Of a stretch of 34,793 bases of DNA, positions 1-34,793 are shown in pieces. The stretch's first letter is position 1, and every line of letters begins with the position of its first letter. The position numbers and the translations under genes were made by a program. Source of the DNA: Gammaproteobacteria bacterium (lineage in GTDB: Bacteria > Pseudomonadota > Gammaproteobacteria > Arenicellales > Poriferihabitantaceae); contig WTGA01000007.1 in NCBI GenBank assembly GCA_011523765.1, forward strand, positions 1-34,793, read 5' to 3'. The notes under the pieces are model-generated. The model did not search any database. It was not told where the DNA came from and saw nothing but the letters and a program-made list of their open reading frames with translations.

Positions 1-567
1 TCCTTGAAGGACGCACTCGGAGCATCCCCGAGCCTGGTCCTGTCCTGGCAGGGGGGGCCGGGCGGGGGGGCCGGGCAGTATCGTGTCACCACCATGGGCA
101 CAAAGCTGGACGCCAATGCGGCGGGCCAGGTTTTCGATGGCGACAGCATGGTCGGGTGGGGGCTCAACCTGGAAGGCGGCTGGCAGATCGGGGATCTTTT
201 CACGGCCCTGTCCGTTACCTACGGGAAAGGCATCAACAGCTATATTTTGCAGCGCTACGGAAATGATATCCTGGTCCAGCCGAACTACCAGGACCCGGAG
301 AGCAGTGCGCTGAGGATTCGTTCCAGCCTGTATTACCGCCTGAATGAACGTTCGAATTTTCATGTGGCGCTGGGCCGTTTCTCCTCCGAGGAGCAATCGG
401 TTGCGGATAGCGTGGAGACCCTGGATACGGTCCACATGGGCTACAACTGGCACCCCTGGCCCCGCACCAAACTGGAAGTCGAGTTCATTGGCCGGAATGT
501 CGATGTACAAGACGGGACCAGCGAAGAGTCCGCCGAACTGAAAATCGGCGCTGAGCAGCGTTTCTGA
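1..567 (+). CDS. Outer-membrane porin, C-terminal part (5' end outside window)
   Basis: The frame is open from the first base, so this is the C-terminal 188 residues of a longer protein. The residues alternate between polar and hydrophobic, with aromatic residues near strand ends, as in an outer-membrane beta-barrel. The protein ends in Phe (GAEQRF), the usual C-terminal signature recognised by the BAM complex. Fragments such as GWGLNLEGGWQIGD and SSLYYRLNERSNFHVALG look like strand-turn-strand units of a DcaP-like or general trimeric porin, but the substrate cannot be told. A Gly/Pro-rich stretch (GGPGGGAG) is encoded by a 13-bp tandem repeat of G tracts, described separately. The gene converges on rhlB. 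Porin type is inferred from general character only. Confidence 0.7.
   Translation, partial: SLKDALGASPSLVLSWQGGPGGGAGQYRVTTMGTKLDANAAGQVFDGDSMVGWGLNLEGGWQIGDLFTALSVTYGKGINSYILQRYGNDILVQPNYQDPESSALRIRSSLYYRLNERSNFHVALGRFSSEEQSVADSVETLDTVHMGYNWHPWPRTKLEVEFIGRNVDVQDGTSEESAELKIGAEQRF
51..76 (+). repeat. 13-bp perfect tandem duplication with G7 tracts inside the porin gene
   Basis: Two identical copies of GGGGGGGCCGGGC lie head to tail at 51-63 and 64-76. The unit is not a multiple of three, so gain or loss of one copy, or slippage in either G7 run, would shift the porin reading frame. The frame is open in the sequence given. Confidence 0.9.
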
Positions 568-669
568 CCTCCCTGCCGACCCGGCAGTGGTGTGCCGGTC
601 ACCGTGTCTCCGGTCGACAGGCTTCTTTTCGGCCTGGTTCCCCGTGGTCCCACGACCCGGAAGGGTGCT

Positions 670-2127
670 TTAGCCGACCAGCGGGATTTCTCCAAACCGT
701 CGGCTGAACCGGCCCACTGGCGGAGGCAGTGTGGTTCCGGCGGGTTCGGGTTTCTCCTGCGGGACCGGGTCGGGCGGCTTGACCGCTTCAACGGTGTCGG
801 GCGGCTTGACCGTTTCAACGGTTTCTTTCCGGCTTCCCGTGCTGGGCCGGGTTGGCGGGGCCGGGGATTTCCGTCTCCCGGCAACGGGTTTCCCCCCTTT
901 TTTCTTGTTTGGGCTGCCGGACCTGCGGGGACCCCGCCCCTTTGCCGGAGTGATTTGGGTCAGTAATTCGGGGTCAATTTCCCGCCTTGGAATCCGGTGG
1001 CCGATATAACTTTCGATATCCATGATCGAATAGGCATATTTCTCACAGATAAAGCTGATGGCCTCTCCACTGTGCCCCGCACGGGCCGTGCGGCCAATTC
1101 GATGGACGTAATCCTCGGCATCCTGCGGGAGGTCAAAGTTGAAGACCTGGTCCACTTCGGGGATATGCAGGCCGCGGGCGGCCACGTCCGTCGCCACGAG
1201 GACATTGTGTTTCCCCGATTTAAAGCCTTCGAGGAGTTTTTCCCGTTTCTTCTGGGGGACGTCCCCGGACAGGGCCGCATTTTTGATGTGATTGGCCCCG
1301 AGTGTCCTTGCGACCTCATCCGTGGCGTGGCGGGTATTCACGAACACCAGTACTTTTTCCAGGTTGTCACGCTTGAGCAGATTGACCAGCAATTTGGCCT
1401 TCTCCTCATTCGCCGGATAGTAGCTGTACTCGTCTATCTTCTCGGCAATTCGGCTGTCCGCATCAATTTTTATCTCTTCAGGGCTGTTCATGTGTTCATA
1501 CGCCAATTCCATCACCCGGTATGAAAGGGTGGCTGAAAAAAGCATGTTCAGCCGCTTTTCAGGATGCGGCATCTTTCTCAGCAGATATCGGATGTCCTTG
1601 ATGAATCCCAGGTCAAACATCCGGTCCGCCTCGTCGAGAACCACGACATCCACCCGGTTCAGGCCGTACAGCTGCTTGCGGTAGAAATCAATGAGCCGGC
1701 CGGGTGTGCCGATGAGAATGTCCCGGCCGGCTGCCAGCATTTGCATCTGGTCTTCGTACCCGGTTCCGCCGTAAACCAGTCCGATCGAAAGGGGGGTGTG
1801 TCTGACCAGCGTCTTGGCATCTTCGTGAATCTGTATGGCGAGTTCCCGGGTCGGGGCCAGAATCAGCGCACGGATGGCCCCCGTTTCCCTCTCGGGGTGT
1901 CCGGGCCGGGTCAACAGGTACTGGAAGCAGCCCAGCAGGAAGGCAACCGTTTTCCCGGTTCCGGTTTGCGCCTGGCCGGCGACATCCTTCCCGGCCAATA
2001 CCGCAGGCAAGCTGCGGGCCTGGATGGGCGTACAGTATTCAAACCCGGCATCCTGAATGCCCTGTTTTAAAGAGTTAATCAAAGTTAGATCACTAAATTT
2101 TTGATCAGTAAGATGTTTTTCTGTCAT
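670..2127 (-). CDS. rhlB: ATP-dependent RNA helicase RhlB (DEAD-box)
   Basis: DEAD-box RNA helicase that unwinds structured RNA for RNase E in the E. coli degradosome. The 485-residue protein opens HLTDQKFSDL, very close to E. coli RhlB. Visible motifs are motif I AQTGTGKT (53-60), PTREL (92-96), DEAD (165-168), SAT (198-200), VATDVAARGLHIP (311-323) and HRIGRTAR (342-349). The E. coli protein is 421 residues. Here the tail after about 395 is longer, Lys/Arg- and Pro-rich, and contains a duplicated VKPPD segment. The ATG at 2127 fits the family N-terminus. It is divergent from trxA and rho, as in many gammaproteobacteria. The E. coli degradosome role is family knowledge; RNase E is not in the window. 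Confidence 0.95.
   Translation of the reverse strand: MTEKHLTDQKFSDLTLINSLKQGIQDAGFEYCTPIQARSLPAVLAGKDVAGQAQTGTGKTVAFLLGCFQYLLTRPGHPERETGAIRALILAPTRELAIQIHEDAKTLVRHTPLSIGLVYGGTGYEDQMQMLAAGRDILIGTPGRLIDFYRKQLYGLNRVDVVVLDEADRMFDLGFIKDIRYLLRKMPHPEKRLNMLFSATLSYRVMELAYEHMNSPEEIKIDADSRIAEKIDEYSYYPANEEKAKLLVNLLKRDNLEKVLVFVNTRHATDEVARTLGANHIKNAALSGDVPQKKREKLLEGFKSGKHNVLVATDVAARGLHIPEVDQVFNFDLPQDAEDYVHRIGRTARAGHSGEAISFICEKYAYSIMDIESYIGHRIPRREIDPELLTQITPAKGRGPRRSGSPNKKKGGKPVAGRRKSPAPPTRPSTGSRKETVETVKPPDTVEAVKPPDPVPQEKPEPAGTTLPPPVGRFSRRFGEIPLVG
769..822 (-). repeat. 27-bp tandem repeat in the rhlB 3' end
   Basis: Two copies of a 27-bp unit, 769-795 and 796-822, differ at one base. The unit is nine codons long, so it duplicates a Pro/Val/Lys-rich nonapeptide in the RhlB tail without breaking the frame. 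Confidence 0.85.
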
Positions 2128-2252
2128 GACGTCCTGTGATGTCGGTAGAGAATGAAGGCGTGTCTGGAATTATATGGTGTCAAACACTTGATTACCGCTA
2201 AAACAAACTGCATAGTTACTGTATCCCAACTAAATATAAATCCAATAAACCA
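2128..2252. promoter_or_regulatory. Divergent rhlB / trxA promoter region
   Basis: AT-rich 125-bp gap between divergent genes. On the plus strand TTGATT (2188-2193) and CATAGT (2211-2216) are 17 bp apart, a weak sigma70-type match 36 bp upstream of the trxA ATG. On the minus strand a perfect TATAAT (complement of 2169-2174) could serve rhlB, but no good -35 stands 16-18 bp upstream of it. trxA has no clear Shine-Dalgarno sequence. Confidence 0.45.
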
Positions 2253-2582
2253 ATGTCAACCAAGATTGTACATGTGAGCGATGAGTCCTTTGAGGAAGTT
2301 GTCCTGAACGCTGATTGTCCTGTTTTAATAGACTATTGGGCAGAATGGTGTGGTCCATGCAAAATGATCGCTCCAATCCTGGAAGAACTCGCCGATGAAT
2401 ATGCCGAGAAGATTAAAATTGCAAAACTCAATATAGATGATAACCCGGAAACCCCGCCGAAGTACAATATCCGTGGAATTCCCACGTTGATGTTGTTCAA
2501 AAATGGAAATGTGGAGGCAACCAAAGTGGGGGCGGTATCCAAATCACAACTTGCTGATTTTATTGAAAACAACGTTGGCTGA
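2253..2582 (+). CDS. trxA: Thioredoxin 1
   Basis: Cytosolic protein disulfide reductase, recycled by thioredoxin reductase, and electron donor to ribonucleotide reductase and PAPS/methionine sulfoxide reductases in the family. The 109-residue protein is full length. It carries the WCGPC active site at 32-36 within [11 protein letters not shown], the cis-proline IPT at 76-78, and the buried Asp at 26. The order rhlB / trxA / rho is conserved with E. coli. The gene is visibly richer in A and T than its neighbours (codons such as AAA, ATT, AAT). The ATG at 2253 gives the normal thioredoxin N-terminus. Confidence 0.97.
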
Positions 2583-2642
2583 GATCCATCACCGGTAGTC
2601 GGCCCGCCCGGCCGGTGGAACAAAAATATTGCCGGCACGGTC

Positions 2643-2671
2643 TGGACATCCGTGTTGAAGCCCTATATGAT
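2643..2671 (+). promoter_or_regulatory. Candidate sigma70 promoter for rho
   Basis: TGGACA (2643-2648, 5/6) and TATGAT (2666-2671, 5/6) are separated by exactly 17 bp. A start near 2678 would give rho a leader of about 125 nt. rho is autoregulated through its leader in E. coli; nothing here proves the same. The rest of the 221-bp trxA-rho gap holds no convincing gene. Confidence 0.55.
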
Positions 2672-2803
2672 AATGCCAGTACCCCTGTAATGCAGTCGTC
2701 CAGACTGGATTTGCGATAGAAAATCCATTGAATCCTTGCCCGAGTGCTGTCCGCAGCGGTGTTATGGGCACCTAATCCTTTTCAATCTAGCGCTACTTTC
2801 TTC

Positions 2804-4066
2804 ATGGCAATCAACCTCAGCGAAATAAAATCCAAAGTTCCCACCGAGCTGGCAGCGCTTGCCCGCTCCTTGAATCTCGACAATATCAGTCGGATGCGGA
2901 AGCAGGACCAGATTTTTTCTATCCTCAAGGCGCTGGCGAAGAAAGGGGAAAAAATAGTGGGTGAGGGAGTGGTGGAAATTCTTCAGGATGGATTCGGGTT
3001 CCTGAGGTCGGCCACCTCATCCTACCTGGCCGGACCGGATGATATCTATATGTCGCCAAGCCAGATACGGCGCTTCAGCTTGCGCACCGGGGATACGGTG
3101 GCCGGACAGATCCGGCCTCCCAAGGATTCCGAGCGATATTTCGCCCTGCTCAAGGTCGAGAAGATCAATTTTCAGGCACCCGAGGAAGCCAAGAATAAAA
3201 TTCTGTTTGAAAACCTGACCCCACTGCACCCGAATCAACGGCTCAGGCTGGAACGGGAAAACGGTTCCAGGGAAGATCTGACCGGACGGGTCATTGACCT
3301 GATCGCACCCATCGGAAAAGGGCAAAGAGGATTGCTGGTCTCGGCACCCAAAACCGGGAAGACGGTGATGCTGCAGCAAATCGCGCAATCCATCACCTCG
3401 TTGAACCCCGATGTCATCGTCATGGTGCTGCTGATTGACGAACGGCCCGAAGAAGTCACGGAAATGCAAAGGACCGTTTGCGGTGAGGTCATCTCTTCGA
3501 CATTTGATGAGCCGGCATCGCGCCATGTCCAGGTTGCGGAAATGATGATCGAGAAAGCGAAACGGCTGGTTGAGCATAAAAAGGACGTGGTGATATTGCT
3601 GGATTCCATTACCCGTCTCGCGCGTGCCTACAATACCGTGGCGCCAGCTTCCGGCAAGGTCCTGACCGGAGGGGTGGATGCGAACGCACTGCAAAGACCC
3701 AAAAGATTTTTTGGCGCGGCGCGAAACATTGAAGAAGGGGGGAGTCTGACCATACTCGCCACTGCGCTCATCGATACCGGGTCAAAAATGGACGACGTCA
3801 TCTATGAGGAATTCAAGGGAACCGGAAACATGGAAATCCATCTGGACCGGCGAATCGCCGAGAAGCGCGTGTACCCGGCCATGGTCATCAACCGTTCCGG
3901 TACCCGGCGGGAAGAACTGCTGACGGACCCCATGGAGTTGCAAAAAATCTGGCTGTTGCGGAAACTGATCCATCCCATGGACGACCTGCAGGCGATTGAA
4001 TTCATGATCGATAAACTGAAAGTGACCAAAACCAATGCGGAATTCATCAAATCGATGAACCGCTGA
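2804..4066 (+). CDS. rho: Transcription termination factor Rho
   Basis: Hexameric RNA-dependent ATPase that ends transcription at Rho-dependent sites. From the ATG at 2804 the protein has 420 residues (E. coli 419) and reads [20 protein letters not shown] 60 bp upstream is in frame but would add 20 residues absent from the family. The N-terminal RNA-binding domain contains DGFGFLRS and [18 protein letters not shown]. The ATPase domain shows Walker A (APKTGKT), [14 protein letters not shown], and [11 protein letters not shown]. The C-terminus ends [11 protein letters not shown]. It follows trxA on the same strand with its own candidate promoter and is followed by rpmE. Confidence 0.97.
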
Positions 4067-4088
4067 TCGACCGGGACCCGGGAAAGCC

Positions 4089-4117
4089 TTGATTTGAACC
4101 GGGAGATTTCTTAGTAT
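4089..4117 (+). promoter_or_regulatory. Candidate rpmE promoter
   Basis: TTGATT (4089-4094) and TAGTAT (4112-4117), each 4/6, are 17 bp apart. A start near 4124 would coincide with the first hairpin of the rpmE leader. Confidence 0.35.
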
Positions 4118-4122
4118 TGCCC

Positions 4123-4178
4123 CCCGACACCAGTCGGGACACAGGCAACCCTGACCCGGACAATCCGGGGGCCGGGTC
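4123..4178 (+). promoter_or_regulatory. rpmE leader with alternative hairpins
   Basis: First hairpin: CCCGAC / GTCGGG with a 4-nt loop (4123-4138). Then two hairpins that exclude each other: CCCGGA-caa-TCCGGG (4155-4169), or GACCCGG (4153-4159) paired with CCGGGTC (4172-4178). The Shine-Dalgarno of rpmE lies 18 nt after the last arm. Autoregulatory L31 leader RNAs are known in gammaproteobacteria. Whether this is one cannot be decided by eye. Confidence 0.4.
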
Positions 4179-4206
4179 GGGCGTCAACAATGATGAGGAA
4201 ACCATG

Positions 4207-4410
4207 ATGAAGACAGGCATACATCCGGAGTATTCCGATATCAGGGTGGTTTGCGCTTGCGGGAATACCTTCGAAACCAAGTCGACCCTGGGCCGGGAAC
4301 TGCACGTGGAAATCTGTTCCGAGTGCCACCCCTTTTATACCGGCAAACAGAAAATTGTGGATACCGCAGGGCGAGTGGGCAAATTCCAGGCCCGCTACAA
4401 ACGGAAATAG
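4207..4410 (+). CDS. rpmE: Ribosomal protein bL31 (zinc-binding form)
   Basis: Protein of the large ribosomal subunit that bridges the subunits. The 67 residues start [12 protein letters not shown]. Cysteines at 16, 18, 37 and 40 match the four zinc ligands of the C-plus form, so this is RpmE rather than the zinc-free YkgM type. ATG-ATG occurs at 4204/4207. The second is preferred because the AGGA at 4196-4199 is then 7 nt away and the N-terminus matches E. coli MKKDIHP. It sits 140 bp after rho and upstream of prmB, another ribosome-related gene. Confidence 0.95.
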
Positions 4411-4724
4411 GCACCGTTCTCCAGGCAGCATGGTCCGGATGGGACCGGGCGGCCGTGTGACCATCCCGACCCAGGAACGGTTCCGGCGCGGTACCGGCGG
4501 TGCATGCAGCCGGCCGGCCAGCGGGAACATCCAGCTCCGGACGCACGGCAAAAGGCCCGATTCAGCCGCCGGCAAAGGAGGGGTGCGGTTCATCCGGTGA
4601 GCCGGATGCTCTGCCCGGTCCCGGCAGGAAAGCAGGGCCCCGTGCCGTCCCGGGAACCCCGGGAGATGCCCGGGACGGATGGTGCGCCACCATCACGGTG
4701 GCCGCAGGCAGGAGGATTCCCGGG
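4411..4724 (+). promoter_or_regulatory. Structured 314-bp rpmE-prmB gap and prmB ribosome binding site
   Basis: I see no gene here. The distal part is dense with perfect inverted repeats. CCGTCCCGGG (4645-4654) pairs with CCCGGGACGG (4669-4678), and a nested alternative TCCCGGG-aac-CCCGGGA overlaps it. ATGGTG-cgc-CACCAT (4679-4693) competes with CCACC (4687-4691) / GGTGG (4697-4701). A perfect Shine-Dalgarno AGGAGG follows at 4710-4715, 9 nt before a TTG start codon. The Shine-Dalgarno decides the prmB start; no promoter was recognised. Confidence 0.5.
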
Positions 4725-5636
4725 TTGAATCTGGAAGAAAAGATTGCCGAGGTAGGGAGCCGGCTCGAACAGGCGGACCTGTCCTATGGCCATGGTACCG
4801 ACAATGCCCGGGACGAATCCGCGTGGATGGTGCTGAAAGTGCTGGGATACGATCTCGGACGGGAGGTCCTGGACGGCAGGATAAATTGGCACAGGCGGCT
4901 TTCGGATGCCGACCTGGCTGCGGTGGACGGCATGGTGGATCAGCGGATCACACGAAGAGCACCCCTGGCGTACCTGATCAACGAGACATGGTTCGCTGGA
5001 AACAGATTCTATATTGACGAACGCGCCATGGTTCCGAGGTCCTATCTCGGAGAATGGATTCCGGATGCTTTCCGGCCCTGGGTGGACCCTGGAAACATCC
5101 GTTCTGTTCTTGACCTGTGTACGGGATGCGGCTGTATTGCGATCAGCTGTGCCCGGGCATTTCCCCGTTCCAGGGTGGTGGCCAGTGATCTTTCAGAGGC
5201 CGCGCTGGAAGTGGCCAGGAAAAATATCGAAGTCTACGGACTGCAGGAAAGGGTGTCCTTGCGACACTGCGACGGATTCCAGGGAATCCATGAACGGTTT
5301 GACATGATTGTCTGCAATCCCCCTTACGTTTCCGATGCGCGGATGCAGGGCCTGCCCGAAGAATACCGCAAAGAGCCGGAGACTGCGTTCAGGGGAGGAA
5401 AGGACGGCCTGGATTTCATTCTCCCGATGCTGCGGCAGAGTGTCCATCACTTGACAGAAAATGGTACATTGTTCGTGGAGGCGGGCTCGGCTTCCCATGC
5501 ACTGGAAGCCCGCTTTCCCGAGATTCCGTTCACCTGGCTGAGCACCGAATATGACGAAATGGTCGTGTTCTGCCTCTCCGCCGGTGAGTTGCGGCAATAC
5601 CGCGAGGTGCTCGTTGCGTACGGGGACGAAAATTGA
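4725..5636 (+). CDS. prmB: Ribosomal protein uL3 glutamine N5-methyltransferase
   Basis: SAM-dependent methyltransferase that methylates a glutamine of ribosomal protein uL3. The 303-residue length fits PrmB (E. coli 310). Family blocks are YGHGTDN (21-27), RAPLAYLINETWFAGNRFYIDERAMVPRS in two parts (78-106), the SAM-binding DLCTGCGCIAI (130-140) and the catalytic NPPY (198-201). PAYL-type PrmC proteins lack the YGHGTDN start, so PrmB is preferred over PrmC. The TTG at 4725 has AGGAGG 9 nt upstream. The frame extends further 5' to 4500, but that part is low-complexity Gly/Pro/Arg sequence with no family match. hemL starts 3 bp after its stop, so the two are probably cotranscribed. Confidence 0.93.
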   Translation: MNLEEKIAEVGSRLEQADLSYGHGTDNARDESAWMVLKVLGYDLGREVLDGRINWHRRLSDADLAAVDGMVDQRITRRAPLAYLINETWFAGNRFYIDERAMVPRSYLGEWIPDAFRPWVDPGNIRSVLDLCTGCGCIAISCARAFPRSRVVASDLSEAALEVARKNIEVYGLQERVSLRHCDGFQGIHERFDMIVCNPPYVSDARMQGLPEEYRKEPETAFRGGKDGLDFILPMLRQSVHHLTENGTLFVEAGSASHALEARFPEIPFTWLSTEYDEMVVFCLSAGELRQYREVLVAYGDEN

Positions 5637-5639
5637 GAG

Positions 5640-6920
5640 ATGAACAATTCGGAATTATTTGAAAAAGCACGGGCGGTGATCCCCGGGGGGGTGAACTCCC
5701 CGGTCAGGGCCTTTCAGTCCGTGGGGGGTTCCCCGGTATTCATCAACCGGGGGGAAGGGCCCTATCTTTACGCCGAAGACGGTACCCGGTACATCGATTA
5801 TGTGGGGTCGTGGGGGCCACTGGTTCTCGGCCATGCCGATCGGCGTGTGGTGGAAGCGGTCAGGACCCGGGTTGAATCCGGTCTGAGCTTTGGTGCGCCC
5901 ACTGTCCTGGAAACGGAGATGGCCGAACTTGTCTGTGCCCGGCTGCCCTGGATTGACCGGATACGCATGGTGAACTCGGGTACGGAAGCGACGATGTCGG
6001 CGATTCGGCTGGCCCGGGGATTCACGGGCCGGGATAAAATCATCAAATTTGAAGGATGCTACCACGGTCATGCCGACAGTCTGCTGGTCAAGGCCGGGTC
6101 GGGAGCGCTTTCATTCGGTGTCCCGACCTCCTCCGGTGTGCCCGCGGCCATGGCGGAACATACCCTGACGGCCACCTTCAATGACCTGGATTCGGTCATG
6201 GAGATCTTCGAGAAACTGGGCAACCAGATCGCCGCCGTGATCCTGGAACCCGTGGCCGGCAACATGAACTGTGTTCCCCCGGTGAAAGGTTTCCTGCAGG
6301 GCCTGCGTGACCTGTCCGACCAGTACGGAAGCCTGCTGATTATGGATGAAGTCATGACCGGTTTCCGGGTGGGCCCCCAGGGTGCCCAGGGGCTGTATGG
6401 CGTTTATGGTGATTTGACCACACTGGGGAAAATCATCGGGGGGGGAATGCCCGTGGGGGCATTCGGCGGCCGGGCGGAGATCATGGCGCATCTTGCCCCC
6501 GAAGGGAGCGTCTACCAGGCGGGAACGCTTTCCGGCAACCCGGTGGCGATGGCCGCGGGCCTGGCCACCTTGAAAATTACCGGAGAAGAAGGGTTTTATT
6601 CCGACCTGGATGAAAGGGCGGCACAGCTGGTATCCGGTATGCTGGAAGCCGGGCATCTTGCCCGGGTGCCCGTTACCGCCAATCGCGTGGGCGCCATGTT
6701 CGGGCTGTTTTTCAGCGAAAAGGAAACGGTGACGGGATTCAAGGAGGTGATGAACTGTGACGGCGAGCGGTTTAACCGGTTTTTTCACGGCATGCTTCAG
6801 GGGGGGGTGTACCTGGCTCCGTCGGCCTACGAAGCCGGATTCATTTCCAGCGCCCACACAGGAGCGGAAATTGATCAAACCATTTCGGTCGCCGGAGGAG
6901 TTTTTGAATCCCTGACGTGA
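5640..6920 (+). CDS. hemL: Glutamate-1-semialdehyde 2,1-aminomutase
   Basis: PLP enzyme that turns glutamate-1-semialdehyde into 5-aminolevulinate, the C5 route to heme, siroheme and related tetrapyrroles. The 426-residue length equals the family standard. Visible: [11 protein letters not shown] (15-25), [16 protein letters not shown] (112-127), the PLP-binding DEVMTGFR (236-243), and the catalytic Lys264 in [17 protein letters not shown]. Siroheme and c-type cytochromes are heavily used by sulfur oxidisers, which fits the aprBA genes further on. The gene contains two G8 runs (6438-6445, 6800-6807) and one G7 run (5685-5691) without frame damage. The ATG lies 3 bp after the prmB stop. Confidence 0.97.
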
Positions 6921-6943
6921 GCCCCCTGGCAGAGATGATCAAA

Positions 6944-7159
6944 CTATTCCAGGGTGGTTACATTTTCGGCGGCAAACCCCTTTTCTCTTTCCACCAGGCC
7001 GAATTCAACCCTCTGGCCCTCGAACAGGGTCTTGAATCCCTCCCCCTGAATTTCACGAAAGTGAACAAAGACGTCATCGCCCACATTGTCCCTTTGGATA
7101 AATCCGTAACCTTTGCGGTTGTCGAACCACTTCACAACGCCGCTACAACGTTCTGACAT
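6944..7159 (-). CDS. Cold-shock-domain protein (CspA/CspD family)
   Basis: Small single-stranded nucleic-acid-binding protein with one OB-fold cold-shock domain. The 71 residues include RNP1 KGYGFI (16-21) and RNP2 VFVHF (30-34), with [11 protein letters not shown] near the start. The ATG at 7159 is chosen because GGAG lies 6 nt upstream and it gives the family N-terminus; the frame stays open further upstream without homology. Whether this member answers to cold, to stationary phase (CspD-like) or is constitutive cannot be told. It is transcribed toward hemL, is convergent with it, and appears to have its own promoter downstream of parE. Confidence 0.93.
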
Positions 7160-7180
7160 TTTATACTCCTGCTGGCTAAT

Positions 7181-7202
7181 CCTTTGTACCGGAATACAAA
7201 GG
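7181..7202 (-). promoter_or_regulatory. Perfect hairpin in the csp 5' leader
   Basis: CCTTTGTA and TACAAAGG form an 8-bp perfect inverted repeat around a 6-nt loop, about 20 nt before the csp start codon and just upstream of its GGAG. It has no following T run, so it is not an intrinsic terminator of parE. It could modulate csp translation or mRNA stability, or be an operator. Confidence 0.5.
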
Positions 7203-7305
7203 GTAATCATGTGGCTGCGCAAGACCGGGGTCCACTTCCGGGGATTCAGAATCCGTCAACCAACTGAAATCAAACCCAGGCGACTTGACAAGCTGCTACA
7301 GGGCT

Positions 7306-7334
7306 ATTTTATCGACCCGGGGGAGGATTGTCCA
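7306..7334 (-). promoter_or_regulatory. Candidate csp promoter
   Basis: On the minus strand TGGACA (complement of 7329-7334, 5/6) and TAAAAT (complement of 7306-7311, 5/6) are 17 bp apart. The start would fall near 7299, giving a leader of about 140 nt. A long leader is typical of cold-shock mRNAs such as E. coli cspA. Confidence 0.5.
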
Positions 7335-7428
7335 ATAGGAGCATTGCAGGGTCCGAACGGACCTCCCGCCACGGCCTCCCGGCTGGTGGTCTTGCCCAAC
7401 CCGGAACCGGTCATTCCGGTTGCATGGA

Positions 7429-9321
7429 CTAGACGACTTCAGCCTGGTCCCCCTTGTCACTGAGCCAGGATTTACGGTCTGCCGAGCGTTTTTTTGCCAG
7501 GAGCATGTCCATGAGCTCATGGGTGTGGTCGCCAGGTTTCACCTGCAGCTGCAGCAGGCTCCGGGTGTCCGGATTCATCGTGGTTTCCCTGAGTTGTCCG
7601 GGGTTCATCTCGCCGAGCCCCTTGAATCGCTGGATGCCGATTTTCCCCCTGATTTTTTCAGTCTCGATATGGTCGAGAATTTGGTCCTTGTCCGCATCAT
7701 CGAGTGCATAAAACACTTTTTTTGCCACGTCGATACGATAAAGCGGAGGCATGGCGATGCATACACGGCCGGTCTCGACCAGGGCCGGAAAATGCCGCAG
7801 GAACAAGGCGCAGAGCAAGGTGGCGATATGCGCCCCGTCGGAGTCCGCATCGGCAAGGATACAGACCCGGCCGTATCGCAGTCCGGAAAGATCCCCGGAG
7901 CCCGGGTCCACTCCCAGGGCAATGGCAATGTCATGGACTTCCTGGGAAGCCAGCACTTCGGCCGGGTCCACTTCCCAGGTGTTCAGGATCTTCCCGCGCA
8001 ACGGCATGATGGCCTGGTAAACCCGGTCTCTGGCCTGTTTTGCGGAACCGCCCGCCGAATCGCCTTCCACCAGGAACAGTTCGGTCAGGTCCAGGTTGTC
8101 GCTGGTGCAGTCGGCCAGTTTTCCGGGGAGTGCGGGGCCGGACGTGATTTTTTTCCGTTGGACCCGTTTGCCTGCCCGCAACCTTCGCTGGGCATTGGCG
8201 ATGGCAGTCTGGGCTATTTTCTCGCCGTCATCGATATGCCGGTTCAGCCAAAAGCCGAAAGCGTCCTTTGCGGCACTTTGCACCATGGATGCCGTTTTCC
8301 GCGAGGACAGCCGATCCTTGGTCTGTCCGCTGAACTGTGGTTCCTTGATTTTCACGGACAGGACATACGCGCAGTTGGCCCATACGTCTTCGGTGGAAAT
8401 CTTGAGGCCTCTCGGCAGGATGTCCCGATATTCGGAGAATTCCCGTATGGCTTCGGTGAGCCCTCCCCGGAAGCCGTTGACATGGGTTCCTCCCTGGGCG
8501 GTGGGCACCAGGTTGACATAACTCTCTGTCACGGAAAAACCGCCGTCTTCCACCCAGGCAACCGCCCAGTCCACTTCTCCATCGTCATCCCGGTGCTCCC
8601 CGAGATACGGAACGGCAGGCGTCATTGCGGTCTCGCCAAGCGCGCCGCACAGATAGTCGCTCAAACCGTTCCGGTACTGCCAGCGGCTGCTGTTTGCCTC
8701 GTTGGCCTCATCGTGGAAATGGACAGCCAGTCCCGGGCAGAGCACCGCTTTGGCCTGCAGGGTTGCCTTGAGGTGGGGGACATGGAATTTCGGGGAATCA
8801 AAATAGACCGGGTCCGGGGAGAACCGGATGGTGGTGCCGGCCACCTTGCCGGCCACCTTGCCGGTAATTTCCAGTTCGGTTTTCTTCTCGCCGTCGGCAA
8901 AGCTGATATGGTACTGTGTGCCATTGCGCCGGATCCAGACATCCAGCCGGGTGGACAGTGCGGTGACCACCGAAACTCCCACGCCATGGAGCCCTCCGGA
9001 ATACTGGTAATGATCACCGGAAAATTTACCGCCGGCGTGTAGGCGCGTCATGATCAACTCCACCCCGCTGATCCCTTCCTCCCGGTGAACATCCACGGGC
9101 ATGCCGCGGCCGTTGTCGGACACGGTCAACGATCCGTCTGCATGCAGGCGGACTTCGATCAGGGTTGCGTATCCGGCAAGGGCCTCATCCACGCTGTTGT
9201 CAATCACTTCGTGTGCGAGGTGATTCGGACGATCGGTTTCGGTATACATCCCCGGTCTTTTCCGCACCGGTTCAATCCCGGTGAGAACTTCAATGGCGGA
9301 TGCGTTGTAAGTACGGCTCAT
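7429..9321 (-). CDS. parE: DNA topoisomerase IV subunit B
   Basis: ATPase subunit of topoisomerase IV, which decatenates daughter chromosomes together with ParC. At 630 residues it equals E. coli ParE and is shorter than GyrB, which carries an insert. N-terminal GHKL ATPase: HEVIDNSVDEALAG with catalytic Glu38 and Asn42, DNGRGMP (69-75), GGLHGVG (109-115) and the QTK loop (333-335). TOPRIM domain: EGDSAGG (419-425) and DADSDG (491-496). The C-terminus contains RFKGLGEMNPGQL. A 12-bp in-frame duplication gives GKVAGKVAG near residue 154-162. parC is not in the window. No Shine-Dalgarno is evident at the ATG (9321). Confidence 0.96.
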   Translation of the reverse strand: MSRTYNASAIEVLTGIEPVRKRPGMYTETDRPNHLAHEVIDNSVDEALAGYATLIEVRLHADGSLTVSDNGRGMPVDVHREEGISGVELIMTRLHAGGKFSGDHYQYSGGLHGVGVSVVTALSTRLDVWIRRNGTQYHISFADGEKKTELEITGKVAGKVAGTTIRFSPDPVYFDSPKFHVPHLKATLQAKAVLCPGLAVHFHDEANEANSSRWQYRNGLSDYLCGALGETAMTPAVPYLGEHRDDDGEVDWAVAWVEDGGFSVTESYVNLVPTAQGGTHVNGFRGGLTEAIREFSEYRDILPRGLKISTEDVWANCAYVLSVKIKEPQFSGQTKDRLSSRKTASMVQSAAKDAFGFWLNRHIDDGEKIAQTAIANAQRRLRAGKRVQRKKITSGPALPGKLADCTSDNLDLTELFLVEGDSAGGSAKQARDRVYQAIMPLRGKILNTWEVDPAEVLASQEVHDIAIALGVDPGSGDLSGLRYGRVCILADADSDGAHIATLLCALFLRHFPALVETGRVCIAMPPLYRIDVAKKVFYALDDADKDQILDHIETEKIRGKIGIQRFKGLGEMNPGQLRETTMNPDTRSLLQLQVKPGDHTHELMDMLLAKKRSADRKSWLSDKGDQAEVV

Positions 9322-9744
9322 TCAGTGTGGTTGTATTGGTCTCCGGGGAGGACGGCCTGACCGGGGTTCCGCGCGGATGGATATCAAGACATGCCGATCC
9401 TCGATGGATCGTCAATGCGCGGATGCCGTTCGCCGGGTCTTTTGCCGGCCAACCGGGCCGTTGTCCCTTTCGTTCCCGTGTTTCTCACGGTATGCAACCC
9501 GAAGATTCTAACATGGCACACGGCATTGATGACGAAATGACGGTCTTTTGCGTGGCTGGAGCGGTGGGACGGTATCCCGTGAGGGCCCCGGGAGAGGAAC
9601 CCGCTCTTCCGTGCCGGGCCCATGTGTTCATTGCAGCCATTGAACCCGGTTCACCGGAATGTCCGCCGGAACCGATTGATCATACAGTTCCGGACCGGGA
9701 TTTGATACAATGAACGCAGATTTCCAACTTCAACTGCAAATCCA
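9322..9744. promoter_or_regulatory. Divergent parE / xseB gap
   Basis: This 423-bp gap holds no convincing gene on either strand; the open frames in it have no recognisable domain and no ribosome binding site. The clearest signal is an extended -10 element TGATACAAT at 9703-9711, 33 bp upstream of the xseB ATG, which could drive xseB-ispA-dxs. No good -35 accompanies it. No parE promoter was recognised. Confidence 0.4.
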
Positions 9745-10011
9745 ATGCCGCAATCCCGGGAAACCCGCTCCCCTGATTTTGAGGAATCACTGGCGGAGCT
9801 GGAAAAAATAGTCGAGCGAATGGAGCGCGGGGAGCAGACCCTTGATGAGACCATCAACGATTTCGAGCGTGGAATGGCGTTGTCGGAACAATGCCAGAAA
9901 AGCCTGAGCGAGGCCAAGCAGAAAGTCCGGAAACTCGTTGAAAAACACGGCAACTTCAAACTGGACCCGCTGGACGACAGCGCACAGGATGAATACGGGG
10001 ACACCAAATAA
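9745..10011 (+). CDS. xseB: Exodeoxyribonuclease VII small subunit
   Basis: Small subunit of ExoVII, a single-strand-specific exonuclease of repair and recombination that works with XseA. The 88 residues match the family: FEESLAELEKIVERMERGEQTLDETINDFERGM, two helices joined at the conserved GEQTLDE turn, followed by a third helix LSEQCQKSLSEAKQKVRKL. It is first in the xseB-ispA-dxs order found in many gammaproteobacteria. The 3' end overlaps ispA by 23 nt. No Shine-Dalgarno stands before the ATG at 9745. Confidence 0.94.
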   Translation: MPQSRETRSPDFEESLAELEKIVERMERGEQTLDETINDFERGMALSEQCQKSLSEAKQKVRKLVEKHGNFKLDPLDDSAQDEYGDTK

Positions 10012-10906
10012 GCTGACCGGGTTTGAAGCCACCTGGAGAGCCTATCGCCGCCGCACGGAACGTGCTCTCCAATCCAGGCTAACGGGTTCTTCTCAACCTC
10101 CGGAGCGCCTGCACCAGGCAATGGAGTACGCCTGCTTGGGGGGCGGGAAGCGTTTCAGGGCCATGCTGGTGTATGCCTGTGGAGTGATGACCGGGGCGAC
10201 CCTCGAGCAATTGGACACCCCGGCGTGTGCAGTGGAAATGGTGCATGCCTATTCCCTGGTTCATGATGATCTTCCCGCCATGGACAATGATCTTCTGCGT
10301 CGCGGGCAGCCGACTTGCCATATCGAATTTGATGAAGCCACGGCAGTTCTGGCCGGCGATGCACTGCAATCCCGTGCGTTTGAAATCCTGGCCTCACCGG
10401 AGACGAATATCCTTTCCGCCGGACAGCGCTGCAGGATGCTGGAGGAATTGTCGAAAGCGATCGGCTCAACGGGAATGGCGGGTGGGCAGGCACTGGATAT
10501 GGCAGCGACGGACCGAAACCTTGAAACTCACGAACTGGTCCATCTGCATCGATTGAAAACCGGCGCACTCATTGAGGCTGCAGCCGTCCTGGGCGGATTG
10601 GCGGGTCCTGAATCCGATCACCGGCTGCTGGGCAGTCTGAGGGAATATGCCAGATCGATTGGCTTGGCATTCCAGATTGCCGATGATATTCTTGACTGTA
10701 CCTCGGACAGCCGGACACTGGGGAAAACCGCGGGTGCGGATTCGCGTATGGGCAAGGCGACCTATGTTTCCACCCTCGGTCTGGAAGAAGCCAGGACCGG
10801 GGCGGCCGATTTGTCCCGGCAAGCTATCGAAACTCTCGACAGATTAGGCGATAATGCCGGTTTCCTGAAAGAACTCGCCAGATTTGTCATTGGCAGGAAT
10901 TATTGA
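9989..10906 (+). CDS. ispA: Farnesyl diphosphate synthase
   Basis: Condenses DMAPP and IPP to geranyl and then farnesyl diphosphate, the precursor of undecaprenyl phosphate, quinone side chains and heme O. The 305-residue protein has the first Asp-rich motif DDLPAMDND (93-101), [11 protein letters not shown] (50-60), GGQALDM (165-171), and the second Asp-rich motif DDILD (232-236). It resembles E. coli IspA throughout. The ATG at 9989 lies inside xseB; a frame start further upstream at 9938 would add residues with no family match. The stop overlaps the dxs ATG by one base, so the three genes form an operon supplying isoprenoids. Confidence 0.95.
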
Positions 10907-12825
10907 TGTCTCCGGAACGCAAACAGTATCCGCTGCTTTTCGAAATCGATACGCCCGCGCGGTTACGGGAGCTGAAAAGGGGGCAGCTCGGGCAACTGGC
11001 GGATGAGCTGCGGAAATTTCTGATCGAGATCACCTCCCAGACAGGCGGGCACCTGGCTCCCGGCCTGGGAACCATTGAACTGACCATCGGACTGCACTAT
11101 GTGTTCAACACTCCCAGGGACCGCCTGGTCTGGGATATCGGGCACCAGGCTTACCCGCATAAAATCCTGACCGGCAGGCGGGAACAGTTCAGCACGATTC
11201 GCCAGTACAAGGGATTGTCCGGTTTCCTCAAGCGGGAAGAGAGCGAGTACGATACGTTTGGAGCCGGCCATGCCAGCACCTCAATCAGTGCGGCGTTGGG
11301 GATGGCGGTGGCGGTCAGTCGGAAAAAGGCGGAAAACGAAGTGGTGGCCATTATCGGCGACGGGGCCTTGACGGGCGGGATGGCCTACGAGGCCCTCAAC
11401 AATGCGGGGGACCTGGATGCCAATCTGCTGGTCATATTGAATGACAATGAAATGTCGATTTCACCCAACGTGGGTGCAATCTCCAATTACCTGGCCAGAA
11501 TCCTGTCGGGGCATGCCTATACCACCGTCCGGGAAGGCAAAACCGTTTTGAGCACATTGCCGCCGCCGGTAAAAAACTATGCGCGCCGGTGGGAAGAACA
11601 CATGAAGGGAATGGTGATGCCGAGTACCCTGTTTGAGGAAATGGGGTTCAATTATATCGGGCCGATCGACGGGCATAACCTGAATACACTGATTACCACG
11701 CTGGGAAACATGCGGGACATGACCGGTCCGAGGTTTCTGCATATCGTGACCCAGAAGGGAAAGGGGTTTGAACCGGCTGAAGGCGACCCCTGCGTGTTTC
11801 ACGGCGTGACCCCGTTTAATCTGGAGACGGGGAAAATGGAAAAGAAGAAAAAAGGGAGAACCTATACCAATGTTTTCAGTGACTGGTTGTGCGATATGGC
11901 TGCGCAGGATGAAAAGCTGATCGGGATCACCCCGGCGATGAGGGAAGGGTCCGGGCTGGTACGGTTTTCCGAGCAGTACCCGGAACGTTATTTTGACGTG
12001 GGGATTGCCGAGCAGCACTCCCTGACCTTTGCCGCCGGCCTGGCCTGTGAAGGGCTGAAACCTGTAGTGGCCATCTACTCCACCTTCCTGCAACGCGCCT
12101 ACGATCAGCTGATCCATGATATTTCAATCCAGGACCTGGATGTGCTGTTTGCGATTGATCGTGCGGGCTTGGTGGGTGCCGATGGCCCGACCCATGCCGG
12201 AGCATACGATTATGCGTACATGCGTTGCGTCCCGGGGATGGTGATCATGGCCCCTGCGGACGAAGCGGAGTGCCGGGACATGCTGTACACCGGCTATCTG
12301 CATGCCGGGCCGGCTGCGGTGCGGTATCCCCGTGGTGGTGGTCCCGGTGTGCCGGAAAGAAACCGGATGGCTGCGCTTCCTGTCGGCAAAGCGGAAACCA
12401 GGCGAGAAGCCGGGGCCTCTGCAAAACCGGTTGCCATTCTGGCATTCGGGACAATGGTCCACCCCTGCCTTGAGGTTGGCAACGAGATGGATGCCACGGT
12501 GATCAACATGCGGTTCATCAAGCCGTTGGACGACAGGATGGTTTTGGCCATGGCGGACTCCCATGCTTTACTGGTCACGGTCGAGGAGCATGTGGTGATG
12601 GGAGGTGCCGGATCGGCGGTCAACGAGTGTCTTGCCCGCCACGACCGGCACGGGCCGGTGCTGAACATCGGCATTCCGGACAGGCACCTGGACCATGGGT
12701 CCCAGCCGGAACAGCTTGCGGAAATCCAAATGGATGCCGCCGGGATCAGGCAGCAGATTCTTGACAAGCTGCTGGCCATTGAAAAAGGCGGCGACGCCAT
12801 GCATTCAGCGGCCGCGGGGAACTAG
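10906..12825 (+). CDS. dxs: 1-deoxy-D-xylulose-5-phosphate synthase
   Basis: TPP-dependent first enzyme of the MEP isoprenoid pathway, joining pyruvate and glyceraldehyde-3-phosphate. The 639 residues show [16 protein letters not shown] (76-91, conserved His80), [16 protein letters not shown], the TPP motif GDGALTGG (151-158) with NDNEMSIS (179-186), and the catalytic Glu369 in GIAEQH. The ATG at 10906 overlaps the ispA stop (TGATG); an in-frame TTG lies one codon earlier. Its TAG stop shares the CTAG tetranucleotide with the stop of the DUF58 gene on the other strand, so the two genes converge with a 4-bp overlap. Confidence 0.97.
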
Positions 12826-13784
12826 CCTCCATGCCCGGCCGGGGCGCGGCTTTGCTTTCCGAAGACTTCGGCCACGACTCTTGTGGGATTGTCGCCGTTC
12901 ACAAGATGAAAGACCGGAATTTTCAGGGATAACGCGAGTTCGCGCAGTTGCGCCTGCTGCCGGGTGAAGTACTCCCGGTATTTGCGACGAGTCGTTTTGA
13001 GCGTGGTATCGATGACTGCAGTCTGTTCCGCGGAGGCCCCGTCCGTAATCAGGTACCGGCCCGAACCCGGAGGATTGATTTCGATCGGGTCCAGTACCTG
13101 GCATGCGACCAGATCGTTGTGTTGCCGGATACTGGACAGGTACTGGTGGGTCTGGCGGTCAATCTTGCAGAAGTCACTGAAAATCAAAACCAGGCTGCCG
13201 GGATGCACGACGACGTTCAGATGCTGCAAAGCCGGATTGAGCCGGCTGCCCGCAAACCGGGTATTCGTTTGCCTGGTGGCCCTGACCAGTGCGTTGACCA
13301 TCGCCAGCGCCCCCCGGCGACCGGCTTTGGGCTTGAGGTCGATGATCCGGTTGTCCACTTGCAGCACTCCCCCGAGCCGGTCTCCATTTTGGACGGCTGT
13401 CCAGGCCAGCAGGGCCGCCGCCCTGGCCGCCAGCACCGACTTGAAACTGTCTTTGGTGCCAAAGAATAACGAAGCACTGAAATCTCCCAGGATGAATACC
13501 GGGCGTTCCCGTTCCTCGATGTACACTTTCGTGTGGGTCTGTCCGGTTCGGGCAGTGACCCGCCAGTCAATGCTTCGGGCGTCATCCCCGGGCTGGTAGT
13601 GTCTGGATTCCGCGTAATCCATGCCTCTTCCCCGGAACCTGGAGTGGTGCTGCCCGGCGAGGATGGACCTGGCTCCTTTCGACAGGTCCAGCTTGAGCAG
13701 CCGGGCATCCAGGCGAAGGTCGATGAGTGACTGGTGGTCGACCTCAACACCGTAAATGGGGTTTCGGGGGCTCGCGAATGCCAA
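12822..13784 (-). CDS. DUF58 domain protein (MoxR-associated)
   Basis: Shows the DUF58 signature: [24 protein letters not shown] followed by the beta strand [21 protein letters not shown], which is VWA-like. DUF58 proteins occur with MoxR AAA+ ATPases and are thought to be their partners or substrates; the biochemical role is not established. The start is uncertain. The frame is open far upstream inside moxR, but meaningful sequence begins near [21 protein letters not shown] chose the TTG at 13784, 1 bp after the moxR stop, giving 320 residues; it has no good Shine-Dalgarno, which suggests translational coupling. Its TAG overlaps the dxs TAG on the other strand. Confidence 0.85.
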
Positions 13785-13785
13785 T

Positions 13786-14808
13786 CTACGGGACCGGAAC
13801 CAGTTCAAGCAGGCGGTCGATGACGCGGTCTGTGCTGATCCCTTCCGCTTCCGCCGAAAAGGACAGAATGATCCGGTGCCGAAGGACATCGTGAACCATG
13901 GCTTGCACATCATCCGGTGAGACGAAATCCCGCCCGGACAGCCAGGCATGCGCCCGGGCAACGCGCTCCAGGCCAATGGAGCCTCTGGGGCTGGCCCCAT
14001 AGTCAATCCACTTGCCGAGTGTTTCGTCATATCCCCCGGGGTTCCTGGAGGCCAGAACCAGTTGCACGATGTATTCCTGCATCGAACCGGACAGATAGAG
14101 GTTGAGTATTTCTGTCCGCGCCTCGTGGATCTGTGACGCACCGATACAGGCTGTGCCCGGGTTTTTTCCCGATAAGTCACGGTCAAGTTGCTGAAGTGCT
14201 TCCGAGCGGGCGAGCTCCATAATCCTGCTTTCCACTTCAATGGCCGGATATCCGATCTGGGTATGCATCAGAAACCGGTCCAGCTGCGCTTCCGGGAGAG
14301 GATAGGTGCCTTCCTGCTCAATCGGGTTTTGCGTGGCCATGACCATGAAGAGTTCAGGCAGCCCGTGTGTGGTCCTGCCAATGGTGATCTGACGTTCCGC
14401 CATGGCTTCCAGGAGTGCTGACTGGACTTTTGCCGGTGCCCGGTTGATCTCATCGGCGAGGATGATATTGTGGAACAACGGCCCTTTCTGGAACTGGAAT
14501 GTTCCCTGTTGAGGTTGGTAGACATCCGTTCCGGTCAGGTCCGAAGGCAACAGGTCGGGAGTGAATTGAACACGATGGAACTGGCTGTCTATCAGTTCCG
14601 CCAGTGACTTGATCGCCCGGGTCTTCGCCAGCCCGGGAGCACCTTCCACGAGGAGATGGCCATCGGACAGCAAGGCGATGACCAGGCGGTCCACCAGGTG
14701 TTGTTGTCCGAGAATCCTGTTGCCGAGCTCCGTCCGCACCCCGGCAAACAGTGACTGCAGGCTCCCGGTATTTCCGGTTTGTTTGGGCAGGTTCTTTTCT
14801 GTCGACAT
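13786..14808 (-). CDS. MoxR-family AAA+ ATPase
   Basis: AAA+ chaperone-like ATPase. From the ATG at 14808 the protein has 340 residues. It shows Walker A GAPGLAKT (56-63), Walker B ILADEINRAPAK (116-127), sensor 1 MATQNPIEQEGTYPLPEAQLDRF, and the C-terminal lid with ASPRGSIGLERVARAHAWLSGRDFVSPDDV. The frame remains open upstream to 15000, but those residues are low-quality and would run across the divergent mla promoter. It pairs with the DUF58 gene downstream. The vWA and transglutaminase genes often linked to such pairs are absent here. It is divergent from mlaF. Confidence 0.93.
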   Translation of the reverse strand: MSTEKNLPKQTGNTGSLQSLFAGVRTELGNRILGQQHLVDRLVIALLSDGHLLVEGAPGLAKTRAIKSLAELIDSQFHRVQFTPDLLPSDLTGTDVYQPQQGTFQFQKGPLFHNIILADEINRAPAKVQSALLEAMAERQITIGRTTHGLPELFMVMATQNPIEQEGTYPLPEAQLDRFLMHTQIGYPAIEVESRIMELARSEALQQLDRDLSGKNPGTACIGASQIHEARTEILNLYLSGSMQEYIVQLVLASRNPGGYDETLGKWIDYGASPRGSIGLERVARAHAWLSGRDFVSPDDVQAMVHDVLRHRIILSFSAEAEGISTDRVIDRLLELVPVP

Positions 14809-14964
14809 GTCTTGGTCCACTCGATGCAACGGCAAACCCGCGTATTGTAACGCAGGAATATCGAGTTGTTCGGACGGCTTCAGTGAATTTGCGCGCTCGC
14901 GGTGACCGGCATCGCGGAAAGGTGGACGGGCTTGCTGTTTGCATGCAGTGACCGGGTGGTCATA

Positions 14965-14974
14965 CCCCCCCCCC
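14965..14974. repeat. C10 homopolymer beside the mla promoter
   Basis: Ten consecutive cytosines end 4 bp upstream of the candidate -35 element of the mla operon, in the moxR-mlaF gap. It is the longest single-base run I found in the window. Length change by slippage would alter the distance between the promoter and any upstream activator site. Confidence 0.85.
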
Positions 14975-14978
14975 GACC

Positions 14979-15007
14979 TTGATGTCCCCATATACTTCAC
15001 CTATACT
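14979..15007 (+). promoter_or_regulatory. Candidate mla operon promoter
   Basis: TTGATG (14979-14984, 4/6) and TATACT (15002-15007, 5/6) are 17 bp apart. The start near 15014 gives a 52-nt leader to the mlaF ATG at 15066. It also argues against the earlier in-frame start at 14979, which would lie inside the promoter. Confidence 0.6.
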
Positions 15008-15065
15008 CGACCCGTGCTCGAATCCATTCCGGGCGGAACACATCTTCTCTATTCACCAGCTAGTC

Positions 15066-15896
15066 ATGGACCCACCTGCAGTTGTTCCAGGTCTTTCTTC
15101 CGACCCCATTGCAGAAGCCAGGAACCTCCATTTTGCATTCACGGACCGTGAGGTATTCCGCGGCCTGGACCTGGCCATCCCCCGGGGCCGGATTACCGTG
15201 ATCATGGGCCCAAGCGGATGCGGAAAATCCACTTTTCTGGGCCTGCTGGGTGGGCGGTTGCGTGCACGTTCCGGAGAGCTCCGGTTTGGTGGTGAACCAC
15301 TGCCGGTCAACAATGCGGGGCTGTACGCCATGCGCAGGAAAATGGGCATGTTGTTTCAAAACAGCGCGCTGCTGACCGACCTGAATGTTTTTGAAAATGT
15401 GGCCTTTCCGCTACGTGAACAGACCGATTTGCCGGAAGAACTGATCCGGATTCTGGTTTTGATGATGCTTGAGATGGTCGGCCTGCGGGGTGCAAGAGAC
15501 CTGATGCCATCCGAACTGTCGGGAGGCATGTCCCGTCGGGTATCCCTGGCCCGGGCCATTGTTCTCGGTCCGCAGCTGATCATGTACGACGAACCTTTTG
15601 TCGGCCTGGACCCCATATCCATGGGGGTGATCCTCCAGTTGATCCACAAGCTCAATACCGCAATGGGAATTACCTCCGTGGTGGTGACCCACGATGTGAC
15701 CGAAGGTTGCAGCATTGCGGATTATGTCTATCTTCTTGACGATGGCCGGGTGGTGGGACACGGTGTCCCGGAGGAAATGATGAACAGTGAGGACCCGGGA
15801 ATCAGGCAGTTCATGGACGGGTTGCCGGATGGTCCGGTTGGATACCATTATCCCGCAACGGACTACCTTGAAGACCTGGGTGCAGCGAGGCCGTGA
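15066..15896 (+). CDS. mlaF: Phospholipid ABC transporter ATP-binding protein MlaF
   Basis: ATPase of the inner-membrane MlaFEDB complex, which moves phospholipids between the inner membrane and periplasmic MlaC to keep outer-membrane asymmetry. The 276 residues (E. coli 269) carry Walker A GPSGCGKST (48-56), the Q loop LFQNSALLTDLNVFENV (96-112), the signature LSGGMSRR (151-158), Walker B LIMYDEP (171-177) and the switch His in VVTHD. The ATG at 15066 is preferred on length and promoter position; no Shine-Dalgarno is clear. Its last 4 bases overlap the GTG of mlaE. First gene of mlaFEDCB. Confidence 0.95.
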   Translation: MDPPAVVPGLSSDPIAEARNLHFAFTDREVFRGLDLAIPRGRITVIMGPSGCGKSTFLGLLGGRLRARSGELRFGGEPLPVNNAGLYAMRRKMGMLFQNSALLTDLNVFENVAFPLREQTDLPEELIRILVLMMLEMVGLRGARDLMPSELSGGMSRRVSLARAIVLGPQLIMYDEPFVGLDPISMGVILQLIHKLNTAMGITSVVVTHDVTEGCSIADYVYLLDDGRVVGHGVPEEMMNSEDPGIRQFMDGLPDGPVGYHYPATDYLEDLGAARP

Positions 15897-16672
15897 AACT
15901 GGTTGCTGAACTCGGCCGGCGGGGAATTGTTTTTGTTTCCCGGTTGGGAGCCGCGGTACTGTTCTTGCTCCTTGCGGTTCGCGGCTCCGCCATGTGCCTG
16001 AACCGGGGGAAGCTGATACTGCAGCAATTGTATGCCATTGGCGTATTGACAATGTCGGTGATCGTGGTCTCTGGCCTGTTTGTAGGGATGGTGCTAGCAT
16101 TGCAGGGTTATTACCAACTGGTCAATTTCAGCGCGGAATCCAACCTGGGGCTGGTTGTGGCGCTATTCATGGTCCGGGAACTCGGTCCGGTCCTGTCCGC
16201 CCTGTTGTTCGCGGGACGTGCGGGTTCCGCATTGACCGCGGAAATCGGTTTAATGAAGGCCACGGAACAATTGGCGGCCATGGAGATGATGGCCGTTGAT
16301 CCCATGAAACGGGTGATTGGCCCCCGGTTTGTCGCGGGAATCATTGCCATGCCGCTGTTGGCGGCCATGTTGAGTGCGGTCGCAATTATCGGTGGCTATC
16401 TGGTTGCTCATGGTCAGTTTGGTTTGGATGCGGGGGTGTACTGGTCGTCGATGAAAGTCGGGGTCGACCCGGTGGACGATGTGCTAAATGGCGTGATAAA
16501 GAGTGTTGTCTTTGGTTTCATCGTTATCTGGATTACACTGTACGAGGGGTACGATGCGGTGCCCACGTCAGAAGGTGTGAGCAGGGCGACCACCAGGACC
16601 GTGGTGACGTCCTCGCTGGCGATACTCGGCAGCGACTATATCTTGACGGCATTAATGTTTGGGGGCTTTTGA
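15893..16672 (+). CDS. mlaE: Phospholipid ABC transporter permease MlaE
   Basis: Inner-membrane permease of the Mla system. The 259 residues include several hydrophobic segments (about 19-30, 48-70, 148-170, 200-217, 240-259) and the family loop GRAGSALTAEIGLMKATEQLAAMEMMAVDP, followed by PRFVAGIIAMPLL. It starts with GTG at 15893, overlapping the mlaF stop as GTGA, so the two are translationally coupled. mlaD follows after 3 bp. Length equals E. coli MlaE (260). Confidence 0.95.
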   Translation: MKLVAELGRRGIVFVSRLGAAVLFLLLAVRGSAMCLNRGKLILQQLYAIGVLTMSVIVVSGLFVGMVLALQGYYQLVNFSAESNLGLVVALFMVRELGPVLSALLFAGRAGSALTAEIGLMKATEQLAAMEMMAVDPMKRVIGPRFVAGIIAMPLLAAMLSAVAIIGGYLVAHGQFGLDAGVYWSSMKVGVDPVDDVLNGVIKSVVFGFIVIWITLYEGYDAVPTSEGVSRATTRTVVTSSLAILGSDYILTALMFGGF

Positions 16673-16675
16673 AGC

Positions 16676-17149
16676 ATGCGACAAAGAGTGTTGGAAATGT
16701 GGGTGGGCATATTCATGATCATTGGCATCGGGTCGTTGCTGATGCTTGCACTGCAGGTCAGCGATGCCGGACGGGGGGGAGGTGAAACCTACCGGCTGGA
16801 AGCACGGTTTGACAATATTGGCGGATTGACGGTCAAGGCACCCGTGATGATTGGCGGGGTGCGGGTCGGGAGAGTTGCGGATATCTGGATCGATCAGGAG
16901 GATTATGTCCCGGTCGTCGGCATGGATATCGAAAAAAAGTATGATGCCCTTTCGGTGGATTCCGGTGCGGCCATCCTCACTGCCGGATTGCTCGGTTCAC
17001 AGTATGTCGGTCTGACCCCCGGTTTTTCCGATATCTACCTTGAGCAAGGCGATACCGTGGAACTCACCCAGTCTGCCATACAACTCGAGACCCTGATCGG
17101 CCAGTTCATATTCAGCCAGGGAGCCAATCCTGACAAAGAGGGAGGATAG
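16676..17149 (+). CDS. mlaD: MCE-domain lipid-binding protein MlaD
   Basis: Membrane-anchored MCE protein whose hexameric ring binds phospholipid and docks MlaC. The 157 residues (E. coli 183) begin with one transmembrane helix (about 8-27), then the MCE domain (about 38-117) with ARFDNIGGLTVKAPVMIGGVRVGRV and ILTAGLLGSQYVGLTPG. The shorter length reflects a short C-terminal tail after the pore helix. A G7 run at 16773-16779 encodes part of the Gly-rich linker after the membrane helix. Third gene of the operon, 6 bp before mlaC. Confidence 0.94.
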   Translation: MRQRVLEMWVGIFMIIGIGSLLMLALQVSDAGRGGGETYRLEARFDNIGGLTVKAPVMIGGVRVGRVADIWIDQEDYVPVVGMDIEKKYDALSVDSGAAILTAGLLGSQYVGLTPGFSDIYLEQGDTVELTQSAIQLETLIGQFIFSQGANPDKEGG

Positions 17150-17155
17150 GGACAG

Positions 17156-17803
17156 ATGATGATGCCCCGACCGGTCGACCTTCGACCGTTGATGGCCAAA
17201 GTGGTCTTCATTGGCGCAATGCTGGTGACCCCCCTGGCCCAGTCCAGCGATGACCCGGCCGTATTTATCGAAAATACCGTCCAGGACCTCCTTGGGGAGT
17301 TCACGGCAAGGCGGGATGAACTCGAAGCCGACCGGCAGGCCCTTTTCGAGATGGTGGACAGGACGGTGGGGCCGGCGTTTGGTTTCCAGTACATCTCCAA
17401 ACTGGTGCTGGCGAAAAACTGGAAAAAAGCCAACGCCCAGCAAAGACGGGATTTTGTCAAAGAATTCAGGCGGCTCATGATTGTTACCTACGCAAGCGGC
17501 CTGTTCGGATACGTGGGAACGGAAACCATGACATTCAAGGAAACGAAAATCAGGGAAAGACAGGGTACATTGCTTGCCACCGTGAAAACCGAGGTACTGA
17601 TCGGCGATAATTCAACGCCCCTGCCGGTCGTGTACTCCCTCATCCGGAAAGAGGGCGAAAACTGGAAAGTGTACAATCTCGACGTCGGTAGCCTGAATGT
17701 GGTGTTGAACTACAGGAAGGTCATCCAGTCACTGATCCAAAGCGAGGGCCTTGAGGGCATGATCGAGAACCTGAAAAACAACAACGACCGGAATTACTCC
17801 TGA
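17156..17803 (+). CDS. mlaC: Periplasmic phospholipid-binding protein MlaC
   Basis: Periplasmic shuttle that carries phospholipid between the outer-membrane MlaA complex and MlaFEDB. The 215 residues start with a signal peptide: positively charged start, hydrophobic VVFIGAMLVTPLA, likely cleavage around 29-30. Family blocks include DRTVGPAFGFQYISKLVLAKNWKKA, FVKEFRRLMIVTYASGL and VVYSLIRKEGENWKVYNLDVGSLNVVLNYR. mlaA is not in the window. There is a choice of three clustered ATG/Met codons at the start; the first is given. The stop overlaps mlaB by one base (TGATG). Confidence 0.95.
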   Translation: MMMPRPVDLRPLMAKVVFIGAMLVTPLAQSSDDPAVFIENTVQDLLGEFTARRDELEADRQALFEMVDRTVGPAFGFQYISKLVLAKNWKKANAQQRRDFVKEFRRLMIVTYASGLFGYVGTETMTFKETKIRERQGTLLATVKTEVLIGDNSTPLPVVYSLIRKEGENWKVYNLDVGSLNVVLNYRKVIQSLIQSEGLEGMIENLKNNNDRNYS

Positions 17804-18096
17804 TGCTGGAGCTTGTCCGGGCAGGCGGGAACTACCGGCTCGTGGGGGACCTGACGGTGCACAGTGCACGGCAGGGCTACGAAAATTCCCCCGAATTCAC
17901 CGGACCGGTCTGCCAGATGGACCTGGAAAGGGTCCGGGACCTGGACAGTGCGGGCCTGGCACTGCTGGTTTACTGGTACAACCGGGCCGCCGGGTCCTCC
18001 TGTCGCCTCGAGTTCCTGAATGTTCCGGACAAGCTGGCCCAGATCGCTGAAATGGGGGGTCTGGGGGCGATATTTGGCGTGACCGGTGACGGTTGA
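17803..18096 (+). CDS. mlaB: STAS-domain protein MlaB
   Basis: Cytoplasmic STAS-domain subunit that binds MlaF and supports assembly and activity of the Mla ABC transporter. The 97 residues match the length of E. coli MlaB (97). The STAS fold is seen as strand YRLVGDLTVHSAR, then DLERVRDLDSAGLALLVYWYNRA with the conserved DSAG, then LEFLNVPDKLAQIAEMGGL. Sequence similarity in this family is weak, so the call leans on position directly after mlaC, with a TGATG overlap. Confidence 0.9.
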   Translation: MLELVRAGGNYRLVGDLTVHSARQGYENSPEFTGPVCQMDLERVRDLDSAGLALLVYWYNRAAGSSCRLEFLNVPDKLAQIAEMGGLGAIFGVTGDG

Positions 18097-18151
18097 CCTG
18101 AATTGATGTCAGGGCCTGCATCGGCATTGCCGGATATGGTACAGTAAGCGA

Positions 18152-18379
18152 ATGGTGACTCCTGAAGACATTCAAGGCTGGATTGCCCAGGGCCTGGTCG
18201 ATGCCGAGGTTACGGTGGAAGGCGACGGGCGGCATTTCCAGGCAACGGTTGTTTGCGCTGATTTTGAGGGCAAGTCCAGAATTCAGCGTCACCAGATGGT
18301 CTATGGCGTTCTGGGGGACAGGATGAAATCGGAGATTCATGCCCTGTCACTCAAAACCCTGACCTCATCGGAGTGCTAG
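18152..18379 (+). CDS. ibaG: BolA-family protein IbaG
   Basis: BolA-like protein; in the family these bind a [2Fe-2S] cluster jointly with monothiol CGFS glutaredoxins. The 75 residues show VEGDGRHFQATVV, SRIQRHQMVYGVLGDRM and the conserved His in EIHALSLKT. IbaG also follows mlaB in E. coli, where murA comes next. Here grxD is next instead, the direct physical partner of BolA proteins. The 55-bp gap from mlaB contains an extended -10-like TGGTACAGT at 18138-18145, but it is so close to the ATG that the transcript would be almost leaderless. Confidence 0.92.
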   Translation: MVTPEDIQGWIAQGLVDAEVTVEGDGRHFQATVVCADFEGKSRIQRHQMVYGVLGDRMKSEIHALSLKTLTSSEC

Positions 18380-18413
18380 GCCATTCGAAACTTCAATTCT
18401 ACAGAGGGTGATT

Positions 18414-18725
18414 ATGTCAATTCAGGAACAGCTAAAAGAAATCATTGAGAACAATGAGGTCATTCTTTTCATGAAAGGGACGCCGGATTTTCCACAGTGT
18501 GGATTTTCCGGGAAGACCACGCAAATCCTCCAGGCCTGCGATGTGCGTTATGCCTCGGTAGACGTGCTGTCGAATCACGCCGTGCGCGAAGGGATCAAGG
18601 AATATTCCAACTGGCCCACGGTTCCCCAGCTGTATGTCCGGGGAGAATTTGTGGGCGGTTGCGATATTGTGACGGAAATGTATGAAAGTGGTGAGCTGCA
18701 GACTGTCCTGAAACCGGAGGAATAA
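18414..18725 (+). CDS. grxD: Monothiol CGFS glutaredoxin (Grx4 type)
   Basis: Glutaredoxin of the Grx4 class, which carries and hands over [2Fe-2S] clusters rather than reducing disulfides. The 103 residues contain KGTPDFPQCGFSGKT with the CGFS active site at 29-32, WPTVPQLYVRGEFVGGCDI (glutathione-binding TVP and GGCD), as in E. coli GrxD. The ATG at 18414 has AGAGG at 18403-18407. A GTG two codons earlier is in frame but is part of the Shine-Dalgarno zone. Neighbour to ibaG, 34 bp apart, so coexpression of the BolA-Grx4 pair is likely. Confidence 0.96.
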   Translation: MSIQEQLKEIIENNEVILFMKGTPDFPQCGFSGKTTQILQACDVRYASVDVLSNHAVREGIKEYSNWPTVPQLYVRGEFVGGCDIVTEMYESGELQTVLKPEE

Positions 18726-18735
18726 CCCCTCAAAG

Positions 18736-18751
18736 GGACCGGGTACGGTCC
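18736..18751. terminator. Hairpin between convergent grxD and PLP-enzyme genes
   Basis: GGACCG-ggta-CGGTCC is a perfect 6-bp stem with a 4-nt loop filling the 27-bp gap between two convergent genes. Neither strand has a clean T run after it, so it may be a weak or Rho-assisted bidirectional terminator. Confidence 0.4.
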
Positions 18752-18752
18752 A

Positions 18753-20252
18753 TCACCCGGGGGGGGCTCCGTTTTTCTGCAGCCCCGTCCGTTCATTGAA
18801 GGCGTCAATCAATGCATCCAGTTCCTGCATCCGGTTGCGGGCACCCGCCCAGTAGTTCTCATCGTACCATTGGGCCTGAATTTCATCGTAGGTTTTTCCC
18901 TGCTGCTCCACCCAGGTGTAGTACTTGAGGTTGTGGATGCGTTTCCGGTCGTAGTAGCCCAGTTCCTGCACGTGACTGATATCGGCACCAAGAAGATACC
19001 TTTCATAGGCGCCCGCGGCATCCCGGTCCGTGAATTCCCCTTCTTCCTGCCGCATGGCGTCCAGACGGCTCTGGTACATCTCCATGGAGTCCGTGGCGAC
19101 GGTCAGAACGATGTCGGATTTGCCCAGTTCATAATACTTGGCCATTTTGACCGCGGACAGCAAGTTGGCGATGCCTGAAATGGCGATCAGGTTCAGGTTT
19201 TCAATGATTTCCGCGGGTACCCCGTTCCTGGACAGGCAGGCCTGTCCATTGGGCTCGTTGAACAACCGCATGATGGCCATGGTGGCCTGGTCGTCAATGC
19301 CGGTGACCAGATCCGTATTCTTCAGGTTGTGCACCCAGGGAACATGCTTGTCCCCGATGCCCTCGATGCGGTGGGAACCAAAGCCGTTATTCAGCAGGGT
19401 CGGGCACTGCAGGGCCTCGCTGGCGGCTATTTTGCTCCCGGGGAAATGGGTCTTCAGGTAATCGCCGCTGGCGATTGTCCCCGCCGAGCCGGTGGTGACG
19501 GCCAGTCCCCGGAACACATCACCGGACCCCATGGTGTGCCCGAGGACTTCCATCATCGCCCTGCCGGTGACTTCATAGTGCCACATGTAGTTACCGAACT
19601 CGTCGAACTGGTTAAAGATGACCAGGTCCTGCCCGGATTGCCGCAATTCCCGGCATTTGTCGAAAATTTCCTTGACATTGCTTTCGGACCCCGGGGTCTT
19701 TATCGTTTCTCCGGCAATCCGGTTTAACCACTCGAAGCGTTCCTTGCTCATCCCTTCCGGCAGGATCGCGATGGAGTCGCAGGACAGCAGCGTGGAATCA
19801 TAGGCCCCACCGCGGCAATAGTTCCCCGTGGAGGGCCAAACCGCTTTTTGGGTCGTGGGATCAAATCGGCCGGTCACAAGCCGGGGGACCAGGCAGCCAA
19901 AAGCGGCTCCCACCTTGTGCGTCCCCGTGGGAAACCATTTTCCGATCAACGCAATGATGCGGGCCTCGACACCGGTAATCTCCCGGGGGAATTCCATGAA
20001 GTTCACACGGCCGAATTGTCCGCCCCGGGGTTGAGGCCGGTTGTGCCAGTTGATCCGGAACAGATTAACGGGGTCCAGGTCCCACAACCCGGTGCCGGAC
20101 AGTTTGTGCCGGATGGCACCTGGAATCGAGTCCGGGTCGGTCATCTGCCGGAATGTGGGAATGATGACATGGTTTTCCCGGGCCCGGGTGACGGCTCGCT
20201 CGAGCCTGGATTCGTCCTGGACCGTGAGATCGATCAAAGGGTGAGTTTGCAT
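18753..20252 (-). CDS. Long fold-type II PLP enzyme, cysteine-synthase-like, substrate unknown
   Basis: PLP-dependent enzyme of the tryptophan-synthase-beta / cysteine-synthase fold. Probable PLP lysine is Lys113 in PTGTHKVGAAFG. The loop STGNYCRGG (141-149) stands where cysteine synthases have the SSGN-type substrate loop. TTGSAGTIASG (253-263) fits the glycine-rich phosphate cradle, and EGIGDKHVPW (297-306) resembles the GIGAGFVP region. At 499 residues it is much longer than cysteine synthase (about 310) and has extra N- and C-terminal parts, including a Tyr/Trp-rich tail (YYDRKRIHNLKYYTWVEQQ). The ATG at 20252 lacks a Shine-Dalgarno. It is divergent from a rhodanese gene, which hints at sulfur chemistry. 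I do not recognise a characterised member. Confidence 0.85.
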   Translation of the reverse strand: MQTHPLIDLTVQDESRLERAVTRARENHVIIPTFRQMTDPDSIPGAIRHKLSGTGLWDLDPVNLFRINWHNRPQPRGGQFGRVNFMEFPREITGVEARIIALIGKWFPTGTHKVGAAFGCLVPRLVTGRFDPTTQKAVWPSTGNYCRGGAYDSTLLSCDSIAILPEGMSKERFEWLNRIAGETIKTPGSESNVKEIFDKCRELRQSGQDLVIFNQFDEFGNYMWHYEVTGRAMMEVLGHTMGSGDVFRGLAVTTGSAGTIASGDYLKTHFPGSKIAASEALQCPTLLNNGFGSHRIEGIGDKHVPWVHNLKNTDLVTGIDDQATMAIMRLFNEPNGQACLSRNGVPAEIIENLNLIAISGIANLLSAVKMAKYYELGKSDIVLTVATDSMEMYQSRLDAMRQEEGEFTDRDAAGAYERYLLGADISHVQELGYYDRKRIHNLKYYTWVEQQGKTYDEIQAQWYDENYWAGARNRMQELDALIDAFNERTGLQKNGAPPG

Positions 20253-20388
20253 GGAGGGCAGATGGGAGAGTGCGAAAAATTCGAAAATACCCTGTGCCGG
20301 TCGTCGAGTCAATCCGGCCAATCCGGTTTTGTGGAATTTGCCCCGGGATGGGGTATACTCCCTGCCGGAATCATTTGGGTGGCAGGCC
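20253..20388. promoter_or_regulatory. Divergent PLP-enzyme / rhodanese promoter region
   Basis: The 136-bp gap contains a -10-like TATACT at 20354-20359 facing the rhodanese ATG, 29 bp upstream of it; no strong -35 is present. A short direct repeat of AATCCGG, 2 bp apart, occurs near 20311-20326. No promoter for the minus-strand gene was recognised. Confidence 0.35.
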
Positions 20389-20739
20389 ATGATCAAGACA
20401 GCCGGAGAGTTTATCCTTGAAGCGCAGAAGGAAATCCATTGTGTCGACGCGGAATCGGCAAAACGCCTGTTTGATTCGTCGGAAAATGCCGTGATCATTG
20501 ATGTGCGGGAGGCAGGCAGTGTTTCCGAGTCCAAACTGGTGGATTCCGTCCACATCTCTCGCGGATTGCTTGAAATGAAAGTGCCCAAGGCAATCCCCGA
20601 TCCGGATACCGTGATCCTGACCCACTGTGGCGGGGGAGGGCGGGCGTCCCTGGCCGCGTTGACCTTGCGGAAAATGGGCTACCGGAATGTCAGTGCCATT
20701 ACGGCCCCTTACCGGGACATCAAGAAAATATTCGGATAG
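20389..20739 (+). CDS. Single-domain rhodanese-like sulfurtransferase
   Basis: Rhodanese-fold protein that carries sulfur as a cysteine persulfide in the family. The 116 residues contain VIIDVREAGSV (35-45, the usual DVRE block), the active-site Cys80 in THCGGGGRASLAAL, and the closing KMGYRNVSAIT. The active-site loop CGGGGR is Gly-rich and ends in Arg, as in thiosulfate- or persulfide-using single-domain rhodaneses. No signal peptide is seen, so it is probably cytoplasmic. The frame extends upstream to 20251 but the ATG at 20389 gives the family start, with GGCAGG just before it. Divergent from the PLP enzyme and convergent with fadJ. Confidence 0.9.
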   Translation: MIKTAGEFILEAQKEIHCVDAESAKRLFDSSENAVIIDVREAGSVSESKLVDSVHISRGLLEMKVPKAIPDPDTVILTHCGGGGRASLAALTLRKMGYRNVSAITAPYRDIKKIFG

Positions 20740-20803
20740 CCCGGTCCGGTTGCTTCTTCGGCAGGGATGGGCCGGAAGTCCGTACCCGGGTGCGGGCCGG
20801 CGA

Positions 20804-22825
20804 TCAGCCCAGGGATTCAAGCCAGCCTTTTGAGGGCCGGAACCGTTCTCCGTATCGATGGTGCAGTCCGTGCAACCTGTCCAGCATGGCCTCCACGCCC
20901 TGTTCACGGATATAATGGGTCGGCCCTCCGGTAAACGGAGCGAATCCGGTTCCAAAGACCATGGCGGCATCGAGCCGGGACGGGCTGTCGACGATCCCCA
21001 GATGCAGACATTCCATGCATTCATTGAGATACCTGAAAATCAACCGGTCCTCCAGGTCGCCGCGGTCCTGCCCGGAATCGGTTTTCTCCTTGACCGGTTT
21101 GCCCTTTTTCCAGGTGTAAAACCCCTTTCCGGTTTTCCTGCCCAGTTCCCCGGCGTCAACCTTTGATTTCAAGATGGCGGGGAGCGGACCGCCCGCGCCC
21201 AGGGTTTCTCCGACATGGTGGCAGATATCCAGTCCCACGGTATCTGCCAGGGTAACGGGGCCCATGGGCATGCCGAAGCCGGTGGCGGCCCGGTCGATCA
21301 GGGTGGGGGCGACCCCCTCGCCAAGCAGTTCCATCGCTTCGAGCGCATAGGGCATCAGCACCCGGTTGACGAGAAAACCCGGACCGCTTTGGACCTGGAC
21401 GGGAAGACGGTTGATTTTCCCGGCGAAAGCGGCGGCCCGGGCAACCGATTTGGCGTACGTCTTTTCACCTCTGACAATTTCAACCAGTTGCATTTTTGCA
21501 ACCGGGTTGAAGAAGTGCAGTCCCACCAGCCGTCCCGGTCTTCTGAGGACGGTGCTGATGGTTTCGAGGGGGATGCTGGAAGTGTTGGTGGCCAGCACCG
21601 CATCCGGGCGGGCAATCTTTTCCATTTCGGCAAACACCCCGGTTTTCACCTCGGCATTTTCAAAGGCCGCCTCAATCACCACATCCGCATATCGGGCACC
21701 GGTGCCGGCGACATCGGCCTGGAACCGGTCCATCGCGCGTTCAACCTGTCTCGGTTGTTTTAACCGGTCCCTGAAAAATCCGTACGCCCGTTGGTAGGCC
21801 TTCGCCAGGGCGGCCGGGCTCCGGTCATGCAGCGTGACCGTCAAGCCCCGAAGTGCACACCACGACGCGATGTCTGTGCCCATCAGGCCGGCACCAATGA
21901 TGTGTACCCGCCTGAACTCTTCCCGGGTGGCCGGCCGGCCGGTCTTCTTGAGTTCTTCCTGCAGGAAGAACACCCTGACCAGGTTCCGGGAGGTGGCCGT
22001 CAGGATCAAATCGGTGACGGAAACCTGTTCGGCAGCCAGCATGGCATCCCGGTTTCCTGCGGATTTTTCCCACAGGTCAATCAATGCATACGGGGCAGGG
22101 TAATGGTTCTGCCGTGCCTTGGCGGAGACCTTTTTTCGAAGTATCCGCGCCATCAGGCTGCGTGCAGGCCGGACAGAAAAAACGGCATTCAACCGGGAGG
22201 GCCTGGCCCGGGGCGGTTTTTGGCCGATGAGATGCCTGGCTGCCCGGTCCATCTGGCGGGGCGGGACGCACAGGTCAATGAACCCCGTCTTTTTGGCCGC
22301 CAGGGGAGCCAGGGTCCTGCCGCTCAGCAGCAAGTCCATCCCGGCGGTGACGCCGACGGTTTCGATGAGCCGGACGCTGCCGCCAAATCCCGGATGGATG
22401 CCTACCTTGACTTCCGGCAACCCGAGGCGAATGGAGGGGGTGTCACAACAGACCCGGTAGTCACAGGCCAGCGCCAGTTCCAGCCCGCCTCCCAGGCAAT
22501 GCCCATCGATGAGTGCAACGGTGGGCATCGGCATGGATTCAATCCGGTCCATGACCCGGTGTGCCCGGCGTGCGATGTCGAGGGCCTGTTCCCGGCCGGT
22601 GATTTTCCCGAATTCGCCAATGTCCGCCCCCGAAACAAAGCTGTCCGGCTTGCCTGACCGGATGATCAGGCCCGCGGGACGGTCATTGTCCATGCCGTCC
22701 AGGATGCGGTCCAGTTCGGAGATCACCTCAACGGACAGGACATTCTGCTTTTTACCGGAGACGTCAATGGATAACGTGCACAGGGACGGGCTGTGCCGGA
22801 TTTGCCAGTGCCGGAATCGGGCCAT
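20804..22825 (-). CDS. fadJ: Multifunctional fatty-acid oxidation protein (enoyl-CoA hydratase / 3-hydroxyacyl-CoA dehydrogenase)
   Basis: Catalyses hydration and NAD-dependent oxidation steps of beta-oxidation. From the ATG at 22825 the protein has 673 residues. Hydratase domain: SGADIGEF (65-72), GHCLGGGLELALACDYRV with Glu116, GLPEVKVGIHPGFGG with Glu138. Dehydrogenase domain: Rossmann IIGAGLMGTDIA (309-320), NTSSIPLETIS (414-424), LHFFNP with His437, GFLVNRVLMPYALEA, and GRKTGKGFYTW. GGGLELALAC is closer to FadJ than FadB, and the partner upstream is a FadI-like thiolase, so FadJ is used. It is shorter than E. coli FadJ (714). The start lies 1 bp after the fadI stop (TGACATG), so the pair is translationally coupled. 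Confidence 0.93.
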   Translation of the reverse strand: MARFRHWQIRHSPSLCTLSIDVSGKKQNVLSVEVISELDRILDGMDNDRPAGLIIRSGKPDSFVSGADIGEFGKITGREQALDIARRAHRVMDRIESMPMPTVALIDGHCLGGGLELALACDYRVCCDTPSIRLGLPEVKVGIHPGFGGSVRLIETVGVTAGMDLLLSGRTLAPLAAKKTGFIDLCVPPRQMDRAARHLIGQKPPRARPSRLNAVFSVRPARSLMARILRKKVSAKARQNHYPAPYALIDLWEKSAGNRDAMLAAEQVSVTDLILTATSRNLVRVFFLQEELKKTGRPATREEFRRVHIIGAGLMGTDIASWCALRGLTVTLHDRSPAALAKAYQRAYGFFRDRLKQPRQVERAMDRFQADVAGTGARYADVVIEAAFENAEVKTGVFAEMEKIARPDAVLATNTSSIPLETISTVLRRPGRLVGLHFFNPVAKMQLVEIVRGEKTYAKSVARAAAFAGKINRLPVQVQSGPGFLVNRVLMPYALEAMELLGEGVAPTLIDRAATGFGMPMGPVTLADTVGLDICHHVGETLGAGGPLPAILKSKVDAGELGRKTGKGFYTWKKGKPVKEKTDSGQDRGDLEDRLIFRYLNECMECLHLGIVDSPSRLDAAMVFGTGFAPFTGGPTHYIREQGVEAMLDRLHGLHHRYGERFRPSKGWLESLG

Positions 22826-22826
22826 G

Positions 22827-24122
22827 TCAGCCGGACGGTCTCTGGACCAGCATGGCGCCACCCTGGCCACCACCGATGCACAACGTGGCCATTGCCCGGT
22901 TCCACTGATGGTGTTCCAGTACCCGCAGGGCATGCAGTACGATCCGGGCCCCGCTCGCGCCCACCGGATGACCGATGCTGATGCCGCCGCCATGGAGATT
23001 CAGCCGGTCCGGGTCGAGTTCACCCAGCGCGTCTTCCAGTCCGAGCTCATCCCTGCAGTATTCCCGGGAGCCCCATGCCGCAAGACAGCCCAGCACCTGG
23101 CCTGCGAACGCCTCGTTGATCTCCCAGTAGTCCACATCGTCCAGACCGAGAGCGGCCCGCTGTAAAATGGGGGTGCTGGCATGTACGGGGCCCAGGCCCA
23201 TCTGCGTCGGGTCCACCCCCGCCCACTGGCTGTCAGCGATCAGGCCGCGACCCTGCAATCCGAATTTTCCCATGGCCTTTTCGCTGGCCAGGAGCAGCCA
23301 TGCGCAGCCATCGGTGATCTGCGCGCTGTTGCCTGCGGTCACGAGCCCGGTGGGGCGGTCAAATACCGGGCGCAGTTTGGCCAGCTTTTCGATGGAGGAG
23401 TCCCGTCTCAATCCGGTGTCTTCAAAATAGCGGTGGCCCCGGATATCAAAAATCGTTTCCACTTCTCCGTTGAAAAAGCCGTTGTCAATGGCCGCCCCCA
23501 ACCGCTCATGACTGCGCACCGAAAACCGGTCCATGGATTCCCGGTCAAGACCGAATCGATGGGCAATTTTTTCCGTTGTCTGCCCCATGGAAAACCCGCA
23601 CACCGGGTCGGTGAGTCCCTGCAACAGGCCAATGACCGGTTTGAAATGCGATGGCTTCAGCATTTTCAGCGACCGGGCCTTGTCCGCCATGGATCGTGAA
23701 CGGGTCCAGCTTCCAAGCCAGGCGACGAATTCGGTGGAGAACAGTACCGGGGCATGACTCATGGACTCGGTACCGCCGGCCAGAACCAGGTCGGACCGCC
23801 CGAGGGCAATGTGGGTGGCTGCGCTGTCCAGTGCCTGCATGCCGCTCGCACAGTTTCTGGCGACTGTCCAGGCCGGGGTCGATTCGCCGCACCCCATGCG
23901 CAATGAAGCGACTCGCCCGATGTTCGCTTCCTCCGCGGTGGGGGCGACACAGCCCAGAATCACCTCGTCCAGGTCGGTCGCTGCAAACGGCTGCCGGTTC
24001 AGCAGCGGGAGTCCGGCGGCCACGGCAAGGTCTACCGCGCGAAAGGGCCCGGGCTTTCCTGTTGCCTTGAGAAACGGAGTGCGGGCTCCATCAATGATAT
24101 ATACCGGCCGGCCTTTGTGCAT
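22827..24122 (-). CDS. fadI: 3-ketoacyl-CoA thiolase (FadI type)
   Basis: Thiolase that cleaves 3-ketoacyl-CoA to acetyl-CoA and a shortened acyl-CoA. The 431-residue length matches FadI (436) rather than FadA (about 387). Nucleophile Cys91 in ARNCASGMQAL, WEINEAFAGQVL, the catalytic His in GGGISIGHPVGASGARI, and the second Cys in LCIGGGQGGAMLVQR are all present. Start ATG at 24122 gives the family N-terminus VYIIDGARTPF. First gene of fadI-fadJ. In a sulfur oxidiser such genes may serve membrane lipid turnover; that is an inference. Confidence 0.94.
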   Translation of the reverse strand: MHKGRPVYIIDGARTPFLKATGKPGPFRAVDLAVAAGLPLLNRQPFAATDLDEVILGCVAPTAEEANIGRVASLRMGCGESTPAWTVARNCASGMQALDSAATHIALGRSDLVLAGGTESMSHAPVLFSTEFVAWLGSWTRSRSMADKARSLKMLKPSHFKPVIGLLQGLTDPVCGFSMGQTTEKIAHRFGLDRESMDRFSVRSHERLGAAIDNGFFNGEVETIFDIRGHRYFEDTGLRRDSSIEKLAKLRPVFDRPTGLVTAGNSAQITDGCAWLLLASEKAMGKFGLQGRGLIADSQWAGVDPTQMGLGPVHASTPILQRAALGLDDVDYWEINEAFAGQVLGCLAAWGSREYCRDELGLEDALGELDPDRLNLHGGGISIGHPVGASGARIVLHALRVLEHHQWNRAMATLCIGGGQGGAMLVQRPSG

Positions 24123-24446
24123 GGTTCCCGTTGTTGCGTATCAATTTACACCGCGAATTGGTTTCAGGGGATGATACCACTGAAGACGCCCGGAAAGGGG
24201 CGGGCCCTTGCCTGGGGCCCGGCTGTCCGGCCGGAATTGGAACAGGCAGGCCGGTGAATCCGGGTTCCGGGTCCATGCGGGAAGCATGCAATGGCCGTTG
24301 GGCCGTTTGTTTCTCCCTGCGAAGAGAAACCGGTTTGGCGTATACTGTGAACCGGGGCCGGGCCAGCCGGTCGACGGGGACGTTCCGGGCGACCCGACAC
24401 CCGGTTCCGTACAGGCGGGAGAGAAAGCCAAGTTCAAGGACCCACA
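24123..24446. promoter_or_regulatory. Divergent fadI / trmB gap with three inverted repeats
   Basis: No gene is seen in these 324 bp. Perfect inverted repeats: CGGGCCC-ttgcctg-GGGCCCG (24201-24221), CATGC-gggaa-GCATG (24274-24288), and GTTTCTC / GAGAAAC with 8 bp between (24309-24330). The third is centred exactly where the -35 would lie for the -10 element TATACT (24341-24346), so it may be an operator for trmB transcription. No -35 of consensus quality was found there. No fadI promoter was recognised. Confidence 0.45.
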
Positions 24447-25145
24447 ATGAGCCAGCCAGACAGCGCGCGCAGACCCATCCGCAGTTTCAGTATTCGGGGC
24501 GGAAGGATCACCCCTGCCCAGCAAAGAGCACTGGATACCCTGATGCCGGTCTATGGGCTGGACCTGTCGGATTACGGCCGCAGGACCGTTGATTTTGAGG
24601 AGGTTTTCGGCCGGTCCGGTCCGGTCATCGTGGAAATCGGGTTTGGCAACGGTGACGCACTGCTGGAAATGGCCCAATGCCACCCGCAGTGTGATTTCAT
24701 CGGAGTCGAAGTGCACCGCCCGGGTGTCGGGCACCTGCTGCTCCACCTGGAACAAAGGGGGATTGCCAATGTCAGGGTATTTTGCGCGGATGCCATCGGT
24801 GTTCTGGAAACCGCGATTGGCGACGGGACGCTGGACAAGGTCTGCCTGTATTTTCCCGATCCCTGGCCAAAGAAAAAGCATCACAAGCGGCGCATCCTGC
24901 AACCCGGCTTTATCGAACAGACCGCCAGGAAGCTGAAATCCGGCGGTATCTTCCATTTTGCCACCGACTGGCAGGACTATGCCGAGGAGGCACTGTGCAG
25001 GCTGGACCATTCCCCGTATTTCGAGAACCTGGCCGGGAAGGGAAATTTTTCAGTGCGGCCCGGGGACAGGCCGTTGACAAAATTCGAGCAGCGCGGCCGG
25101 AAACTGAACCACGGGATCTGGGACCTGGTCATGTCCCGTACATGA
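24447..25145 (+). CDS. trmB: tRNA (guanine-N7)-methyltransferase
   Basis: SAM-dependent enzyme that forms m7G at position 46 of tRNA variable loops. The 232 residues (E. coli TrmB 239) include EIGFGNGDALLEMA (63-76), FIGVEVHRPGVGHLL (84-98), the hallmark FPDPWPKKKHHKRR (136-149), and RPLTKFEQRGRKLNHGIWDL at the C-terminus. The ATG at 24447 is given; no strong Shine-Dalgarno. Convergent with the thioredoxin-domain gene, 22 bp apart. Confidence 0.96.
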   Translation: MSQPDSARRPIRSFSIRGGRITPAQQRALDTLMPVYGLDLSDYGRRTVDFEEVFGRSGPVIVEIGFGNGDALLEMAQCHPQCDFIGVEVHRPGVGHLLLHLEQRGIANVRVFCADAIGVLETAIGDGTLDKVCLYFPDPWPKKKHHKRRILQPGFIEQTARKLKSGGIFHFATDWQDYAEEALCRLDHSPYFENLAGKGNFSVRPGDRPLTKFEQRGRKLNHGIWDLVMSRT

Positions 25146-25167
25146 CGGGGAACCGACCCGCACGGAA

Positions 25168-27210
<2,043 letters not shown>

Positions 27211-27226
27211 TTTCGTTCGAATGGGA

Positions 27227-27269
27227 TTGACAGGGCGGGGATTCCGCTACAAGCTACAATACAGGAAGG
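27227..27269 (+). promoter_or_regulatory. lgt promoter elements and ribosome binding site
   Basis: A perfect -35 TTGACA lies at 27227-27232. Possible -10 boxes are TACAAG (27248-27253, spacing 15) and TACAAT (27255-27260, spacing 22); neither spacing is ideal. AGGAAGG (27263-27269) is a Shine-Dalgarno 4 nt before the ATG at 27274. Confidence 0.4.
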
Positions 27270-27273
27270 TTGC

Positions 27274-28095
27274 ATGGAATGGACGTGTTGCACTGATTTT
27301 CACGAGCAGAATATCTTGATTGTACATCCTAATTTTGATCCGGTCGCCATTTCCATCGGTCCTTTGTCTGTCCATTGGTACGGTCTGATGTATTTGCTCG
27401 GCTTTGGTGCCGGGCTGGTGCTGGGCCGGTATCGGGCCGGGAAAAGCGGTTCGGGCTGGAAGGAGGATGAAATCTTCGACCTGGTGTTCTTCATGGCCAT
27501 GGGGGCGGTCCTCGGCGGACGGCTGGGGTATGTCCTGTTTTACAACCCGGGTTTCTATATGGCCCACCCGCTGGATGTGGTGGCCGTTTGGGATGGTGGA
27601 ATGTCTTTCCACGGCGGACTGCTCGGGGTCCTGGCGGCCATCCCCCTCTATGCGAAAAAGACCCAACGGCGCTTTTTCGACGTTTCGGATTTTCTGGCTC
27701 CCCTCGTGCCGGCGGGCCTGTTCTTCGGGCGGCTGGGGAATTTCATCAACCAGGAGCTGTGGGGCCGGCCCACCGAGATGCCCTGGGGTGTGCTCTTTCA
27801 TACTGCCCCCGATGCGGCCCGCCATCCGTCGCAACTCTACGAAGCGGGTCTCGAAGGACTGGTCCTGTTTGTCCTGTTGTGGTGGTATGCGGCCAGGCCC
27901 CGGCCCGCCGGGAAAATTTCCGGTCTGTTTCTGGCCGGGTATGGCCTGTCCCGGTTTTTCGTTGAATTTTTCCGGGAACCCGACGGACACCTCGGGTCCG
28001 TGCTGCTGGACTGGGTCACCATGGGGCAATTGCTGAGCCTGCCGATGATCCTGGCCGGGTGGTACCTGTTCGCCGCGCGAACGGCGAAACGGTAG
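27274..28095 (+). CDS. lgt: Prolipoprotein diacylglyceryl transferase
   Basis: Inner-membrane enzyme that transfers diacylglyceryl from phosphatidylglycerol to the lipobox cysteine, the first step of lipoprotein maturation. The 273 residues show [14 protein letters not shown] (31-44), [13 protein letters not shown] (106-118), the signature [13 protein letters not shown] (152-164), [12 protein letters not shown] (184-195), and several hydrophobic segments. The ATG at 27274 has a Shine-Dalgarno. A TTG at 27316, also in frame, would give a 259-residue protein starting LIVHPNFDP, closer to the E. coli N-terminus, so the start is not certain. Ends with a GC-rich hairpin 38 bp downstream. Confidence 0.95.
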
Positions 28096-28132
28096 GCACC
28101 CCGTTTCCTCGGGATTCCCCGTTCCCCGGTCA

Positions 28133-28159
28133 CGGTTCCGGGGCAGCCGGCCGGAACCG
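28133..28159 (+). terminator. GC-rich hairpin after lgt, no T run
   Basis: CGGTTCCGG (28133-28141) and CCGGAACCG (28151-28159) form a perfect 9-bp stem around a 9-nt loop. No T tract follows, so it is at best a pause or mRNA-end structure, not a standard intrinsic terminator. Confidence 0.4.
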
Positions 28160-28207
28160 GCGGGAGGCGGAAAGCGGAGACCGTGTCCTCGCCGGGCAAG
28201 CCGAAGC

Positions 28208-28303
28208 CCATAAAAATAATTAATCATTGAATATAAATAGAATTTATCACTCAGTTGGTAAATTTAATTGGTTTTTCACCTGGAAAACCGATAGATTAGG
28301 AAA
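28208..28303 (+). promoter_or_regulatory. AT-rich upstream region of aprBA
   Basis: A sharply AT-rich island in an otherwise GC-rich sequence, 49-144 bp before aprB. It contains a perfect palindrome ATAAAT-aga-ATTTAT (28233-28247), a TATAAA box (28232-28237), and a possible pair TTGGTT (28268-28273) / TAGATT (28292-28297), 18 bp apart. This is the likely promoter region of a strongly expressed operon; the exact start is not fixed. Confidence 0.5.
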
Positions 28304-28351
28304 TGGCAAACCACCTGGATGCCACCGCCTTCAACCAACAGGAGAAAACCC

Positions 28352-28816
28352 ATGCCGACGTATGTACGAACTGACAAATGTGATGGATGCAAAGGCCAGG
28401 ACAAGACAGCCTGTATGTATATCTGCCCCCATGACCTGATGAAACTGGACAAGGATGGCTCCGAAACGGGCCATGCCATGAAAGCCTGGAACCAGGAACC
28501 CGAACAGTGCTGGGAATGCTATTCCTGTGTCAAGATCTGTCCTCAGCAGGCCATCGAATGCCGGCACTATGCGGACGTGGTCCCGCTGGGTGCACAGGTC
28601 CAGCCGTTGCGTGGCACGGATTCCATTATGTGGACGATCAAATTCAGGAACGGCAACATGAAGCGTTTCAAGTTTCCGATTCGCACGACACCGGAGGGAT
28701 CGGCTGACCCGTACGGCGACAAACCGGAAGCGGACACATCGGACCTGACGAACCATTCAAGGTTGTTTACCGACGGTACCCATAGTTGTGATATGAGCCA
28801 GTTCATGGCCAGCTGA
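28352..28816 (+). CDS. aprB: Adenylylsulfate (APS) reductase beta subunit
   Basis: Iron-sulfur subunit of dissimilatory APS reductase, which passes electrons between the FAD subunit AprA and a membrane partner. The 154 residues begin MPTYVRTDKCDGC. Eight cysteines in two sets bind two [4Fe-4S] clusters: 10, 13, 21, 25 and 53, 56, 59, 63. The block MWTIKFRNGNMKRFKFPIRTTPEGSADPYG is typical of AprB. The ATG at 28352 has AGGAG 7 nt upstream; the frame is open further 5' without family match. aprA follows after 40 bp. In a gammaproteobacterium the enzyme usually works in the sulfite-to-APS direction. Confidence 0.97.
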   Translation: MPTYVRTDKCDGCKGQDKTACMYICPHDLMKLDKDGSETGHAMKAWNQEPEQCWECYSCVKICPQQAIECRHYADVVPLGAQVQPLRGTDSIMWTIKFRNGNMKRFKFPIRTTPEGSADPYGDKPEADTSDLTNHSRLFTDGTHSCDMSQFMAS

Positions 28817-28856
28817 GCGCTGGCAGTGCCCGAATAATTTAACGCGATTAGTTGCT

Positions 28857-30815
28857 ATGTCTGAGTATACGTTTGGAAATCCGGAAGTCGTCGAGGAGGA
28901 ATGCGACATCTTGCTCATTGGCGGCGGGATGGCCGCCTGCGGGGCCGCCTTCGAGATCATGAAATGGGCCGAAGGAACCGGCCTGAATATCAAGCTCGTC
29001 GACAAGGCGGCCATGGACCGGTCCGGGGCAGTGGCCCAGGGTCTGTCCGCGATCAATACCTACATGGGCGAAAACGATCCGGCGGAATATGTGCGGTATG
29101 TGCGGGGTGATCTGATGGGGATCACCCGGGAAGACCTGGTCTATGATGTCGGGCGCCATGTCGATGATGCGGTGCATAATTTTGAAGACTGGGGGTTGCC
29201 GATCTGGAAGCAGAAAGGGGATGAAGGAAAAAAGTTGCGCGATGGCGGGAAACCCGTCCGTTCCGGGCGCTGGCAGATCATGATCAATGGCGAGTCCTAC
29301 AAATGGATCGTTGCCGAGGCCGCGAAAAAAGCGTTGGGAGTCGAGAATATCCGTGAACGGATATTCATTGTCCGCCTGTTTACCGACAAGAACGACCCAA
29401 GCCGGGTATCCGGGTGTGCCGGTTTCTCCGTACGTGAAAACAAGATCTACATCTACCGGTTCAAGACCTGTTTGCTGGTCGCCGGCGGTGCCGTCAACGT
29501 ATTCAGGCCGAGGTCGGTTGGAGAAGGAACGGGCCGTGCCTGGTATCCGGTCTGGAATGCGGGTTCGACCTATGCCATGGCAGCCGAATGCGGGGCGGAA
29601 ATGACCCTCATGGAAAACCGCTTTGTGCCGGCCAGATTCAAGGATGGTTACGGTCCGGTCGGCGCATGGTTCCTGTTGTTCAAGGCAAAGGCCATGAACG
29701 CATTCGGCGAGGATTACCAGGAGAAGAACTACGAACTCCTGAAGGACAACGGCTACGACCGGTATGCCATGGGGTATGCCATGGGGACCTGCCTGCGAAA
29801 TCACCTGATGATGATTGAAATGCGGGAGGGCCGGGGCCCCATTTTCATGGATACCCCCAGCGCGATGGCCAAGCTGGCGGAAACCATGACGCCCCGGGAG
29901 ATCAAGCACCTCGAGGCAGAGGCCTGGGAGGATTTTCTGGACATGACCATCGGGCAATGTGGTGTCTGGGCGGGTGAAAACATTGAACCGGACAAGGAAA
30001 TGTCCGAACTGATGCCGACGGAACCGTACCTGCTGGGGTCGCATGCCGGATGTGCCGGGCTCTGGTGTTCCGGTCCGGAGGACCTGCCGGGCACTCCGGA
30101 CCATTACCATTGGGGATACAACCGCATGACAACGGTCAATGGACTGTTTACCGGCGGGGATGGCGTGGGAGCTTCCGGCCACAAATTCTCATCCGGGTCT
30201 TTTACCGAAGGACGGATTGCAGCCAAGAGCATGGTCCAGTACTGCAAGGACCATCCGGACATCCAGCCGGAACTGCCCATGTCCACGGACGAGATCGTCG
30301 AGGAAATCTATCGCCCGGTCCGCACGTTCCTGGAACACAAGGATTACACGACAGCCATTGATATCAATCCCCACTATATTACGCCGAAAATGCTGCAGTT
30401 CCGGCTCCAGAAGATCATGGATGAATATGTCGCGGGCGTCTCCACCTGGTACCAGACGAACCGGCAGATGCTGGAAGTGGCGGAGAAAAAAATGGTGATG
30501 CTCAAGGAGGATTCCCTGAAAATGCGCGCAAAGGACCTGCATGAACTGTTGCGTGCCTGGGAGAATTATCATCGCATCATCGCCGCCGAAGCGCATATGC
30601 AACACATCAAGTTCCGCAAGGAGACCCGTTATCCCGGGTACTACTACCGGGCGGACTTCCGGGACATCAACGATGAGGAATGGAAGTGTTTTGTCAATTC
30701 CCGGTATGACCGGAATACCGGCGAATGGGAGTTGAAGAAAGTGAAGTGGAAACCCCTGATTGCGGTGGGTGAAAAGGAACCCGAAGGCATGAAGCATATG
30801 GGTCCGGACCTGTAG
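28857..30815 (+). CDS. aprA: Adenylylsulfate (APS) reductase alpha subunit
   Basis: FAD-containing catalytic subunit of dissimilatory APS reductase. The 652 residues carry the FAD-binding GGGMAACGAAFE (22-33), MDRSGAVAQGLSAIN (53-67), ARFKDGYGPVGAW with Arg260, and LLGSHAGCAGLW with His396; by position these match the active-site Arg and His known from archaeal AprA. GHKFSSGSFTEGRIAAKSMV is also conserved. No Shine-Dalgarno is evident at the ATG. The operon is closed by a strong terminator at 30841. Neither QmoABC nor AprM genes, the usual electron partners, lie beside it. Confidence 0.98.
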   Translation: MSEYTFGNPEVVEEECDILLIGGGMAACGAAFEIMKWAEGTGLNIKLVDKAAMDRSGAVAQGLSAINTYMGENDPAEYVRYVRGDLMGITREDLVYDVGRHVDDAVHNFEDWGLPIWKQKGDEGKKLRDGGKPVRSGRWQIMINGESYKWIVAEAAKKALGVENIRERIFIVRLFTDKNDPSRVSGCAGFSVRENKIYIYRFKTCLLVAGGAVNVFRPRSVGEGTGRAWYPVWNAGSTYAMAAECGAEMTLMENRFVPARFKDGYGPVGAWFLLFKAKAMNAFGEDYQEKNYELLKDNGYDRYAMGYAMGTCLRNHLMMIEMREGRGPIFMDTPSAMAKLAETMTPREIKHLEAEAWEDFLDMTIGQCGVWAGENIEPDKEMSELMPTEPYLLGSHAGCAGLWCSGPEDLPGTPDHYHWGYNRMTTVNGLFTGGDGVGASGHKFSSGSFTEGRIAAKSMVQYCKDHPDIQPELPMSTDEIVEEIYRPVRTFLEHKDYTTAIDINPHYITPKMLQFRLQKIMDEYVAGVSTWYQTNRQMLEVAEKKMVMLKEDSLKMRAKDLHELLRAWENYHRIIAAEAHMQHIKFRKETRYPGYYYRADFRDINDEEWKCFVNSRYDRNTGEWELKKVKWKPLIAVGEKEPEGMKHMGPDL

Positions 30816-30840
30816 CCGTACCGGGCCAGTCCAGCCAGAA

Positions 30841-30863
30841 AGCCAGGGTTTCCCTGGCTTTTT
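30841..30863 (+). terminator. Intrinsic terminator of aprBA
   Basis: AGCCAGGG-ttt-CCCTGGCT forms a perfect 8-bp stem with a 3-nt loop followed by TTTT, 25 bp after the aprA stop. It is the cleanest intrinsic terminator in the window. Confidence 0.92.
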
Positions 30864-31049
30864 GGTGTCATGCCGGACATTGTTGTCCGTCAGGTCCCCG
30901 CCTGTGCCGCAGTTTCGCCATTCCTGCCGGGATGGGTGTACGGTCCCGTCCTGGGGGTGGCCGCAAGACGGTTTTGCGGCGGCCGGTCCTCCCGGGTCCG
31001 GTCTTGCGACAATCCTCCCGCTTGTTTAGCGAAGGGTGGTCCGGGAGGG

Positions 31050-31055
31050 TATAAT
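31050..31055 (+). promoter_or_regulatory. -10 element upstream of smc
   Basis: A perfect TATAAT stands 82 bp before the smc ATG. No consensus -35 is found at 16-18 bp; TTTAGC at 31025-31030 is 19 bp away. The sequence between the apr terminator and this box (30864-31049) contains a CCGCAA / TTGCGG hairpin (30961-30979) and no recognised gene. Confidence 0.45.
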
Positions 31056-31070
31056 CAGAGTTCCGAGAGC

Positions 31071-31136
31071 ATGAAATGCCCGTCCGGGGACAGCCATTGC
31101 GGCATCCCTTGCGTGAACAACGACTGTTATTTCTGA
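31071..31136 (+). CDS. Possible 21-residue Cys-rich leader peptide abutting smc
   Basis: An ATG 16 bp after the TATAAT box opens a 21-codon frame beginning MKCPSGD and ending NNDCYF, with cysteines at 3, 10, 14 and 19. Its TGA is directly followed by the smc ATG (TGAATG). smc has no Shine-Dalgarno of its own, so this frame could couple translation. The frame stays open further upstream to 30870, also Cys-rich, without homology. No known peptide is recognised and the ORF may be chance. Confidence 0.3.
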   Translation: MKCPSGDSHCGIPCVNNDCYF

Positions 31137-34100
31137 ATGCGGCTGAAAAAGTTACAGGTTTCCGGGTTTAAATCCTTTGTCGATACCACCGATATCCGCC
31201 TGCCTTCCCATCTGGTCGGAGTGGTGGGCCCCAATGGATGCGGCAAGTCCAATGTCATTGATGCCGTCCGCTGGGTCATGGGGGAATCCTCGGCGAAGAC
31301 ATTGCGCGGTGACAGCATGGCGGATGTCATTTTCAACGGCTCATCCTCCAGGAAGCCCGTTGGGCGGGCATCGGTTGAACTGGTCTTCGACAACAGCGAT
31401 GGAAGTGTAACCGGCCACTATGCGAGGTTCGTCGAGATCTCAGTGAAACGGACGATGACCCGGGACGGCATCTCCACGTACCTGATCAACCACATCAAGA
31501 CCCGACGACGGGATGTGCTGGACCTGTTTCACGGGACGGGTCTCGGGCCCCGGTCCTACTCCATCATTGAACAGGGGATGGTCAGCCGAATCGTTGAAGC
31601 GCGCCCGGAAGAAATACGGGTATTTGTGGAGGAGGCATCGGGAACTTCACGGTACAAGGCCAGGCGCCGGGAAACGGAAAACCGGATCGCGCATACACGG
31701 GAAAACCTGGACCGGGTATCGGATATCCGGGATGAGCTGGACAAGCAGCTGCGCCGCCTCAAAAGGCAGTCATCGGCAGCCCGCCGGTACAAGGTGCTGA
31801 AGGACGAGGAAAGGGTGGTGAACGGACAATTGCTGGTGCTGCGCCTCAAGGCCCTGAATGAACAGGTGGTGGAGCAGGACCGCCTGGCCGCGCAGTGCGA
31901 AAATTCCCTGCAGGCGGCACTGGCCGCCCAGCGGAAAACGGAAGCCGAGCTGGAATCGTTGAGACAACGGCAATCGGAGTCCCATGACCGGAACAGCGAG
32001 ATTCAACGGGAGTTTTACCAGGCGGATACGGAGATTACGAGGCTGGAACAGAAAATCGAATATCTCAAGGAGAACCGGCAGCGAAAGCATGACGAAGTGA
32101 AGCGGTTGAGGGCTGAAAAGAGCGAAAAGAAACGGCAAATCCGGGCGGACACGCAGAGACGGCGTGAGCTCAACCATGCGCTGGAACAAATGTTGCCGGG
32201 CCTGGAGGCATCCAGGTCAGCCAGCCTCGAATCGGAAGGCAGGCTGTCGAGCATCGAAAGTGAATACCAGCAGTGGTTGAGTGAAATGGAAAGATCCAAT
32301 GAGCAATCCCGGGTTCCCGCGCAGCAGGTTGAGGTCCAGAAAGCGAGGATGGATCACTACCGGCAAAACCTGAAAACGGTAACCCGGCAGATGGAGAAGG
32401 TGACACGGCACCTCGGTGAGCTGCAGGACCAGGTCGCCTCCGTCGATATCGAGGCCATGAAAAACGAAGTGCGGGACAAGGACCAGGACTACGAAGATGC
32501 CGAAACCGATTACCAGGCGATCGAGACGGCACTGAAGGACCATTCCCGGGAACTCCAGGAGAAACGGGATGAGGCAGCGGGTATCCGGGCCAGCCTTCAC
32601 GAGGTGGTCTCCAGGCTGGATTCCCTGCAGCAGATCCAGGAAGTCGCCCTGGGAAGCTCCCGCGATTTGGTGGAATCCTGGATGCGGGAAAATGGCCTGG
32701 CGGGAGGAAAGACCCTGGCTGAAAATATCCGGGTGGATGATGGGTGGCAGCGTGCCGTAGACCGGGTCCTGAATGATTTTCTGGGGGCCGTCTGTGTGGA
32801 GTCGGCAAAGGGGGGGGCATTGCAAAACAAGCCGGATGCCAGCTTTTCCCTGATTACCGGTGCCCGGGTCTCCGGGGGGGGCGACCCGCTGGAATTGCCG
32901 CGGATGCTGGACAAGGTCGATTCCGGCGGGAGGGACCTCTCCACGCTGATGAGAGGCGTGTATGCCCTGGATACCCTGGAAGAGGCGCTGGCGTGCCAGC
33001 CGCAACTCCAGGGCAGGGAATGCATTGCCACGAAGGACGGGACCCTCGTGGGTGGAAACTGGGTCAGTTATGCCAGCCGGGACCAGCTCGAAACCGGTAT
33101 ACTGGCGCGGGACAAGGAGATCAGGCAGTTGCAGCAAAGACGAAGCGATATTGCGGCGCAGCTGGAGCACCTGGACCGGGAAATCCCGCAGATCGAGGAA
33201 CCCCGTGTCGAAATGGAGTCGAGACTGGAGGCACAACGTTCGGCACTGATTTTCCTGCGCGCACAGGTGACCACCCTGCACAACCGGTTCGGCAGGGAGG
33301 AAACTCGGTTCCATGAAGCCCGGCAGAAAACCAGGGACCTGCGGAATGAGCGGGAAACCCTGTCCGGCCAGGCGGTTGCGGTGCGCGGGGAGATCGAAAA
33401 TTCGAAGGCGCTGCTCGAAGCAGCGGAGGAAAAATCCCGGCGGCTGGCCCGGGAACGGGAACGGCTGTTGGAACGGCGGGATGTATTGGATTCGGATGTG
33501 GCTGAACTGCGCAACGCAGCCCTGGAAGATCGCCAGAAATGGCATGACCGGGAACTTGAAAAGCAGAAACTTGAAGCGGCCGGGCAGTCGGCCCGGGAGA
33601 ACATCAAGCGGCTGGAAAGCGACATCGACCAGTCTGAACAGCGCCTGGCGGAACTGGCAGAGGTGGAAGAGGGTCCGGATGAATCATTGAAGGGCCTGGA
33701 GGATGCGCTGGGCGCATTGCTGGAGAAACGGCTTGAAATCGAGGAGAGACTCCAGGCATCACGCGAGAAGACAACCGGTTTCGACCACCGGATCAGCGAA
33801 GTCCGGACCCGGGGAAATGAAAAGGGCGATGCCGTGCAGGAGGCCAGGGAAAACCTGGGACAGCAAAAACTCGCAGGACAGGAAATCCGGATTCGACGGG
33901 ATACCATCGTCGAATCCCTGGAAGAGCAGGGGTATGACCTGGAAGAGTGCCGTGCAGGACTTCCGGCCACTGCGGGGATTGAGCAGTGGGAGGAAAGCCT
34001 GTCCGGAATTCAAAGAAGTATTGCCCGGATCGGCCCGGTCAATCTGGTTGCCATCGAAGAATATACCGAACAGAGCCAGCGGATGGAATACCTGGACATG

Positions 34101-34646
34101 CAGCATGATGACCTGTCCGAAGCGCTTGAAACGCTGGAAAACGCCATCCGGAAAATTGACCGGGAATCCCGTTCGCGGTTCAAGAAGACCTTCGATAAAA
34201 TCAACGCAAGCTTCAACGAATTCTTCCCGAGACTGTTCGGAGGTGGAAAGGCCGAGCTCCTGCTCACCGGCGATGACCTGCTCACCGCCGGGATCAGCGT
34301 GATGGCGCAGCCGCCGGGAAAGAGAAACAGCCATATTCACCTGCTGTCAGGCGGCGAAAAGGCCTTGACGGCAGTGGCACTGCTCTTTTCATTGTTCAAA
34401 CTGAATCCTGCTCCATTTTGCATGCTTGACGAAGTGGATGCCCCCCTTGACGATGCCAATGTGGACCGGTATTGCGATACACTGAAGACGCTGGCCGAGG
34501 TGAGCCAGATGATCGTCATCACCCACAATAAGATCACAATAGAATCCATGGATTTACTGGTTGGTGTTACAATGGCGGAAGCCGGTGTGTCCAGGTTGGT
34601 GTCAGTGGATATCGGGCAGGCCATTGAGATGGCTGCACCCCGGTAG
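31137..34646 (+). CDS. smc: Chromosome segregation / condensin protein Smc
   Basis: Core ATPase of bacterial condensin (Smc-ScpAB). The 1169 residues begin MRLKKLQVSGFKSFVD. N-terminal Walker A GPNGCGKSNVIDAVRWVMGE (31-50), long Glu/Arg/Lys-rich coiled coils (about 170-500 and 670-1010), a hinge with GGKTLAENIRVDDGWQRAVD near 523-542, and the C-terminal head with LSGGEKALTAVALLFS (1070-1085) and Walker B FCMLDEVDAPLDD (Asp1098, Glu1099). Presence of Smc suggests the MukBEF system of enterics is not used. Two G8 runs (32810-32817, 32874-32881) lie in the hinge region without frame damage. Followed by zipA, a common gammaproteobacterial order. Confidence 0.97.
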   Translation: MRLKKLQVSGFKSFVDTTDIRLPSHLVGVVGPNGCGKSNVIDAVRWVMGESSAKTLRGDSMADVIFNGSSSRKPVGRASVELVFDNSDGSVTGHYARFVEISVKRTMTRDGISTYLINHIKTRRRDVLDLFHGTGLGPRSYSIIEQGMVSRIVEARPEEIRVFVEEASGTSRYKARRRETENRIAHTRENLDRVSDIRDELDKQLRRLKRQSSAARRYKVLKDEERVVNGQLLVLRLKALNEQVVEQDRLAAQCENSLQAALAAQRKTEAELESLRQRQSESHDRNSEIQREFYQADTEITRLEQKIEYLKENRQRKHDEVKRLRAEKSEKKRQIRADTQRRRELNHALEQMLPGLEASRSASLESEGRLSSIESEYQQWLSEMERSNEQSRVPAQQVEVQKARMDHYRQNLKTVTRQMEKVTRHLGELQDQVASVDIEAMKNEVRDKDQDYEDAETDYQAIETALKDHSRELQEKRDEAAGIRASLHEVVSRLDSLQQIQEVALGSSRDLVESWMRENGLAGGKTLAENIRVDDGWQRAVDRVLNDFLGAVCVESAKGGALQNKPDASFSLITGARVSGGGDPLELPRMLDKVDSGGRDLSTLMRGVYALDTLEEALACQPQLQGRECIATKDGTLVGGNWVSYASRDQLETGILARDKEIRQLQQRRSDIAAQLEHLDREIPQIEEPRVEMESRLEAQRSALIFLRAQVTTLHNRFGREETRFHEARQKTRDLRNERETLSGQAVAVRGEIENSKALLEAAEEKSRRLARERERLLERRDVLDSDVAELRNAALEDRQKWHDRELEKQKLEAAGQSARENIKRLESDIDQSEQRLAELAEVEEGPDESLKGLEDALGALLEKRLEIEERLQASREKTTGFDHRISEVRTRGNEKGDAVQEARENLGQQKLAGQEIRIRRDTIVESLEEQGYDLEECRAGLPATAGIEQWEESLSGIQRSIARIGPVNLVAIEEYTEQSQRMEYLDMQHDDLSEALETLENAIRKIDRESRSRFKKTFDKINASFNEFFPRLFGGGKAELLLTGDDLLTAGISVMAQPPGKRNSHIHLLSGGEKALTAVALLFSLFKLNPAPFCMLDEVDAPLDDANVDRYCDTLKTLAEVSQMIVITHNKITIESMDLLVGVTMAEAGVSRLVSVDIGQAIEMAAPR

Positions 34647-34673
34647 CGGGTAAGCCGAAAAGCGGTGGTTGAC

Positions 34674-34694
34674 TCCGGACAGCAGATGTCTGGA
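34674..34694 (+). other. Hairpin in the smc-zipA gap
   Basis: TCCGGACA and TGTCTGGA form an 8-bp stem with one G-U pair and a 5-nt loop, 27 bp after the smc stop. No T run follows, so it is probably not an intrinsic terminator; it may lie in the zipA leader. Confidence 0.35.
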
Positions 34695-34746
34695 ACCCGA
34701 TTCGGTTTTGGAATTTGATACGAAATGATCCGTCAGTGAGGCCAAT

Positions 34747-34793
34747 GTGAATCTGAATCTTCAGCTTTCCCTGTTTGTTGTCGGGGTGGTTTT
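34747..34793 (+). CDS. zipA: Cell division protein ZipA, first codons (truncated by window)
   Basis: GTG start with TGAGG at 34737-34741, 5 nt upstream. The first residues read MNLNLQLSLFVVGVV, a short start followed by a hydrophobic helix, like the N-terminal membrane anchor of ZipA, which tethers FtsZ to the inner membrane. The main support is the smc-zipA gene order of many gammaproteobacteria. Only 15 complete codons are visible, so homology cannot be shown here. Confidence 0.55.
   Translation, partial: MNLNLQLSLFVVGVV

What the first reader, a model, noticed from the sequence alone, without database searches (positions are those of the whole stretch)
18753..20252. Uncharacterised 499-residue cysteine-synthase-like PLP enzyme
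The PLP-binding core is clear (Lys113, STGNYCRGG, TTGSAGTIASG), but the protein is about 190 residues longer than cysteine synthases and has an unusual aromatic C-terminal tail and an altered substrate loop. No characterised family with these features comes to mind. In a sulfur oxidiser it may act on a sulfur-containing amino acid or persulfide.
Basis: partly seen in the sequence, partly recalled or inferred. Interest (0 to 1): 0.55.

Follow-up and report, generated by a model that had tools for sequence, protein, structure and literature searches.

The report
Overlooked PLP enzyme of anaerobic purine breakdown
A gene read as a lone odd cysteine synthase in a sulfur-oxidising bacterium belongs to a large unstudied enzyme family that, in many oxygen-avoiding bacteria, sits among the genes for breaking down uric acid, where it probably turns a late breakdown product into an ordinary amino acid.

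Summary
In detail: window 18753-20252, minus strand, encodes a 499-residue PLP enzyme of the cysteine synthase/CBS clade that passes no curated function model. The sulfur interpretation is not supported. The family is scattered across phyla and tied to the anaerobic reductive uric-acid pathway. In 299 sampled Bacillota genomes it shares 56 genomes with the pathway marker SsnA (69 have each) and pairs with one threonine-synthase-like clade (56 of that clade's 58 genomes). Among SsnA genomes it is complementary to YgeX, the known 2,3-diaminopropionate (DAP) lyase: 45 family only, 9 YgeX only, 11 both, 4 neither. In 132 of 132 family proteins the residue aligned with Asp232 of Fusobacterium Fn1055, key to making L-serine, is Asp (301 here). 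I propose DAP (or albizziin) + H2O -> L-serine + NH3 (or urea), then serine -> pyruvate: an alternative ending to uric-acid breakdown. Association is shown; substrate and reaction are inferred. The window's own genome lacks SsnA, hydantoinase, YgeX and the partner: there the gene looks like an acquired singleton of unknown use.

The parts
18753..20252 (-). The gene: 499-aa PLP enzyme, ATG start at 20252, stop at 18753-18755
   Evidence: start agrees with the MIDLT... start of orthologues
20121..20252 (-). N-terminal extension, residues 1-44, outside the part aligned with cysteine synthases
   Evidence: most listed VIA alignments begin near model residue 45
19914..19916 (-). Lys113, PLP Schiff-base lysine
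   Evidence: aligned with the Lys of Fn1055 and of CysK, CysM and CBS; K in 132/132
19818..19832 (-). Substrate (Asn) loop S141-T142-G143-N144-Y145
   Evidence: S, T, G and N 132/132; Y 115, F 17; CysK has T-S-G-N-T
19608..19610 (-). Gln215, carboxylate-binding Gln of the cysteine synthase clade (role recalled from that clade)
   Evidence: 132/132 and same residue in CysK, CysM, CBS
19476..19490 (-). PLP phosphate loop G255-S-A-G-T259
   Evidence: aligned with GTGGT of CysK
19344..19352 (-). Asp301-Lys302-His303, proposed catalytic triplet (Asp301 = Asp232 of Fn1055)
   Evidence: D and K 132/132, H 125 and M 7; aligned with the mutated position in the D232N structure 5b55
19176..19178 (-). Ser359, partner of the PLP ring nitrogen (equals CysK Ser272; role recalled)
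   Evidence: 132/132; alignment
18756..19031 (-). C-terminal extension, residues 408-499, with the YYTWVEQQG motif
   Evidence: no equivalent in CysK or CysM; W447 132/132, Y444 and E449 125/132; not covered by most PDB matches
20284..20312 (-). Promoter-like site TTGACT-17-TATTTT just upstream of the start
   Evidence: 2 sites found against a shuffle mean of 1.2, so weak; consistent with a gene transcribed alone

Best explanation
The protein is a member of an unnamed family of the cysteine synthase/CBS clade whose usual place is the last stretch of the anaerobic reductive uric-acid (purine) pathway. There, together with a threonine-synthase-like partner, it offers an alternative to the one-step DAP ammonia-lyase YgeX. 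Proposed mechanism: (1) K113-bound PLP forms an external aldimine with 2,3-diaminopropionate (or its 3-carbamoyl form, albizziin); (2) the alpha-proton is removed and the beta-amino (or ureido) group leaves, helped by the invariant Asp301-Lys302 (and His303) at the substrate loop, giving PLP-alpha-aminoacrylate; (3) Asp301 activates water, which adds to C-beta as in Fn1055, giving L-serine; (4) the threonine-synthase-like partner (or, in some genomes, neighbouring Fe-S serine dehydratase or GlyA) passes serine to pyruvate or glycine. SHOWN: clade, fold, invariant residues, clustering with purine genes, pairing with the partner, complementarity to YgeX, Asp301 = Asp232. INFERRED: the substrate, serine as product, the partner's reaction, and any activity in the window's organism, which lacks the pathway markers searched for and where the gene is probably a horizontally acquired singleton.
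For: Complete curated cluster with the gene inside: L055 (Mycoplasmatota zrk6) Xdh - THIS - YgeX - YgeY - YgeW - SsnA - YgfK - HyuA; five of the six named neighbours downstream pass the curated cut-offs of their models and YgeX passes two of its three. L072 and L079 (Desulfobacteraceae) carry partner (only its end in L079) - THIS - YgeY - carbamate kinase - Xdh - SsnA - YgeW, with HyuA in L079. All three Bacillota tiers occur in such clusters. Co-occurrence with SsnA in 299 Bacillota: 56 shared, 13 family only, 13 SsnA only, 217 neither. Pairing with the threonine-synthase-like clade: 56 of its 58 genomes; partner within 5 kb and same strand in 46 of 80 named and 20 of 40 unnamed loci. Complementarity to YgeX among 69 SsnA genomes: 45 family only, 11 both, 9 YgeX only, 4 neither. 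E. coli, which has YgeX, has no such gene in its cluster. Clade: hhalign 98% to CysK, 97% CysM and CBS, 22% YgeX, 0.1% ThrC. Fn1055 (5b53) is the best PDB sequence match, and its D232N mutant 5b55 shows N exactly opposite Asp301. Serine link: SdaB/SdaA directly downstream in L162 and L171, GlyA near in L162, L171, L186 and L193 (L162 copies confirmed).
Against: The window's genome has no SsnA over cut-off (best 176 of 455.5 bits), no hydantoinase over cut-off (88 of 393), no partner and no YgeX among its nine PALP genes, so there the enzyme cannot be serving the known pathway. In L055, L166 and L167, YgeX is present as well; 11 SsnA genomes have both. The two genomes with SdaAB beside the gene (G852, G816) also carry the partner elsewhere, so SdaAB does not replace it. 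13 of 69 family-bearing Bacillota lack SsnA over cut-off, and some copies stand alone (L168-L170, L172-L174). Of 38 named family-bearing genomes tested, 18 reach the SsnA cut-off. An amine is a far poorer leaving group than the thiol of Fn1055. Sampled genomes are related, so the p-values are too small. No substrate was tested.
Confidence: 0.5

Rival explanations
1. It is a plain DAP (or albizziin) lyase: alpha,beta-elimination to pyruvate, a non-orthologous YgeX, and the threonine-synthase-like partner does another job such as acting on the other enantiomer.
For: Complementary with YgeX among SsnA genomes; in the same clusters.
Against: The partner is present almost whenever the family is (56 of 69 genomes, 54 of 56 with SsnA), so one enzyme seems not to suffice. 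The clade is one of beta-replacement rather than dehydratase enzymes, and Asp301 is the serine-forming residue of Fn1055.
Confidence: 0.2
2. It is an amino-acid racemase or acts on another step of ureido removal (for example D- to L-DAP or albizziin), feeding an L-specific partner.
For: The stereochemistry of the pathway is an open question, with an R configuration proposed for the ureido intermediates (PMC12990295, part 1 of 2 read); fold-type II includes racemases (recalled).
Against: YgeX of E. coli accepts both isomers (PMC12507026), yet YgeX and this gene share an operon in L055; the Asp/Lys pair sits where CysK binds the beta substituent (alignment; role recalled).
Confidence: 0.1
3. It acts on cysteine or another sulfur amino acid, as Fn1055 does (cysteine + H2O -> serine + H2S), which could suit a sulfur oxidiser.
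For: Fn1055 is the best PDB sequence match and shares Lys, Gln and the catalytic Asp; a glutaredoxin gene lies next to it in the window; no CysK-length cysteine synthase was recognised among the nine PALP genes of the genome, but a CBS-type one was (read by eye).
Against: Family distribution follows purine catabolism, not sulfur oxidation; only distant relatives in 3 of 23 same-family genomes; the glutaredoxin gene is on the other strand.
Confidence: 0.12
4. It helps mature the selenium-dependent molybdenum hydroxylases of these clusters (for example by handling selenide or selenocysteine).
For: YqeB and YqeC homologues, and in some loci MocA, lie near it in several Bacillota loci (L162, L171, L189-L193).
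Against: E. coli has these genes and no such enzyme in its cluster; complementarity with YgeX points to the catabolic end.
Confidence: 0.06

Closest known systems
Fn1055, cysteine (hydroxyl) lyase of Fusobacterium nucleatum (PDB 5B53, 5B55, 5Z5C)
   Same: Same clade; Lys, Gln, Asn and the serine-forming Asp in the same columns; VIA Z 34.8-35.0.
   Different: 336 residues against 499; about 20% identity; T-S-G-N instead of S-T-G-N; D-E-F instead of D-K-H; acts on cysteine; much shorter outside the core.
CysK/CysM cysteine synthases and cystathionine beta-synthase
   Same: Fold (VIA Z about 33-37), PLP lysine, phosphate loop, Gln, Ser partner of the PLP nitrogen.
   Different: Far below the curated cut-offs; A-G-F (CysK) or other residues at D301-H303; no such tail.
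YgeX (DpaL), 2,3-diaminopropionate ammonia-lyase
   Same: Fold-type II PLP enzyme; found in the same uric-acid clusters.
   Different: Different clade (hhalign 22%); complementary in genomes.
Reductive uric-acid degradation cluster (E. coli ygeW-xdhD; Li et al. 2025, PMC12507026)
   Same: XdhD-type Xdh, YgfK, SsnA, HyuA, YgeW, carbamate kinase and YgeY around family members in L055, L072, L079 (not every gene in every locus).
   Different: The E. coli cluster has YgeX only; here an extra PLP gene or pair. The paper's neighbourhood survey marks PF00291 genes near SsnA as YgeX, so the pair would have been read as YgeX (inference).

Membership tests
PF00291 PALP (fold-type II PLP enzymes) | Profile match over the gathering score | tested here: met
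   46.2 bits, cut-off 35
Cysteine synthase CysK/CysM | Curated equivalog score | tested here: not met
   TIGR01139 78.5 of 350.95; TIGR01136 70.8 of 344.15
Cysteine synthase CysK/CysM | T-S-G-N-T substrate loop and A-G-F (CysK) after GIG | tested here: not met
   S-T-G-N-Y and D-K-H
Cystathionine beta-synthase | Curated equivalog score (TIGR01137) | tested here: not met
   45.4 of 510.25
YgeX / DAP ammonia-lyase | TIGR03528, TIGR01747 or NF006058 match | tested here: not met
   none of them among the 7 families listed at E<=1; hhalign 22% to E. coli YgeX
Cysteine (hydroxyl) lyase (Fn1055-like) | Asp at position 232 | tested here: met
   Asp301 opposite the mutated residue of 5b55; 132/132
Cysteine (hydroxyl) lyase (Fn1055-like) | Cysteine + H2O -> serine + H2S activity | not testable with these tools
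   no assay
Reductive uric-acid gene cluster | SsnA near the gene or in the genome (window's organism) | tested here: not met
   best 176 of 455.5 bits in G000; window neighbours are Mla and fatty-acid genes
Reductive uric-acid gene cluster | Association of the family as a whole | tested here: met
   56 of 69 family-bearing Bacillota genomes have SsnA, 13 of the 230 others do; L055 cluster

The most novel reading that the evidence does not exclude
A new enzyme activity, 2,3-diaminopropionate (or albizziin) -> L-serine by hydrolytic beta-replacement, with a threonine-synthase-like serine lyase as partner, forms a second ending of anaerobic uric-acid breakdown that in Bacillota is more common than the published YgeX ending; orphan copies such as the window's carry the activity into unrelated bacteria.
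Probability: 0.35. Interest if true: 0.78.

Novelty: new variant of a known kind. Interest (0 to 1): 0.62.

Why it matters
The reductive uric-acid pathway, relevant to gut urate and gout, was worked out only in 2025 and its end is written with YgeX (PMC12507026, PMC12990295). If this pair is a second and commoner ending in Bacillota, many urate degraders have been annotated with the wrong terminal enzyme, and genome surveys that look for YgeX miss them. It would also add an unusual beta-replacement (amine or urea out, water in) to the cysteine synthase clade, with one residue, Asp301, that can be tested at once.

Tried and rejected
Selenocysteine: two relatives seemed to hold an internal TGA (L004, L007); reading the ORFs showed that it was the normal stop. 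Simple YgeX replacement: weakened by L055, L166 and L167, which hold both. SdaAB as a replacement for the partner (L162, L171): dropped when one search found the partner elsewhere in those genomes. TrpB and ThrC kinship: hhalign 1.5% and 0.1%. Recent transfer judged by composition: the gene's GC 58.5 and GC3 75.4 resemble the window (58.0 overall; the other genes measured have GC3 58.5-72.7), so composition shows no recent arrival; the tree places it beside Chloroflexota, though the forks nearest to it have support of only 84-85 and the smallest starred set that holds it has 17 rows. Fold search is not specific: the best 50 VIA rows, Z 32.6-37.1, include OASS, CBS, beta-cyanoalanine synthase, O-ureidoserine synthase, SbnA, Fn1055 and Fn1220 alike. 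Literature: searches found no paper in the held open-access library that links this family, or a threonine-synthase-like partner, to uric acid; subscription journals are mostly not held.

Rows dropped: L016 (frameshift, one stop inside) left out of the alignments; L114 (cut by a contig end) left out; L172 left out of the tree only. A2 used 50 of the 80 named loci plus the proteins of 7 relatives and the window's. Only 38 of the 80 named loci's genomes were given. The tree used 35 of the 80 named loci. Neighbour names rest on best phmmer hits, not curated models, except those checked.

Full report
OBSERVATION. The stretch 18753-20252 encodes, on the minus strand, a 499-residue protein from an ATG at 20252. 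Pfam gives PALP, 46.2 bits against a cut-off of 35. Seven NCBIfam models match, none near its cut-off; the best is cysK, 78.5 of 350.95 bits. A promoter-like site lies 32-60 bases before the start (weak). In the window the gene stands alone: the Mla genes and a glutaredoxin gene run on the other strand on one side, a 3-hydroxyacyl-CoA dehydrogenase and a thiolase gene lie on the other side, and aprBA is 8 kb away.

CLADE AND FOLD. With a 58-sequence alignment (A2), hhalign gives CysK 98%, CysM and the genome's own CBS-type protein 97%, but YgeX 22%, TrpB 1.5% and ThrC 0.1%. The AlphaFold2 model has mean pLDDT 93.5 and pTM 0.93. Foldseek and VIA match the middle part, about residues 45-407, to cysteine synthases, CBS and related enzymes with Z up to 37.1. 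The first 44 and last 92 residues lie outside most of these matches. The tail is conserved (W447 in 132 of 132 family proteins, Y444 and E449 in 125), so it probably has a function; its position relative to the active site was not examined.

ACTIVE SITE. In 132 family proteins K113, S141, T142, G143, N144, Q215, D301, K302, S359 and D388 never vary. CysK, CysM and the genome's CBS-type protein have T-S at 141-142, and A, T or E at 301. The best PDB sequence match of the window protein is Fn1055 of Fusobacterium (5b53, E 1.3e-14). Fn1055 turns cysteine and water into serine and H2S, with Asp232 among its key residues (PMC12940168, one passage; PMC9865163, passages; the primary paper was not seen, and its finding that Asp232 adds water to the aminoacrylate is recalled). 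The title of 5b55, given by the fold search, reads 'Fn1055 D232N mutant' in complex with the alpha-aminoacrylate intermediate. In the printed alignments the wild type reads GISDEFIP and the mutant GISNEFIP opposite the window's GIGDKHVP, so Asp301 equals Asp232.

FAMILY AND NEIGHBOURS. Within the flanks, which differ in length, phmmer finds in 80 loci: threonine-synthase-like PLP protein 47, carbamate kinase 27, hydantoinase 27, OTC-type carbamoyltransferase 25, ATC-type 10, YgeY 9, SsnA 8, YgeW 3 and YgeX 1. L055 is a full cluster: Xdh, this gene, YgeX, YgeY, YgeW, SsnA, YgfK, HyuA; its YgeY, YgeW, SsnA, YgfK and HyuA pass curated cut-offs, and its YgeX passes two of three models. These are the genes of the reductive uric-acid pathway of E. 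coli and C. difficile (Li et al. 2025, PMC12507026; parts 1-3 of 7 and passages read), which ends diureidopropionate -> albizziin -> DAP -> pyruvate with YgeX as last enzyme. The E. coli cluster has no gene of this family. In ten of the 80 loci an ATC-type carbamoyltransferase is found, in nine of them beside an OTC-type one, and in none of these ten is YgeY in the flank.

CO-OCCURRENCE. In 299 sampled genomes of the phylum of L076 (Bacillota): the family in 69, SsnA over cut-off in 69, YgeX over cut-off in 43, the threonine-synthase-like clade in 58 (my cut in a gap between 554 and 389 bits). Family and SsnA share 56 genomes; 217 have neither (Fisher p 3e-35). The partner clade shares 56 of its 58 genomes with the family. 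Of the 69 SsnA genomes 45 have the family without YgeX, 11 both, 9 YgeX without the family, 4 neither (p 0.001); 54 have the family and the partner, and of the 11 with neither of these two, 9 have YgeX. The genomes are related, so the p-values overstate; but the pair also lies together on one strand in 46 of 80 named loci and in 20 of 40 unnamed ones, in several phyla.

SERINE. In L162 and L171 the gene is followed directly by both subunits of Fe-S L-serine dehydratase, and GlyA lies near in L162, L171, L186 and L193 (by eye); the L162 copies pass curated cut-offs. Both genomes also hold the threonine-synthase-like partner elsewhere, so this supports serine as a nearby metabolite and not a replacement of the partner.

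MECHANISM. From clade (beta-replacement), the Asp301/Asp232 identity, the DAP-producing neighbours and the complementarity with YgeX I infer: DAP (or albizziin) + H2O -> L-serine + NH3 (or urea), then serine -> pyruvate by the partner. The weak point is chemical: an amine is a poor leaving group. The invariant Lys302 and the near-invariant His303 (125 H, 7 M of 132) could give the proton; this is inference.

THE WINDOW'S ORGANISM. Its genome (3.09 Mb, 177 contigs, 96% complete) has no SsnA over cut-off, no hydantoinase over cut-off, no partner, and none of its nine PALP genes looks like YgeX. In its phylum 2 of 398 sampled genomes match at E<=1e-80, itself included. One search covered 60 genomes, its own included: 8 match at E<=1e-20, itself and seven relatives at 40-47% identity. 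Six of these form a separate subfamily with a changed lysine loop; the seventh is L113, in a pyrimidine-type gene set. The tree puts the window protein among Chloroflexota sequences (17-row set starred at 96; nearest L012), which suggests horizontal transfer; the base composition is the host's. What it does there is open: it could use DAP-like amino acids taken up from outside, or cysteine.

VERDICT. The family is a new variant within the cysteine synthase clade and a likely alternative ending of a recently solved pathway.

Noticed in passing
L113 3062-4441 (minus) and neighbours: A distant family member (39-40% identity) lies in a set with PydA-, PydX- and hydantoinase-like genes and a class III aminotransferase, as for reductive pyrimidine breakdown; no ureidopropionase was recognised in the 14 kb read by eye.
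   Followed up: no
L107-L112: A second subfamily in relatives of the window's organism has an FPMI...AHKVL motif instead of FPTG(T/A/S)HKVG at the PLP lysine and stands near transporter, Lrp-like or oxidoreductase-like genes, not purine genes (by eye).
   Followed up: partly
Anaerolineae loci such as L019 3241-6199: Two different carbamoyltransferases (ATC-like and OTC-like) with carbamate kinase in one operon, without YgeY in the flank: perhaps both ureido groups of diureidopropionate are phosphorolysed.
   Followed up: no
L020 8962-9960 and 11664-12293: A glycosyltransferase-2-like protein and an unknown ~200-aa protein flank the gene between the partner and the hydantoinase; each is found in 31 of 80 loci.
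   Followed up: no
L155 4622-10972: A family member beside what reads by eye as a glycyl-radical enzyme, its activase and a 2-hydroxyacyl-CoA dehydratase-like activator.
   Followed up: no
window 25168-27210 (minus): DsbH-type thioredoxin-domain protein of 680 aa next to lgt and aprBA in this genome.
   Followed up: no
L168-L170: Family members downstream of ATCase-like and pyruvate-kinase-like genes (names from one phmmer hit or by eye), without the partner nearby.
   Followed up: no
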